Positions 1 through 64,000 of a stretch of DNA of 64,000 bases are shown here, piece by piece. Where the stretch lies: positions 296,955-360,954 of the forward strand of contig PNMI01000001.1 of NCBI GenBank assembly GCA_013823565.1, read 5' to 3'. How positions within the stretch are numbered: the stretch's first letter is position 1; every line of letters starts with the position of its first letter. The DNA comes from Sphingobacteriaceae bacterium (lineage in GTDB: Bacteria > Bacteroidota > Bacteroidia > B-17B0 > Aurantibacillaceae). The notes below the pieces were generated by a model that was given only the letters and a program-made list of their open reading frames with translations, was not told the origin of the DNA and did no database searches. The translations under genes and the position numbers were made by a program.

Positions 1-2
1 TT

Positions 3-2567
3 ATGGATGATCAGCATGTTGTTACACTGAATTCTATAGCAGGCATCAATCATATCCATTCTCATGGATTAGATGGATATATAACAATTATAAAAGTTCA
101 AAGTGTTGGTTTATATTTTTTAAAATACGTTGGTGAGAGTGAAATATTTTTAAATGGATTACCTATACAATTAAATTATGTTTACATACTTGCTCCAGGA
201 AGTACGATTCGTTTGCCAAGAGGTACAAGTTATTATAGTGAAATTGCTAATACTTTTTCAACTAAGTATGATTACACAAAACTTAAATTTTCAGTTAATA
301 ATTTAGAGTATACTTTTCCAAATGGAAAAAAAGCTCTTCATAATGTAAATCTTGAGGAGAAGTCTGGAACGCTGGTTGGAATCATGGGAGCCAGTGGAGC
401 AGGTAAAACTACCTTATTAAATACCTTGTGTGGTCTAGAAAAACCTTCAGCTGGAATTATTTCTATTAACGGTGTTGATGTGTTTAATAACAAAGATTTA
501 ATTGATGGTTTAATTGGTTATATAGCACAAGATGATTTATTGTTTGAAGATTTAACGGTTTATCAAAATTTATATTACAATGCTGAGCTTTGTTTTAAGG
601 ATTATGACCAAGTTAAATTGCATAAATTGGTTCTGCAAACATTAAATAACTTGGGGCTTCTTGAGATTAAAGATATTATGGTTGGTAGTCCATTAAATAA
701 GAAGATTAGTGGAGGCCAACGTAAGCGCTTAAACATCGCCTTAGAATTAATTAGAGAACCAGCCGTTTTATTTGTAGACGAACCAACATCAGGACTTTCT
801 TCAAGAGATAGTGAAAACGTGATGGATTTACTAAAAGAATTGTCTCAGAAAGGAAAATTGATTTTTGTGGTTATTCATCAACCATCTTCTGATATTTTTA
901 AAATGTTTGATAAGTTAATTTTATTAGATGTAGGTGGTTATCAAATTTATTATGGTAATCCTGTAGAAGGGGTTATGTATTTTAAAAAAGCAACTAACCA
1001 GTTAAATAGTGATATTGGCGAATGCGATTCTTGTGGAAACGTAAATCCTGAATTAATTTTTAATTTAATTGAATCAAAGGAAATTGATGAATATGGAACG
1101 TTTACGGATAAGCGTAAATTTTCTCCTTTAGATTGGAACGAATTATACAATAAAAAACAATCAGAAAAAACGGATTATGTTGATTCAGACGAGGTATTTG
1201 AAAAGCCTATTCCAAATAACACAATACCATCTAGGCTAAAACAACTAATCGTTTTTTTAAAGCGTGATTTATTATCTAAATTGGCTAATCGCCAATATTT
1301 ATTAATTAATTTATTAGAAGTACCTGCTCTTGCTGTCTTATTAGCATCATTAATTAGATATACTAATAAAACTCAAAATAATGGGGAATATACTTTTAAT
1401 GCTAATGAAAATATTCCTGCGTATTTTTTTATGGCGATTTTAGTGGCATTATTAGTTGGTTTAACGATTAGTGCCGAAGAAATTTATAAAGATCAAAAAA
1501 TATTAAAACGTGAGAAATTTTTAAAATTATCTCGTTTCTCGTATTTGTTTTCAAAAATCGTCATACTCTTTACAATTTCTTTAATTCAGTCTTTGTTATT
1601 ATGCACCGTAGGAAATTTAATTTTAGAAGTTCCAAATAACTTTATTGCACTTTACGTGATGGTATTCTCAGTTTTTTGTAGCGCCAATGTGATAGGATTA
1701 ATTTTGTCGTCAACATTCAACTCACCTGTTACAATCTATATTATTATTCCATTAATTATTATTCCTCAAATGTTATTAGGAGGAGCGATGTTTAGATTTT
1801 CTAAAATTAATGCTTTTTTTGGCGGCAGTAATCATAGTGTGCCTCCTGTGTCGGCTTGTATGGTATCAAGGTGGGCTTACGAAGGAATTATGGTTAATGA
1901 GTTTAGAAATAATAAGTACGAGAAAGACGTATTTGTATTAGATAAAATAGAAAGTAATTTAAATTTTAAATTAAGTTATGTATTACCGAAAATCGAAGAA
2001 TTAAAAGAAATTCGAGTTGAAAGAGATACACTCTTAAGTCAAAAAGAAAAAACTTTTATTGATTTGTTTGTTACTGAAAATTTGAAAAATGAATTTTTAC
2101 AAGCAGAGAAAAAATATGGAAAAATTGTTCTTGATAAAGAGAATGATTCAATTGCCTCATTAAAATCCGTATTAACTGAGAAATATAATTTCATATTAAA
2201 TCAAAAGGATACTTTAATCAAAAAACTTGAAGTTAAAGGTATTTTAAAGAGTAACTATACAAATAAGAGTGTTGAAGAGGCAGTGTCAAATAGTTTAGAG
2301 AAGGAGAAGATTGTATTAGATAGTGCTAATTTAAAATTTGTTCAGGTTATTGATCCAATTTTTCAAGATCCTGATTCTAATACTATGTTAGGATTAAACA
2401 CTTATATGTATTCACTTACTAAAAAGGTTGGAAATATGCTTGTTTCAACTTATACATACAACTTAATAATTATTTGGATTGTAAATGTGTTAGGCTTTGT
2501 ATTACTATATTTTGATGTACTCAAAAAATCATTTTCCATTTCACTTAAACGAAAAATTAAACAATAA
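3..2567 (+). CDS. ABC transporter (ABCG/ABC-2 type), FHA-like N-terminus + ATPase + permease; probably 5'-truncated by window edge
   Basis: Walker A GASGAGKTT, signature ISGGQRKRLNIALELI, Walker B AVLFVDEPTSGL, then hydrophobic TM segments. The N-terminal ~90 aa look FHA-like (FLKYVGESEIFLNGLPIQLN). The ORF begins at base 3. Confidence 0.9.
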   Translation: MDDQHVVTLNSIAGINHIHSHGLDGYITIIKVQSVGLYFLKYVGESEIFLNGLPIQLNYVYILAPGSTIRLPRGTSYYSEIANTFSTKYDYTKLKFSVNNLEYTFPNGKKALHNVNLEEKSGTLVGIMGASGAGKTTLLNTLCGLEKPSAGIISINGVDVFNNKDLIDGLIGYIAQDDLLFEDLTVYQNLYYNAELCFKDYDQVKLHKLVLQTLNNLGLLEIKDIMVGSPLNKKISGGQRKRLNIALELIREPAVLFVDEPTSGLSSRDSENVMDLLKELSQKGKLIFVVIHQPSSDIFKMFDKLILLDVGGYQIYYGNPVEGVMYFKKATNQLNSDIGECDSCGNVNPELIFNLIESKEIDEYGTFTDKRKFSPLDWNELYNKKQSEKTDYVDSDEVFEKPIPNNTIPSRLKQLIVFLKRDLLSKLANRQYLLINLLEVPALAVLLASLIRYTNKTQNNGEYTFNANENIPAYFFMAILVALLVGLTISAEEIYKDQKILKREKFLKLSRFSYLFSKIVILFTISLIQSLLLCTVGNLILEVPNNFIALYVMVFSVFCSANVIGLILSSTFNSPVTIYIIIPLIIIPQMLLGGAMFRFSKINAFFGGSNHSVPPVSACMVSRWAYEGIMVNEFRNNKYEKDVFVLDKIESNLNFKLSYVLPKIEELKEIRVERDTLLSQKEKTFIDLFVTENLKNEFLQAEKKYGKIVLDKENDSIASLKSVLTEKYNFILNQKDTLIKKLEVKGILKSNYTNKSVEEAVSNSLEKEKIVLDSANLKFVQVIDPIFQDPDSNTMLGLNTYMYSLTKKVGNMLVSTYTYNLIIIWIVNVLGFVLLYFDVLKKSFSISLKRKIKQ

Positions 2568-2573
2568 ATATCT

Positions 2574-3485
2574 ATGAAGAAATCCTTTATAAAAGTAGGA
2601 ATTATAGTTGCCTTGATGTCAACTTTTTCATGTTCTAATGATGCAGATACTAAAACAGAAGAACAAATATTAGCAGAATCAATTAATAAACCTACAGTTC
2701 AAATTAATAGAGCTGTATTTGATGAGATGATTCAATCGCTTCCTCAGCCTATTGAGATTGCTAATATTATTACAAAAGCAAAAATGCCATTTTCAAAGGA
2801 GATGTTAGTGCCAAGTGAAAATTCAGATAAATATTCGGATAAATATTTTCAAGCAATGGCATTTGGAGCTTATGGTGTTGATTTAGGCTATATTAACTTG
2901 AATGATAAGAAGATTTATGTTATTCAATATTTAGAAGCAATAAAAAATTTGGCAGAAGATTTAAAAGTCGAGCAATTTTTTGATTTCCATACTTTATATG
3001 AATTAAATAATAATAGACATAATGCTGATTCAATGATTCATATTTCAACAAAAAACTTTAATAAAATAGATGAGTTTTTAAGAGAAGAAAACAGAGGAGA
3101 GTTAAGCGTTTTAATGTTGATTGGTGCTTGGACTGAAGGAATGTATATGTTCGGTAAATTATATACTAAAGATCAAAATCCAGATTTATTAACTAGAATA
3201 GGAGAACAAAAAGTTGTATTTCAAAATATCACTTTAATATTAAATAAACTGAGTCAAATTGAGCACTTCAAGAAATTAAAGACGGATGTTGAGGCTATTA
3301 ATAAACTTTATGAAAAAGTAAAAATCAGTTATGTATATCACGAGCCGGAAACTCAAGAAGTTAACGGAGAGTTAGTTATTGTAGATAAAACGGAAACTAT
3401 AGTAGAACTTACAGAACAAGAGGCCTTTGAAATTATTAAATCAATTGAAGTTTTTCGTAAAAAGTATTTATTAATCAATAATTAA
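2574..3485 (+). CDS. putative lipoprotein of unknown function
   Basis: Signal peptide with lipobox-like STFSCS; 6-bp gap to the upstream ABC gene. Confidence 0.75.
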   Translation: MKKSFIKVGIIVALMSTFSCSNDADTKTEEQILAESINKPTVQINRAVFDEMIQSLPQPIEIANIITKAKMPFSKEMLVPSENSDKYSDKYFQAMAFGAYGVDLGYINLNDKKIYVIQYLEAIKNLAEDLKVEQFFDFHTLYELNNNRHNADSMIHISTKNFNKIDEFLREENRGELSVLMLIGAWTEGMYMFGKLYTKDQNPDLLTRIGEQKVVFQNITLILNKLSQIEHFKKLKTDVEAINKLYEKVKISYVYHEPETQEVNGELVIVDKTETIVELTEQEAFEIIKSIEVFRKKYLLINN

Positions 3486-3495
3486 AAATTTTAGC

Positions 3496-3951
3496 ATGAA
3501 AATTAGAAGTTTTGTCATAAAATGTTTGCTTCTTCTTATCATTCCATTAATGGGATTTAAGAAAGATAAATGTAATTCTGATGCTTTATACGAACAAGTA
3601 GTGAAGAAAGTAAAAAAGTTTTCAATTCTAAAAGATTATCGAATTTACATGAAGAAAAAAAAGAAATTGACCGCTGAAGATTACGAATACTTTACAATTC
3701 CTTTAAATAGAGGCGTTGTGTATAAGTTTCAAGCACTCAGCAATCCTGACTTTGAAGGTAAAATGATTATAAATTTATACACTACTCCTACTAAAGAGTA
3801 TATGTTTGCTACTACCTTAAGTCAAGGTACTAAAGCCGTACATGAATCAATAGAGTTTAAGTGTAATAGTACAGGTAATTACTGTATCGGATATTATTTC
3901 CAAGATGGACTAGAGGGCTGTGGAGTTGCTGTGTCTGCATTTCAACCTTAA
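3496..3951 (+). CDS. small secreted protein, paralog of 12772..13212
   Basis: N-terminal signal peptide. Shares GKMIINxY, KCxxTGxY and GCGxxxxxF with the 12772 ORF. Confidence 0.75.
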   Translation: MKIRSFVIKCLLLLIIPLMGFKKDKCNSDALYEQVVKKVKKFSILKDYRIYMKKKKKLTAEDYEYFTIPLNRGVVYKFQALSNPDFEGKMIINLYTTPTKEYMFATTLSQGTKAVHESIEFKCNSTGNYCIGYYFQDGLEGCGVAVSAFQP

Positions 3952-3973
3952 TAAAATATTAATCAAAGATTAA

Positions 3974-6900
3974 ATGAGTAGAAGAATATTATACATATTC
4001 ATAATTGTTTTAATAACAAGATTTTCTTGTTATGCTACTCATATTGTAGGTGGGTCTCTTACTTATGTTTATAATGGAGGCTCAAATTATACCATTACTT
4101 TAAAATTATATAGAGATTGTGGCGCAGGAACCGCTGCTCTTCCAGGAAGTGTTCTTATTTCTGTTTTGGGAAATAATGGAGCGCCATTTTCACCTTCAAA
4201 AGATATTTCTATTCCATTAGGAACTGTGACTAATGTTCCTTCTAATTTAAGTCCTTGTGCTATTCCTCCTAATCCTCTTCCTTGTGTTCAGGAAGCTGTT
4301 TATACTAAAACTGTAAATAATTTACCTTCTAATTTTGGAGGCTATCATTTATACTATCAAATAGTTGCCAGAAACTTAACATTGACAAATGTTAACGCGG
4401 CTTGTAGTTGTATTGGAGAAAGTTTTTATGCACATATCCCTGGCACAAATGAAACTAATATTTGGAATGAAAATTTCTCCTTAGCAAACGGAACTACAAT
4501 AGATAATGGAACAACAGCATGGGCTACAACTTCAGGCTCTGTTGCTCCTAATTCGGCAATGGTTAATAATAATTTGTTTGAAATTAAAGGAGCTAATAAT
4601 GCTAAATACACATGGACTTCTCAAAATATAAATATTTCTTCTTGTACTTCTGTTGGTGTTACAGTTAATTTGAAAGAAAGCGGAACCTTGGATGCTAATG
4701 ATTCTATTTTAGTTTATTATAGATTAAATGGAGGCGCCATGACTTTATTTCCGACTAATGGTTTTAAAGCAGATGATTTTACAAGCGCACTAGCTTCAGT
4801 AACAGGATTAGTAGGAACAAATTTAGAAATTATTATTCGGACAAGATTTGATGGAAATTCACCTAATAGTGAAATTTATAAAATTGACGATATTGATGTA
4901 AATTGTTTCTCAGGACCTTTTATTTCTAATAGCAATCCTGTATTTAATTTATTCCCACCTTTATTTATATGTGTAAATCAACCATTTTCTTTCAATCATG
5001 CTGCTACAGATGTTGACGGAGATTCTTTAGTATATTCTCTTTATACACCTTTCGATGGAGATAATGCCGCGGGTCCTTTAGATCCTACATTCCCAGCAAA
5101 CACAGCTTCATTTACACCTATTACATTTTTACCTGGATTTTCTACAACAAGCCCTTTAGGTAGTCCACTTTCATTAAATTCTTCAACAGGCTTGTTAACT
5201 GGAACACCAACTATACAAGGTCAATTTGTTGTTGGAGTAATGGTAAAAGAATATCGTAATGGTGTTTATATTGGGCAGACCTTACGCGATTTTCAATTTA
5301 ATGTATTAAACTGTCCGCAGCCTCCACCAGCTATTACTCTTAATAATGTTTCTGTTAATGATGGTTGTAGTAAACCCCTTATTGCTTCTGGTATAACTGC
5401 TGCTTCAGCCACTTGGAATTCTATTTCTCCAGGAGCACCAGGCGCTTATAATAATTATTTATCGTGTACTTCTGGTTGTTTAACTCCTACTGTTTCTGCT
5501 ATAGGTACTCCACCTCCATTTGTTGACTATTTAGTTTGTGGAAATTCAATTTCTTGTGCAGGTACTTTTGTTTGTGATACATTGAGAGTTACTTTTAATT
5601 CAACGTTAGGTGTAAATATTCAACCTTCAAATCCAACTTTATGTTTTGGGCAAACTTCGACAACTTTAACGGCTTTGGGAAGTGGAGGAACCCCGCCTTA
5701 TTCTTATCTCTGGAACAATGTAAATGCTTCTCAAAATATTTTTGTTGGAGTTGGGACATACAATGTTAAAGTAACAGATGGTTCAGGATGTCCTCCTGCA
5801 TTTAATACTATTATTGTTACTTCTTATTCTGTTCCTATAAATGCTAATCCTGGTCCTGATAAAACTATATGTAAACAAAATCCTTTAGCTACTATTAACG
5901 CCACTGTAACTGGTGCTGTTGGAGGAATATGGTCTGGTGGGTTAGGGTCTTTCAGTCCTAACAATACAACTTTAACAAATTTAAATTATACTCCATCAGC
6001 AGCTGAATTAGCTGCAGGATCTGCTACATTATTTTTAACTACAACTGGAAATGGGAATTGTCCTTTAGATATAGATACATTAGTTATACAATATTCAAAT
6101 TTTACAGCCGCATCAACAACTTCAGTAATCAATATTAATTGTTTCGGTGAAACTAATGGATCATCTTCAATTTCGTTAACAGGAGGAACAGGTCCATTTT
6201 CTTATTCATGGTCTACAGTTCCCACTCAAACAACTAATTCAGTAACTAATTTATCTTTAGGCACGTATTCGATAACTGTTGTTGATGGAATTGGTTGTAC
6301 TCAAGTTTCCACAGTTGTTATTACGCAGCCGCCAGTAATGTCAATAATAAGTACAGCAACTAATGTATCGTGTAATGGAGGAAACAATGGTGCTTTAACA
6401 ACAACAGTTTCAGGTGGTACCTCACCTTATACATATTTGTGGTTAAACACAGGTCAAACAAGTTCAGGTATAAGTAATTTAGGTGCAGGAATCTATACCT
6501 TACAAGTAACAGATGCTAAAGGTTGCGTTACAACACATACAACTACAGTAACAGAACCAACAGTATTAAATGTAAGTTTAACAGGAACTAATGTGTCTTG
6601 TTTTAATGGAAGTACAGGAAGTGTAAGTTCAACCGTAAGCGGAGGTACATCAGGATATACTTATAGTTGGAGTCCAGGCGGAAGCACTGGATCATCTATA
6701 ACCAATGTTGTATCAGGAGCCTATACTTTAATAGTAACAGATAGTAAAGGCTGTGTAAAAAGTCAAACTACTACATTAACTCAACCCGCGGCATTGTTAG
6801 CTATACCAAGTGTAACTAATGAAAGTTGTAATTATTTAAATAATGGAATAGCTTCAATATCAGCATCAGGAGGAACATCAGGCTATACATATCAATGGTT

Positions 6901-9900
6901 ACCAGGATTACAAACAGCAACTAGTATTACTAATTTATCAGCAGGAGTTTATACAGTAAATGTAACAGATAGTCAAGGTTGCGTGACAACAACAATCGCT
7001 ACCGTAACAGAACCGTCTACCTTAAGTGTAAATATAAGTAATCAAATAAATGTAAGTTGTTTTGGAGGCAGTAATGGTTCTGTTAGTTCATCAGGTTTAG
7101 GAGGCACGCCAAATTACAGTTATAGTTGGTTGCCAGGCGGTTCAACAAATGCAGTATTAAGTGGAGTACAAGCAGGAACATATAGTTTAACAGTAACAGA
7201 TGCTAAGTCTTGCCAAACACAAACCACTGTGGTTATTACACAACCATCTGTATTAAATGTATCTGCTGGAGTAACAAATGTCTCCTGTAATGGAGGAAAT
7301 AATGGTATTATATCAATAAGTCCTACAGGAGGAAATAGCCCTTATTTACATACATTATTTCCTGGTAATATTGTCAGTTCCAATTTCGCTAGTTTATCTC
7401 CAGGGAATTATACTGTTGTGACTTCTGATGCAAATAATTGTTTAAATACAACTACGGTAAATGTTAGTCAACCAACTACTATATCATCAGTTGTAAGTTA
7501 CACTAATTCAAACTGTGGCTTTCAAAATGGTGTAGCCTCTATCGCAATTACTTCAGGCGGACTTCCACCATTTACTTATCAATGGTTGCCAAGTGGAGGA
7601 ACATCATCAGTTACAACAAATCTTTTTGCAGGTAGTTATTCTGTTACAGTGTTTGACGGAAATGGATGTTTGACATCTAATATTGTAAATATAAATGATA
7701 TTGAAGGCCCAGTCGTAAGTATTGCATCAACTACAAATGTAAGTTGCTATGGAGGTTCCAATGGTTCGGCAATAGCAACTTTTTCTGCTGGCACAGGCCC
7801 ATTTACATATAGTTGGAGCCCATCGGGAGGAAATTCTTTAGTAGCTAATTCTTTATCAATAGGGACATATGTTATTAAAGTGACAGATAATTTGGGTTGC
7901 ATTGGTTTAGCTACGACGCCATTAATAATTCAACCTTTGCCAATCACAACTGTATTGAGCCACACAAATGTATCCTGTTTTAACGGATCGAATGGAATAG
8001 CAAGTGTAGTTGCAAGTGGAGGAACTCCAGGCTATACGTACAGTTGGACGCCGACAGGAAATATAAGTTCAAGTATTTCAGGATTAACTTCGGGAACTTA
8101 TACAGTTCAGGTTAAGGATAGTTACAGTTGTACATCAACTAATACTATTGCTGTTACACAACCAACATCATCTATTTCTTTATCAGTTGTATCAAATTCA
8201 GTGTCATGTTTTGGAGGAACAAATGGTTCGGTAATAGCAACAGCTAACGGAGGAACGTTGCCATATAGTTATTTATGGAACGGAGTAGGTGTAAGTGGAA
8301 ATGTATTATCAAATATAACAGCGGGAACTTACACAGTAACAGGAACAGACTTTAATGGATGTGCAATAACAAACACTGTTGCAGTTATAGAGCCGCCAGT
8401 TATTTCTTTATTGATGAGTAGTGTAAATTCTAATTGTAGTAATGCAAGTGGACAAGCTTCAGTGTCTGCAACAGGAGGTGCTGGTTCATATACTTATCAA
8501 TGGAGTCCAAACGGAGTAATAAATTCATTAAATACAAATTTATTGTCAGGAAATTATTCAGTAACAGTTCAGGATGCGAACGGTTGTTCAGCAAGTAATA
8601 GTATTAGTGTGTTAAATAACCCAGCACCTACGGTTAATATAAGTGGAGTAAGTAATGTAAGTTGTTATGGAGGATCAAACGGTACAGCAACAGTAAATGT
8701 AGTTGGAGGTACAGGTCCTTTTATATATATCTGGAGTCCACTAGGGGGTAATGGGAATGTTGGAACAAATTTATCAGTTGGTATTTATACAGTTCAAGTA
8801 TTTTCAAATAATGGTTGTACTGTTCAAGCAACAACGCCAATGATAACACAACCTTTACCAATTACTACAGTGTTGAGTCATACAAATGTATCCTGTTTTG
8901 GAGGATCGAATGGAATGGCGAGTATAGTGGCAAATGGAGGAATGCCTGGATATACGTATAGTTGGACACCAGGAGGAAATACAAGTACAAGTATTTCAGG
9001 ATTAATTCAAGGAACTTACACAGTTCAGGTTAAGGATAGTTATAGTTGCACTTCAACTAATACAATTGTTGTTTCTCAACCAACATTATTAAGTGTCAAT
9101 ATTTCTTCTTTAACTAATGTAAGTTGCTTTGGAGGAAATGATGGAAATGCTACTTTAAATGTCTTGGGAGGCACATCTCCATTTTCGTATAACTGGCTTC
9201 CTTATGGTGGAAATGGATCTACTGTTTCTGGTTTAATAAATGGTACTTATACAGTAAATATTACAGATGTTAATAGTTGTGCAACTAGCACTATTATTAC
9301 TATAGCGCAACCAAGCATGGCTTTATCAGCAACTATAAATAGTACTGGAGCATCTTGTTTTGGAGGAACAGATGGAACAGCCACAGTTAATGTAATCGGA
9401 GGCACTACAAACTACAACTATCAATGGAGTCCAAATGGAGGAAATTTAAGTACAGCAACTAATTTAAGTGCTGGTAATTATTTAGTAACAATAAGTGATG
9501 CTAACAATTGCCAGTTAACTACTCCAATTTCTGTAAATCAACCATCTATTTTAACTGGCACTTTAATTACAGATGATGCAACTTGTGGTTTGGCAAATGG
9601 CTCAATTATTAGTCAAATTAATGGAGGAACAAGTCCATACTCTTACTCTTGGAATTCAGGAGCATATTCTACAGCCAATGTGATTAATATTCCAGCTAAT
9701 TCATATTCATTAAATGTAACAGATGCTAATAACTGTATGCTGACATATTCTACCATTGTAAATAATTTAGCAGGACCTACTATAGGCGTTGTATCCACTA
9801 CTTCGGTTTTATGTAATGGAGATAATAATGCAACAGCAACAGCAACAATTTCAAATGCAGTTTTGCCTTATAGCTTTAATTGGATGCCAAATGGAAGTAA

Positions 9901-11755
9901 TTCGTTAACAGCCACTAATTTAACAGCTGGCACTTATACAGCTCAATTGATTGATGCCAAAGGTTGTACGGTTACAGCAAATGCTATTATAAACGAACCT
10001 TTACCATTAAGTATTACATCAGCTTCCGTAACAAATGTGTTGTGTTTTGGACAAAACAATGGTTCTGTTAATGTTTCTGTTTCGGGCGGCTCTTCAATTT
10101 ATTCTTATTCATGGAGTCCAAATGTTTCTTCATCAGCTATTGCTTCAAATTTAATTTCAGGTAATTATACTGTTTTTGTAAATGATAATAATAATTGTAA
10201 TACATCATTATCACTGATAGTAAATGAACCTTCGTTATTAATATCTACGATTTCAAACACTACAAATCCAATTTGTTATAATACAACAGGAGCTTCTACA
10301 GTGGCTGTTTCGGGAGGAACAATGCCTTATATATATAATTGGTCAACTACTCCTGTTCAAACAGGAAGTAGTGTGGGAAATCTATATGCAGGAAATTATA
10401 CAGTTAGTGTTATTGATGCCAATGGATGTTCAGTATCAAATACTTTAACAATTATAGAACCAACTCAAATTATAACGAGTTTAAGTACTAGTGATACAAT
10501 TTGTATTGGTCAACAAGCAAATATAATGGCAGGTGCTAATGGAGGCGCAGGAAATTATTACTACACATGGCAACCATCAGGAATAATTAACAGTGGAACA
10601 TTGAGCGTTAGCCCAACAGTTAATACAACATATACTGTGGTAGCATTTGATCAAAATGGATGTGCGGGAATTGAAGATAGTATTAATGTTATTGTTTATG
10701 ATTTAACTTCTGCAAATGTTCAAGTTACAGGACAAACTCCAATTTGCTTTGGTCAGGTGAGTATAATTGAGGGACAGGTAAATGGTAATACAGGACCAGT
10801 AAATATATCATGGAATAATGGATTAGGAAACACAATAGGTCCTTTTATAGAACAACCTATTAATTCTATGACATATATCATGACAGTTACTAATGCATGC
10901 GGATTGTCTGTATCCGATTCGGTAAGTATTACTTTTAATCCACCTCCTGTTATTAATATTATTTCTGATACAATAAAAGGATGTGCCCCAAGTATTATTA
11001 ATTTTTCTGATAGTTCAATTACAGGTAACTCATTAGATCCAATCACATCTTGGAGTTGGGATTTTGGAGATGGAATTATTTCTACTTCTCAAAATCCTTC
11101 ACATGTTTTTAATAATGCAGGAACATACACGGTTAATTTAACTGTTACTACAGATGCTGGTTGCACAGCTAACAGTAGTTCGAATCCCATTATAATTAAT
11201 GCTTATAGTGCTCCAGTTGCAAATTTCTCAACCAATATGATTGATTTTGATATTCCATACGATGTTTTGCATTGTACTAACTTATCAAATGGCGGCATTA
11301 CTTACGAATGGAGTTTTGGAGATGGTTCATTTTCTAACGATATAAATCCAAGCTATTTATATAATAGCATCGGTCAGCATCAAATTCAATTAGTGGTGTC
11401 TAATCAGTATGGATGTAAAGATACTGCGGTTGCAGAAATAGTGACACATTCAGATGTTATATTTCCAAATGCATTTACTCCAAATCCAGACGGAAGTTCG
11501 GGAGGCTCTTATACAATAAGTAGTTTGGATAACGATGTGTTTTTTCCATATACATCAGGAGTGATTGATTTTAAATTACAGATTTACGATAGATGGGGAG
11601 AATTGATTTTTGAATCAACGGATGTTAAAACTGGTTGGGACGGATATTATAGAGGCAAACTTTGCCAAATGGGAGTTTATGTTTGGAAAGCATATGTAAA
11701 ATTAAATGATAGTAGAATATTTAAAAAAACAGGAGACGTGACATTGTTGAGATAA
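3974..11755 (+). CDS. giant SprB-like surface adhesin, SprB repeats + PKD domains + gliding motility-associated C-terminal (T9SS type B) domain
   Basis: 2593 aa; about 19 repeats of the form NVSCFGGSNGxxxxxVxGGTxPYxYxWSPxGG...GxYTVxVTDxxGC. C-terminus FPNAFTPNPDG...YDRWGELIFESTD...GWDGYYRGK...GVYVWKAYVK. Confidence 0.95.
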   Translation: MSRRILYIFIIVLITRFSCYATHIVGGSLTYVYNGGSNYTITLKLYRDCGAGTAALPGSVLISVLGNNGAPFSPSKDISIPLGTVTNVPSNLSPCAIPPNPLPCVQEAVYTKTVNNLPSNFGGYHLYYQIVARNLTLTNVNAACSCIGESFYAHIPGTNETNIWNENFSLANGTTIDNGTTAWATTSGSVAPNSAMVNNNLFEIKGANNAKYTWTSQNINISSCTSVGVTVNLKESGTLDANDSILVYYRLNGGAMTLFPTNGFKADDFTSALASVTGLVGTNLEIIIRTRFDGNSPNSEIYKIDDIDVNCFSGPFISNSNPVFNLFPPLFICVNQPFSFNHAATDVDGDSLVYSLYTPFDGDNAAGPLDPTFPANTASFTPITFLPGFSTTSPLGSPLSLNSSTGLLTGTPTIQGQFVVGVMVKEYRNGVYIGQTLRDFQFNVLNCPQPPPAITLNNVSVNDGCSKPLIASGITAASATWNSISPGAPGAYNNYLSCTSGCLTPTVSAIGTPPPFVDYLVCGNSISCAGTFVCDTLRVTFNSTLGVNIQPSNPTLCFGQTSTTLTALGSGGTPPYSYLWNNVNASQNIFVGVGTYNVKVTDGSGCPPAFNTIIVTSYSVPINANPGPDKTICKQNPLATINATVTGAVGGIWSGGLGSFSPNNTTLTNLNYTPSAAELAAGSATLFLTTTGNGNCPLDIDTLVIQYSNFTAASTTSVININCFGETNGSSSISLTGGTGPFSYSWSTVPTQTTNSVTNLSLGTYSITVVDGIGCTQVSTVVITQPPVMSIISTATNVSCNGGNNGALTTTVSGGTSPYTYLWLNTGQTSSGISNLGAGIYTLQVTDAKGCVTTHTTTVTEPTVLNVSLTGTNVSCFNGSTGSVSSTVSGGTSGYTYSWSPGGSTGSSITNVVSGAYTLIVTDSKGCVKSQTTTLTQPAALLAIPSVTNESCNYLNNGIASISASGGTSGYTYQWLPGLQTATSITNLSAGVYTVNVTDSQGCVTTTIATVTEPSTLSVNISNQINVSCFGGSNGSVSSSGLGGTPNYSYSWLPGGSTNAVLSGVQAGTYSLTVTDAKSCQTQTTVVITQPSVLNVSAGVTNVSCNGGNNGIISISPTGGNSPYLHTLFPGNIVSSNFASLSPGNYTVVTSDANNCLNTTTVNVSQPTTISSVVSYTNSNCGFQNGVASIAITSGGLPPFTYQWLPSGGTSSVTTNLFAGSYSVTVFDGNGCLTSNIVNINDIEGPVVSIASTTNVSCYGGSNGSAIATFSAGTGPFTYSWSPSGGNSLVANSLSIGTYVIKVTDNLGCIGLATTPLIIQPLPITTVLSHTNVSCFNGSNGIASVVASGGTPGYTYSWTPTGNISSSISGLTSGTYTVQVKDSYSCTSTNTIAVTQPTSSISLSVVSNSVSCFGGTNGSVIATANGGTLPYSYLWNGVGVSGNVLSNITAGTYTVTGTDFNGCAITNTVAVIEPPVISLLMSSVNSNCSNASGQASVSATGGAGSYTYQWSPNGVINSLNTNLLSGNYSVTVQDANGCSASNSISVLNNPAPTVNISGVSNVSCYGGSNGTATVNVVGGTGPFIYIWSPLGGNGNVGTNLSVGIYTVQVFSNNGCTVQATTPMITQPLPITTVLSHTNVSCFGGSNGMASIVANGGMPGYTYSWTPGGNTSTSISGLIQGTYTVQVKDSYSCTSTNTIVVSQPTLLSVNISSLTNVSCFGGNDGNATLNVLGGTSPFSYNWLPYGGNGSTVSGLINGTYTVNITDVNSCATSTIITIAQPSMALSATINSTGASCFGGTDGTATVNVIGGTTNYNYQWSPNGGNLSTATNLSAGNYLVTISDANNCQLTTPISVNQPSILTGTLITDDATCGLANGSIISQINGGTSPYSYSWNSGAYSTANVINIPANSYSLNVTDANNCMLTYSTIVNNLAGPTIGVVSTTSVLCNGDNNATATATISNAVLPYSFNWMPNGSNSLTATNLTAGTYTAQLIDAKGCTVTANAIINEPLPLSITSASVTNVLCFGQNNGSVNVSVSGGSSIYSYSWSPNVSSSAIASNLISGNYTVFVNDNNNCNTSLSLIVNEPSLLISTISNTTNPICYNTTGASTVAVSGGTMPYIYNWSTTPVQTGSSVGNLYAGNYTVSVIDANGCSVSNTLTIIEPTQIITSLSTSDTICIGQQANIMAGANGGAGNYYYTWQPSGIINSGTLSVSPTVNTTYTVVAFDQNGCAGIEDSINVIVYDLTSANVQVTGQTPICFGQVSIIEGQVNGNTGPVNISWNNGLGNTIGPFIEQPINSMTYIMTVTNACGLSVSDSVSITFNPPPVINIISDTIKGCAPSIINFSDSSITGNSLDPITSWSWDFGDGIISTSQNPSHVFNNAGTYTVNLTVTTDAGCTANSSSNPIIINAYSAPVANFSTNMIDFDIPYDVLHCTNLSNGGITYEWSFGDGSFSNDINPSYLYNSIGQHQIQLVVSNQYGCKDTAVAEIVTHSDVIFPNAFTPNPDGSSGGSYTISSLDNDVFFPYTSGVIDFKLQIYDRWGELIFESTDVKTGWDGYYRGKLCQMGVYVWKAYVKLNDSRIFKKTGDVTLLR

Positions 11756-11758
11756 AAG

Positions 11759-12760
11759 ATGAGAAAGATTTATTTAAATATGATTGTAGTAATGTTGTTG
11801 AAAGTACTTCCTGTATTGTCGCAGGATATGCATTTTTCGCAATTTTATGCATCTCCATTATATTTAAATCCAGCATTTGCGGGCGCCAATGTTTGCTCTA
11901 GATTTTCATTAACGTATAGAAATCAATGGCCAGGAGTATCAACAGCTTATAAATCATATTTAGGTTCCTTCGATCATTGTTTTAGTAAAAATAACATTGG
12001 CGTTGGATTACAATTTGCTAGCGATATTTCCGGAACGGGCGGATTAAAAACAACGATGATAAATCCACTCATTTCTTATGAAACTACTTTATCAAGAAAA
12101 TATTCTTTACGCTTTGGTGTTCAGCCTGGAGTTACAATGAAAAGTATTGAGATGAGTAAGTTAACATTTGGGGATCAATTGTATAGAGGTGGAAACGTGA
12201 CGACTGTTGAATCTCCGACCTTATCTAGAACTTTTTTTGATTTTGGGGCAGGTGCAATTTTTTATGGTTCTAATTTTTGGATTGGTACTTCTGCATACCA
12301 CTTAAATAAACCTAATGAGTCGTTATTTGGAATTAGTAATACACGATTGCCGATTCGATACTCTGTTCATGGAGGATATAAATACAATTTGAATCAAGAT
12401 GAGAAGCCTGGAGATATAAAAAAAACATTAACAGCAGCTTTTAATTATAGAGGTCAAGAAAAGTTCGATCAATTTGATATTGGAGTTTATTATACAAGAT
12501 CAATTTTAAATATTGGATTATGGTATAGGGGAATTCCTGTATTAAAATCGTATAAGCCAGGGTATAAAAACAATGACGCTTTTGTTTTGATTATAGGTTT
12601 AGAAATGGAAAGATTTAATATTGGATACAGTTATGATATTACAATTTCTGAATTATCAAATGTTACAAAAGGTTCTCATGAAATCACCTTAAGTTTTCAA
12701 ATGTGTAAAATCAAACAAAAAAAGAAAAAACTACAATTAATATCATGTCCAAAATTTTAA
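11759..12760 (+). CDS. PorP/SprF family type IX secretion system membrane protein
   Basis: QDMHFSQFYASPLYLNPAFAGA start and GYSYDITISELSNVTKGSHEITLSF end are typical of PorP/SprF. Confidence 0.95.
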   Translation: MRKIYLNMIVVMLLKVLPVLSQDMHFSQFYASPLYLNPAFAGANVCSRFSLTYRNQWPGVSTAYKSYLGSFDHCFSKNNIGVGLQFASDISGTGGLKTTMINPLISYETTLSRKYSLRFGVQPGVTMKSIEMSKLTFGDQLYRGGNVTTVESPTLSRTFFDFGAGAIFYGSNFWIGTSAYHLNKPNESLFGISNTRLPIRYSVHGGYKYNLNQDEKPGDIKKTLTAAFNYRGQEKFDQFDIGVYYTRSILNIGLWYRGIPVLKSYKPGYKNNDAFVLIIGLEMERFNIGYSYDITISELSNVTKGSHEITLSFQMCKIKQKKKKLQLISCPKF

Positions 12761-12771
12761 AACCATAACTT

Positions 12772-13212
12772 ATGAAATCAATCATTTATTTTTCTCAAGC
12801 AGTATTAATAGGCCTATCTTTTTTACTGTATTCTTTTGTTACTAATCCTCCTTGTGAGTCTGATGAGTTTGTAGATAGTTGTGCCCCTGCCTTAGGAAAT
12901 TTTGTATTTATCAAAACATTTAATATCAACGTTGATAAGCCAGGAAATAAAACAGAATATTCATATGTGTTAAGCCGTGATTCTGAATATAAAATTGTAG
13001 TATGCGATCAAAATGACCCTGGCAAAAAAATGATCATAAATTTTTACGATAGAAGTAAAAAGTTAATAGCTTCTAATTATTTAAAAAGCAGTAAAAAAAT
13101 ATTTCCTACTGTAAGTTATAAATGCGCTGCAACAGGAGTTTATTATGTAGAAGCTTTTTTTGAAGGTGATAAAAGTGGATGTGGTATAAATATCTTAGGA
13201 TTTAAAAAATAA
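12772..13212 (+). CDS. small secreted Cys-containing protein, paralog of 3496..3951
   Basis: GKKMIINFYD, KCAATGVYYVEAFFEGDKSGCGINILGF; hydrophobic N-terminus. Confidence 0.75.
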   Translation: MKSIIYFSQAVLIGLSFLLYSFVTNPPCESDEFVDSCAPALGNFVFIKTFNINVDKPGNKTEYSYVLSRDSEYKIVVCDQNDPGKKMIINFYDRSKKLIASNYLKSSKKIFPTVSYKCAATGVYYVEAFFEGDKSGCGINILGFKK

Positions 13213-13220
13213 TTTAATAC

Positions 13221-14561
13221 ATGAAAAATTGGTTACTTGTATTTTTTGTATCCGTTTTAGCTAGCAAAACGTTAGCCCAGTCGGTAGGTGGAAGCACATC
13301 TGGTTCTACCTATTTTTGTATACCGACTAATTCGGGTTTTGTTTCCTTAAGTGGCTTTTCTGGAACAATTCAACATTGGGAATCTTCGATAAATAATGGG
13401 TTAAACTGGACATTTATCTCAAATCCTACAACAACACAAAATTATAGTAATCTTAGTCAAACAACTTGGTTTAGGGCTATTGTTAAAAATGGTGTTTTTC
13501 CTCCCGATACATCAACAATATCTATTATTACCATTCACACTGCTGCCTTTGGTGGAAATATTTCTGGTGGAGGCTCGTTTTGTGTATCAGCACCTTCAGG
13601 TACATTAAGTTTGAGTAATCAAGTTGGGCAGGTGTCGTTTTGGGAATATTCTGTTAATGGTGGCGCATTGTGGACAATGATTACTAATACATTATCTACA
13701 TTACCTTATTTGCCAGTTACTCAAAACACAATCTATCGTGCTATTGTTCAAAATGTTTCTGTATGTCCAAAAGACACTTCCGATGAAGTTTCATTTATTA
13801 TTTCTCAACCAACAGTAGCAGGTTTTTTGCAGCAAAATGATACCGCCTGTTATGCTAATAATCTTGATACGCTCAATTTAAGTGGACAAACAGGAAATGT
13901 GATGGATTGGATTTATTCTACCAACTCAGGCGCTTCATGGAATTTAGTTGGGAGTACACAGAGTGCATATACATACTCAAATATTACTCAAACCACTTTA
14001 TATAGAGTTCTTGTTAAAAATGGCGCATGTCCAGAAGATACAACTTTACCTGTTAAAATTGTGGTTGTAAATGCTAACGTTGCTTCCGCAGGTTCAGATA
14101 AAACAATAACAAGATATGAGAGTGTTCAATTAAACGGAAGTGGAAATGGAACTCCAGAATGGACTCCTAATACTGAAATAAGTAATCCAAATATTTTTAC
14201 TCCAATTGTTACACCGAGTAATACAACAACTTATATATTAACATTAACCGATCAGCATTCTTGTTTTAGCTCTGATTCTGTAACGATTACTGTTATCATT
14301 CCATTTCCAAATGCAATTACTCCAAATGGAGATGATGTTAATGATTATTTTTTAATCGATAATATTCAATTATATAAACAAAGTTCATTATTAATTTTTA
14401 ATAGATGGGGTAATTTGGTATACAAAGCATCACCTTATAATAATGAATGGAATGGGAAATCTAAAAGTGGTAATGATCTTCCAGATGATATATATTATTA
14501 CACTTTAGATTATGGAGTAGGAGAAAAGCCTATTTCAGGATATGTATTAATTAAACGATAA
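13221..14561 (+). CDS. T9SS type B (gliding motility-associated C-terminal domain) surface protein
   Basis: Three ~90-aa Ig-like repeats; C-terminus FPNAITPNGDDVNDYFLI...IFNRWGNLVYKAS...WNGKSKSGNDLPDDIYYYTLDYG. Confidence 0.9.
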   Translation: MKNWLLVFFVSVLASKTLAQSVGGSTSGSTYFCIPTNSGFVSLSGFSGTIQHWESSINNGLNWTFISNPTTTQNYSNLSQTTWFRAIVKNGVFPPDTSTISIITIHTAAFGGNISGGGSFCVSAPSGTLSLSNQVGQVSFWEYSVNGGALWTMITNTLSTLPYLPVTQNTIYRAIVQNVSVCPKDTSDEVSFIISQPTVAGFLQQNDTACYANNLDTLNLSGQTGNVMDWIYSTNSGASWNLVGSTQSAYTYSNITQTTLYRVLVKNGACPEDTTLPVKIVVVNANVASAGSDKTITRYESVQLNGSGNGTPEWTPNTEISNPNIFTPIVTPSNTTTYILTLTDQHSCFSSDSVTITVIIPFPNAITPNGDDVNDYFLIDNIQLYKQSSLLIFNRWGNLVYKASPYNNEWNGKSKSGNDLPDDIYYYTLDYGVGEKPISGYVLIKR

Positions 14562-14568
14562 AAATATA

Positions 14569-15495
14569 ATGAAGAAATTTATTTACAGTGTCATTTTATT
14601 CATCGTAACAAATGAATCTTTTTGTCAACAAGATCCAATGTACTCTATGTATATGTTTGATAAAGTATTAATCAATCCAGCATATACGGGAAGCTCAAAT
14701 TGGGCAGTTGGTACAGTAAAGTATAGAAATCAATTTATTGGAATGGCTGGTAATCCAGTAACTCAAACATTTAACTTTCATTCACCGATACAAAGCAAAC
14801 ATATTGGAGTAGGTATAAAAGTAATTAATGATAAGATTGCCATTATGAATACTTTGAATGCTGCTTTACTATTGTCATATCACTTAAATCTTGCAGGTGG
14901 AAAATTATCAGCAGGTATTGATGCAGGTATTTACAATAGAAAAATAGATTATTCAAAATTAATATTAAGTAGTAGAGGAGATAATTCTATTCCTACTTCA
15001 GCACAATCGTCTCTTGTTCCAGATTTATCTTGGGGTTTATATTATCAAAAAAAGCAATGGTATGTTGGTTTCTCACAGTATCATTTAATTAAAACAAGTT
15101 TTAATGATAAAGCAATATCAAAATCTAATTCAAAATTAGCGAATCACTTGTATTTTATTGCGGGAAATGTATTTACACTTAATAAATATTGGACGGTAGA
15201 ACCTAGTATGTTATTAAAAATTCAACCCTCAAGTGCAACGCAATTAGATTTTAATACGATGCTTTATTATCAAGATAAATTTGGAGCAGGAATCCAATAT
15301 CGCACAGGAGATGCAATAGCTGCTGTTGTTAGATATAACGTAATAGAAAGTTTAAGAATTACTTATTCATATGATATTACAATATCAAAATTATCAGGTT
15401 ACTCAAAAGGAGCCCATGAAATTATGATATCTTATGGGATTAAATTACCTCCGCCTCCAGTTCAAAAAGAAACCCATCCTAGATATTATTTCTAA
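14569..15495 (+). CDS. PorP/SprF family type IX secretion system membrane protein
   Basis: QQDPMYSMYMFDKVLINPAYTGSS ... ITYSYDITISKLSGYSKGAHEIMISY. Confidence 0.95.
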   Translation: MKKFIYSVILFIVTNESFCQQDPMYSMYMFDKVLINPAYTGSSNWAVGTVKYRNQFIGMAGNPVTQTFNFHSPIQSKHIGVGIKVINDKIAIMNTLNAALLLSYHLNLAGGKLSAGIDAGIYNRKIDYSKLILSSRGDNSIPTSAQSSLVPDLSWGLYYQKKQWYVGFSQYHLIKTSFNDKAISKSNSKLANHLYFIAGNVFTLNKYWTVEPSMLLKIQPSSATQLDFNTMLYYQDKFGAGIQYRTGDAIAAVVRYNVIESLRITYSYDITISKLSGYSKGAHEIMISYGIKLPPPPVQKETHPRYYF

Positions 15496-15497
15496 AT

Positions 15498-17546
15498 ATG
15501 GAAATGTATAGATTTATTAAAATGAAAAAAACACTAATTGTAATAATAATATTGTACGTAATGCCTGTTTTTTCTCAACGAAATTTAGAGAAAGGCGATA
15601 GGTATTTCAATATTAATCAGTTCGAATCTGCTATTAAATATTATACGATGGATTTGACTTCTAAAAATAAGAAAGCTGCAGAAAAGTCAGCTCAAAAATT
15701 AGCAGACTGTTATCGTATTATAGGCGAATTTGAAAAAGCAGAAGAGCTGTATAGAAAAATATTAAAACGAAAAAAGAAAGATCCTATTCATTATTTAAAT
15801 TATGCATTGTCTTTAAAAAGTAGTGCTAAATATGCAGAAGCAAAATTACAGTTTGAAGAATACATAAAGTTAAAACCTGAAGATTTAATGGGGCCAGTTT
15901 ACCTCCAATCATGTGATTCTGCACAAAAATGGTTAGATGAAACGATAGGCAAAGAAGTAAAAAGCATTGATAAAATCAATACCGAGTATTCAGAGTTCAG
16001 CCCTTGTATTTATAATCATAAATTATATTTTTCTTCTTCTAGACCAGGAAGTAAGCAAGCTTTAATCAGTTTTGATGGAGGAGGTGAAGTTCATAGATTA
16101 GATATTTATAATATTGATTTTAGTCGTATAGATGTAAAAGAAGATATAAAAACAGATATAGTAAATTTTAAGGAAATTAATTCACCAAAACACGAAGGAG
16201 CGATTTGTTTCTCTAAAGATGGTAAGGAGCTATATTTTACCAAAACAGTAAAAGGAAATAGAAATGAAAAAACGAATGATATTTTAAATACACTTCAAAT
16301 ATTTTATAGTAAAATAGATTCTACTGGAAAATGGACAGAGCCTAAAAGTGCTTTTTCGTTTAATAGTACAAATTATTCGGTAGCTCACCCAAGTCTTTCT
16401 CCTGATGGAAATACTATTTTCTTTATGTCTGATATGAAAAATGGATTTGGAAAAACAGATATTTACTATTGTATTAAACAAACTAACGGAAAGTGGAGTC
16501 CTCCAAGAAACATAGGAAATTCTATAAATACGTTTGGTTATGAAATGTTTCCCTTTATTTCTGAATCAGGGATACTGTATTTTTCATCTAACGCTCATCC
16601 AGGAATGGGGCAGTTGGATGTTTTTGAAGCAAGTTTAGTGGATGGCAAATGGACCAATGTTAAAAACGTGAAGCCTCCTATCAACTCAATTGGAAATGAT
16701 TTTGGAATTGTATTAGATGGTTTAAATCATCATGGTTTTTTTAGTTCAGACAGATTTAATGGAAAAGGATTGGAGGATATTTATAGTTTTGCTGATGAGC
16801 AACCCATAACTTTAAATTTTGAAAATGATACATTATACTTTAGAGACAAAAGTATTTTTGATGAGGTTAAATATAAAATCACTAATGAAAAAGATAAGTC
16901 AGAAGTTGAATTGCTTGCTGTAAACGGAGTGTTTAAAGTTAAGGTAGAAAAAATGACTCCATATAAAATGGTAGCTCGAAAAAATGGGATGTTGTTTAAT
17001 AAAATTTTCTTTGAATATAATCATCAACAAACTATTTATGATTTAAAACTAAAAGTAACCTCAAAACCTATTTTATTAGACGGACTTTTTAATTTTTCGA
17101 AAAGCACTAATGATAAAGAAACGAATTTGACTATCACTGATTCTACAGGTTTAGAAAGCAAACATCAAATACGGAGTTTTTATAGTATTTGCGACACAAT
17201 TAAAGTCAATCAAAACTATCAAATCACCACAAAAAAACTTGCCGAGGCATTGAATTTAAGTGATAATAAAGTTTTTGATGATCGCACGATTCATTTAAAA
17301 ATAAAAGTTTTTTCCTCTAATTTAAGTCTTGAAAATACAGCTGTTGTAATAAAAGAAAATGAAAAAATTATTACAACATTAAACAATAGTGCTAATGGAG
17401 AGTTTAATTGTTATTTAAAATATAACTATCCTAAAAAATATACTATAGAGATCTCATCGGATGGCTTCACTACAAAAAATATAGAATTTGAAACTAGAGA
17501 AAATCAGTATGCAGATATTCTTGAAGTGGAACTTTTTGGAAAATAA
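15498..17546 (+). CDS. TPR + PD40/WD40-like propeller protein, PorE/SprE-operon-like, no OmpA domain visible
   Basis: N-terminal TPR (GDRYFNINQFESAIKYYTMDL, EFEKAEELYRKIL); PD40 motifs (SFNSTNYSVAHPSLSPDGNTIFFMSDMKNGFGKTDIYY). Start may be ATG 15522. Confidence 0.85.
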   Translation: MEMYRFIKMKKTLIVIIILYVMPVFSQRNLEKGDRYFNINQFESAIKYYTMDLTSKNKKAAEKSAQKLADCYRIIGEFEKAEELYRKILKRKKKDPIHYLNYALSLKSSAKYAEAKLQFEEYIKLKPEDLMGPVYLQSCDSAQKWLDETIGKEVKSIDKINTEYSEFSPCIYNHKLYFSSSRPGSKQALISFDGGGEVHRLDIYNIDFSRIDVKEDIKTDIVNFKEINSPKHEGAICFSKDGKELYFTKTVKGNRNEKTNDILNTLQIFYSKIDSTGKWTEPKSAFSFNSTNYSVAHPSLSPDGNTIFFMSDMKNGFGKTDIYYCIKQTNGKWSPPRNIGNSINTFGYEMFPFISESGILYFSSNAHPGMGQLDVFEASLVDGKWTNVKNVKPPINSIGNDFGIVLDGLNHHGFFSSDRFNGKGLEDIYSFADEQPITLNFENDTLYFRDKSIFDEVKYKITNEKDKSEVELLAVNGVFKVKVEKMTPYKMVARKNGMLFNKIFFEYNHQQTIYDLKLKVTSKPILLDGLFNFSKSTNDKETNLTITDSTGLESKHQIRSFYSICDTIKVNQNYQITTKKLAEALNLSDNKVFDDRTIHLKIKVFSSNLSLENTAVVIKENEKIITTLNNSANGEFNCYLKYNYPKKYTIEISSDGFTTKNIEFETRENQYADILEVELFGK

Positions 17547-17688
17547 GTTTTTTGGAGAGTAAGGGCGAGTATTTTATCGATTTTGTTTGTCCCGCATTAT
17601 GTTGTTCGAGTCTAAGTTCTAAATTCTCACAATGTCCTTTGTAAAAAGACATGTCAATTTCACTTTGAATAACATAAGCATAAAACAT
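17494..17688 (-). pseudogene. truncated GIY-YIG nuclease-like ORF
   Basis: MFYAYVIQSEIDMSFYKGHCENLELRLEQHNAGQTKSIKYS matches the GIY-YIG/UvrC-like N-terminal pattern. The conserved C-terminal half is missing, and the ORF overlaps the 3' end of the convergent gene. Confidence 0.6.
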
Positions 17689-17704
17689 ATTTCAAAATCA
17701 ATTG

Positions 17705-17776
17705 TGGCTCCGGTAGGAATCGAACCTACATCAAACGTTTAGGAAACGCTTATTCTATCCATTGAACTACGGTGCC
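17705..17776 (-). tRNA. tRNA-Arg (anticodon CCT)
   Basis: Reverse complement folds to a cloverleaf: acceptor GGCACCG/CGGAGCC (A4:A69 mismatch), anticodon loop TTCCTAA, T-arm GTAGG-TTCGATT-CCTAC. Confidence 0.9.
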
Positions 17777-17830
17777 AGTAATGAGTTTAAATTTAATCTT
17801 TAGTTTTCAATTTTATTTCGAAATATAAAA

Positions 17831-17936
17831 AAGTTTAGGTAATGCTTATTCTATCCTCGCCTGAACGAATTCATTCGTGCAAGCCCGCCTGAATACCCCT
17901 CGTTCTAGTCGGGCGCAACATTGAACTACGGTGTCA
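17831..17936 (-). pseudogene. degenerate partial copy of tRNA-Arg (5' half), interrupted by a 63-bp palindromic insert (17857..17919)
   Basis: + strand AAGTTTAGGTAATGCTTATTCTATCC / insert / ATTGAACTACGGTGTCA, versus ACGTTTAGGAAACGCTTATTCTATCCATTGAACTACGGTGCCA in the intact tRNA. Confidence 0.85.
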
Positions 17937-17992
17937 ATCATCTTTTTCTGATGATTTTAATATGAAGTTACCTTAAAATGCTTTGAAAACAA

Positions 17993-18025
17993 AAAAGCCA
18001 CCCTACTAATTAGTGGATGGCTTTT
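17993..18025 (-). terminator. intrinsic terminator downstream of tRNA-Asn
   Basis: AAAAGCCACCCTACTAATTAGTGGATGGCTTTT hairpin with T/A-tracts. Confidence 0.7.
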
Positions 18026-18026
18026 G

Positions 18027-18100
18027 CTCCCTCTCCTGGGCTCGAACCAGGGACCCCATGATTAACAGTCATGTGCTCTAACCAGCTGAGCTAAGAGGGA
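18027..18100 (-). tRNA. tRNA-Asn (anticodon GTT)
   Basis: Reverse complement TCCCTCTTAGCTCAGCTGGTTAGAGCACATGACTGTTAATCATGGGGTCCCTGGTTCGAGCCCAGGAGAGGGAG; perfect acceptor stem; loop CTGTTAA. Confidence 0.97.
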
Positions 18101-18227
18101 ATCATTATTCTGGTTATATAAATGTTAAAGAACAGTTTTTTAATGCTTTTCCTTGTAAGGGAGGGCAAATTTAATATCTATTTTGTAAATAAACAATATA
18201 TTTGTAAAAATTTTTAATCTTTTTTTT

Positions 18228-19151
18228 ATGAGTCTATTAGTAGTAGGTACAGTAGCGTTTGATGCTATCGAAACACCTTTCGGGAAAACCGATAAAATCG
18301 TTGGTGGAGCAGCTAGTTACATAGCTTTAGCATCTTCTTACTTTACAAAAGAAATAAACCTTGTGTCTGTTGTTGGGGACGATTTTCCTCAAGAATTTAT
18401 GAATACACTTAAGAGTCAAGGAGTTAATCTAGATGGTTTGCAAATCAAACAAGGCGAAAAATCATTTTTTTGGAGCGGTCGTTATCATAATGATATGAAT
18501 TCTCGTGATACTTTAGACACTCAGTTGAATGTTTTGGGTGATTTTGATCCAATTGTACCTGAATCATACAAAAATTGCGAATTTTTAATGTTAGGGAACT
18601 TAATGCCAGCTGTACAACAAAAGGTATTGTCTCAATTATCTAAACGTCCAAAATTAATTGTATTAGATACTATGAATTTTTGGATGGATATCGCCATGCC
18701 TGAATTATTGGAAACATTAAAAGGCATTGATGTGTTAACTATCAATGATTCTGAGGCTCGTCAGTTATCTGGAGAGTATTCTTTAGTAAAAGCGGCTCAA
18801 AAAATCTTAGCAATGGGTCCAAAAGTATTAGTAATTAAAAAAGGTGAGCACGGTGCTTTATTATTTAATAAAGAAGAAGTGTTTTTTGCACCAGCATTAC
18901 CTTTAGAAGATGTATTTGATCCAACAGGAGCAGGCGATAGTTTTGCAGGAGGCTTTATTGGTTATTTAGCTAAAACAAAAGATATCAGTTTTGAAAACAT
19001 GAAACGTGCTATTATTTTTGGTTCGGCAATGGCTAGTTTTACAGTTGAAAAATTTGGAACAGAGCGCTTAATTGGCTTATCTCAAGAAGATGTATCTAAT
19101 AGAGTTCAAGAGTTTGTTGATTTAGTTCAATTTGATATCTCTTTAGTATAA
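18228..19151 (+). CDS. PfkB family carbohydrate/nucleoside kinase
   Basis: VGGAASYIALASSYF N-terminal motif and DPTGAGDSFAGGFIGYL C-terminal PfkB signature. Confidence 0.93.
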   Translation: MSLLVVGTVAFDAIETPFGKTDKIVGGAASYIALASSYFTKEINLVSVVGDDFPQEFMNTLKSQGVNLDGLQIKQGEKSFFWSGRYHNDMNSRDTLDTQLNVLGDFDPIVPESYKNCEFLMLGNLMPAVQQKVLSQLSKRPKLIVLDTMNFWMDIAMPELLETLKGIDVLTINDSEARQLSGEYSLVKAAQKILAMGPKVLVIKKGEHGALLFNKEEVFFAPALPLEDVFDPTGAGDSFAGGFIGYLAKTKDISFENMKRAIIFGSAMASFTVEKFGTERLIGLSQEDVSNRVQEFVDLVQFDISLV

Positions 19152-19166
19152 TTATTTTATCATTTC

Positions 19167-19199
19167 AAAAGCCCTCTATTACAAAATAGGGGGCTTTTT
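19167..19199 (+). terminator. intrinsic terminator
   Basis: AAAAGCCCTCTATTACAAAATAGGGGGCTTTTT. Confidence 0.85.
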
Positions 19200-19250
19200 A
19201 TTTTAGATAAATCACAATTTATAAATTATCTTAGCGTTAAATAAATAAAC

Positions 19251-20039
19251 TTGAGATTTCTTATTATCATAGTTATTTGTGTTGTATTAGGTTGCTCTTT
19301 TGTATTTCAAACATCCGAGCCTGAAATACATATTAAATTTCCTGAACAAAAATCGCACGTCGAAATTGATGGTTTTGGAAATATTTATATCATTACTGAT
19401 AATGAAATTGTAAAGTATAATGCTATGGGTATTTTACAAAAAAAATACAGTACCAAACGCTATGGTAAAATAGAGTTTGTAGATGCAACGAATCCATTAA
19501 AGGTTTTGGTTTATTATAAAGATTTTCAGCAACTTATTTTTTTAGATAATCAAATGACAGAATCTAGCAATATGATTTCATTAGAGTCACTTGGTCATGA
19601 ACAAAGTAGCTTAGTGTGTTCATCATCTAATAATAGTTTTTGGTTGTATGATAAACAAAATAATGAATTATGTAGATTTGACGCTGAATTAAAATCATTA
19701 GTAAAGACAGGAAACTTAAAGCGCATACTAGATGTTGATATAAAGCCTAATTTTTTACAAGAAAATAATAATTTCATTTATTTGAATTGCCCCGATGAAG
19801 GGATTTTGGTATTTGATATTTACGGCACCTTTTATAAAACCATTCCTTTAAAAAACTTGAAAGAGTTTAATATGGTTAATGGCGATGTGTTTTATTTTGA
19901 AAATCATACACTAAAACAATATCAAACTCAAACCTTTAATACTATCGAAAAACAGTTTGCCGATACTATAATTAAAACGGTGTATTGGCAAAACGAGCGT
20001 TTTTATAAGCTTTATCAAGATTCGTTAGTGATTGAGTAA
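19251..20039 (+). CDS. putative lipoprotein/exported propeller-like protein
   Basis: TTG start, N-terminal LIIIVICVVLGCSFVF; WD-like repeats (DGFGNIYIITDNEIVKYN). Confidence 0.65.
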   Translation: MRFLIIIVICVVLGCSFVFQTSEPEIHIKFPEQKSHVEIDGFGNIYIITDNEIVKYNAMGILQKKYSTKRYGKIEFVDATNPLKVLVYYKDFQQLIFLDNQMTESSNMISLESLGHEQSSLVCSSSNNSFWLYDKQNNELCRFDAELKSLVKTGNLKRILDVDIKPNFLQENNNFIYLNCPDEGILVFDIYGTFYKTIPLKNLKEFNMVNGDVFYFENHTLKQYQTQTFNTIEKQFADTIIKTVYWQNERFYKLYQDSLVIE

Positions 20040-20076
20040 ATTATCTCAGTTTTCTAAAAATTTGTATTTTTAGCTT

Positions 20077-22539
20077 ATGATTAGATTTTTATTATTTTTT
20101 GTATTCGCTATATTATTTTCTTTTACATCTTTAGCTCAAACTACATACACTCAAACAGTAAGAGGTCAGGTAGTTGATAAAGTGTCTTCTGTAGGATTAC
20201 CAGGGGTAGTTGTGCGTTTAAAAAACGACTCTACAAAAAGGCATGTGGCAACAACAGATGCCAATGGAAATTTTAAATTGGAAGGCATTGCCGTTGGGCG
20301 TCGTTCGTTTATAGTATCGATGTTTGGGTATAACACAGTTCCGTTAAATGATATCATCGTGTCTTCTGGCAAAGAAACGTTTTTAACTATTGAGCTAGAA
20401 GAGTCTTTAGTTCAAATGGATGAAGTGGTGGTGAATGCGGATGAGCAAAAAGATGTGGTAACTGATATGCAAGCGGTAAATGTAAAAACATTTAGTATCG
20501 AAGAAACAGAGCGTTATCCAGGCTCTCGTCAAGATCCCGCTCGAATGGCTTCTAATTTTGCGGGCGTACAAGGAACTAACGATAGTCGTAACGACATTGT
20601 AGTACGTGGTAATTCTCCCTCTGGTTTATTATGGAGATTAGAAGAAATCGATATCCCCAATCCGAATCACTTTGCAGTAGCTGGCTCGGCAGGTGGTCCA
20701 ACTGCTATTATTAATAATAAATATTTAGCTAATTCAGAGTTTTATACTGGTGCTTTTCCCGCAAATTATGGAAATGCATTAGGTGGTGTGTTTGATTTAA
20801 AAATGCGTAATGGAAATAATCAAAAGCATGAACGTACGTTTCAGTTTGGCTTATTAGGAACTGAATTATCTGTCGAAGGCCCTATTAATAAAGAGAAAGG
20901 AAGTAGCTATTTTATCAATTATAGATACTCTACACTTAAAATGTTATCAGGTTTAAATATTAAATTGGGTACAAGTGCTGTTCCTCAATATCAAGATGGC
21001 GCTTTTCGTTTTAATTTTCCTACTAAAAAAGCTGGTATATTTTCTTTAAGTGGAATAGGAGGATTAAGTAGCATTAAGATTATTTTAAGTACTCAAACCG
21101 AAAGACCAAAAGAATTGTATGGTGATTTAAATCGTGACCAATACTTTGCGTCAAGTATGGGTGTTGCTATTTTAAATCATGCTTATTCGTTTAATAGCAG
21201 AACCTTAATGAAAACCTCTATTGCTTATAGTGGCCAGGGTTTAAACGTCGATCATTATTTAGTATTAAGAGATAAAAACTTTAAGCCAAATGATACCTTG
21301 CCTCAAATTTTAGGCTATGATTTTTTAGAAACAAAAACAACTTTAGCGTGGTATGTAAAACATAAAATAAATCCTAAGAATAGTTTTAAAGTGGGTTTTT
21401 TTGCTAATCTATTTCATGTTGATTTTTATGATCAAGCAAAAATTAATTCAAGATATGATACCATTGCACAAGCTATTAATGATAAACCATTTAAAACAAG
21501 AATTAATGCAAAAGCCGATTTTTATTTATTACAACCTTACCTTGCTTTTGTGCATAAATTCAACGAAAAATGGAGTACTAACCTAGGCGTGTTTGCACAA
21601 TACCTTACGTTAAGTAATAGTTGGGTGGTAGAGCCAAGAGCAAGTTTACGTTATCAATTTAAATCAAACCAGTCATTAAGTTTAGCTTATGGTATGCACA
21701 GTCAAATGCAACCTACCTATTTATATTTTGCAGCACCTGATAGTTTAGTAAGAGATGGTAAAACGTATACGAATCCAACAAAACAATTAGACAATAAAAA
21801 TTTAGGATTTAGTAAAAGTCAACATGCTGTATTAGGCTATGATTTACAGATCTCTAAGTATTTCAGAACAAAGTTAGAAGCATATTATCAATATTTATGG
21901 GACATACCTGTATATGCGGTGCCTTCAAGTGTATCATTGCTTAATAGAGGTGCTAGTTTCAATCGTTTCTTTCCAATTTATACGATGGAAAATAAAGGAA
22001 CGGGGTATAATTATGGCTTAGAGTTTACTTTAGAAAAATCATTTAGTAAACATTATTTCTTTTTATACTCAGCTAGTTTATTTGATAGTAAATACACTGG
22101 AAGTAATGGAAAAACATTTGATACTGATTTTAACGGACAATACATGATGAATTTATTGGCTGGCTTAGAGTATGAGATTGGTAAATCAAAAAAGAATTCA
22201 ATTAATGTGTCTTCTAAATTCACGTATGGTGGCGGCAAACGTTATTCGCCTGTAGATGTAGCAGCTAGTAATGCAGTGATGGATGTGGTAGCTGATAATG
22301 ATAAAGTAAACACGTTGCAGTTTAATCCTTATAATCGTTTAGATTTAAGAATTGCTTATAAAATCAATAAGAAAAAAGCGACTTATGAAATCGCCTTAGA
22401 CTTAGTAAATATTATGAATACTAAAAACGTCTTAGCTTTAAGTTACGCACCAGATCCTGCAAACATAAATGCTGACCCATTAATTAAAAATTATCAATTA
22501 GGCTTTTTACCTTTATTTTATGTTAAGGTTGATTTCTAA
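20077..22539 (+). CDS. TonB-dependent receptor with carboxypeptidase-regulatory-like N-terminal domain
   Basis: VRGQVVDKVSSVGLPGVVVRLKND...DANGNFKLEGI and plug region DPARMASNFAGVQGTNDSRNDIVVRGNSPSGLLWRLEEIDIPNP. Confidence 0.93.
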   Translation: MIRFLLFFVFAILFSFTSLAQTTYTQTVRGQVVDKVSSVGLPGVVVRLKNDSTKRHVATTDANGNFKLEGIAVGRRSFIVSMFGYNTVPLNDIIVSSGKETFLTIELEESLVQMDEVVVNADEQKDVVTDMQAVNVKTFSIEETERYPGSRQDPARMASNFAGVQGTNDSRNDIVVRGNSPSGLLWRLEEIDIPNPNHFAVAGSAGGPTAIINNKYLANSEFYTGAFPANYGNALGGVFDLKMRNGNNQKHERTFQFGLLGTELSVEGPINKEKGSSYFINYRYSTLKMLSGLNIKLGTSAVPQYQDGAFRFNFPTKKAGIFSLSGIGGLSSIKIILSTQTERPKELYGDLNRDQYFASSMGVAILNHAYSFNSRTLMKTSIAYSGQGLNVDHYLVLRDKNFKPNDTLPQILGYDFLETKTTLAWYVKHKINPKNSFKVGFFANLFHVDFYDQAKINSRYDTIAQAINDKPFKTRINAKADFYLLQPYLAFVHKFNEKWSTNLGVFAQYLTLSNSWVVEPRASLRYQFKSNQSLSLAYGMHSQMQPTYLYFAAPDSLVRDGKTYTNPTKQLDNKNLGFSKSQHAVLGYDLQISKYFRTKLEAYYQYLWDIPVYAVPSSVSLLNRGASFNRFFPIYTMENKGTGYNYGLEFTLEKSFSKHYFFLYSASLFDSKYTGSNGKTFDTDFNGQYMMNLLAGLEYEIGKSKKNSINVSSKFTYGGGKRYSPVDVAASNAVMDVVADNDKVNTLQFNPYNRLDLRIAYKINKKKATYEIALDLVNIMNTKNVLALSYAPDPANINADPLIKNYQLGFLPLFYVKVDF

Positions 22540-23278
22540 AGGATTCATTATTCTTATTGTTTGCTTTGCATTTTCTTTAAACGCACAAGTTATAAATATT
22601 GAAAACAAACGATTTTTAAACGACACCAATGGTTGGGTGGGAAATGTTGATTTTAATTTTAATGTGTTTAATAATACACAACAGGTGTTACAATTTTCAA
22701 ATGCCATTCGTGTGCAGTATCAAAAAAATAGAAGTCGTTTTATTTTATTAAATGATTTAAATTTCATTAAAGCTGGCAATACAGATTTTGCCAATGCAGG
22801 GTATCAGCATTTTAGATATAATTATAAAATCAGTAAATGGATTACGATGGAAGCCTTTACTCAAACACAATATAATCCAGTTTTGAAATTAGATTTTAGG
22901 TATTTGTTGGGAGTGGGTCCGCGATTGAAATTATTGAAAAAAGAAAATGCTCGTATTTATATAGCAGCCTTGTATATGTATGAATACGATGATATTATGA
23001 ATGATGAAGTAAACTTATACGAACATCGTTTGAGTTCTTATGTAACGTGTAGTTTTTTGATTTTCAAAACGATTGATTTAACAAGTACCACCTTTTATCA
23101 ACCTAATATAGAAAACACATCCGACTATCGTATCGCTAATGATAGTGGATTAGAAATACATATCAATAAACATTTAAATTTTAAGTCGTCATTTAATATG
23201 TTATACGACACAAAACAACCAGTAGGAATACCAGATTTGGTATACTCCTTTAGAAATGGGTTATCAATAAAATTTTAG
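22520..23278 (+). CDS. DUF2490-like / outer-membrane beta-barrel protein
   Basis: Signal peptide, alternating aromatic beta-strand pattern (WVGNVDFNFNVFNNTQ, RYLLGVGPRLKLLKKE); overlaps the receptor gene by 20 nt. Confidence 0.6.
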   Translation: MLRLISKGFIILIVCFAFSLNAQVINIENKRFLNDTNGWVGNVDFNFNVFNNTQQVLQFSNAIRVQYQKNRSRFILLNDLNFIKAGNTDFANAGYQHFRYNYKISKWITMEAFTQTQYNPVLKLDFRYLLGVGPRLKLLKKENARIYIAALYMYEYDDIMNDEVNLYEHRLSSYVTCSFLIFKTIDLTSTTFYQPNIENTSDYRIANDSGLEIHINKHLNFKSSFNMLYDTKQPVGIPDLVYSFRNGLSIKF

Positions 23279-23281
23279 AAA

Positions 23282-23488
23282 TTATTTTTTAGTTGTATCA
23301 GCAACTGCAGCCCCATTTTTAGGTTGAATAGCTACTTCCGCCATAGCAGCATCAATAACTCTTCCAATAGAATCTGAAATGCGTTTTGCATTTTCATGCA
23401 TTTTAAATCTGTCTTCTGCTGCAGGTTTGCATTTTACAAATGCTAAAGTTAAAATTGTAGCTGATAGAATGATATATACCTTTTTCAT
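23282..23488 (-). CDS. small lipoprotein
   Basis: MKKVYIILSATILTLAFVKCKPAAEDRFK; lipobox-like cysteine. Confidence 0.65.
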   Translation of the reverse strand: MKKVYIILSATILTLAFVKCKPAAEDRFKMHENAKRISDSIGRVIDAAMAEVAIQPKNGAAVADTTKK

Positions 23489-23576
23489 AAAATGATGATT
23501 GCTATTTAATTATCCGAATGTAAAGATAATTTTTTGTTGAATAAAGTAATTAGAATAATTTGTGGTTTAAAAAATC

Positions 23577-23697
23577 TAAATAACTCATGAAAATTTCAAG
23601 ATTAAGGCTTTTGAAAAATTTATCAATGAGTCTGCCAGCTGGCGGATGAAGGACACTTTTTAGTAACACAAAGATTGGGGTTTTCATGAGTTATTTA
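23577..23697. repeat. 121-bp MITE-like element with perfect 17-bp terminal inverted repeats
   Basis: TAAATAACTCATGAAAA (23577-23593) and TTTTCATGAGTTATTTA (23681-23697); internal palindrome TCTGCCAGCTGGCGGA. Confidence 0.8.
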
Positions 23698-23704
23698 TAA
23701 ATAA

Positions 23705-23737
23705 AAAAGCCCACGTATCATAGACACGTGGACTTTT
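23705..23737 (-). terminator. intrinsic terminator of the 23761..24003 lipoprotein gene
   Basis: AAAAGCCCACGTATCATAGACACGTGGACTTTT. Confidence 0.8.
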
Positions 23738-23760
23738 CCTAACTAACTAAACACAAATTC

Positions 23761-24003
23761 TTAGTGAGCTTCGTGACCAGCTTCAGTAGTTGCAGCAGCA
23801 GTCTCAGTAGTTGCAGCAGCAGCAGTTGTATCAGTTGCAGCTTCCATAGCACCAGCTAAGCTAGCTTCTAATGCAGCAGAAATTGAATCAGCAGTGTGTT
23901 TTGCTTGCTCTTCGATTTTAGCTTTTTCTTCAGCTGATTGTCCACAAGATACTACAGTTGTAGCCATGATAGCTACTGCGATAATTGAAAATAATTTTGT
24001 CAT
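23761..24003 (-). CDS. small Ala/Thr-rich lipoprotein, paralog of 23282..23488
   Basis: MTKLFSIIAVAIMATTVVSCGQSAEEKAKIEEQAKHTADSISAALEA. Confidence 0.75.
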   Translation of the reverse strand: MTKLFSIIAVAIMATTVVSCGQSAEEKAKIEEQAKHTADSISAALEASLAGAMEAATDTTAAAATTETAAATTEAGHEAH

Positions 24004-24197
24004 TTTTTTAATTTTTTAAGTTGTTTTGTTGTTATTTGAACATTTATACCGAAACTTTAAATTAGTAACCCAAAAAAAGAATAAAATAATTGATTATTTT
24101 ATAACTGATTGATTATCAGTATTTAAAATTTAAATAAATAATTGGTTACCCGCTTTTTTGACGAGGTAAATTGGATTGAAAATAAGAAAAAGGAGAA

Positions 24198-24776
24198 TTA
24201 TTTTGAAAGAAATTCGCTTACTACCTTTTCAGCTTTTATAAAAGCTTCTTCTAGTACTTCATTTAAGATAAAAACATCAAATAAATCGGCTGTTTTTAGC
24301 TCTTTTTCGGCTTTTTCCACTCTTCGAGCAATACTTTCTGGGCTATCGGTGCTTCTTGAGTTTAAGCGTTCTTCTAATATTTTAATACTTGGGGGCATCA
24401 CAAAAACCGCTAAAGCTTTTTCTCCAAACTGTTTCTTCAAATTTAAGCCACCTTCTACGTCAATATCAAAAATAACATGTTTGCCTTTGGCCCAAATGCG
24501 ATCAACTTCACTTCTTAAAGTACCATAATGTGTTCCGGCATATACTTCTTCCCATTCCAAAAACTCCTTATTGTCAATTTTTTGCTTGAATTCATCAACT
24601 GTTAAGTAATGATAATCTTTGCCATTCTCTTCTATGCCACGTTTAGGGCGACTTGTAGCCGAAATAGAAAATTCTAATTTATCAGGAAAGGTTTTTAGTA
24701 AATGACGCACAATAGTGGTTTTACCAGAACCTGAGGGTGCAGAAAAGATGATGAGTTTGCCGTTTTCCATGGGCAA
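24198..24776 (-). CDS. gmk: guanylate kinase
   Basis: [58 protein letters not shown]. Confidence 0.97.
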
Positions 24777-24803
24777 AGATAACAGTTTTAGTTAAAATAA
24801 AAA

Positions 24804-26624
24804 TTAGGAAGGATTATTTTCCTGATTCTTAAAGAATTGATACACTAAATTAGCTTTTGAGTTACCAATAATAACAGCTAATTCAGCTAAAGTAGCTTCT
24901 TTAATTCCTTTTACGGATTTAAGTTCAGTGAGTAATTTTTGAGCTGTTTTGTCGCTGATCCCTTTAATTTCGGATAATTCCGTTTTAAAGGTTTCACGAC
25001 TTCGCTTATTGCGGTGATGCGTAATACCAAAACGGTGAGCTTCATCACGAATGTGTTGAATAATTTTTAACGTTTCAGAACGCTTATCTAAATACATTGG
25101 AACTGAATCACCAGGGAAATAAATTTCTTCTAAACGTTTGGCAATTCCAATCACCGTTACTTTCCCCATTAAATCTAATTTACGTAAACTCATCACCGCA
25201 GCACCTAATTGTCCTTTGCCACCATCAATCACAATTAATTGAGGCATTGGCAATCCTTCTTCAATCACACGAGAATAACGTCTAAATATTACTTCTTCCA
25301 TGGTTGCAAAATCATCAGGACCAACAACTGTTTTGACATTAAAATGTCTGTATTCTTTTTTAGCTGGTTTGCCGTCAATAAAAACAGGCATGGCGCTCAC
25401 CGCATAATCTCCCTGAATGTTGGAGTTATCAAATCCTTCTATTCTTCGAGGCTCTTCTTTCATGCGCAAATCTTTCATCATTTGTTGCATGATGCGATCA
25501 GTATGTCTTTCAGGATCAATAATAGCTAATTGTTTTTCGCGTTCTCGTTTATAAGATTCAGCATTTTTAAAACATAAATCCATTAAGTGTTTTTTATCAC
25601 CAATTTTTGGAACAACATATTTGGCTCCCGTAAATTCAAACTCTGGTTCAAAGGGAACAAAAATTTCTTTGCTGGAAGAATTGTATCTGATTCGGATTTC
25701 ATTGATAGCAAACACTAACATTTCTTCATCTGTTTCATCTAGCTTCTTTTTCAACTCTAAAGTTTGTGCTTGAATGATGGTTCCATTCATCACTTTAAAA
25801 TAATTCACGTAAGCCACTTTTTCATCACTTAAAATCGCAAACACATCCGTATCAGTAATAGAAGGGTGAACAATAGTGGATTTGCTTTGGTATTTTTCTA
25901 AGAGTTCAATTTTCTTTTTGGTATTGGCCGCATGCTCAAACTCTAATTTTTCAGCTTGCTCCAACATTATTTTTTTTAAATCTCTAATCGCAAAATTGAT
26001 ATCACCTTTTATAATTTCTCTAATGTGATTAATTCCTCTGTTATAATCTTCTTCACTTTGCTTACTCACACAAGGCGCTTTGCATTTACCAATTTGAAAT
26101 TCTAAACAAGCGGTGTATTTTTTCTTGTCAATATTTTCTTGACTCAAATCTAAATTGCAAGTTCTTAAAGGATATAATTGTTTAATTAAATCCAACAAAA
26201 TATACATGGTTGTAACAGAAGGGTATGGGCCATAATACTCGCTGCCATCTTTTTTTAGTTGTCGTGTTTGAAACACTCTAGGGAAGCGCTCATTTTTAAT
26301 AACAATCCATGGATAGGTTTTGTCGTCACGCAACATGATGTTGTATTTAGGCGTGAGACTTTTAATTAAATTATTTTCTAAAATTAAGGCATCCATTTCA
26401 GTATCTACCTTAATGGTTTTGATATCTACTATTTTTTTTACCATCACACGCAAACGATACGTGTCGTGTTCTTTAGTAAAATAGGAGGTAACACGCTTTT
26501 TTAAATTCTTTGCTTTGCCAACATACAGTAAATTATTATCTGCGTCATAATAACGATACACGCCCGGTGTTTCGGGTAAAGTTTTGAGGATACTTTGTAT
26601 ATGTTCTGAAAATGCTTCTGACAC
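24804..26624 (-). CDS. uvrC: excinuclease ABC subunit C
   Basis: GIY-YIG domain TPGVYRYYDADNNLLYVGKAKNLKKRVTSYF; RRIEGFDNSNIQGDYAVSAMPVF; C-terminal HhH. Confidence 0.98.
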   Translation of the reverse strand: MSEAFSEHIQSILKTLPETPGVYRYYDADNNLLYVGKAKNLKKRVTSYFTKEHDTYRLRVMVKKIVDIKTIKVDTEMDALILENNLIKSLTPKYNIMLRDDKTYPWIVIKNERFPRVFQTRQLKKDGSEYYGPYPSVTTMYILLDLIKQLYPLRTCNLDLSQENIDKKKYTACLEFQIGKCKAPCVSKQSEEDYNRGINHIREIIKGDINFAIRDLKKIMLEQAEKLEFEHAANTKKKIELLEKYQSKSTIVHPSITDTDVFAILSDEKVAYVNYFKVMNGTIIQAQTLELKKKLDETDEEMLVFAINEIRIRYNSSSKEIFVPFEPEFEFTGAKYVVPKIGDKKHLMDLCFKNAESYKREREKQLAIIDPERHTDRIMQQMMKDLRMKEEPRRIEGFDNSNIQGDYAVSAMPVFIDGKPAKKEYRHFNVKTVVGPDDFATMEEVIFRRYSRVIEEGLPMPQLIVIDGGKGQLGAAVMSLRKLDLMGKVTVIGIAKRLEEIYFPGDSVPMYLDKRSETLKIIQHIRDEAHRFGITHHRNKRSRETFKTELSEIKGISDKTAQKLLTELKSVKGIKEATLAELAVIIGNSKANLVYQFFKNQENNPS

Positions 26625-26658
26625 TTTGTAAAGTTAATTTTTTTAGTTAATTTGTAGC

Positions 26659-27636
26659 ATCTTAAAAAACAAAACCATATTTATTTCGCCACTTGATTGG
26701 GGTCTTGGTCATGCCACCCGATGTGTGCCATTGATTAAACAATTAATGGCTGACAATGTTGTGGTTTTGGGGGTTACTAAAACAACCTCTTTAATTTTTG
26801 ATGAGGAATTTTCTCAGCTACAAAAAGTAGAAGTTATACCCTATAATATAAAATATTCTAAAGCATTACCAGTAGCTGTAAAATTATTATTAGACGCTCC
26901 AAGAATATTTAATGTGATTAAACAGGAAAGAAAACAGCTTGAGCAGATTATTAAAGATTATAAAATTGATGTGGTGATTAGTGATAATCGTTTTGGAATG
27001 AGTTCTAAAAATGTGGAGAGTATATATATATCACATCAATTAAATGTGCAGGCAGGTATATTTTCTGAATTTGCTAATAAGATCCATCACCATTATATCA
27101 AACAATTTAATGCAGTTTGGGTGCCAGATTTTGAAGATGAAAAACTGTGTTTAGCTGGAAAATTATCGCATCATCACGCTTTAAAAAATGTAAAATATTT
27201 AGGACCTTTAAGTCGCTTACAGGTAATGAGTTCAAAAGAAAACGGCTCTGATTACTTATGTCTATTATCTGGTCCAGAGCCTTTACGAACTGAATTGGAA
27301 AGGATTTTAATAGAAAAAGCGAATCAAAGCGATAAAAAGATTTGTATTGTAAGAGGAACAAATAAAAAGCGAAAGAGTTTTGTCAATAAAAACATTACGA
27401 TTACCGATGCCCCAAGTGCAAATGAATTATCTCAATGGATTATAGACTCAAAAATAGTAGTGTGTAGAAGTGGCTATAGTACCTTAATGGATTTACATCA
27501 GTTAAATAAACAAAGTTGCGTGTTAATACCGACGCCTGGTCAGGAGGAACAAGAATATTTAGCGAACTATTGGAGTCAAAAGCCAGGATTTAAGATTATT
27601 CATGAAAAAGACCTTAAAAGCTTTAGTTTTAGTTAG
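26659..27636 (+). CDS. UDP-glycosyltransferase/MurG-like protein; true N-terminus lies upstream of the ORF-track start at 26725
   Basis: In-frame upstream codons encode LKNKTIFISPLDWGLGHATRCVPLIKQL. The frame is open from 26647 (stop TAG 26644-26646) with no ATG/GTG/TTG before 26725. Start 26659 (ATC) is a guess. Confidence 0.7.
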   Translation: MLKNKTIFISPLDWGLGHATRCVPLIKQLMADNVVVLGVTKTTSLIFDEEFSQLQKVEVIPYNIKYSKALPVAVKLLLDAPRIFNVIKQERKQLEQIIKDYKIDVVISDNRFGMSSKNVESIYISHQLNVQAGIFSEFANKIHHHYIKQFNAVWVPDFEDEKLCLAGKLSHHHALKNVKYLGPLSRLQVMSSKENGSDYLCLLSGPEPLRTELERILIEKANQSDKKICIVRGTNKKRKSFVNKNITITDAPSANELSQWIIDSKIVVCRSGYSTLMDLHQLNKQSCVLIPTPGQEEQEYLANYWSQKPGFKIIHEKDLKSFSFS

Positions 27637-27709
27637 TCAATTCACAATATCAGTTTCATAACTCTGACGTTTGTCATTTATTTAACCATCAAATTCTGCT
27701 ACATTCGAG

Positions 27710-30331
27710 GTGGTGTATTTGGTAAAAAAAATAGCGTTTTATGTTTTTATTGTGGCTTCTTTAGTTGCCGCAGTTTGGGGTTATTTTCGTTTAAGAGAAA
27801 GTAAAGAGCCAAATATTTCCATTACAGAGCATATTCCTGCTAATGCGATGTGTGTTATTGAAACTAAAAACTGTAGTGAATTAGTTTCACAATTAACTCG
27901 TCAAAATTTAATTTGGAATGCCTTGCTATCAAACGAATCGATGCTAGTGGCTCAAAACGGCATCAAATATTTAGATTCGTTAGTAAATGCAAAACCAGAA
28001 ATAGCAGCGGTAATCTCAGACAATTCATTGTATTGGTCGCTTGTTAAACAAGGTAATATTATAGAGCATCTTATTTTATTTAAGTTTAAGGAAAAAAATA
28101 ATGAAGCGTTATTTGAAGAGTTTTTTAAATCAGCTTTTTCAAAAGATGCCTCGATATCTTCATTTGAGGCTTATTATTTTACAAATAATAAGCAAAAGTG
28201 GTTACTTACCTTGAAGGATGGAATTGTGTATTTAAGTTCTGATGTGGGTTTATTGCAAAATGCTTTAGAACTGAGAAAAGAAGAGTCGATTGCCAATAAT
28301 AAATCATATTTAGAGTTATTAAAATTGAATGGGGAACAAAAATCTCAAATCTATTTTAATCATACCAATACTAATTTGTTATCTAAAAATTTATTTACAC
28401 AACAATCATTATTTGGCTTAGAAGTTCAATTAAATGAAATTACATTAACGGGCTATACTAATACAGATAGCTTGTCGTTGTTTAATTGTTTGATGAATCA
28501 AAGCTCAGAGAGTATTACAGGTTTTGAGCATTTGCCTGATAACCCAATTTTAATTCAAGGAGTGGCATTAAGCGACGCTCATTTGTTTTATAAAACAGTT
28601 AAGCAACAGTTAACGAGCGAGGTAAATAGAAAAAATGAATTGGCCTGGAACGCATTAAATGACAGTGCACTATATAATATTGAAAAAGAAAGTTTGGATA
28701 ATATAGATGAGGAAATTTTATCAGCAAATTATGTTATTGATAACACAACTTGTCAAGTTTTGAGTTTAAAAATTAAAGATTTAGAAAAAAGTGAAGCTTT
28801 TTTGACATTAATGAGTGATAGTGTTTTATCTATTGGAGAATCAAAAGTGTATAAATTAAATATAGATTTGGCACAGGTATTTTCTTTTTCTAAAAATGAT
28901 TTAAAAAATCAATACGCTTGTTTGTCCGATAATCATTTATTGTTTTTTTCTCATAAGTCTGTTTTAGATTACTTTCAGCAATCTACCGTTAATGCTCAGT
29001 TTTTAGGTAAAAATGTTGCGTTTATGAATTATGCAAATGATAACCTTATGCTAGATTGCAATTATTTGTATTATGAAAATTCAGAGTTAATGAAAACACA
29101 TAACATTAATTCATTTATAAATTCAGAAGAACTTTGGAAGTCGGAGAATGCAACAGCACAATTGTCGTTAACAGCAAAAAATTATAAGAACAGTATTCAG
29201 GTTCGAATTAATGCTACTCATGCTCAACAAAAAATAGAGGGAGGCAACAATACCAATAATGCATTATGGGCATTCTCGGCTGATTCATCAGTTAATACAA
29301 GGGTTTATTTGTTTGCCAATCACTCAACACAGGAAAATGAATTGTGTTTTCAAGACGAGACAAATAATTTGTATTTAATTAATTCTACAGGTAATTTAAT
29401 TTTTAAAAAGAAAATTACTGAAGCTATTCAATCAGAAATTTATACGGTTGATATTTTCAAAAATGGCAAATTACAATTGCTATTCAATACCGAAAATTAT
29501 TTACACCTAATTGATAGAAATGGAAATTACGTGCAAGGATTTCCTGTTAAACTTCCTTCTAAAGTGACGTCTAATTTAACTTTATTGGATTATGAAGGCA
29601 ATAAAGATTACCGTTTATTTATTGCCTGCGCAGATAAACGCATTTATAATTTTTCACTATACGGCGTAAAAACAGAAGGTTTTGTTCCTGTAAAAACAGA
29701 TGCAGAAGTTGTATTGCCTATTCGTTATGTGCATGTAGGTGCCAGTGATTATCTAATCACTGTTGATGTTTCTGGTAAAATATACGCGTTTAGTAGAAAA
29801 GGTGAGGGACGTATTGATTTTAAAAATAAAACTATTGCACAATTAGAACACGTGTTTGTGTTAGCAGGAAATAATTTAGATAATACCAAATTGATTTATG
29901 TAGATGATAAAAATAATTTATTAAATAAAATTTCCTTAACGGATAAGAAAGAAGCACTTAAAATTGGCGATGAATTGAATGATTTTAAAACTTCTTTTGC
30001 ATTGGTGGATGATGACACGCAATCGGATATGTTAGTATTCGGCAATGGAGCTTTTTATTCATATGATTTATTCACTGGAAAATTGATGGAATATTTTAAT
30101 GAGTTGGCTGTTTATGATGATGCTCAAGTAGTTCAAACGAGTGACCATGATTGGTTGTTAGCTTATGATAAAACAGGACAAAAAGTGGATGTGGTGAATA
30201 CAACAGGAAAACTGGCTACTTCGTTACAAGGAGCAACGCAAAAGCCATTTACTTGCGATTTATATAAAAACGGAAAAACGTATATATTACTAGTAAATGG
30301 TAATAAAGTAAGTTGCCAAGAGTTGAAATAA
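27710..30331 (+). CDS. large exported/membrane-anchored protein, DUF3352-like with C-terminal propeller
   Basis: Single N-terminal TM segment; IPANAMCVIETKNCSELV; C-terminal repeats such as LLDYEGNKDYRLFIACADKRIYNFSLYGVKTEGF. Confidence 0.7.
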   Translation: MVYLVKKIAFYVFIVASLVAAVWGYFRLRESKEPNISITEHIPANAMCVIETKNCSELVSQLTRQNLIWNALLSNESMLVAQNGIKYLDSLVNAKPEIAAVISDNSLYWSLVKQGNIIEHLILFKFKEKNNEALFEEFFKSAFSKDASISSFEAYYFTNNKQKWLLTLKDGIVYLSSDVGLLQNALELRKEESIANNKSYLELLKLNGEQKSQIYFNHTNTNLLSKNLFTQQSLFGLEVQLNEITLTGYTNTDSLSLFNCLMNQSSESITGFEHLPDNPILIQGVALSDAHLFYKTVKQQLTSEVNRKNELAWNALNDSALYNIEKESLDNIDEEILSANYVIDNTTCQVLSLKIKDLEKSEAFLTLMSDSVLSIGESKVYKLNIDLAQVFSFSKNDLKNQYACLSDNHLLFFSHKSVLDYFQQSTVNAQFLGKNVAFMNYANDNLMLDCNYLYYENSELMKTHNINSFINSEELWKSENATAQLSLTAKNYKNSIQVRINATHAQQKIEGGNNTNNALWAFSADSSVNTRVYLFANHSTQENELCFQDETNNLYLINSTGNLIFKKKITEAIQSEIYTVDIFKNGKLQLLFNTENYLHLIDRNGNYVQGFPVKLPSKVTSNLTLLDYEGNKDYRLFIACADKRIYNFSLYGVKTEGFVPVKTDAEVVLPIRYVHVGASDYLITVDVSGKIYAFSRKGEGRIDFKNKTIAQLEHVFVLAGNNLDNTKLIYVDDKNNLLNKISLTDKKEALKIGDELNDFKTSFALVDDDTQSDMLVFGNGAFYSYDLFTGKLMEYFNELAVYDDAQVVQTSDHDWLLAYDKTGQKVDVVNTTGKLATSLQGATQKPFTCDLYKNGKTYILLVNGNKVSCQELK

Positions 30332-30335
30332 TAAA

Positions 30336-30391
30336 GTCATGCTGAACTTGTTTCAGCATCTCATGAGACCCTGAAACAAGTTCAGGGTGAC
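30336..30391. repeat. REP-like/bidirectional hairpin repeat between convergent genes
   Basis: GTCATGCTGAACTTGTTTCAGCATCTCATGAGACCCTGAAACAAGTTCAGGGTGAC; imperfect inverted repeat made of two nested hairpins. Confidence 0.85.
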
Positions 30392-30413
30392 ATAACTCTG
30401 AGATTTTTAGATA

Positions 30414-31637
30414 TTAATACTCAAACTTTCCAAACTCCGATTCAATTGTTACTTTTTTACCATCAAATTTTTCTACTCTTCCAATAATTTGAGCATCCAC
30501 ATTAAATGATTTTGAAATCGCAATCACTTCTTGTGCCAATTCCGCTGGTAAATACACTTCTAAGCGGTGCCCCATATTAAAGACTTTATACATTTCTTTA
30601 TAATCGGTTTTACTTTGTTCGTGTATAGTTTTAAATAATGGAGGTAATGGAAACAAATTATTTTTGATAATATGAACTCCTTCTACAAAATGCAATACTT
30701 TAGTTTGAGCGCCACCACTACAATGCACAATGCCATTAATTTTAGTGCCTAGAGTTGACAATAATTTTTTAACGATTGGTGCATAGGTTCTAGTAGGAGA
30801 TAATACTAATTTACCAGCTGTAATTTGTTCTTTGATTTCTTTACCGTTAATGTCGGTATAACTTACGTCAATTTTATCAGTTAAATTTAATTGTCCGCAA
30901 TAGGTTACTTCATTTGGTAAGGCGTTATCGTAGGATTCGGGATATTTTTCAGCAACGGTATAATTAAACACATCATGACGAGCGCTCGTTAATCCGTTGC
31001 TTCCCATGCCTCCATTATACTCAGTTTCGTAAGTGGCTTTACCAGATGATGATAAGCCAATAATGACATCACCTGCTTTGATGTTATGATTTGAAATGAC
31101 ATCATCTTTTTTCATTCGGCAAACAACAGTGCTGTCTACAATTAATGTGCGCACTAAATCGCCTACATCAGCGGTTTCCCCACCTGTTGAACGAATGTCA
31201 ATGCCATTATCTCTTAAATTTTGTAATACTTCTTCAGTGCCGTTAATAATGGCAGAAATAACTTCACCCGGAATTAATCCTTTATTACGACCAATCGTAG
31301 AAGACAATAAAATATTGTTAGTTGCGCCAACACAAATTAAATCATCTATATTCATGATGACTGCATCTTGTGCAATACCTTTCCAAACACTTAAATCGCC
31401 TGTTTCTTTCCAATATACATAAGCTAAAGATGATTTTGTCCCTGCTCCGTCAGCGTGCATGATAATGCAATGCTCATTGCTTCCAGTTAAATAATCTGGA
31501 ACAATTTTACAGAAAGCTTGAGGAAATAAACCCTTATCGATATTAGAAATAGCATTATGAACATCTTCTTTAGATGCAGAAACACCACGTAAATTATATT
31601 TTAAGTCTGACATTGGATTGAAGCTAATAAAGCTCAA
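30414..31637 (-). CDS. purM: phosphoribosylformylglycinamidine cyclo-ligase (AIR synthase)
   Basis: HADGAGTKSSLAYVYW, DAVIMNIDDLICVGA, GGETADVGDLVRT, HCSGGAQTKVLHF. Confidence 0.93.
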   Translation of the reverse strand: MSFISFNPMSDLKYNLRGVSASKEDVHNAISNIDKGLFPQAFCKIVPDYLTGSNEHCIIMHADGAGTKSSLAYVYWKETGDLSVWKGIAQDAVIMNIDDLICVGATNNILLSSTIGRNKGLIPGEVISAIINGTEEVLQNLRDNGIDIRSTGGETADVGDLVRTLIVDSTVVCRMKKDDVISNHNIKAGDVIIGLSSSGKATYETEYNGGMGSNGLTSARHDVFNYTVAEKYPESYDNALPNEVTYCGQLNLTDKIDVSYTDINGKEIKEQITAGKLVLSPTRTYAPIVKKLLSTLGTKINGIVHCSGGAQTKVLHFVEGVHIIKNNLFPLPPLFKTIHEQSKTDYKEMYKVFNMGHRLEVYLPAELAQEVIAISKSFNVDAQIIGRVEKFDGKKVTIESEFGKFEY

Positions 31638-31646
31638 AGATAACAG

Positions 31647-31682
31647 AAAAAGGTGCTTTATGATTAGTAAAGCACCTTTTTT
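31647..31682 (-). terminator. intrinsic terminator of the LRR gene
   Basis: AAAAAGGTGCTTTATGATTAGTAAAGCACCTTTTTT. Confidence 0.85.
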
Positions 31683-31701
31683 ATTTCACATTTAGTGGGC
31701 T

Positions 31702-34653
31702 TTATTTCACAATCACCACCTTTTTATTAATAACGGTTGAGTTTCCTTTGATATTAATTGTATAAACGCCCGCTGCTAAATTGCTTGCGTCAATGGTGTC
31801 TTGTCCGTTTTCTATCGTTTGAGATAATACGGTGTTTCCAGCTATGTCAAATACTTCTACGAATTGTTTTTCTTTTTCGTGAAGTTCAATGGTGAATATC
31901 CCTGTTGTTGGATTAGGGTATAAGGATATTGAACTTTCTTTTAGCTCTTTTACATCTGTTGTGATATCTTTAATAGAGTTATAAGTTGTATTTGTGACAA
32001 TAGGCGCATTAAAATCAAAATAAATATAAGCTGTGTTTTTTATCTGATATGGTCTCACCCATGTTGCTTTTGGTTTAATACGGTATTGAATAAATCCAAT
32101 TGACCCTTCAGGATTACTTGAACTATCTGGTAACTGAATATTTGCAAAATACACGTTTAGTTTACGACCAACTAAACTTGTTGAATTCTGGTGGCTGTAA
32201 TCTAGTACTTGAAAAGTTTCTAAATCCAATTGATTATCTAAAGTATCTGCCAACATAATATTAAATGCAGGAGCATTACCTGTGTTTTGAAAGTGAATAG
32301 TATAGGTTAACCAATCGTTAAAGTTAGGGTCAACCATAATTGGATACACTTCTTTAATATTTGGGTCATGAGAGTTAACCACATTGTAACAAGCGGTGTA
32401 ATTATTGTTTGATAGATTGTTGTCTCCTCCAATAGGATTAACATCTACAATAACACAGATTGGGTCTCCAGCTTGTGCTGTTGTGAAAGTTTGTAGTAGT
32501 ATCTTAAAATCATTAGTATTATCTATGCTGTCAAAATCAGTAATATTGTAGGTGAATTCGTTGCCAGAAACACTTGGAGTTAAAGAGCCCACCGCAGGAC
32601 CTAAATAAATAACTGGCCCAGTTACTTTAAAAGATACTATTCCACTGATTCCAGAAGCGCAGTTTAAATTATAGCGTCTTGAAATGTCTCCCGCGTTTAT
32701 TCTTAATGTATGTGTTTGTCCTGGAAATACAATTCCACATGTCGATACAGATTGAACGCCAACATCATATCCGGGTTTGCAATCTAGTGCAAAATTAATA
32801 TTGGTATCAAGTGCCGCTACTGTCACTAAACTATCTAGTCCTGGATCAACGCAAGAGGCAGTATATGGTAAATTGCTATCATCTACTATAATAGAATATG
32901 TATTTGCAGTATCCAAAAATTGATACACTCCATTTAAAGCAGTATATGTGCTTCCTATGAAATTGCCATTTGTATCATGGATTTTTACGCCAACATTTTT
33001 CAACCCTACATCGCCGCTATCTTTTAAGCAGTTACTAGTATTGTCCTTGTATGTAAATCCAACAATGCCAAAAGAAGAAGCGCAACCAAATGGATTTCCT
33101 GCAGCACAAAGTGGATAATTTAGAATTAAAGAATCCATTGTGGGAATGTAGTTTGGAAGGCACGTAAATGGATTGTGACTAATATTAAAATATCCAGGAA
33201 TAGTATTAAACGGACTAAAGCAGTGGATGTTATTATAGCTGCAATCTAATCCATTTAATGTTGGCGGCAATGTTGGTAAATTAGTAATTTGATTTTGACT
33301 ACAAGCTAAACCAGAAAGTGATGAAGGTAAAGCGGGTAACGTTGTAATTGAATTTGTGCTACAATTTAAGTTTAGTAGATTGTTTAGTAAAACAGGTAGA
33401 CTTGTTAGCTGATTGACAGAACAATTTAAACTCAACAATGAATTTGGTAAAGAAGGCAATGCCGTTAATTGATTTACTTGACAGTCTAGCGAACTTAGAG
33501 ATGGAGTCAATACAGGTAAGGCAGGTATGGAATTGTTATCACATGCTAGATTTAATAATGAGTTTGGTAATGAAGGTAGGCTAGGTAAAAAATTATTACC
33601 GCAATCTAAATCTGTTAACGAAGTTGATAAAGATGGAAGTATTGGTAATTGGTTACTTCTGCAATATAGAAATACTAATGTATTTGGTAAGGCTGGTAAA
33701 CTAGTTAATTGATTTTCGTTACAATTTAGTTTATATAATCCATTATTTAAAGGTGGAAGATTAGTGAGTAGATTGTTATTGCAAATTAAATGTGTTAATG
33801 AGTTTGGTAAACTAGGCAACACTGTAAGTTGGTTGTATGTACAAAATAATGTTACTAATGCATTTGATAGTGCAGGAAGATTGTTGAGTGGGTTATGACT
33901 ACAGTTTAAATTTACAAGACTGTTTGGTAAAAAGGGAAGACTTGTTAACGCATTCATACTGCAATCTAAGCCTATTAATGAAGTTGGTAGAGTTGGTAAA
34001 CTTGTTAATTGATTAACACTGCAATTGATTGTATCTAATGAATTTGGTAATGCTGGAAGGTTTTGTAATAGATTATTACTGCATAATAAACTTTGTAAAT
34101 TAGATGGTAGTACTGGAAGATTTTGTAGCATATTACCACTACAGTTCAAGAATTTTAATGAAGTAGGTAATGTTGGAAGATTTGTTAAGCTATCATTCCA
34201 GCACTCTAAATGCACAATGGTGTTTGGTAAAGTAGGTAACACCATTAAGGGATTTAAGTAACATACTAGCATTTTTAAATTACTTGGTAAAGCATGTAAA
34301 GTGTCGAGTGAAATATTGCAACAAATTAAAGATTCTAAAGTTGCTGGCAGCTTAGGTAAGCTATCAATTCTGTTTGGAGTAAGACCCCATACAGTATTTC
34401 CACAATCTAAAGTTTTTAAGGAATCAAAATACTGTATACCATCTAAATTGTAGATTTTATAATTTTGAGCAGATACTATTGTTCTAGTAGTTACATCAAC
34501 ATGTGTTGTGTCTAATTGATTACCAACAATAGCTGTTGGAATATTAGCTTGTAACCAAGCTACAAAACCAGCGTCTGATATAGTAACTGTATTTTGTGCT
34601 TTAAGTCCTGTTAAACAAAATAATAAGGCTAGTAGTGTAAATAATGCTTTCAT
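31702..34653 (-). CDS. leucine-rich-repeat surface protein with T9SS type A sorting domain
   Basis: ~20 tandem 21-aa repeats LPxLPxSLxxLxCxxNxLxx; C-terminus SISLYPNPTTGIFTIELHEKEKQFVEVFDIAGNTVLSQTIENGQDTIDASNLAAGVYTINIKG. Confidence 0.95.
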   Translation of the reverse strand: MKALFTLLALLFCLTGLKAQNTVTISDAGFVAWLQANIPTAIVGNQLDTTHVDVTTRTIVSAQNYKIYNLDGIQYFDSLKTLDCGNTVWGLTPNRIDSLPKLPATLESLICCNISLDTLHALPSNLKMLVCYLNPLMVLPTLPNTIVHLECWNDSLTNLPTLPTSLKFLNCSGNMLQNLPVLPSNLQSLLCSNNLLQNLPALPNSLDTINCSVNQLTSLPTLPTSLIGLDCSMNALTSLPFLPNSLVNLNCSHNPLNNLPALSNALVTLFCTYNQLTVLPSLPNSLTHLICNNNLLTNLPPLNNGLYKLNCNENQLTSLPALPNTLVFLYCRSNQLPILPSLSTSLTDLDCGNNFLPSLPSLPNSLLNLACDNNSIPALPVLTPSLSSLDCQVNQLTALPSLPNSLLSLNCSVNQLTSLPVLLNNLLNLNCSTNSITTLPALPSSLSGLACSQNQITNLPTLPPTLNGLDCSYNNIHCFSPFNTIPGYFNISHNPFTCLPNYIPTMDSLILNYPLCAAGNPFGCASSFGIVGFTYKDNTSNCLKDSGDVGLKNVGVKIHDTNGNFIGSTYTALNGVYQFLDTANTYSIIVDDSNLPYTASCVDPGLDSLVTVAALDTNINFALDCKPGYDVGVQSVSTCGIVFPGQTHTLRINAGDISRRYNLNCASGISGIVSFKVTGPVIYLGPAVGSLTPSVSGNEFTYNITDFDSIDNTNDFKILLQTFTTAQAGDPICVIVDVNPIGGDNNLSNNNYTACYNVVNSHDPNIKEVYPIMVDPNFNDWLTYTIHFQNTGNAPAFNIMLADTLDNQLDLETFQVLDYSHQNSTSLVGRKLNVYFANIQLPDSSSNPEGSIGFIQYRIKPKATWVRPYQIKNTAYIYFDFNAPIVTNTTYNSIKDITTDVKELKESSISLYPNPTTGIFTIELHEKEKQFVEVFDIAGNTVLSQTIENGQDTIDASNLAAGVYTINIKGNSTVINKKVVIVK

Positions 34654-34776
34654 AACGCGAGTTTTTTAGTAGTTCTAATGTAAAATTAGGTAATACATCG
34701 CCCATTATTTGGCTACTTTGTTAGTAGCTAAGCATAATCTAATAAGTGGTGGCTTTTTGCCGATAAGTGATTTAAC

Positions 34777-34808
34777 AAAAAACGCCTTGGGTTTACCAAG
34801 GCGTTTTT
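34777..34808 (-). terminator. intrinsic terminator of metF
   Basis: AAAAAACGCCTTGGGTTTACCAAGGCGTTTTT. Confidence 0.85.
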
Positions 34809-34828
34809 CATTTTGAGAATATCATGTT

Positions 34829-35782
34829 CTAGAAAACCTCTTTTGCTACTCTTTTAGTACTATCAGATGTTCCCATTGTGTAGTAATGCAAACATGGGAC
34901 GTTTGCTTTTTTCAATTCTTTACTTTGCTCAATACACCATTTAATGCCAATTTCTTTCACTGCTTTATCATCTTTGCATTTTTCTAATTCCACAAATAAA
35001 TCTTGTGGTAAATCAATATGAAAAATTTTAGGTAAGGCAATTAATTGAGAGCGAGAACTTAAAATCTTTAGTCCTGGAATAATTGGCACATTAATGTCAT
35101 TTTTGCGACATAAATCCACAAATTCAAAATACTTTTTATTGTCAAAAAACATTTGCGTTACAATATAATCAGCACCAGCATCCACTTTAGCTTTCAGCCA
35201 TTTCATGTCGCTATACAAATTAGGTGCTTCAAAATGTTTTTCGGGATAGCCTGCAATTCCCATACAAAAATCGGTAGGCGAAGCGTCTTTCATTTCATCA
35301 TCTAAATACAGTCCGCTATTCATATCCTTGATTTGTTTTACTAAATCAATGGCATAATTATGTCCGCCTGGTTCTGGTATAAATTGAGATTCGGTTTTAA
35401 TACTATCTCCACGTAAGGCTAATACATTGTCAATTCCTAAGAACTGTAAATCAATTAATGCGTTTTCTGTTTCTTCGCGAGTAAAACCACCACAAATAAT
35501 ATGTGGTACTGCTTCTACATTATAACGGTTCATAATGGCCGCGCAAATACCTACGGTACCTGGTCGTTTACGAATGCTTACTTTTTCTAAGTAACCTCCA
35601 TCACGTTTTTTGTAAATGTATTCTTCGCGATGGTATGTGACATCAACAAAGGCAGGTTTAAATTCCATTAAAGGATCAATGCCGTCAAAAATAGATTGAA
35701 TGCTTTTTCCTTTTAAAGGAGGTAAAATTTCAATCGAGAATAAAGTGTCTTTCGCAGATTTAAGATGTTCGGTAATTTTCAT
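34829..35782 (-). CDS. metF: 5,10-methylenetetrahydrofolate reductase
   Basis: FSIEILPPLKGKSIQSIFDGIDPLMEFKPAFVDVTYH; NVLALRGD; DYIVTQMFFDNKKYFEFVDLCR. Confidence 0.96.
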   Translation of the reverse strand: MKITEHLKSAKDTLFSIEILPPLKGKSIQSIFDGIDPLMEFKPAFVDVTYHREEYIYKKRDGGYLEKVSIRKRPGTVGICAAIMNRYNVEAVPHIICGGFTREETENALIDLQFLGIDNVLALRGDSIKTESQFIPEPGGHNYAIDLVKQIKDMNSGLYLDDEMKDASPTDFCMGIAGYPEKHFEAPNLYSDMKWLKAKVDAGADYIVTQMFFDNKKYFEFVDLCRKNDINVPIIPGLKILSSRSQLIALPKIFHIDLPQDLFVELEKCKDDKAVKEIGIKWCIEQSKELKKANVPCLHYYTMGTSDSTKRVAKEVF

Positions 35783-35816
35783 ACAAGTTTTTAATAATGT
35801 GCAAATGTAAGTATAT

Positions 35817-35937
35817 ACAATTACTTAAAAAAACACTTATTTATATGAAATAGCAATGTTTGCCAAAACATAAACACAAATGACTAAACTGGCTCTACCA
35901 TAAGACAATTAAAAAACAAACAATTTAAACATATGAA
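35817..35937 (+). repeat. degenerate copy of the leader upstream of the 65-aa ORF at 52883
   Basis: Shares TATGAAATAGC-A-GTTTG, TGGCT-TA-CATA-GACAATTAAAAA-AAA-AATTTA-AC-TATGAA with 52767..52887. Followed by the dead ORF ATG AAA GTG GGA TAG. Confidence 0.75.
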
Positions 35938-35956
35938 AGTGGGATAGTTAAGATTA

Positions 35957-36928
35957 CTAGAAACGATAACCAAAATTTACCCCAAATTTAAAGGCGTTTA
36001 AAGGAAATACTCTTTGCTGAGGAGTTCTGTAATTAGCAGCTTTTGTTAAATCTTCGCCTTTAAACGTATCAATATGATAACCCAAACCAACTAGCAACAT
36101 GATATTAAAGTTTTTGGTAGGTCTAAATAAAACGCCATTATCTAACATAAGATACAATCTATCCATAGTAAATTTATTTAACTCAGTGTATTTGTTTGAA
36201 TATCCACTAGTTTGATTGTAGGTGTATGCTGTTTTATTATAAGTGCCATTAAATTGTGCTTGTCCCACATAAGGCCCTATAAAATGGGTCACTTGTTTTT
36301 TTCCACTTGATTGAAAGTGAAGCCCAAGTCCAATTTCATAAGCTTTATTAGTAAATAAAAAATCAGAAACGTTAAAGTAATCCCTCCCACTGTAAGCATA
36401 GCTTTCAGAATAGCCAGTAAACAAAGTGTTAGAAATTTGAGTGAAATGGGGAGCTGTAAATCCCACAGAAACCGGAACGTAAACATGAAGGTAATTCATA
36501 GCAAACTCTCTCATATAACTAATATTAAAAGAGCCGTTAATAGGCTCTAAAATATTCATTGAGATGAAATTTTTAGTAGATAATAAGTCTTTTACTTTCG
36601 CATCATGAATACTATCGTAGTTAACTCGCGGACTTCTGTACTCATTATATACAACCATTGGTTGAGGTGTTGGTTGAACAACTGGTGTTGGGGTTTCTGC
36701 TGTGATGACTTCATGAACACCATTTTGATAAATGATTAAAGCTACTTCTTTTTTAGCAATGGTTATTGTAGGTCCGTCTTGATAGGTAAAGAGTTTGTAT
36801 TTAATTTCAGTGGGGTTGATTTCTAAAATCTTTACCTCTAATTTGCTATTATCTCTTTTAAATAATTGGTCTTGAGCGTAGCCAACACTAGTTAAACAAA
36901 TCAAAAAATAAAAAACGAACTTCTTCAT
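35957..36928 (-). CDS. putative outer membrane/exported protein
   Basis: Signal peptide FVFYFLICLTSVGYAQ; TIAKKEVALIIYQNGVHEVI; C-terminal barrel-like AFKFGVNFGYRF. Confidence 0.7.
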   Translation of the reverse strand: MKKFVFYFLICLTSVGYAQDQLFKRDNSKLEVKILEINPTEIKYKLFTYQDGPTITIAKKEVALIIYQNGVHEVITAETPTPVVQPTPQPMVVYNEYRSPRVNYDSIHDAKVKDLLSTKNFISMNILEPINGSFNISYMREFAMNYLHVYVPVSVGFTAPHFTQISNTLFTGYSESYAYSGRDYFNVSDFLFTNKAYEIGLGLHFQSSGKKQVTHFIGPYVGQAQFNGTYNKTAYTYNQTSGYSNKYTELNKFTMDRLYLMLDNGVLFRPTKNFNIMLLVGLGYHIDTFKGEDLTKAANYRTPQQRVFPLNAFKFGVNFGYRF

Positions 36929-37003
36929 ATTCAGAGGGTTTAGATGTTAAACTAAAGGTACGGAAAATATTCATGAAAATTTCCCCTTTTTTTGAAACAA
37001 ATG

Positions 37004-37034
37004 TTTGCCTAAACGTATTATATTTCTAAATTTG
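37004..37034 (+). promoter_or_regulatory. Bacteroidota-type promoter for icd (-33 TTTG, -7 TANNTTTG)
   Basis: TTTG (37004-37007), 19-bp spacer, TAAATTTG (37027-37034); start codon ATG 37071. Confidence 0.65.
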
Positions 37035-37070
37035 GCTAACTTTTTTAAAACCAATTTTCAACACAATATT

Positions 37071-38300
37071 ATGAGCAAAATTAAAGTAGCCAATCCCGTA
37101 GTAGAATTAGATGGTGATGAAATGACTCGCATCATTTGGAAATTCATTAAAGACAAATTAATCGTTCCTTACTTAGATGTAGATATTAAATACTATGACT
37201 TAGGAATGGAGTATCGTGATGAAACAAACGATCAAGTAACTATTGATGCAGCTGAAGCAATTAAAAAATATGGTGTAGGTATCAAATGTGCTACTATTAC
37301 TCCTGATGAAGCTCGTGTAAAAGAATTTAACTTAAAACAAATGTGGAAGTCTCCTAATGGAACTATTCGTAATATATTAGATGGTACTGTTTTCCGTGAA
37401 CCAATCGTTTGTAAAAATGTACCTCGTTTAGTTACTAACTGGACAGCTCCAATCATTGTTGGTCGTCATGCATTTGGCGATCAATACAAAGCAACTGATT
37501 TCGTAGTGCCTGGAAAAGGGAAATTAACGATGAAATTTGAGGGTGAAGATGGAAAAGTAATTGAACACGAAATCTTCAAATTTAAAGGGGCTGGTGTTGC
37601 AATGGGTATGTATAACGTAGAAGAGTCAATTCGCGGATTTGCTCATTCTTGTTTTAACGTAGCATTAAACAAAAAATGGCCTTTATACTTATCTACTAAA
37701 AATACCATCTTAAAAAAATACGATGGCCGTTTTAAAGATATTTTCGAAGAAATTTACCAAGCAGATTACAAAGCTAAATTTGAAGCAGCAGGTATCGTTT
37801 ACGAACACCGTTTAATTGATGACATGGTTGCATCTGCATTGAAATGGAACGGAAACTTTGTTTGGGCTTGTAAAAATTATGATGGAGACGTTCAGTCTGA
37901 TTCAGTTGCACAAGGATTTGGTTCATTAGGTTTAATGACTTCTGTATTAATTACTCCAGATGGAACTATTATGGAAGCAGAAGCAGCTCATGGAACGGTG
38001 ACTCGTCACTTCCGTGATCACCAAAATGGTAAACCAACTTCAACAAACCCAATTGCTAGTATTTTTGCTTGGACTCGTGGATTAGAGTTCCGTGGTAAAT
38101 TAGATAATAACCAAGAATTAATTAATTTCTGCCATGCTTTAGAACAAGTTTGTGTAGAAACAGTTGAGTCTGGTAAAATGACTAAGGATTTAGCAGTATG
38201 TGCACATGGTAATAAAGTTAATCATGGCGAGCACTATTTATATACTGAAGAGTTTTTAGATGCCATTGACCAAAATTTAAAAAAGAAGTTAGGAAAATAA
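37071..38300 (+). CDS. icd: NADP-dependent isocitrate dehydrogenase (start moved from 37005)
   Basis: [31 protein letters not shown]...[37 protein letters not shown] promoter sits between 37005 and 37071. Confidence 0.97.
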
Positions 38301-38303
38301 CTA

Positions 38304-38543
38304 ATGAGCCAAGAATTATTTGATAGAGTAGAGGACGCCTTAAAAACAATTCGACCTTATTTAGAGGCTGATGGAGGTGATGTGGAGTTGCTTGAAATAG
38401 CCGATGGAAATACAGCGATGCTTGAATTAAAAGGAGCTTGTAGTACTTGTAGCATGAGTCATATGACTATGAAAGCAGGTATAGAAGAAACAATTATGAA
38501 AGCAGTACCTGAAATTAAATCAGTTCAAGCAGTTCGAATATAA
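38304..38543 (+). CDS. NifU-like Fe-S scaffold protein (NifU C-terminal domain)
   Basis: IRPYLEADGGDVELLEIADGN...GACSTCSMSHMTMKAGIEETI. Confidence 0.95.
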   Translation: MSQELFDRVEDALKTIRPYLEADGGDVELLEIADGNTAMLELKGACSTCSMSHMTMKAGIEETIMKAVPEIKSVQAVRI

Positions 38544-38561
38544 TTCTTGAAAACACAACAT

Positions 38562-38596
38562 AAAAGTCCTATTCAGTTTTTGAGTAGGACTTTTTT
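38562..38596 (+). terminator. intrinsic terminator after the NifU-like gene
   Basis: AAAAGTCCTATTCAGTTTTTGAGTAGGACTTTTTT. Confidence 0.8.
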
Positions 38597-38603
38597 ATTA
38601 AAG

Positions 38604-39041
38604 ATGATGTATAAAGTTCTAATAGCCGATAATCAGAACACAATCAATCAAATTATTGATTTGCGATATGCTGTTTTAAGACAACCTTGGGATAAACCAA
38701 AAGATACGGCGACGGATGAATTAGAGTTGAGTTCAATCAACGCTTATATTGAAAATGACAGAGAGGTTATTGCCTGTGGGCGAGTGCAAGATAATGGCAA
38801 TGGAATAGGACAAATACGTTACATGGCAGTTCATCCAGATTATCAAGGGAAAGGTTTAGGGAAGCTTATTATTACAAGATTAGAAGAAGAGGCTAAAGCG
38901 ATTGGTTTAAAAACACTAGAACTACAGGCAAGAGAAAATGCTTTAGAGTTTTATAAAAGTCAAGGCTATTTAGTTAAAGAAACTTCTTTTAAGTTGTGGG
39001 ATATCATTCAGCATTATTTAATGACAAAAGAACTTAAATAA
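38604..39041 (+). CDS. GNAT family N-acetyltransferase (start moved from 38547)
   Basis: IRYMAVHPDYQGKGLGKLIITRLEEEAKAIGLKTLELQARENALEFYKSQGY. The ORF start at 38547 lies upstream of a terminator hairpin. Confidence 0.9.
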   Translation: MMYKVLIADNQNTINQIIDLRYAVLRQPWDKPKDTATDELELSSINAYIENDREVIACGRVQDNGNGIGQIRYMAVHPDYQGKGLGKLIITRLEEEAKAIGLKTLELQARENALEFYKSQGYLVKETSFKLWDIIQHYLMTKELK

Positions 39042-39044
39042 ATA

Positions 39045-39172
39045 GGAACGCGGATAACGCAGATAGAATGGATTAATACAGATTTTATTGATTCGTTATC
39101 CAACTCCGTAGGAGTAATATATCGGTAGAACTAAATAATATATTTAAAAAAGTGCCGTAGGTACGAAATGTC
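39045..39172. repeat. composite intergenic repeat: degenerate ACGCGGAT-type tandem plus two xxCC-GTA-GGxx hairpins
   Basis: ACGCGGATAACGCAGATAGAATGGATTAATACAGAT; ACTCCGTAGGAGT (39103-39115); GTGCCGTAGGTAC (39152-39164). Confidence 0.7.
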
Positions 39173-39189
39173 AAAGGCAGCATTTATTC

Positions 39190-40215
39190 TTATTTAATTT
39201 TCATAAATGCTTCTAATTCATCTGTTACCATCTCAACCGAAATATCTTTAATACATTTGAAATCTGGACATTGATTTGGATTTGATACTCTGCTAGTATT
39301 AGCGCTAAGCCAAGAGCTGCAAGGGGAACACGCTAAGTTTAATGAAATAATTTTGTGTTTTGTACCCATCCAATCATATCCATATAATTTAGGGTTGGAT
39401 GCTCCCCAAATAGTAAAGCTTGGTTTATTTAAAGCAACCGCCATATGCATTAATCCACTATCTAATCCCATGTAATAGTTTGAATGGTAAATAATTCCCA
39501 TTACTTCACTTAAACTAGTTTTTCCAATTAACGAAATCACGTTTGGAAATTCTTTTGAATTCATGGCATTATTTAAATGAGTTTCGGTAGCATCTCCTAA
39601 TAATACTATTGTTGTGTTTGATAGATGTTTAAATAAAAGAAGCCAATTTTCAAAAGGCCAATTCTTAAAAGGCGCTTTATTATTTGCTGAGCTTGCCTGC
39701 ACAACAATGTAGTTTGATGGAAGCTTGAATTTATTGTTTTGTTGAGGTTTGTAATTTAAATTAAAGTTTAAGTCTTGTAATAATGCTTTTGAATTGAATA
39801 AAAATAAATTCTGTAATGCATCATGTGTATTCACTTTAGGTTCAATAAAATGAATAGAATTGGAGCTTTGTGCAGAGGTGAATGCTTTGTAGTTGGTATA
39901 AATCTGCTTACCAAAAAAAGTAGATAAAATGAGATGAGATTTGCTAAACGAAAAGTGATTTAAAAACACAGCATCAAATTTTCTTAAATTGAAAATAGTA
40001 AAGAGGATGAGTGATAATTTATTTTTCTTTATCTCAATCGCATCAAACAAATCCGTGTTTTCAAAAATAGATTCACAATCATATTTAGAAGTAAATAAGC
40101 CCGTGACTTTATAATCAGATTTTTTTAGTTCGTTAACCAATGGTATAAGTAATATAGTGTCTCCAACACCTGCCGAAAAAAATACTAATGCCTGCTTATG
40201 TTTGATTGAACTCAT
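39190..40215 (-). CDS. glycosyltransferase family 9 (heptosyltransferase-like)
   Basis: VFFSAGVGDTILLIPLVNELKKS; YYMGLDSGLMHMAVALNKPSFTIWGASNPKLYGY; Cys-rich CSPCSSW / CPDFKCIKDI. Confidence 0.9.
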   Translation of the reverse strand: MSSIKHKQALVFFSAGVGDTILLIPLVNELKKSDYKVTGLFTSKYDCESIFENTDLFDAIEIKKNKLSLILFTIFNLRKFDAVFLNHFSFSKSHLILSTFFGKQIYTNYKAFTSAQSSNSIHFIEPKVNTHDALQNLFLFNSKALLQDLNFNLNYKPQQNNKFKLPSNYIVVQASSANNKAPFKNWPFENWLLLFKHLSNTTIVLLGDATETHLNNAMNSKEFPNVISLIGKTSLSEVMGIIYHSNYYMGLDSGLMHMAVALNKPSFTIWGASNPKLYGYDWMGTKHKIISLNLACSPCSSWLSANTSRVSNPNQCPDFKCIKDISVEMVTDELEAFMKIK

Positions 40216-41054
40216 TTAATTTTCTCTAAAATAGATGCATTAATTAATTCAATAGGTTGGATAGTTTTATTTGATTCGTGAATGAAGATGTAATTATTGA
40301 TGTAATCAATCTTGCCAAAATAATCTTTAGTATTAGTTAAGTGTGTTTTGTTCTCGTAGGAGAATAATTGCGATTGTTTTTTTGAATAATAATAGCAATT
40401 GTATCCCTTTTGTTTAAAGGATTCAAAAACACTCTCAATATTAATGTCCTTATGATGCCTTTGTTCAATTTCAATAATAAGAGTAGGATGGTACTTGGAG
40501 ATGAATTTTTTAGCACCTTTTAATACGGATAATTCATGACCTTCTACATCAATTTTTATGACATCAGGAATGACATTTTTTTCTTTGGTGAAGTTATCTA
40601 AAGTGTCAGTTTTAACTTCATAAATAATTGCTTCAGTTTCATTTTCTTCTTTGTTGCCAACTTCTAATGAACTTAAACAATTATCAACCACACCATTAAT
40701 GACAGGAATTTTAAATTGATGCTTCCCTTTGTTATCTGATAAAGCAATATGATTTACGTTACAATTACTAAAAATTGCTTGAAGTTGTTTGTTGAGCTTT
40801 TTTTCGGGTTCAAACAAATAAATGTTTTTAGTATTGATTAATTTTTCAACATAATAAGCATACTCTCCTTTATTGGTGCCAATATCAAAAAACACAGAGT
40901 TTTTAGTTAAAAAGAATTCTAAAAGTAATAATTCAGCGTCAAACTCAGAATTGGAGAGGGTTTTCCAATTTAAAGTTTGATAATGGGCAAATACTCGTTT
41001 TTTGATAAAACCAGGAGTTATAACTAATAATATGTTTTTTATAAATTGCCTCAA
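40212..41054 (-). CDS. FkbM family methyltransferase
   Basis: VFFDIGTNKGEYAYYVEKL...DVIKIDVEGHELSVLKGAKKFISKYHPTLIIEIEQRH; overlaps the next gene by 4 nt. Confidence 0.92.
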   Translation of the reverse strand: MRQFIKNILLVITPGFIKKRVFAHYQTLNWKTLSNSEFDAELLLLEFFLTKNSVFFDIGTNKGEYAYYVEKLINTKNIYLFEPEKKLNKQLQAIFSNCNVNHIALSDNKGKHQFKIPVINGVVDNCLSSLEVGNKEENETEAIIYEVKTDTLDNFTKEKNVIPDVIKIDVEGHELSVLKGAKKFISKYHPTLIIEIEQRHHKDINIESVFESFKQKGYNCYYYSKKQSQLFSYENKTHLTNTKDYFGKIDYINNYIFIHESNKTIQPIELINASILEKIK

Positions 41055-41157
41055 CTTGTGCTATAAATAATATGGATACAATATAAAGCAAATTTTACGG
41101 TTATGTAACAAGTCCACTAAAAATTCATATTTTTAGGTCGCTGATTTAGAAATAGGC

Positions 41158-42405
41158 TTGTTAAAAAACATCATATCCACTTTATTTACTAAAGGCTTTG
41201 TAGCTTTTATAAATTTTGCCATTCTATTGGTTTCTTGCCAGCAATTGGGAAGTGATATTAGGGGACAAGTAAGTTTATTGATATTTAATATCGCTATTGT
41301 TCAGATAGTTAATGAAATTTATACTGGTTATATATTGGTGTATTTTATTCCCAAGTATTCATTAAAGAAAATATATGCTTTTGGTATATTTTGGGCATTT
41401 ATTTGTACCATACTTTGTATTTCAATAATGGCAGTACTGTTTTTCGTTTTCGAATTAGGTACTGGAGATCACTGGGTACATTTGATATTGTTATCACTCA
41501 TTATTATTATTCACTCTTTCCACATGGTTATTTTGTTAGCCAAAGAAAGAATTAAGATGTATAATTTTTTGAACTTCTTTCAACCAGCATTGTTGTTGTT
41601 GGTTTTGTTGGGTATGTTTTTTGTTTTTCAAGTGAGATCAATCAACAGTTATATCATTGCCTTATATGTTTCTTTTTCTGCTTCTATCATTCTTTCCATT
41701 GTCCAAATAATAGGCGTTTTCAAACAGATGGATAATCATCATATTTTGTTTGAGCCAAAGCGCATTATCGAAAATGGTTTTTATAATCAGTTAGCTAATT
41801 TGTGTCATATGTTGAGTAATCGATACAACTTTTATTTATTGGGTAATACTATTTTAGTTGGAATTTATTCAAGTGCTACTTCATTAATCGAATCTGTTTG
41901 GATTATTAGCGGAAGTGTTTCGCCAATAATACTAACCTATATCGCCAACGAAAAAGACCCATCTAATAATGCTAGATTAACTCTTCTTTTAGCTAAGATT
42001 TGTTTTTTATTAAGTTTATGTTGTGTGGTGGTTTTATATTTTATTCCAAGAGAGTTTTTTGTGTTCTTATTAGGAGAAGACTTTATTCACGTGAAAACAG
42101 TAATGTTATATCTTTCGCCAGGTATTTTATTGATAAGTTTTGCTACTATTATTAGTCATTATTTTGCAGGTTTAGGAAAACAAAAAATATTATTAATAGC
42201 AAATAGTTTTGGCTTATTAACTACTATTAGCACAAGTCGTTATTTGATTTCTAAAGATCAATTATTAGGAGCTTGCTTTGCTGCTAGTTTATCTTATTTA
42301 GTAGCTACTGTAATTTTAGTTTTCTTCTTTATAAAAGAAAATAAATTCAGTGTATTAGATGTATTGCGATTCAAAAAGGATTTTGAGTTACTCAAAAAGA
42401 GCTAA
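41158..42405 (+). CDS. polysaccharide flippase (Wzx/MATE-like)
   Basis: ~12 hydrophobic segments; N-terminal LKNIISTLFTKGFVAFINFAILLVSCQQLGSDIRGQVSLLIF; TTG start. Confidence 0.85.
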   Translation: MLKNIISTLFTKGFVAFINFAILLVSCQQLGSDIRGQVSLLIFNIAIVQIVNEIYTGYILVYFIPKYSLKKIYAFGIFWAFICTILCISIMAVLFFVFELGTGDHWVHLILLSLIIIIHSFHMVILLAKERIKMYNFLNFFQPALLLLVLLGMFFVFQVRSINSYIIALYVSFSASIILSIVQIIGVFKQMDNHHILFEPKRIIENGFYNQLANLCHMLSNRYNFYLLGNTILVGIYSSATSLIESVWIISGSVSPIILTYIANEKDPSNNARLTLLLAKICFLLSLCCVVVLYFIPREFFVFLLGEDFIHVKTVMLYLSPGILLISFATIISHYFAGLGKQKILLIANSFGLLTTISTSRYLISKDQLLGACFAASLSYLVATVILVFFFIKENKFSVLDVLRFKKDFELLKKS

Positions 42406-42563
42406 TGTTTCTAATGGAAAAGGCTTATGCAAAAGCAGGAAAAGTCTTAAAAAAATAATTACAATTTATCGATTAATTTAAAAGGCAATAATTAGCTGTT
42501 TTCAGTTTTATTGTAGACGAGCTGATGAATTCATCATACGGGCTTTTTGATTTTTGCACTTTT

Positions 42564-42613
42564 GTAAGTATTTTTCTTTAATATTTATTCTACATAAATG
42601 TTAAAATACTTAC
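42564..42613. promoter_or_regulatory. 11-bp inverted repeat upstream of a T9SS surface protein gene
   Basis: GTAAGTATTTT (42564-42574) / AAAATACTTAC (42603-42613), 46 nt upstream of ATG 42659. Confidence 0.45.
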
Positions 42614-42658
42614 ATATGTAATAAAAGATTATATTTTTGCTATATAATATACTGTTTT

Positions 42659-45600
42659 ATGCGTCTATTTTATCCTATCATTTCTATATTTATTTTTATC
42701 GTTTTAGGAGTTGATAATCTTAATAGTCAATCTTTAGTTTCGTATACAGCTTCTAGAAGTACTGGAGTTACTTATGCATCTATTAATATCACAGGAAATG
42801 CATTTGATAGTTGGAGAAATACAACAAGTTTTACACAGGATGATAATCGTTCAGATTTTACAGATATAGGCTTTGATTTTTGGTTTAATGGCGTTAGATA
42901 TACTCAGTTTTCTGTTTCAACAAATGGCTTTATAGATTTTTCTACTTCAACTGATGATGGAGGACCAATTGGAGATGATTTTGGCTATGTAAATAGTGCT
43001 TTTACTTCAAATATTGTTACAAACTCTACTAATCCAGCAATTGCCCCTTTTTATGATGATTTAATGGCTCAAGGTGGAACCTCGGCGTTAGGTAATAGTA
43101 TTAAATATGCTTTAACTGGTGCAGCACCAAATAGAACATTGACAGTAGAATGGATTAATATGGCGGTTTACGGGAATACATCACCAAGTTTAAATTTTCA
43201 AGTTAAATTAGTTGAGAGTTCAGGTATTGTTTTAATAAACTACGGCACAATGAATACAGGAACTCAAGTTTTTTCTTATTCTATGGGTTTAAATGGTCAA
43301 ATATTAAATGCACCTCCTACTGCAGCTCAGTTAAAAGAATTACAAACTGTAAATACAAATGTATTTAGTAACGCAATTCAAAACAATTTGTCGGCGATGC
43401 CAGCAGCTAATTCACAATATATATTCACACCCCCTGTTCCAACTGTTGCATCTGGAATTGTTTCATTTTCTACTGTTACTCAAACAGGCATGACAATTAA
43501 TTGGCCAAATTGGGCTACAAATGAGATAGGATATGTGTTATATAATTCTACAGATAATTTAAATTTTAATTTTGTTTCACAAACTGCCGCAAATGCCGTT
43601 AGTTATGCTGTAACAGGGTTATTGCCTAGTACTACCTATTATTGGAGAGTTTATGCGGTTACAGAAGGATGTTTAAGCTCGGCATTAACAGGAAGTCAGA
43701 CCACTTTATCAGGAGGCAATAAAATTTCCATCACATCCGGTATGTGGAATACGGCAACCACTTGGTCTCCAACTGGTGTGCCATCAACTGCTGATAATGT
43801 TACTATTGCAAATGGACATACTGTAACAATTAATGCTAATTCTTCTTGTAATAATTTAACTGTTGGACAAGGAATTTCTGGTATCTTATCAATTGGTAAT
43901 AATAATACAGCACGAGTAATTACGGTAAACGGAAATGTAACTATAAACTCTGGAGCAACATTTAGCGTTAATCCAGCCTCAAATATTACTCATAGTATTA
44001 CAATACCAGGAGATATTATAAATAATGGAAGATTAAATTTTGTGTCTGATGCTTTAAGTTTATGCAATGCAACTTTTACAAAAAATGGTAATCAAACTAT
44101 TTCAGGGTCAGGTGGTTTAACATCTTTCAATATTATGACCTTAAATATGGGGAGTTCTGTCAATAATATTTTAGATATCCAAACACCAAGTTTTACTGCG
44201 CCAAATGATTTTTTAAAATTAAATTTTGGAACATTTAAATTATCTACATCTGGGGCTTCTACAATTACTCCTTACACAATAGCTGCTACTATTCCACAAA
44301 AGGGGGGCATTTGGTTAAATTCTGCTTCTTCTACAATTAATAATTTGGCAACTTTAACAATGTATGGAAATGTAACAGTTTCGAATGGTGTTTTTAATGT
44401 TGGAAATGCCGTAAACGAAGATCTTTTATCTAATGGAGGTTACTTAACTATTAGCGGCGGAACGTTAAATATCGCTAGTAAATATTATGCCGTAGGAATT
44501 AATAATCTTTCGAAATTTACAATTTCAGGGGGAAATGTTATTGTACCTAGTATAGGTTCAACAAATACAGCCATTGCTCCTTTTCAAATTGCTGGCGCAG
44601 GCTCTCAATTTAATATGAGTGGTGGCAGTTTAATTATTCCTAGAGAAGGGGGAACTGGCGCTCAAAATTTAGGCTTTGTCAACACAGGAACAAGTGGAGG
44701 AAGTGTAACAGGTGGAACTCTTCAAATAGGAAGCTCAACTTCGCCAGCAGCACAAATAATACAAATTAATACAACATTTTCCATTGGAAATCTTTTAGTA
44801 AATAGTGCTAATGTTAATACATCTTTATTAACTAATTCTTTAAACGTTATTAATGATGTTGCAATTAATACAGGAACATTAACAGCCAATAATTTAGGCA
44901 TATCTCTTGGAAAAAATTGGACTAATAATGGGGGATTGTTTGTGCCAGGGTCTAATACCGTTAATTTTGTCGGCACAACTGCTCAAACAATTTTTAAATT
45001 GGGCGGAGAAACATTTAATAACATCAGTTTTTCTAATGCAGGAACTAAAACACTTTTAAGCGCTATTACAGCTAGTAATGTGGTCGTTAACTCAGGTTCT
45101 AATTTAGATGTTAATACGACTAATAATCAAATAACAGTGAGAGGAAATTTTACAAACAGCGGTAGCTTTAACGCTAGAAGAGGATTAGTGTTTTTGAATG
45201 GAACCGTGGCTCAAAGTATTGGAGGGGTAAGTATTACTGACTTCTATAATTTAACTTTAAATAATAATGCAGGGGCAAATATTACTAATGCTGAAAATTT
45301 AATAGGAACATTAACCTTAAATAATGGAACATTTAATACAAATGCTCAAGTTTTCACAATGGTTTCTACAGCTACCAATACAGCTAGAATAGCACAAATT
45401 ACAGGCACTGGAGATATTATAGGAAATGTTAAAGTTCAAAGATATGCACCAGGGGGTTATACAGGTTGGGCTTTATTAGGAACGCCAATTTCTTCAGCAT
45501 TGACACTTCAGGATTGGGATGACGATATGCCTATAAGTTGTAGTTCTTGTCCTGATGGAAGCGCAGCAGGCTTTTTATCAATTTATCATTACGACGAAAC

Positions 45601-47320
45601 AGCAGTTGGTTCTTATTCGGCAGCTTCTGCATATATTCCTTTGTCTTCAATAACAAATCCTATTATTCCTAATAGAGGATACTGGGTTTATTTAGGAACT
45701 GGATTTACTAATACAAGTCCTATTACTATAGATGTGACTGGAACTGTTAGAAAATTTAATAATTCAATTCCTCTTACAAAAACAAATACAGGTTCTGTTA
45801 GTGATGATGGCTGGAATTTAATTCACAATCCTTATCCTTCTGCTATTTCATGGAGTGCTTTAAGAAACGGTAATCCAAATATTGATAATGCTATATACGG
45901 TTTTAATGCTGATTTGAATGGAGGCTTAGGTTCAAGTGTTGCATATGTTAATGGCATTAGTAGCCCAGCTATTGGCGCTGGAGGCATTAGTGACACCATT
46001 CCTATGTGCCAAGGGTTTCAAGTACATTGTACTGCGTCTGCAACATTAACCGCACAAGAGTCAAATAAAATTGCTGGAAATCCGACGTTTTTAAAAATGA
46101 ATCAAAGCGCTCAAGTTGCAACAACTCAGCAACTTTTAAGATTGTATCTTGATGGGCCAAGTTCTCTTCGTGATGAAGCTGTTTTGTATATACAACCAGG
46201 TGCTACAAATAATTTTGATGTTGAGTACGACGCTATTAAACTTGCCGGCCAAGACCCTTCAACTTCAATGATTTCAATGTTAAATGGAATGGATGAATTT
46301 CAGATTAATGGAATTAGTCCAATTACGTCTTCATACAGTGTGGCGGTTAAAACAACAACAGGCGTTAATGGAACTTACACAATAAGTTTAGCTAATTTTA
46401 ATTCATTTCCAACAGGAGCATGTATTTCGTTGTATGATTCTTTTAATGGAACTACCACAGATTTAAAAATTAGTAATTATGTATTTAACTTAAATACGTC
46501 TGCAACTAATGCTCGTTTTATTTTAAACATTACTATAAATCCATTAGATATTACTACAAATGCTTCTCAGCCTAATTGTATTACACCAAACAATGGTGAG
46601 ATAACTGCTATAGGAAATAACTCTGGTCCATGGAATTATTTCTGGAAAGATGGAAATGGGTCATCTATTAAAACTTCATTAAACAAAAGTACTGCGGATA
46701 CAATTTCTAATTTAAATGGTGGAAATTATACTTTAGAAATAAATACTGTTGGGCAATGCGATAATCGTGACTCTGTTTTTACAATTGTACCAGTTGAAAT
46801 TGTTTCAGCTCAGTTCTCATCAATAGATACAACTTACTTATCAAGTGGAGCAAATATTATTTTTAATAATAATTCAACAAATGCAGTAAATACTAATTGG
46901 AACTTTGGCGATGGGGTTGGTTTTTCTTCGAGTTATAGCCCTTCGTATAATTATTTAGCCGCAGGAATATATACAGTAAGTTTAATTGCCACTAGTAATA
47001 GTGGATGTTTAGATACAGCATACAAATCAGTAGTTGTTATTGCTGATGTTACAGGATTATCTGCGCAAAATATTATTGGCTCCTTAATGCTTAAAACATT
47101 GGATCAAAACGAATTTTTATTAGAAGGAATTGTAAATGAAGAATCTAATTTGGACTTTAAATTATATGATGCTTTAGGAAAATTAATTAAAGATTTTGGG
47201 AATTTTAATTCAGAGGAGATTCATCTTCCTTTAAATTTGAAAGAGTATAAAGTAGGAGTTTATTATTTAAATATTATTGGAACGAAAAACAATAAAACAA
47301 TAAAATTACTAGTTAAGTAA
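42659..47320 (+). CDS. large surface protein, Fn3-like, G8-like and PKD regions, T9SS type A C-terminus
   Basis: 1553 aa; MWNTATTWSPTGVPSTADNVTIANGHTVTI; NWNFGDGVGFSSSYSPSYNYLAAGIYTVSLIATSNSGC; C-terminal LKEYKVGVYYLNIIGTKNNKTIKLLVK. Confidence 0.9.
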   Translation: MRLFYPIISIFIFIVLGVDNLNSQSLVSYTASRSTGVTYASINITGNAFDSWRNTTSFTQDDNRSDFTDIGFDFWFNGVRYTQFSVSTNGFIDFSTSTDDGGPIGDDFGYVNSAFTSNIVTNSTNPAIAPFYDDLMAQGGTSALGNSIKYALTGAAPNRTLTVEWINMAVYGNTSPSLNFQVKLVESSGIVLINYGTMNTGTQVFSYSMGLNGQILNAPPTAAQLKELQTVNTNVFSNAIQNNLSAMPAANSQYIFTPPVPTVASGIVSFSTVTQTGMTINWPNWATNEIGYVLYNSTDNLNFNFVSQTAANAVSYAVTGLLPSTTYYWRVYAVTEGCLSSALTGSQTTLSGGNKISITSGMWNTATTWSPTGVPSTADNVTIANGHTVTINANSSCNNLTVGQGISGILSIGNNNTARVITVNGNVTINSGATFSVNPASNITHSITIPGDIINNGRLNFVSDALSLCNATFTKNGNQTISGSGGLTSFNIMTLNMGSSVNNILDIQTPSFTAPNDFLKLNFGTFKLSTSGASTITPYTIAATIPQKGGIWLNSASSTINNLATLTMYGNVTVSNGVFNVGNAVNEDLLSNGGYLTISGGTLNIASKYYAVGINNLSKFTISGGNVIVPSIGSTNTAIAPFQIAGAGSQFNMSGGSLIIPREGGTGAQNLGFVNTGTSGGSVTGGTLQIGSSTSPAAQIIQINTTFSIGNLLVNSANVNTSLLTNSLNVINDVAINTGTLTANNLGISLGKNWTNNGGLFVPGSNTVNFVGTTAQTIFKLGGETFNNISFSNAGTKTLLSAITASNVVVNSGSNLDVNTTNNQITVRGNFTNSGSFNARRGLVFLNGTVAQSIGGVSITDFYNLTLNNNAGANITNAENLIGTLTLNNGTFNTNAQVFTMVSTATNTARIAQITGTGDIIGNVKVQRYAPGGYTGWALLGTPISSALTLQDWDDDMPISCSSCPDGSAAGFLSIYHYDETAVGSYSAASAYIPLSSITNPIIPNRGYWVYLGTGFTNTSPITIDVTGTVRKFNNSIPLTKTNTGSVSDDGWNLIHNPYPSAISWSALRNGNPNIDNAIYGFNADLNGGLGSSVAYVNGISSPAIGAGGISDTIPMCQGFQVHCTASATLTAQESNKIAGNPTFLKMNQSAQVATTQQLLRLYLDGPSSLRDEAVLYIQPGATNNFDVEYDAIKLAGQDPSTSMISMLNGMDEFQINGISPITSSYSVAVKTTTGVNGTYTISLANFNSFPTGACISLYDSFNGTTTDLKISNYVFNLNTSATNARFILNITINPLDITTNASQPNCITPNNGEITAIGNNSGPWNYFWKDGNGSSIKTSLNKSTADTISNLNGGNYTLEINTVGQCDNRDSVFTIVPVEIVSAQFSSIDTTYLSSGANIIFNNNSTNAVNTNWNFGDGVGFSSSYSPSYNYLAAGIYTVSLIATSNSGCLDTAYKSVVVIADVTGLSAQNIIGSLMLKTLDQNEFLLEGIVNEESNLDFKLYDALGKLIKDFGNFNSEEIHLPLNLKEYKVGVYYLNIIGTKNNKTIKLLVK

Positions 47321-47609
47321 ATAATAAAATTTGTTTAATAATATATTGAATAATGGTAATACTTGATGTTACTATAAATGCCCACATAACCCATTTCCCT
47401 CCATTTTCGTGTTTCACTTTTAATTGTATAAGCAATATAATAACTGTAATAATAAATGGAATTAATGCTACATGATATTGAAGAGATTCTATAACATTTC
47501 CTTTTAATAAGGATATTAAACTTCGTTGCATACCACAGCCTGGGCATTCCATCCCAAAATGTGATTTAAAAAAACACGGAAACAAATGATGCTCTAACCA
47601 ATCAATCAT
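47313..47609 (-). CDS. DUF2752 family membrane protein (start moved from 47651)
   Basis: FGMECPGCGMQRSLISLLKGNVIESLQYH. The longer ORF start overlaps a terminator hairpin. Confidence 0.85.
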   Translation of the reverse strand: MIDWLEHHLFPCFFKSHFGMECPGCGMQRSLISLLKGNVIESLQYHVALIPFIITVIILLIQLKVKHENGGKWVMWAFIVTSSITIIQYIIKQILLFT

Positions 47610-47621
47610 AGTATAACAAAT

Positions 47622-47656
47622 AAAAAATGCCTTTGCTTTTAACAAAGGCATTTTAA
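47622..47656 (-). terminator. intrinsic terminator after the CCC-motif protein gene
   Basis: AAAAAATGCCTTTGCTTTTAACAAAGGCATTTTAA. Confidence 0.8.
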
Positions 47657-47671
47657 ATTAAAATTTTTCGA

Positions 47672-48064
47672 TTAATGTTGCCCCATCATTTCCCAAGGCA
47701 TAGCGCTAAATGCAGCCCCAATAAATGCAAATACAACAATAACATAAATAACCATTAAAGCTGATAAACATAAGCCAATAATGGCACAAACTCTACCAGC
47801 CTTTAAGTTGTTATATGAAGAAATTGTATAGTTACTTGGATTTGCTTTGTATAGTACCATCGCTTTATTTCCTAAAACTAATGCGATAATTCCGCATGTT
47901 AATGCAACAACTCCATAACACCAGCATAAAGCAATAGAGATAATTCCTAAAACTAACACCGCACCAGAATTAGGTACAGATACTTGACCAAATTGGTTGT
48001 TTATTGGTTGATTTACAGGTTGTCCTTGTTGAGAACCTTGATTTGAAAAATTGTTTTCTTCCAT
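47672..48064 (-). CDS. CCC-motif/DUF4190-like membrane protein
   Basis: SGAVLVLGIISIALCWCYGVVALTCGIIALVLGNKA ... LKAGRVCAIIGLCLSAL. Confidence 0.85.
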   Translation of the reverse strand: MEENNFSNQGSQQGQPVNQPINNQFGQVSVPNSGAVLVLGIISIALCWCYGVVALTCGIIALVLGNKAMVLYKANPSNYTISSYNNLKAGRVCAIIGLCLSALMVIYVIVVFAFIGAAFSAMPWEMMGQH

Positions 48065-48255
48065 AATATATTTTTGAGCTAAGATATAAAAATTAATAAT
48101 AGTTAATAAAAAAGCGATAAAAAACTAGAACTTTTATAGAATCCTTTCGTACAATCACACAAGTTGCTTCAAACTCCGTAAATAACAGCAATTATTTATT
48201 AAAAAAACAAACAACCACATGAAATCAATTACAAACTCTTCAAAACCTACTTGTT

Positions 48256-51200
48256 ATGAAAACATTTTTATTAACCACAGCATTGCTGGTGGCTCTTTTG
48301 AGTGCACAAGTGTTTGCACAAGGAGTCAACTCCAACTCTCCGATTGATAGCCTAGCTAATTTCAATCAGCAACAATGGACTAATTTTTATTGGTCAAATC
48401 ACACAAGTGCAAATGAACTACCTGAATTCATTTACGCGCAACAACGAGAATACATTAAGCATACGTTTTATCCCACACAACGTATCTCAGGTATCAATCC
48501 AATCCCACAACAAGCTTGTACTAATATTGATTTCGAATCTGGAAATCTTAGCGGCTGGAATGCGACTACTGGATATAATCCACTATATAATGCGGCCGGA
48601 TGCTGCCAAAATGCTGGAGGTGCACAAGTAGTTACTTCTGGAACAGCATTAGATGCATGTGGAGCCTTTCCAATGGTTGCAGCAGGTGGAAATTTTTCAG
48701 TAAGATTAGGTAATAATGGAACAGGAGGGTTAGCAGATAGATTAGAGCAAACCTTTGCTGTAACCGCATCAAATGCAAACTTCACCTATAGGTATGCTGT
48801 TGTATTTGAAGATCCAGGACATACTCTAGCTGATCAACCGAAATTTGAAATAGAAATGTTGGATTCAAGTGGCGCACAAATTCCTTGTACTTATTATAAT
48901 GTAGCAGCAGGTCAAAATATACCAGGTTTTGTTAACTCTCCAAATTGCGCTAATGTGGTTTATAAACCTTGGACTAATGTCAGCGTTGATTTAACTAGTT
49001 ACATAGGACAAAATGTAACCATTCGTTTCACAACTTATGATTGTTCATTAGGAGGACATTATGCATATGCATATATAGATGGAAGTTGTACTGCATTACA
49101 ACAAGCTATCTCTGATACCATTTGTGTAGGACAAACTAAAACACTATGCGCGCCAACAGGCTATGCTTCTTATGCCTGGAGTGGTTCATCAGTGGCTGGC
49201 CAATCAACGCAATGTGTGGTGGCTACAAATCCTGGAAACTATTCTGTTCAAACAACACAAGTAACTGGATGTCCTGGTCCTGTGTTTAATTATTTTCTAT
49301 ATAATCATCCAACTCCTAATGCAAACTTTAATACTGGAGGTTCAACAAATAATTGTGGTTTAACTATCAATTTTAATAATACATCAAGCATGTCTTCAGG
49401 AGCAATTACCACTTATAATTGGAATTTTGGGGATGGCAATATATCTTCTTTAGAAAATCCTACTCATACGTATTCAAATCCTGGAACATATAGCGTGACA
49501 TTAATTGTTGGCTCTCCTCATGGATGTTATGATACAACTATGAATGTTATTACAGTTAATCCAGTTCCGTCAGTAGTTTTTAATTTCAATAATGGTTGTC
49601 AGTTTGCGCCAGTTTCTTTTACTGAGAATAGCAATATTCAACAAGGAGTCGTTAATCAATGGAATTGGACTTTTGGTGATGGAAGTTCATCTACTAATCA
49701 AAATCCTACACATACTTATGTAAGTTCTGGAACATATACAGTAGGATTAACAATTACCAGTAATTTTGGTTGCACGGCTAGTCAAACTCAAATCATTACA
49801 ATTTCTGATAAGCCAGTTGCAAATTATATTACAACTCAATTGTCGGCTTGCACACACACGATTGGTTTTATTAATACAAGTAATATTACTACAGGTAGTA
49901 TTACAAATAACAATTGGAATTACGGTGATGGCAATACAGCAACTACGCAAAATGGCTCTAATACTTATACAAATACAGGAACATATAATGTTCAATTAAT
50001 TGTAACTAGTAATATGGGTTGCACAGATACAGTGGTATATCCTGTTATCATAAGCCCATTGCCAATAGCTGCCTTTTCTGCAAATAATGTTTGTTTAAAT
50101 AACGCTACAACTTTCACTAATTCATCATCTGTAACTAGTGGATTTATAACCTTCACTAATTGGCAGTTTGGAGATGGAAATCAATCAACGTTAACTCAAC
50201 CAAATTATCAATATTTAAGCCCAGGAACTTACAATGTGACTTTAAATATTACAACTAATTCAAATTGCAGTAATAGTGTAACACATCAAGTAACCGTAAA
50301 TCCTTTGCCAAATGTTTTATTTACTGCTAATAATGTATGTGAAGGAAATAACATAAATTACATAAATAATTCTAGCATTTCTAGTGGTAGCATTTCAAAT
50401 TATGTTTGGGATTTTAATTCTGATGGCACACCAGATAACACGAATCAAAATGCTAGTAATTTATTCAATATTCCAGGAACTTATAATACTCAATTGATGG
50501 CTATTTCAAATTTAAATTGTGTAGCAAGTTATTCTTTGCCTGTAACAGTTTATCCTAAACCAATAGCTCAATTTAGTTCAGTTCCTGCTTGTCAAGGAGT
50601 AGCAATTACTTTCACTAATCAATCTACTATTACATCTGGCACAATTGTAAATTATAATTGGTTATTTGGAGATAATACAACAAGTGCAGGAAACAGCCCA
50701 TTACATTTATATAATAGTTTTGGAACTTATAATGTAACGCTTACAGCAACAAGTAACTTTAATTGTGTGAATACGGCAGTACAAACAGCAACTATTCATC
50801 CTAAGCCAAATGTAAACTTTATGTCTACTATTACTTGTTTAAACCAAGCTACTCAATTTAATAATCAAAGTAACATCATAACTGGTAGCATTATCAAGTA
50901 TAGATGGGATTTTGAGAATAATGGTACTATTGATGATTCAACAGCAAACCCTAGTTATATTTATCCAATTGCAGGAACTCAACAAAGTCGTTTAGTAGCT
51001 ATTTCAAATTACAATTGTGTGAATCAAAACATAAATCCAGTGATTGTACATTATAATCCGGTAGCACAATTTTCAGCACCATCTACTTGTTTGCCAGCAA
51101 GCACTCAGTTTAATAATCTTTCTACTAGTGTGGATGGTGTAATTACTTCATATGCTTGGGATTTTAATGGGGATAATTTAATAGATAATAATCAGCCTAA

Positions 51201-52101
51201 TCCACAATACATATATACACAGGTTGGAAATTACGGCGTGAAATTAGAGGTGCAAACACAATACGGATGCGTTAATACAATTATCAAATCGGTGTATGTG
51301 AACGCTACTCCATCTGCTGTATTTACTGCTCAAAATAAAGTTGGTTGCCCTATGTTGTGTGTGAATTTTGTAAATAATTCAACCATTGGAAATGGAACAA
51401 TAGTTACAAATCAATGGATATTTGGAGATGCTTCTTCGCCAAATTATAGTCAAAATCCTACACATTGTTATTCAACAGGAATTTATAATGTTACTTTAAA
51501 AGTAGTGTCGGATAGTGGTTGTGTGAATAGCTTAACTATTCCAAATTTAGTAACGGTTTATCCTACACCAATAGCTAATTTTAATGTCACTCCATCGGAA
51601 GTTGAAATTACAATGCCTTTAATAGAAGTAGAAGATCAGTCTACAGGCGCAACTACTGTAAAGTATATTTTTGATGACGGTACTATAAAAAACACAAGAG
51701 ATTTTAATCACACCTTTAATACCAATGATGCCAAAACGGTTTCTATTATGCAAACTGTGAAAAACGAGTATGGATGTAGAGATTCAATCGTTAAATTGAT
51801 TCGAATTAATCCTGCTTATGCTCTTTATATTCCAAATGCATTTACACCTAATAGCGATGGTTTAAATGATGGCTTTAAAGCTCAGGGAATTGGTATCGCT
51901 GATTTTAAAATGCAAGTATTTGATAGATGGGGAGCTTTGGTTTTTGAAAGTAATGACATAAATGATAGCTGGGATGGCAGTATTAAAGGAAAAGGTGACG
52001 CTGAGACAACAAAACAAGATGTATACGTATGGAAGGCTCAAGTAATAGATGTTTTGAAGCAGCAACATAGTATGGTAGGACACGTCACTTTATTAAAATA
52101 A
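48256..52101 (+). CDS. PKD-repeat surface protein with gliding motility-associated C-terminal (T9SS type B) domain
   Basis: About 10 PKD-type repeats (YNWNFGDGN...NPTHTYSNPGTYSVTLIV); C-terminus YIPNAFTPNSDGLNDGFKAQG...FDRWGALVFESND. Confidence 0.95.
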   Translation: MKTFLLTTALLVALLSAQVFAQGVNSNSPIDSLANFNQQQWTNFYWSNHTSANELPEFIYAQQREYIKHTFYPTQRISGINPIPQQACTNIDFESGNLSGWNATTGYNPLYNAAGCCQNAGGAQVVTSGTALDACGAFPMVAAGGNFSVRLGNNGTGGLADRLEQTFAVTASNANFTYRYAVVFEDPGHTLADQPKFEIEMLDSSGAQIPCTYYNVAAGQNIPGFVNSPNCANVVYKPWTNVSVDLTSYIGQNVTIRFTTYDCSLGGHYAYAYIDGSCTALQQAISDTICVGQTKTLCAPTGYASYAWSGSSVAGQSTQCVVATNPGNYSVQTTQVTGCPGPVFNYFLYNHPTPNANFNTGGSTNNCGLTINFNNTSSMSSGAITTYNWNFGDGNISSLENPTHTYSNPGTYSVTLIVGSPHGCYDTTMNVITVNPVPSVVFNFNNGCQFAPVSFTENSNIQQGVVNQWNWTFGDGSSSTNQNPTHTYVSSGTYTVGLTITSNFGCTASQTQIITISDKPVANYITTQLSACTHTIGFINTSNITTGSITNNNWNYGDGNTATTQNGSNTYTNTGTYNVQLIVTSNMGCTDTVVYPVIISPLPIAAFSANNVCLNNATTFTNSSSVTSGFITFTNWQFGDGNQSTLTQPNYQYLSPGTYNVTLNITTNSNCSNSVTHQVTVNPLPNVLFTANNVCEGNNINYINNSSISSGSISNYVWDFNSDGTPDNTNQNASNLFNIPGTYNTQLMAISNLNCVASYSLPVTVYPKPIAQFSSVPACQGVAITFTNQSTITSGTIVNYNWLFGDNTTSAGNSPLHLYNSFGTYNVTLTATSNFNCVNTAVQTATIHPKPNVNFMSTITCLNQATQFNNQSNIITGSIIKYRWDFENNGTIDDSTANPSYIYPIAGTQQSRLVAISNYNCVNQNINPVIVHYNPVAQFSAPSTCLPASTQFNNLSTSVDGVITSYAWDFNGDNLIDNNQPNPQYIYTQVGNYGVKLEVQTQYGCVNTIIKSVYVNATPSAVFTAQNKVGCPMLCVNFVNNSTIGNGTIVTNQWIFGDASSPNYSQNPTHCYSTGIYNVTLKVVSDSGCVNSLTIPNLVTVYPTPIANFNVTPSEVEITMPLIEVEDQSTGATTVKYIFDDGTIKNTRDFNHTFNTNDAKTVSIMQTVKNEYGCRDSIVKLIRINPAYALYIPNAFTPNSDGLNDGFKAQGIGIADFKMQVFDRWGALVFESNDINDSWDGSIKGKGDAETTKQDVYVWKAQVIDVLKQQHSMVGHVTLLK

Positions 52102-52190
52102 TGTCAAAAAGGCATGGAAAACTATTTGGATTAAAGTTTGATTATTTTGGGTAACAAAGTTACTTTAGTAATTCAAAATTTATAAACCCC

Positions 52191-52210
52191 GTCTGCCGAC
52201 AGGCAGGCTT
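52191..52210. repeat. REP-like palindrome in the trxA 5' region
   Basis: GTCTGCCGACAGGCAGGCTT, stem CTGCC/GGCAG, 15 bp before ATG 52226. Confidence 0.7.
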
Positions 52211-52225
52211 AAAAAACAAAATAAA

Positions 52226-52543
52226 ATGGCATTAGAAATAACAGATGCAAACTTTGAAGAGTTAGTATTAAAATCAGACAAACCTGTATTAGTAGATTTT
52301 TGGGCAGAATGGTGTGGACCTTGCCGTATGGTTGGACCAGTAGTTGAAGAGCTTTCTACTGAATATGCTGGAAAGGCAGTAGTAGGAAAAGTTAACGTAG
52401 ATAATAATTCTGGTATTTCAGCGAAATACGGAATCAGAAACATTCCTACTTTATTATTCTTCAAAAACGGAGAAGTAGTAGAAAAACACGTAGGTGTTGC
52501 TGCTAAAAATATTTTAGCTGGTAAGTTAGATTCTCATATGTAA
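52226..52543 (+). CDS. trxA: thioredoxin
   Basis: [24 protein letters not shown] (WCGPC) ... [24 protein letters not shown]. Confidence 0.98.
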
Positions 52544-52557
52544 TCTTACCTGATTTT

Positions 52558-52597
52558 AAAAAAAGTCCGTTTGCTATTAGCAAACGGACTTTTTTTA
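52558..52597 (+). terminator. strong intrinsic terminator after trxA
   Basis: AAAAAAAGTCCGTTTGCTATTAGCAAACGGACTTTTTTT. Confidence 0.92.
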
Positions 52598-52766
52598 TGT
52601 TATATAATTTTATTAAAACTATTTAGTATTTTTTATAAGCTGATTAATAGTTATGAAATGTTAAAATCAAGCCTTAATACTTTGTTTAACTCATTATAAT
52701 CAAGGGTTTACAGTTTGATAACCTTGACTTAATCATTTTATTACTTTTTGGCACTAGGTTTGCCTA

Positions 52767-52887
52767 ACAATAAGTGATAAAAAACGGAAATTATGAAATA
52801 GCCACGTTTGTTTTAAATCCAAACACATTAATTAAAAAAATGGCTATAACATATGACAATTAAAAATAAATAATTTATACGTATGAA
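52767..52887 (+). repeat. leader of the 65-aa ORF, paralogous to 35817..35937
   Basis: ~120-nt similarity to 35817..35937 running through the start codon. Confidence 0.75.
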
Positions 52888-53080
52888 TACAACGCAAGCA
52901 ATGATCATATTAACTAACGGGATTAGAAAATATGGCACCATCATAAATGGAGAACACGAGGGAAGAATTAAATTTATTCCTGCTACAGAAATATTAGCAT
53001 TAGATGAAATGCAATTAGCAAATTTAATCGAACATATTCCTGTATCTAATATTTATTCGATTGATACATTTTTGAAATAA
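52883..53080 (+). CDS. small protein of unknown function (65 aa)
   Basis: MNTTQAMIILTNGIRKYGTIINGEHEGRIKFIPATEILALDEMQLANLIEHIPVSNIYSIDTFLK; a terminator follows directly. Confidence 0.65.
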   Translation: MNTTQAMIILTNGIRKYGTIINGEHEGRIKFIPATEILALDEMQLANLIEHIPVSNIYSIDTFLK

Positions 53081-53100
53081 ATTTTTCAAACTCAATCATA

Positions 53101-53135
53101 AAAAATCCTCATCATTTATTTGGTGAGGATTTTTT
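53101..53135. terminator. bidirectional intrinsic terminator between convergent genes
   Basis: AAAAATCCTCATCATTTATTTGGTGAGGATTTTTT. Confidence 0.85.
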
Positions 53136-53143
53136 GTTTCTGT

Positions 53144-53668
53144 CTATTTAAATATGCCTTCAATCTGAGCCACATGATGCATGCCGTGCCAAGCATATAA
53201 TTGAACCACTTCGCCTAACGTGTATTGTTTGTTGTATTCTGGATGAATGTAGGTTCTTTTAAAATCATTTTCGTTGAGGTGTTTTAATAAATTAGAAAAA
53301 CGATTTTGTACTCCTTCAAAAATAAATAACGAGTCTTCCAAAGAAGCTGTTTTGTAATCAACAGAATCTGCCCAAGCATTTTGGTTGTAAGGTTGAATCG
53401 TTGGATTGTCTTGTGTTAATGTATGTTTCACTCTAATCCACATATTCATATGTGAATCCGCTAAGTGATGCACAATTTGTCTAACTGTCCAGCTTCCTTC
53501 GCGGTATTTTAATTCTAATTCTTCTTCGTTTAAGGTTGTTACTCTTTGTCTTAATCTTAAAGCAGCAGATTCTATCATTAAAATAGAATGGTACAAAACC
53601 TCTTTTGTGAATTCAAGATTTTGAGCTTTTCCAATGGGATATACTTTTGGGTCTAATTCTTCAGTCAT
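53144..53668 (-). CDS. YfiT/DinB family bacillithiol transferase-like protein
   Basis: EGSWTVRQIVHHLADSHMNMWIRVKHTL...YAWHGMHHVAQIE. Confidence 0.93.
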   Translation of the reverse strand: MTEELDPKVYPIGKAQNLEFTKEVLYHSILMIESAALRLRQRVTTLNEEELELKYREGSWTVRQIVHHLADSHMNMWIRVKHTLTQDNPTIQPYNQNAWADSVDYKTASLEDSLFIFEGVQNRFSNLLKHLNENDFKRTYIHPEYNKQYTLGEVVQLYAWHGMHHVAQIEGIFK

Positions 53669-53685
53669 TGTTTTTTGTTTTAAAT

Positions 53686-53719
53686 AAAAAGGACAGATTA
53701 GAAATTAACCTGTCCTTTT
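53686..53719 (-). terminator. intrinsic terminator of lpdA
   Basis: AAAAAGGACAGATTAGAAATTAACCTGTCCTTTTA. Confidence 0.7.
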
Positions 53720-53743
53720 ATTATATCATTAATCTTTTATCTT

Positions 53744-55150
53744 TTAAATATGTAAAGCACGTTTTCCTGTTGCATCTAAAGCAGCTTCTTTTAAGCTCTC
53801 CGTAAATGTAGGATGCGCGTGACTCATGCGAGAAATATCTTCAGCACTTGCTTTGTATTCCATAGCTACAACAGCTTCTGCAATCATATCAGCAGTACGA
53901 GGACCAATCATATGAACACCTAAAATTTCATCTGTTGTTTCGTCAGCTAATACTTTTACAAATCCATCAGTATCCATACTTGCACGAGCTCTTCCACTTG
54001 CTTTGAAAGGGAAAGAACCTACTTTGTATTTAATGCCTTTTTCTTTTAATTGCTCTTCTGTTTGACCAACAGCGGCAACCTCAGGCCAAGTATAAACAAC
54101 ACCTGGAATTAAATTATAATCAATATGTGGTTTTTGTCCAGCTAATTGTTCAGCAACAAACACACCTTCTTCTTCAGCTTTGTGAGCTAACATGGCACCA
54201 ACAACTACATCACCAATAGCGTAAATATTATCAGTGCTAGTTTTTAAATGTTTATCAACTTCAACACGTCCGCGAGCATCTAATTTAACACCTGCTTTTT
54301 CTAAGTTTAATCCTTCAGTATATGGTTTACGACCAACAGCCATTAACACATAATCACCTTTTAATTCAACTTTTTCTCCTTTGCCATTATCAGCAGTAAC
54401 GGTTACTTCTTTACCTTTAGTCACAACGCTTTCTACTTTGTGTTTCATGAAGAATTCTACTTTCAAATCTTTCTTCATCACGCGTTGTAATTCTTTTCCT
54501 AGACCAGCATCCATTCCTGGAATTAAACGATCCATGAATTCAACGACTGAAACTTTAGCGCCAATACGAGCATAAACGCTTCCTAATTCTAATCCAATAA
54601 CACCACCACCAATCACGATTAAGTGTTTAGGGATTTCAGTCATTTCTAATGCTTCCGTAGAAGTAATCACACGTTTTTTATCTACTTCAATTCCTGGCAA
54701 CGAAGATGGTTTTGAACCAGTAGCAATAATTGCTTTTGCTGTTTCAATTTGTTCTTTTGTTCCGTCAGCTTTAGTAATGTTGATTACTGTTTTAGATTCA
54801 AAACTTCCAACTCCAGTATAAACAGTAATTTTATTTTTCTTCATTAAAAAATTGATACCATCGCAAGTCATTTTCACAACTCCGCGTTTACGCTCAATCA
54901 TTTGTTTTAAATTTACTTTTGGAGCTTTTACTTCAATACCGTGTTCTTCAAAATGATTTACAGCATTATAATAATGTTCAGAAGAGTCTAATAATGCTTT
55001 TGAAGGAATGCAACCTACGTTTAAGCAAGTACCTCCTAAGGTTGGGTATTTTTCAATTAAGGCAGTTTTCATTCCTAATTGTGCACATCGAATAGCTGCA
55101 ACATATCCTCCAGGACCAGAACCAATAATGGTTACATCAAATTTTTCCAT
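53744..55150 (-). CDS. lpdA: dihydrolipoyl dehydrogenase
   Basis: GSGPGGYVAAIRCAQLGMKTALIEK, GGTCLNVGCIPSKALL, MIGPRTADMIAEAVVAMEY, SHAHPTFTESLKEAALDA. Confidence 0.98.
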   Translation of the reverse strand: MEKFDVTIIGSGPGGYVAAIRCAQLGMKTALIEKYPTLGGTCLNVGCIPSKALLDSSEHYYNAVNHFEEHGIEVKAPKVNLKQMIERKRGVVKMTCDGINFLMKKNKITVYTGVGSFESKTVINITKADGTKEQIETAKAIIATGSKPSSLPGIEVDKKRVITSTEALEMTEIPKHLIVIGGGVIGLELGSVYARIGAKVSVVEFMDRLIPGMDAGLGKELQRVMKKDLKVEFFMKHKVESVVTKGKEVTVTADNGKGEKVELKGDYVLMAVGRKPYTEGLNLEKAGVKLDARGRVEVDKHLKTSTDNIYAIGDVVVGAMLAHKAEEEGVFVAEQLAGQKPHIDYNLIPGVVYTWPEVAAVGQTEEQLKEKGIKYKVGSFPFKASGRARASMDTDGFVKVLADETTDEILGVHMIGPRTADMIAEAVVAMEYKASAEDISRMSHAHPTFTESLKEAALDATGKRALHI

Positions 55151-55254
55151 ATATAGTGTTTTGTTTGTGTTTTAATTTTAACGACCCAAATTTACGAAAT
55201 ATTAAGACTTTTTTCTAAATAATTGCTTTTTTGAATTTGGTTTTCATTTAATGA

Positions 55255-57426
55255 TTATATTTTTATTCCAATCACAGTCACATCGTCTACTTGTTCTAAA
55301 TTGCCAGTCCAATTACTGAATGTTTGTTTTAATAATTGTTTTTGTTCAGACATTGGTAAATGAGCATTTTTAATAAGAAGCTCACGTAAATTTTTGGTCA
55401 TAAATTTTTTTCCTTTTGGACCACCGAACTGATCTGGGTAACCATCCGTCATCGTGTAAACTAAATCGCCTTTCTGTAAATCAATTTCATGTAAAGTAAA
55501 CGGTACATTTTGTTTATCATGTTTGCCAACAGGCATTTTATCAGGATGAATTTCAAAAAAGCCGTCTTTTCGTTCAGAAGAAGGGTTTGCCAATGCGCTT
55601 GCTCTCACTATCCATACAGGATTATTAGCGCATGCAGCATAAAGTTTCATATAGCTTGTATTTTCTTGGTGATTTGGAGGAGTGAATACTAACAAACTGC
55701 AGTCCATTCCATCTTTTCCACCCTCAGCACTACCGTCTCGTTTAAGAATAGAAATAATTTCTTCTCTAGTTCTATCTAAAATTTCGTTAGGCTTTGTATA
55801 GCCTTCTTTTACCGCTTCGTTTAGGCAGGAGGTATTTAAGATGCTCATAATTGCGCCTGGTACGCCGTGCCCTGTGCTATCAGCTGCTATTATAGCAAAA
55901 TTTTCATTTGAAAGTTTACTTGCCCAGTAAAAATCACCACTAACTATATCTTTTGGTTTAAAAAACACAAAGTATTCGTTTAAGTAAATATTTAAAAACT
56001 CTGTACTCGCCAATAAACTCCTTTGGATGCGTTCTGCGTAATTAATACTGTCTGTTATTTCTTTGTGTTTTTCTTCTACTACATGTTTTTGTTCAGTGAT
56101 AATTATATTTTGTTTTTGTGTTATCTTAAATCTATTGAATAAAAACCCCGCAAACAATACTACCAAAGCTAAACCACTATACAAAAACCAACGTTGTTTT
56201 TTTTCCTGTTCAAATTTTAAGTTGTTTAGGATACGAACCTCCTCTGCCTTAAGGCTATCAGCAGTTTGCTTTTTATCAAATTCGTATTGCATTTGAGTTT
56301 GCACAGTAGCTTTTGTGTTTTCTTCGTTAATAAGACTGTCTTTGTAACTAGTATAAAGTTTGTAATTATTAAAAGCACTTTTGTAATTACCTGTAACACT
56401 GTCAAGTTTCGCTAAACTCAGGTAACTAAGTTGTATTTGAAATTTATCTGCAGATTCTTGCGCCATAGTTAAAGATTTTTGCAACAACAATGATGCATCT
56501 TTTACTTTTCTTTGTTTAGTATAAATTGTTCCAATATTATTGTATAAATACATTAATCCCCTTTGATAATCAACGGATTCGTAAATATTTTTAGCTTTTA
56601 AATAAGCTTCTAGAGCTTTATCATTATTCCCCGTATAAGAGTATATATTACCCATGTTGTTATATATATTGCCAATACTAACTTTATCGCCTAACTCAAT
56701 AGAAAGTATCAAAGCTAAAGAGTCATATTCTAATGCTTTAGCATAATTTTTTTCTTCAGAATAGATTCGGCCAATATTAAAATAAGAACTTTCTATTCCC
56801 GATTTGTCGTTGACAGCTTTTTGAAGTGTTATAGCTTTATTACAATAGTTAATAGCTTCCTTGTAATTTTTTTGATATTCATATATCATACTTATGTTGT
56901 CATACATTGCTGCTATAAGTTTCTTATCACCACGTTCTTCAAAGATTTTAAGCGCCGAAAAATACGCTTTCAATGCCTCGTTATAGTTTCCAAGATTTGC
57001 CTGAATATTTGCTACATTGTTGTTAGTATTGGCAATGCCTTTTTTGGAACCAATTTCATGATAAATTGTTAATGCTGATGAATAGTTTTTGAGTGCTTCC
57101 GTGTAATTTTCTTGAAAATAATACACGTTAGCAATATTGTTATATGAATTTGCTATACCTGATTTAAAATTTATTTTTTCTGAAAGTCTTTTTGATTCAT
57201 TGGCTAGTATAAGTGCAGTATCATATTTTCCTATGCGCCAGCCCGCCACTTCGCTTAGCATAACCAAATTTTTTGCCCGTGTGCTATCAGGTATAGAATT
57301 TTTTAATGTTTTAAATAAACTATCGGCTACATGTTTTTGACCAAAACATCTTTCAATTGAGGCTGAAATTGCAATGAAAAAAAACAAAATAGTAAGTAAG
57401 CGTTTCAACATAGAATAAAAATACAA
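55255..57426 (-). CDS. TPR-repeat SpoIIE-family (PP2C-like) phosphatase
   Basis: TPR array, TM helix, then INYAERIQRSLLASTEFLNIYLNEYFVFFKPKDIVSGDFYWASK...ADSTGHGVPGAIMSILNTSCLNEAV...DLVYTMTDGYPDQFGG. Confidence 0.95.
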   Translation of the reverse strand: MYFYSMLKRLLTILFFFIAISASIERCFGQKHVADSLFKTLKNSIPDSTRAKNLVMLSEVAGWRIGKYDTALILANESKRLSEKINFKSGIANSYNNIANVYYFQENYTEALKNYSSALTIYHEIGSKKGIANTNNNVANIQANLGNYNEALKAYFSALKIFEERGDKKLIAAMYDNISMIYEYQKNYKEAINYCNKAITLQKAVNDKSGIESSYFNIGRIYSEEKNYAKALEYDSLALILSIELGDKVSIGNIYNNMGNIYSYTGNNDKALEAYLKAKNIYESVDYQRGLMYLYNNIGTIYTKQRKVKDASLLLQKSLTMAQESADKFQIQLSYLSLAKLDSVTGNYKSAFNNYKLYTSYKDSLINEENTKATVQTQMQYEFDKKQTADSLKAEEVRILNNLKFEQEKKQRWFLYSGLALVVLFAGFLFNRFKITQKQNIIITEQKHVVEEKHKEITDSINYAERIQRSLLASTEFLNIYLNEYFVFFKPKDIVSGDFYWASKLSNENFAIIAADSTGHGVPGAIMSILNTSCLNEAVKEGYTKPNEILDRTREEIISILKRDGSAEGGKDGMDCSLLVFTPPNHQENTSYMKLYAACANNPVWIVRASALANPSSERKDGFFEIHPDKMPVGKHDKQNVPFTLHEIDLQKGDLVYTMTDGYPDQFGGPKGKKFMTKNLRELLIKNAHLPMSEQKQLLKQTFSNWTGNLEQVDDVTVIGIKI

Positions 57427-57473
57427 TTTTAATTGAAAGGAGCATTAATAAATAAAAACAAGAGATTTTTGAT

Positions 57474-59075
57474 TTATAAGTGCGGTGTTTTCTTAAAACG
57501 TAATATTTGACTCCAAATAAATAATAAAATTGCTAAAAAAGCCGATGAATAAGAGATGATATCTCCAAACTTTACAAATAATGTTTTTTTATCATTAGGA
57601 GTCATGTTTTTACTTATAACTGCTGGTTCCCAATAGGTTGTGGCTTGTTCAATATCTCCATAAGGAGTTACAAAACATGAAATACCAGTATTGGCACAAC
57701 GCGCAATTTCTCTTCGAGTCTCAATAGCACGTAATCTAGAATAAGCCAAGTGCTGTCGGTGACCAGGCGTATTTTCCCACCAGCCATCATTGGTTATAAT
57801 AAAAATTAGATTTGCTCCATTTTCTATATAATCAGCTACATAATCGGAGTAAGCGCTTTCGTAGCAAATAACTGGTGCAATACCAATCTTTTTATTGTGA
57901 CTAAAAAACACAGTTCGTTCATCTTGAACACCTAAACTTCCCATTGTGCCACCTAAGTCAATAGCCAAACTTTCTAGTGGTTTAAATAATGTTGGAAATG
58001 GCATTCTCTCTACACCTGGTACTAATTTAGATTTGTGATAATAGGAAATGCCTTCATTATTAAACTGCAATCCCGTATTAAAAACATCATAGTAATCGCC
58101 CGAATTGCCATCTTTTCTAGCTGTTGAACTTGGCGTATCATTAGGACTAAAAATGTTGTACGTTGTTGCTCCAGTAACTATAGTAATATTTGGATATTTC
58201 TTAATGATGCTATCCATTAAAAAGTGAAGGGAGTATGATTCATTTTCTCTTCCTTCAATAAAACTCTCCGTTAAAAATGTTTCTGGTAATACTAAAAAAT
58301 CAACTGTAGAATCTAATTTACCATTAATTTGAAGCATTAAATTGCGAAGCTGATCAGCAGGGGCTGAATTAAATTTATCATTGTAAGGATCAATATTTGG
58401 CTGAACAACCACTGTTTTGTTAGTTCCAGAACTGTTTTGCTGAGAGGTGCTTACTGATAAAATAATATAAGATAAAGCAATAGGAATAAGTAATGCACCT
58501 ACTGGTTTTAAAATTGATGGAATAGAGTAAGATTTATTTTTAATGAGTTTGTAAATCAAAATATTTACTATTAATACCCATAAGCTACCTCCTGAAGTTC
58601 CTGTAAATTCATACCATTGAATCCAATTATGATTAAATGCAAATGCATTTCCTATTATTAACCAACTCCAAGTTAAATCCCATAATGTATGACCATATTC
58701 GTATCCTAACCAAATAGGAATGAATAACCAAATTGCCCAAGGCTTATTGATACGTTGTTTTAAATTGTACCAAACCATAAATGCAACACACATAAAAATG
58801 GGATTGCAAATAATAGCCATAGCAGCTCCTCCAAACGAAGCGTAATAAATCCACCAGGTTACACAAATATTCCAAATAAAAAAGCTGAGGTAAACTGTGC
58901 CAGTTAACTTTAATTTCTTCTTTTTAATGGTTTCGGAGTTCGAAATAAAATCTTCAATAAAAAATATAGGAACCCAAGCAAAGAAAATTAAAATGGTAGT
59001 GGGAGCAAACCAACCAGCGCTAAACAAAAGCCCGCTTAAAATTGATAATATAAGAAATCGTGTTTTTTGTAACAT
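57474..59075 (-). CDS. lnt: apolipoprotein N-acyltransferase
   Basis: Multiple TM segments then CN-hydrolase domain: FLVLPETFLTES, KSKLVPGVERMPF, PVICYESAYSDYVADYIENGANLIFIITNDGWW, RLRAIETRREIARCANTGIS. Confidence 0.97.
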   Translation of the reverse strand: MLQKTRFLILSILSGLLFSAGWFAPTTILIFFAWVPIFFIEDFISNSETIKKKKLKLTGTVYLSFFIWNICVTWWIYYASFGGAAMAIICNPIFMCVAFMVWYNLKQRINKPWAIWLFIPIWLGYEYGHTLWDLTWSWLIIGNAFAFNHNWIQWYEFTGTSGGSLWVLIVNILIYKLIKNKSYSIPSILKPVGALLIPIALSYIILSVSTSQQNSSGTNKTVVVQPNIDPYNDKFNSAPADQLRNLMLQINGKLDSTVDFLVLPETFLTESFIEGRENESYSLHFLMDSIIKKYPNITIVTGATTYNIFSPNDTPSSTARKDGNSGDYYDVFNTGLQFNNEGISYYHKSKLVPGVERMPFPTLFKPLESLAIDLGGTMGSLGVQDERTVFFSHNKKIGIAPVICYESAYSDYVADYIENGANLIFIITNDGWWENTPGHRQHLAYSRLRAIETRREIARCANTGISCFVTPYGDIEQATTYWEPAVISKNMTPNDKKTLFVKFGDIISYSSAFLAILLFIWSQILRFKKTPHL

Positions 59076-59090
59076 GGGTTAAATATAAAT

Positions 59091-59123
59091 AAAAAGTCCG
59101 ACCCAATTAGGACGGACTTTTTT
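59091..59123 (-). terminator. intrinsic terminator of 59144..59950
   Basis: AAAAAGTCCGACCCAATTAGGACGGACTTTTTT. Confidence 0.7.
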
Positions 59124-59143
59124 GATGCTGAAATATTTAAATA

Positions 59144-59950
59144 CTACTCAATATCTAAATCACTTGCGTTTGTTTTTAATAATTCTTTATCGCTTAGTTT
59201 GCCTTGTGGTAATGAATTATCTAATTCAGATTTTTCCATTTTTTGTTGAGTTTTTGGTTGCTGTGTTTTTTTAGAATCAGAGTTTGTTTCATTTGAGCCT
59301 TTTCTATATCCGTAATCTTCATCATTATTAGATGTGTTTGGCTGCGTTGAACTATCGTTTGGATTTTTTTTTCTGTAATATGGATTATTTGGGTCGCTAT
59401 ATGGGTTTGGATAACCATCACCTGCAAATCCATCATCATATCCGTATGAATTATTAAAATAACTTAAAGTATTCCAAGCTAAGAATCCAGCACGTTCAGC
59501 ATGATTTAAAGCCCCAGCATAATCTCCCCAGAAATACAATTGTTTAGCATACTGTTGATGTCTGATAGCTTTTGCTAACCATGGAGAATATATATCATTC
59601 CAATCCGAAAATTGTAAAGCTTGTCTAATAACATTAGCCGATTGGCGTATAGATCCTCTTGCGGCTTTTTTAACATTGTAATAATTGTTGTAACCGTAAC
59701 CATAGTAGTTGTTTGGCCCATAATAGTTTGGATATCCTCCAATATGAACTGTTACATTACCACCCCAAGGCCCATGCCCGTGATGATTTCCTCCCCACCC
59801 ATGTCTTTGGTTTTTGTTGCTATTATTTTGTGTTTGTTGAGGTTGATTATGAGATTGTGGTTGATTCCCATTATGGCTTCTTTGTGCGCTTAAATTCAAA
59901 CTAATAATTACTGTACAAATAGTAGTTAATGTTTTAAGAGAGGTTTTCAT
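59144..59950 (-). CDS. secreted Asn/Gln/His/Tyr/Gly-rich protein of unknown function
   Basis: Signal peptide ending LNLSAQ; low-complexity HGWGGNHHGHGPWGGN, YYGPNNYYGYGYNNYY. Confidence 0.7.
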   Translation of the reverse strand: MKTSLKTLTTICTVIISLNLSAQRSHNGNQPQSHNQPQQTQNNSNKNQRHGWGGNHHGHGPWGGNVTVHIGGYPNYYGPNNYYGYGYNNYYNVKKAARGSIRQSANVIRQALQFSDWNDIYSPWLAKAIRHQQYAKQLYFWGDYAGALNHAERAGFLAWNTLSYFNNSYGYDDGFAGDGYPNPYSDPNNPYYRKKNPNDSSTQPNTSNNDEDYGYRKGSNETNSDSKKTQQPKTQQKMEKSELDNSLPQGKLSDKELLKTNASDLDIE

Positions 59951-60141
59951 GATTTTAAATTTTAATTGTTTGTAGTACTATTTTCAATGGACGTGCCAAA
60001 ACATTGTATTTAACAGAACTTTACAATTACACTTTGTATCTGGTAGGTTTTTGCCAATAAGTGGTAAAAATTTACTTAGAACTTTCTAATTAATCTACTC
60101 TCTAGCTAAAAAATGTATCTTTATGCACTAAAAATTAACTT

Positions 60142-61272
60142 GTGAAATTTTCGCTTCTTCATAAAGACAAACAAACAAAAGCCAGAGTTGGTGTTATTGA
60201 AACTGACCATGGTCAAATACAAACTCCTATTTTCATGCCTGTTGGCACTGCAGCTACTGTTAAAGCAGTGCATCAGCGCGAATTAAAAGACGATATTAAA
60301 GCTCAAATAATATTAGGAAATACCTATCATTTATATTTACGACCAGGATTGGAAGTATTAGAAAATGCTGGTGGATTGCATAAATTCAATGGCTGGGATA
60401 GACCAATTTTAACGGATAGTGGAGGGTATCAAGTCTTTTCATTAGCTAATTCTCGTAAATTAACTGAAGAAGGAGCAACCTTTAAATCACATATTGATGG
60501 CAGTAAACATTTGTTTACACCAGAAAGAGTGATGGATATTGAACGAACCATTGGAGCCGATATTATGATGGCATTTGATGAATGTACACCATATCCATGT
60601 GATTATACATACGCAAAAAACTCTATGGGACTAACTCATCGTTGGTTAGATAGATGCATAACTCGTTTTAATGAAACGGAACCAAAATATGGCTATTCTC
60701 AAGCATTATTTCCTATTGTGCAAGGCTCTGTTTATAAAGATTTGCGAGTACAGTCAGCTGAGTATATTGCTTCTAAAAATGCGGAGGGAAATGCGATTGG
60801 TGGATTATCAGTTGGCGAACCAGCTGAAGATATGTATGAAATGACGGAATTGGTTTGTAATATTTTACCGGTTGATAAACCTCGTTATTTAATGGGAGTT
60901 GGCACACCAGTTAATATTTTAGAAGGCATTGCTTTAGGGATAGATATGTTTGATTGTGTCATGCCTACTCGTAATGCGCGTCATGGTTTATTATTCACGC
61001 AAAACGGTATTATTAATATCAAGAATGAGAAATGGAAAAATGATTTTTCTCCATTAGATGAAAATGGAACAAGCTATGTAGATAGAGAATATTCAAAAGC
61101 ATATCTTCGACATTTAGTTCATTGTAATGAGTTTTTAGGAGCACAAATAGCAAGTGTTCATAATTTAGCTTTTTATTTATGGCTTGTTACCGAAGCTAGA
61201 AATAGAATCATTGATGGCACTTTTTATGATTGGAAAAATAAAATGGTAAAACAATTAGCGCAACGCTTGTAA
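60142..61272 (+). CDS. tgt: tRNA-guanine (queuine) transglycosylase
   Basis: LTDSGGYQVFSLANSRKLTEEGATFKSHIDGSKH; GGLSVGEPAEDMYEM; FDCVMPTRNARHGLLFT. Confidence 0.98.
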   Translation: MKFSLLHKDKQTKARVGVIETDHGQIQTPIFMPVGTAATVKAVHQRELKDDIKAQIILGNTYHLYLRPGLEVLENAGGLHKFNGWDRPILTDSGGYQVFSLANSRKLTEEGATFKSHIDGSKHLFTPERVMDIERTIGADIMMAFDECTPYPCDYTYAKNSMGLTHRWLDRCITRFNETEPKYGYSQALFPIVQGSVYKDLRVQSAEYIASKNAEGNAIGGLSVGEPAEDMYEMTELVCNILPVDKPRYLMGVGTPVNILEGIALGIDMFDCVMPTRNARHGLLFTQNGIINIKNEKWKNDFSPLDENGTSYVDREYSKAYLRHLVHCNEFLGAQIASVHNLAFYLWLVTEARNRIIDGTFYDWKNKMVKQLAQRL

Positions 61273-61281
61273 ATTTAATTT

Positions 61282-61305
61282 GTCAGCCTGAGCGGAGTCG
61301 AAGGC
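61282..61305. repeat. half-site of an intergenic repeat (GTCAGCCTGAGCGGAGTCGAAGGC)
   Basis: Resembles the GTCA(CC)CTGAGCGGAGTCGAAGG-type repeat I recall from many Bacteroidota intergenic regions. Confidence 0.6.
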
Positions 61306-61314
61306 AATGCAATT

Positions 61315-62436
61315 ATGCTTAAAATACTAGATAAATACATACTTAAAAGATTTATAGGAACGTTTTTCTTTTCTATATCTCTTATGCTTTGTATTTTTAT
61401 TGTGTTTGACATTTCCGAAAAATTATCAAATTTCATTTCCGAAAAAATTCCTATCAAAGAAATTATTTTTGATCATTACTTAAATTTTATTCCTTACTAC
61501 GGAAATTTATTTAGTCCGTTATTTACGTTTATTGCTGTTATTTTATTCACCTCTAAAATGGCTTATAAAACTGAGTTTGTGGCCATTTTATCAAGTGGAA
61601 CAAGCTTTAGAAGAATATTAAGACCGTATATGATTGGCGCAGGATTAATCACCTTAATGTCTCTATTATTAAATCATTTTATTATTCCTCGTTCAAACAA
61701 AGTACGTATTGGATTTGAGGATAAATACATTAACGAAGGATATAATACCGACGAAAGAAATATTCATAAGCAAATAGCTCCAGGAGTAACTTTATACATG
61801 GGAGGCTATGATAATTTTACTAATTCGGCTAACGAAATTTCAATCGAAAAAATTACAAATAATAAACAAACCAGCATTTTAAAAGCTGAGAGTATGAAAT
61901 GGGACAGTGTTTCATCATCATGGGATTTAGTGAATGTGTTTGAGAGAGAGCTTATTTACGCACCTTCTGACTCATTAAAGTCTTTAAAATCCAAATTTGT
62001 TTTTAAAGAAACTCACAAGTTCACTCCCTCAAAAAGAATTAAGATAGATTTTTCTCCAAAAGACATGATTAGAATGGAAAGTAAATTTGAAGTGCTAAAT
62101 TATTTTGAGTTGAAAGAATTTATAATTCGAGAAAAAATTAAAGGATCAAGTCGTGTAGAGTTTTTTGAAGTTGAAATGTATAAGAGAACGGCTTTTCCAT
62201 TCGCTACTTTTATTCTCACCATCATAGGAGTTTCAATCTCTTCTCGTAAAGTAAGAGGCGGTGTAGGATTGCACATTGCTTTAGGGCTTGTGATTAGTTG
62301 CATGTATATTTTATTTATGCATGTTTCAACTACTTTTGCTACATCAGGTCTTGCGCAGCCAATGGTGGCAGTGTGGATACCTAATATTTTATTTTCTTTT
62401 GTAGCTTTGTTTTTATATTCAAAATCTCAAAAATAA
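61315..62436 (+). CDS. LptF/LptG family (YjgP/YjgQ) permease
   Basis: MLKILDKYILKRFIGTFFFSISLMLCIFIVFDISEKLSNFI; TAFPFATFILTIIGVSISSRKVRGGVGLHIALG. Confidence 0.95.
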   Translation: MLKILDKYILKRFIGTFFFSISLMLCIFIVFDISEKLSNFISEKIPIKEIIFDHYLNFIPYYGNLFSPLFTFIAVILFTSKMAYKTEFVAILSSGTSFRRILRPYMIGAGLITLMSLLLNHFIIPRSNKVRIGFEDKYINEGYNTDERNIHKQIAPGVTLYMGGYDNFTNSANEISIEKITNNKQTSILKAESMKWDSVSSSWDLVNVFERELIYAPSDSLKSLKSKFVFKETHKFTPSKRIKIDFSPKDMIRMESKFEVLNYFELKEFIIREKIKGSSRVEFFEVEMYKRTAFPFATFILTIIGVSISSRKVRGGVGLHIALGLVISCMYILFMHVSTTFATSGLAQPMVAVWIPNILFSFVALFLYSKSQK

Positions 62437-63947
62437 TGATAGAATCGTTTAAGAATTATTTTAAACTACACCCACTTCGCACAGCCATCTTCTTAGGCTT
62501 AATTTTTAGGTTATTAGCTACAATTTTCTCAAAAGGTTTTGGGTTTCACGACGATCATTTTTTAATTGTAGAAGCTTCTCAATCTTGGGTAGATGGCGAA
62601 GATTATAATAATTGGTTGCCTTCTGATAGCGACCCAAATCGCATTCCTCAAGGGCACAGCTTTTTATACGTTGGTTTGCATTTTATCATTTTCAAAACAC
62701 TTACATTTTTTGGATTGACAGATCCTCAAGGTAAAATGTATATTGTGCGTTTTATTCATGCATTATGGTCAATGCTAATTATTTATTATGGATTTAAAAT
62801 AACGTATAAGCGTTCAAATCTTAAGGTAGCATCTTGGGTAGGATTAACTCTAGCTATTTTATGGTTTATGCCTTTTATGAGTGTGAGAAACTTAGTGGAG
62901 TTTGTTTGCATTCCACCTCTTTTAATTGCCACTTGGCACATAGTAAAAAATGATTTTAAGCTCACTGTAAAAGATGCTTTGCTTGTAGGAATTTGGCTTG
63001 GGATAGCATTTTCTATTCGTTTTCAAACCATATTATTTTCTGCAGGATTTGGTTTAGCTCTATTGCTATTACGCTCATCTTTTAAAAGTATTGTTTTAAT
63101 AATTTTAGGATTTTTAGGCGTCGCTTTTTTAACTCAAGGAGTGGTCGATTATTTTATTTGGCATAGACCTTTTGCTGAATTTACTGAGTATGTGCGTTAC
63201 AATATTGAAAATGCTACAACATATGGCGCTAATGTTTGGCATATGTATTTCTCTATTATTTTAGGGTTATTAATCCCGCCATTAAGTATATTTTTATTTT
63301 ATGGGTATTTTAAAAATTGGAAAAAAGAAAGTATATTATTTTGGCCATCCCTTTTCTTTCTAGCCTTTCATACCTATTTTCCTAATAAACAAGAGCGTTT
63401 TATATTGCCAATTATTCCTTTTGTAATTATTTTAGGTTTTATCGGACTCTTTCAAATTATTGAAAGTAAAGATTGGGCAAATAAAAAATGGTTTAAAAAT
63501 TCAATGATATTCTGTGTGATTATTAATTCTATTCTACTTCCAGCGCTTACATTTTCATATTCTAAAAAAAACAGAGTAGAGGCTATGTGTTATGTAGCCC
63601 AAAAAGAAGATTTAAAAATGGTTATGATAGATGATTTTAATCGTGATGATTTTTTGCTACCACCACTTTTTTATTTAGGAAAATGGGGATCGACCATTGG
63701 TGTTACTAAAATAACGCCGCCAGACACAGCACTTAAAATATACAATAGTATGCAGCCCGATAAAAGACCTAATTATGTAGTGTTTATGCAGGCTGAGAAT
63801 ATTAATGCGAGAGTTGATTCACTTAGAAAAAGATTTCCAACACTACAGTATGAGGCAACCATTGAGCCTAGTTTCATTGATAAAACGATGCATTTTTTAA
63901 ATCCAGTAAACGACAATCAAACCACATACATCTACAAAATTCGCTAA
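62436..63947 (+). CDS. GT22/ALG9-like integral membrane mannosyltransferase
   Basis: Polytopic membrane protein; N-terminal GFHDDHFLIVEASQSWVDG; FHTYFPNKQERFILPIIPFVIILG resembles the HKEERF-x-P motif. Confidence 0.75.
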   Translation: MIESFKNYFKLHPLRTAIFLGLIFRLLATIFSKGFGFHDDHFLIVEASQSWVDGEDYNNWLPSDSDPNRIPQGHSFLYVGLHFIIFKTLTFFGLTDPQGKMYIVRFIHALWSMLIIYYGFKITYKRSNLKVASWVGLTLAILWFMPFMSVRNLVEFVCIPPLLIATWHIVKNDFKLTVKDALLVGIWLGIAFSIRFQTILFSAGFGLALLLLRSSFKSIVLIILGFLGVAFLTQGVVDYFIWHRPFAEFTEYVRYNIENATTYGANVWHMYFSIILGLLIPPLSIFLFYGYFKNWKKESILFWPSLFFLAFHTYFPNKQERFILPIIPFVIILGFIGLFQIIESKDWANKKWFKNSMIFCVIINSILLPALTFSYSKKNRVEAMCYVAQKEDLKMVMIDDFNRDDFLLPPLFYLGKWGSTIGVTKITPPDTALKIYNSMQPDKRPNYVVFMQAENINARVDSLRKRFPTLQYEATIEPSFIDKTMHFLNPVNDNQTTYIYKIR

Positions 63948-64000
63948 TTCGACAAAAAATCCAAAAAATTTCTAAAAAAATCCAAAATAAATCTTGCAGG

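What the first reader, a model, noticed from the sequence alone, without database searches (positions are those of the whole stretch)
17831..17936. Partial duplicate of tRNA-Arg interrupted in its D-loop by a 63-bp palindromic insert
The segment repeats the anticodon arm, D-arm and 5' acceptor region of the tRNA-Arg at 17705..17776, lacks the T-arm, and is split precisely between ...CTATCC and ATTGAAC... by TCGCCTGAACGAATTCATTCGTGCAAGCCCGCCTGAATACCCCTCGTTCTAGTCGGGCGCAAC. The insert contains CGAAT/ATTCG and GCCCG/CGGGC inverted repeats and a doubled CGCCTGAA, the look of a REP-like mobile palindrome. The empty site is visible in the intact tRNA 90 bp away, giving a clean pre/post-insertion comparison.
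Basis: seen in the sequence. Interest (0 to 1): 0.75.

Follow-up and report, generated by a model that had tools for sequence, protein, structure and literature searches.

The report
Dead tRNA-Arg copy broken by palindromes
A spare, half-deleted copy of an arginine tRNA gene has been split by two small palindromic repeats; it is one case of a recurrent pattern, not described in the papers I searched, in which small GIY-YIG nuclease genes of Bacteroidota sit beside duplicated tRNA genes and the redundant tRNA copy is broken by such palindromes.

Summary
tRNA-Arg(CCT) positions ~3-44 are duplicated at 17829-17933 and split cleanly in the D-loop by 63 bp (17857-17919). The 63-mer is unique in this genome but consists of two tandem degenerate palindromes. 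The 28-bp one matches 25/28 the palindrome at the identical tRNA site in another Bacteroidota genome. Its 20-bp core occurs exactly 73 times in ~85,000 genomes (about 0.5 expected), 13 times inside tRNA segments by precise 28-bp insertion. In relatives such genes lie beside tRNAs (77 of 111 within 250 bp, all same strand), track tRNA isotype and flank tRNA fragments; 39% of fragment breaks abut strong hairpins (0.85% of control sites). Relative G002 shares the duplicated locus, but there the other copy survived and the orthologue of the broken copy is uninterrupted. Best explanation: a GIY-YIG element duplicated the tRNA, REP-like palindromes entered the redundant copy's D-loop, and its 3' half was deleted. 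The nuclease's homing activity and the enzyme that moves the palindromes are inferred; the genome's only Y1 (RAYT-like) gene has a different palindrome.

The parts
17530..17688 (-). Truncated GIY-YIG nuclease gene (N-terminal ~40 residues recognisable, then unrelated), 15 bp 3' of the intact tRNA-Arg
   Evidence: Pfam PF01541 E = 2e-5; 58% identical over 40 aa to the GIY-YIG protein beside a broken tRNA-Arg in G036, E = 4.5e-12
17704..17776 (-). Intact tRNA-Arg(CCT), copy 2
   Evidence: ARAGORN, Rfam RF00005
17777..17828 (.). Spacer; the T-run next to the broken copy (minus strand) aligns with the tail of the copy-1 terminator of G002
   Evidence: alignment with G002; terminator reading is inference
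17829..17856 (-). Broken copy 1 of tRNA-Arg, positions 17-44 (D-loop to anticodon arm), 89% identical
17857..17884 (-). Palindrome B, 28 bp, degenerate form of GCCTGCCCGAATGAATTCGTTCAGGCGG (25/28 to the one at the same site in L100)
17885..17919 (-). Palindrome A, 35 bp, more degenerate, most like the palindrome at the same site in L117
17919..17933 (-). Broken copy 1 of tRNA-Arg, positions 3-17 (one base shared with the insert edge)
18026..18100 (-). Intact tRNA-Asn(GTT), conserved neighbour that anchors the comparison with relatives

Best explanation
The segment is the dead member of a tRNA-Arg(CCT) duplication that came with a tRNA-associated GIY-YIG nuclease element. Steps: (1) a GIY-YIG gene of the tRNA-Arg(CCT) group spread into this locus and duplicated the tRNA, giving tRNA copy 1 - tRNA copy 2 - GIY-YIG; (2) with one copy redundant, REP-like palindromes (two, successive or as a tandem pair) inserted precisely in the D-loop of copy 1; (3) the 3' half of copy 1 and the 3' end of the GIY-YIG gene were deleted. 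The segment itself probably has no function. Shown by comparison: the shared duplicated locus, the uninterrupted orthologue and the precise insertion. Inferred: that the GIY-YIG protein cuts tRNA genes and so causes the duplication; that insertion came before deletion; and what moves the palindromes.
For: Uninterrupted orthologue and reciprocal loss in G002, with the same GIY-YIG remnant (92% over 38 aa); other same-genus genomes have tRNA-Asn/tRNA-Arg with one tRNA-Arg and no GIY-YIG. GIY-YIG remnant in the window. 77 of 111 GIY-YIG loci have an intact tRNA within 250 bp, all on the same strand. Nearest GIY-YIG neighbours share the tRNA class in 52 of 76 cases, shuffled mean 5.8, maximum 17. 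39% of fragment breaks abut a strong hairpin, 0.85% of control positions; 44 of 70 loci with fragments. tRNA-Arg(CCT) is broken at the same D-loop site in at least ten further genomes. Full-length tRNA copies broken only by the insertion exist. The other three GIY-YIG genes of this genome also sit beside duplicated tRNA pieces with palindromes.
Against: No cutting activity was tested; the proteins are a single GIY-YIG domain without an evident DNA-binding part, unlike classical GIY-YIG homing enzymes. About a third of the GIY-YIG loci have no intact tRNA within 250 bp. It is not clear how the restored tRNA escapes cutting. More than half of the fragment breaks have no strong hairpin. Gene conversion in G002 could mimic an empty site. 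The surveyed genomes are related, so counts are not independent, and some loci were found through the palindrome.
Confidence: 0.72

Rival explanations
1. The palindromes are mobilised by, or captured at breaks made by, the GIY-YIG nuclease: it cuts the D-, anticodon- or T-loop region of tRNA genes and palindromes are inserted there, so nuclease, duplicated tRNA and palindrome form one selfish system.
For: Palindromes abut 39% of fragment breaks beside GIY-YIG genes; 13 of 73 core copies lie in tRNA segments and 9 of 73 have a GIY-YIG hit within 1 kb, 10 of 74 with the window; the same site is hit repeatedly, in both orientations.
Against: 60 of 73 core copies are not in recognisable tRNA sequence and most have no GIY-YIG nearby. 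Palindromes often lie inside a fragment rather than at the junction with the GIY-YIG gene. Survival bias, since only redundant copies tolerate insertion, would give the same picture.
Confidence: 0.2
2. Ordinary RAYT-mobilised REP/BIME inserted by chance into a tRNA pseudogene that arose by unrelated duplication.
For: A Y1_Tnp gene exists in the genome; the insert looks like a pair of palindromes.
Against: The Y1 gene has a different flanking palindrome and no homologue in the core-palindrome loci; the GIY-YIG association and the recurrent site are left unexplained.
Confidence: 0.15
3. The 5' half is the displaced attachment site of a lost integrase-type island inserted at tRNA-Arg.
For: tRNA genes are common attachment sites (general knowledge); a 5' half beside an intact tRNA is the expected shape.
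Against: No integrase among eight neighbouring proteins scanned. G002 shows copy 1 as a full tRNA, and full-length broken copies occur elsewhere, so the half is a later deletion.
Confidence: 0.03
4. The broken copy is a functional small RNA or tRNA-like decoy whose hairpin is needed.
For: Fragments elsewhere are often 96-100% identical to the intact gene, and the break site recurs.
Against: The window copy is 89% identical after the insert and folds no better than shuffles as RNA; truncation points differ between genomes; the G002 orthologue is simply the working tRNA; no Rfam family matches.
Confidence: 0.05

Closest known systems
REP / BIME palindromes with RAYT (Y1) transposases
   Same: Short palindromes, dispersed, partly in tandem pairs, inserted without clear target duplication
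   Different: Not repeated in this genome; no cognate RAYT found; recurrent landing inside redundant tRNA copies. PMC3733652 reports CGTC-type REPs in Bacteroidetes and REPs inside protein genes, not this
GIY-YIG domain proteins, UPF0213-like (PF01541; nearest solved structures 1ywl, 1zg2)
   Same: Same single GIY-YIG domain with the conserved Y, G, R, HN and E residues
   Different: Consistent same-strand position beside a tRNA gene with duplicated tRNA fragments; I found no description of this
Free-standing homing endonucleases (such as the Seg and Mob genes of T4-like phages)
   Same: Small nuclease genes with target specificity that spread into the neighbourhood of the target and can amplify segments (PMC13096335 on SegB, seen as abstract)
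   Different: Chromosomal, at tRNA genes, the tRNA is duplicated and kept; cutting not shown
Rickettsia palindromic elements (RPE)
   Same: Palindromes inserted inside genes (general knowledge; mentioned in PMC3733652)
   Different: Described in protein genes that stay in use; here the broken tRNA copies are redundant

Membership tests
REP / BIME | Short palindrome with family consensus in other places | tested here: met
   73 exact copies of the 20-bp core in GTDB genomes
REP / BIME | High copy number in the same genome | tested here: not met
   63-mer single copy; GCCCG-N(4-34)-CGGGC palindromes 7 against 1 in the control, few and varied
REP / BIME | Cognate RAYT (Y1 transposase) flanked by the same palindrome | tested here: not met
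   One Y1_Tnp gene with a different flanking palindrome; no homologue in the core-palindrome loci
GIY-YIG (PF01541) | Domain match and catalytic residues | tested here: met
   Intact relatives E = 4e-13 and 6e-17, window remnant E = 2e-5; residues conserved among 113 proteins; the window copy is truncated and so surely inactive
Homing endonuclease element | Association with one target, specific by lineage | tested here: met
   77 of 111 beside tRNAs, all same strand; isotype follows protein similarity
Homing endonuclease element | Cuts the target site in alleles that lack the element | not testable with these tools
   Needs protein and DNA substrates
Homing endonuclease element | Own copy protected from cutting | tested here: inconclusive
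   The redundant copy is interrupted, but the retained tRNA is intact
Integrase attachment-site scar | Integrase gene or island at the tRNA | tested here: not met
   None among eight neighbouring proteins; only nearby genes were scanned

The most novel reading that the evidence does not exclude
A family of small GIY-YIG nucleases in Bacteroidota behaves as tRNA-gene parasites: each lineage targets one tRNA isotype, duplicates the tRNA so that a working copy is always kept, and directs short palindromes into the redundant copy.
Probability: 0.3. Interest if true: 0.85.

Novelty: new variant of a known kind. Interest (0 to 1): 0.68.

Why it matters
It turns one odd pseudogene into a testable general pattern. 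Small GIY-YIG proteins, often left as hypothetical, would be a class of tRNA-gene elements. Redundant tRNA copies would act as landing records for REP-like palindromes, giving clean empty and filled site pairs with which to find out how palindromes without a RAYT move.

Tried and rejected
Searches with the 63-mer, its 20-bp core or the whole segment in own genome, family, 'order' (which returned the same 89 genomes as 'family'), phages, plasmids and viral contigs gave no second full copy. Rfam gave nothing for the insert. Integrase scar: no integrase nearby and the G002 orthologue is a full tRNA. RAYT link: different palindrome, no homologue near the core copies. Functional RNA: poor fold, orthologue is a plain tRNA. 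The idea that palindromes insert only in hairpin loops was dropped as a strict rule: one frequent site (after tRNA position 10) lies in the D-stem. Paper searches for GIY-YIG beside tRNA genes and for palindromes in tRNA genes gave no direct description; subscription papers were not covered.

Full report
Observation. The intact tRNA-Arg(CCT) is at 17704-17776 on the minus strand and tRNA-Asn(GTT) at 18026-18100. The second, partial tRNA-Arg copy covers tRNA positions 3-17 (window 17919-17933) and 17-44 (17829-17856), split by 63 bp at 17857-17919. Joining the flanks restores TTCAAT|GGATAG, the sequence of the intact gene; one edge base is ambiguous. The 63-mer occurs once in the 3.79-Mb assembly.

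What the insert is. In the sense of the tRNA the insert is GTTGCGCCCGACTAGAACGAGGGGTATTCAGGCGG followed by GCTTGCACGAATGAATTCGTTCAGGCGA. The second piece is 25/28 identical to the palindrome that sits at exactly the same tRNA-Arg site, in two tandem broken copies, in the Bacteroidia MAG of locus L100. The first piece is a more degenerate palindrome, most like the one at that site in L117. The core CGCCTGAACGAATTCATTCG occurs exactly 73 times in GTDB genomes; about 0.5 would be expected by chance in 264 Gb counting both strands (my estimate). Most hits are in Bacteroidota. In 13 of the 73, removing exactly 28 bp leaves flanks that match a tRNA over 22 bp with at most 3 mismatches, often none.

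What lies next to it. Immediately 3' of the intact tRNA-Arg, on the same strand, is a truncated GIY-YIG gene (17688 down to about 17530). It matches PF01541 over residues 1-39 with E = 2e-5, and it is 58% identical over 40 aa to a GIY-YIG protein found beside a palindrome-broken tRNA-Arg in G036.

Survey. I searched 89 genomes of the same family, and 14 genomes that hold core-palindrome loci, with GIY-YIG proteins and fetched the surroundings. Of 111 distinct GIY-YIG loci with at least 250 bp on both sides, 77 have an intact tRNA within 250 bp. All 77 are on the same strand, the tRNA upstream in 42 and downstream in 35. The background in loci without a GIY-YIG hit is 12 tRNAs in 422 kb, so a few per cent at most would be expected. 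Twenty-two isotype/anticodon classes are involved. The nearest GIY-YIG neighbour sits at the same tRNA class in 52 of 76 cases, against a mean of 5.8 and a maximum of 17 in 2000 label shuffles. Thirteen of the genes end with their stop codon 9 bp inside the downstream tRNA. These samples are related genomes, so the counts are not independent events.

Fragments and palindromes. 131 tRNA fragments lie beside these loci. Of 197 scored internal ends, 77 (39%) have a strong hairpin directly at the break, against 0.85% of control positions; by locus it is 44 of 70. The palindromes fall into a few classes (CCCGCC.GAACG..CGTTC.GGCGGG; CCTGCCTGCCGGCAGGCAGG; TCCCGA..TCGGGA; TCCGCC..GGCGGA), at the D-arm, anticodon and T-loop regions. 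Part of the sample came through palindrome searches, but the 89-genome GIY-YIG search did not. For tRNA-Arg(CCT) the same D-loop site is broken in at least ten further genomes by related but different palindromes of 28-63 bp, including G117 of another family. The palindromes of L116 and L117 are near-identical but in opposite orientation, which suggests repeated insertion rather than one inherited event. Full-length tRNA copies broken only by the insertion exist (L121, L155, L158, L167), so insertion probably comes before truncation.

Order of events in the window. G002, of the same genus, has an orthologous locus. Its copy 1 (next to tRNA-Asn) is intact and uninterrupted; copy 2 survives mainly as its 3' end, and the same GIY-YIG remnant follows, 92% identical over 38 aa. 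The window has the reverse: copy 1 broken, copy 2 intact. Other relatives with the same tRNA-Asn/tRNA-Arg neighbours have one tRNA-Arg and no GIY-YIG. The duplication is therefore shared, and the palindrome insertion and 3' deletion in copy 1 happened after the split from G002, unless gene conversion repaired copy 1 there. The T-run after the broken half aligns with the tail of the copy-1 terminator in G002, so the deletion seems to run from the anticodon arm into the terminator (inference).

The rest of this genome. The other three GIY-YIG genes fit the pattern. On C21 a tRNA-Ser 5' part is interrupted by CCTGCCTGTCGGCAGACAGG, then come GIY-YIG and intact tRNA-Ser. On C4 intact tRNA-Met is followed by GIY-YIG and a tRNA-Met remnant with TCCGCCAGCTGGCGGA, with the terminator duplicated. 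On C15 a GIY-YIG gene lies between two copies of a tRNA-like 3' end plus terminator, one with TCACGCTAGAGCGTGA. These three readings are by eye from the sequence.

Mechanism. Shown by comparison: shared duplicated locus, precise insertion, reciprocal loss, isotype-linked GIY-YIG genes. Inferred: that the nuclease cuts tRNA genes and that break repair made the duplication. Open: what moves the palindromes. The genome's single Y1_Tnp gene is flanked by another palindrome, and no homologue of it lies in the 69 core-palindrome loci. A role of GIY-YIG in palindrome insertion is possible but not shown, and 60 of 73 core copies are not in recognisable tRNA sequence.

Literature. Searches of the open PubMed Central library gave no description of GIY-YIG genes paired with duplicated tRNA genes, or of palindromes breaking redundant tRNA copies, in bacteria. 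PMC3733652 reports REPs inside protein genes, including tRNA pseudouridine synthase genes, and CGTC-type REPs in Bacteroidetes. Absence from this library is not proof of novelty.

Noticed in passing
L185 (G023:C1:2148800-2151400): About nine tandem copies of a tRNA-Val 5' fragment (positions 1-28 plus the hairpin TCCCGACTAACGTCGGGA) at 89-bp spacing beside two GIY-YIG genes, tRNA-Val and tRNA-Cys.
   Followed up: partly
L061, L093, L094, L108 and others: Thirteen GIY-YIG genes end with a stop codon 9 bp inside the downstream tRNA gene, so the gene and the tRNA share sequence.
   Followed up: partly
L032 (G000:C5:2972-3199): The only Y1/RAYT-like gene found in this genome is flanked by its own palindrome ACCTGTCAGGTTTTTAAAACCTGACAGGT, unlike the window insert.
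   Followed up: partly
L245 and L246 (G117:C3 near 52.9 kb and 103.3 kb): In another family a GIY-YIG gene with a palindrome-broken, nearly full-length tRNA-Arg lies 50 kb from the intact tRNA-Arg, which is itself preceded by a palindrome-broken fragment.
   Followed up: partly
L076:3260-3560: One palindrome is nested inside another in the D-arm of a tRNA-Met fragment of Gelidibacter salicanalis.
   Followed up: no
L020, L021: Downstream of tRNA-Arg in G020 and G007 the 3' end of the tRNA recurs about 87 bp later without a GIY-YIG hit.
   Followed up: no
window 11759-17546: Two PorP/SprF genes, a CHU_C-domain protein and a PD40/TPR protein in a row, as in gliding Bacteroidota.
   Followed up: no
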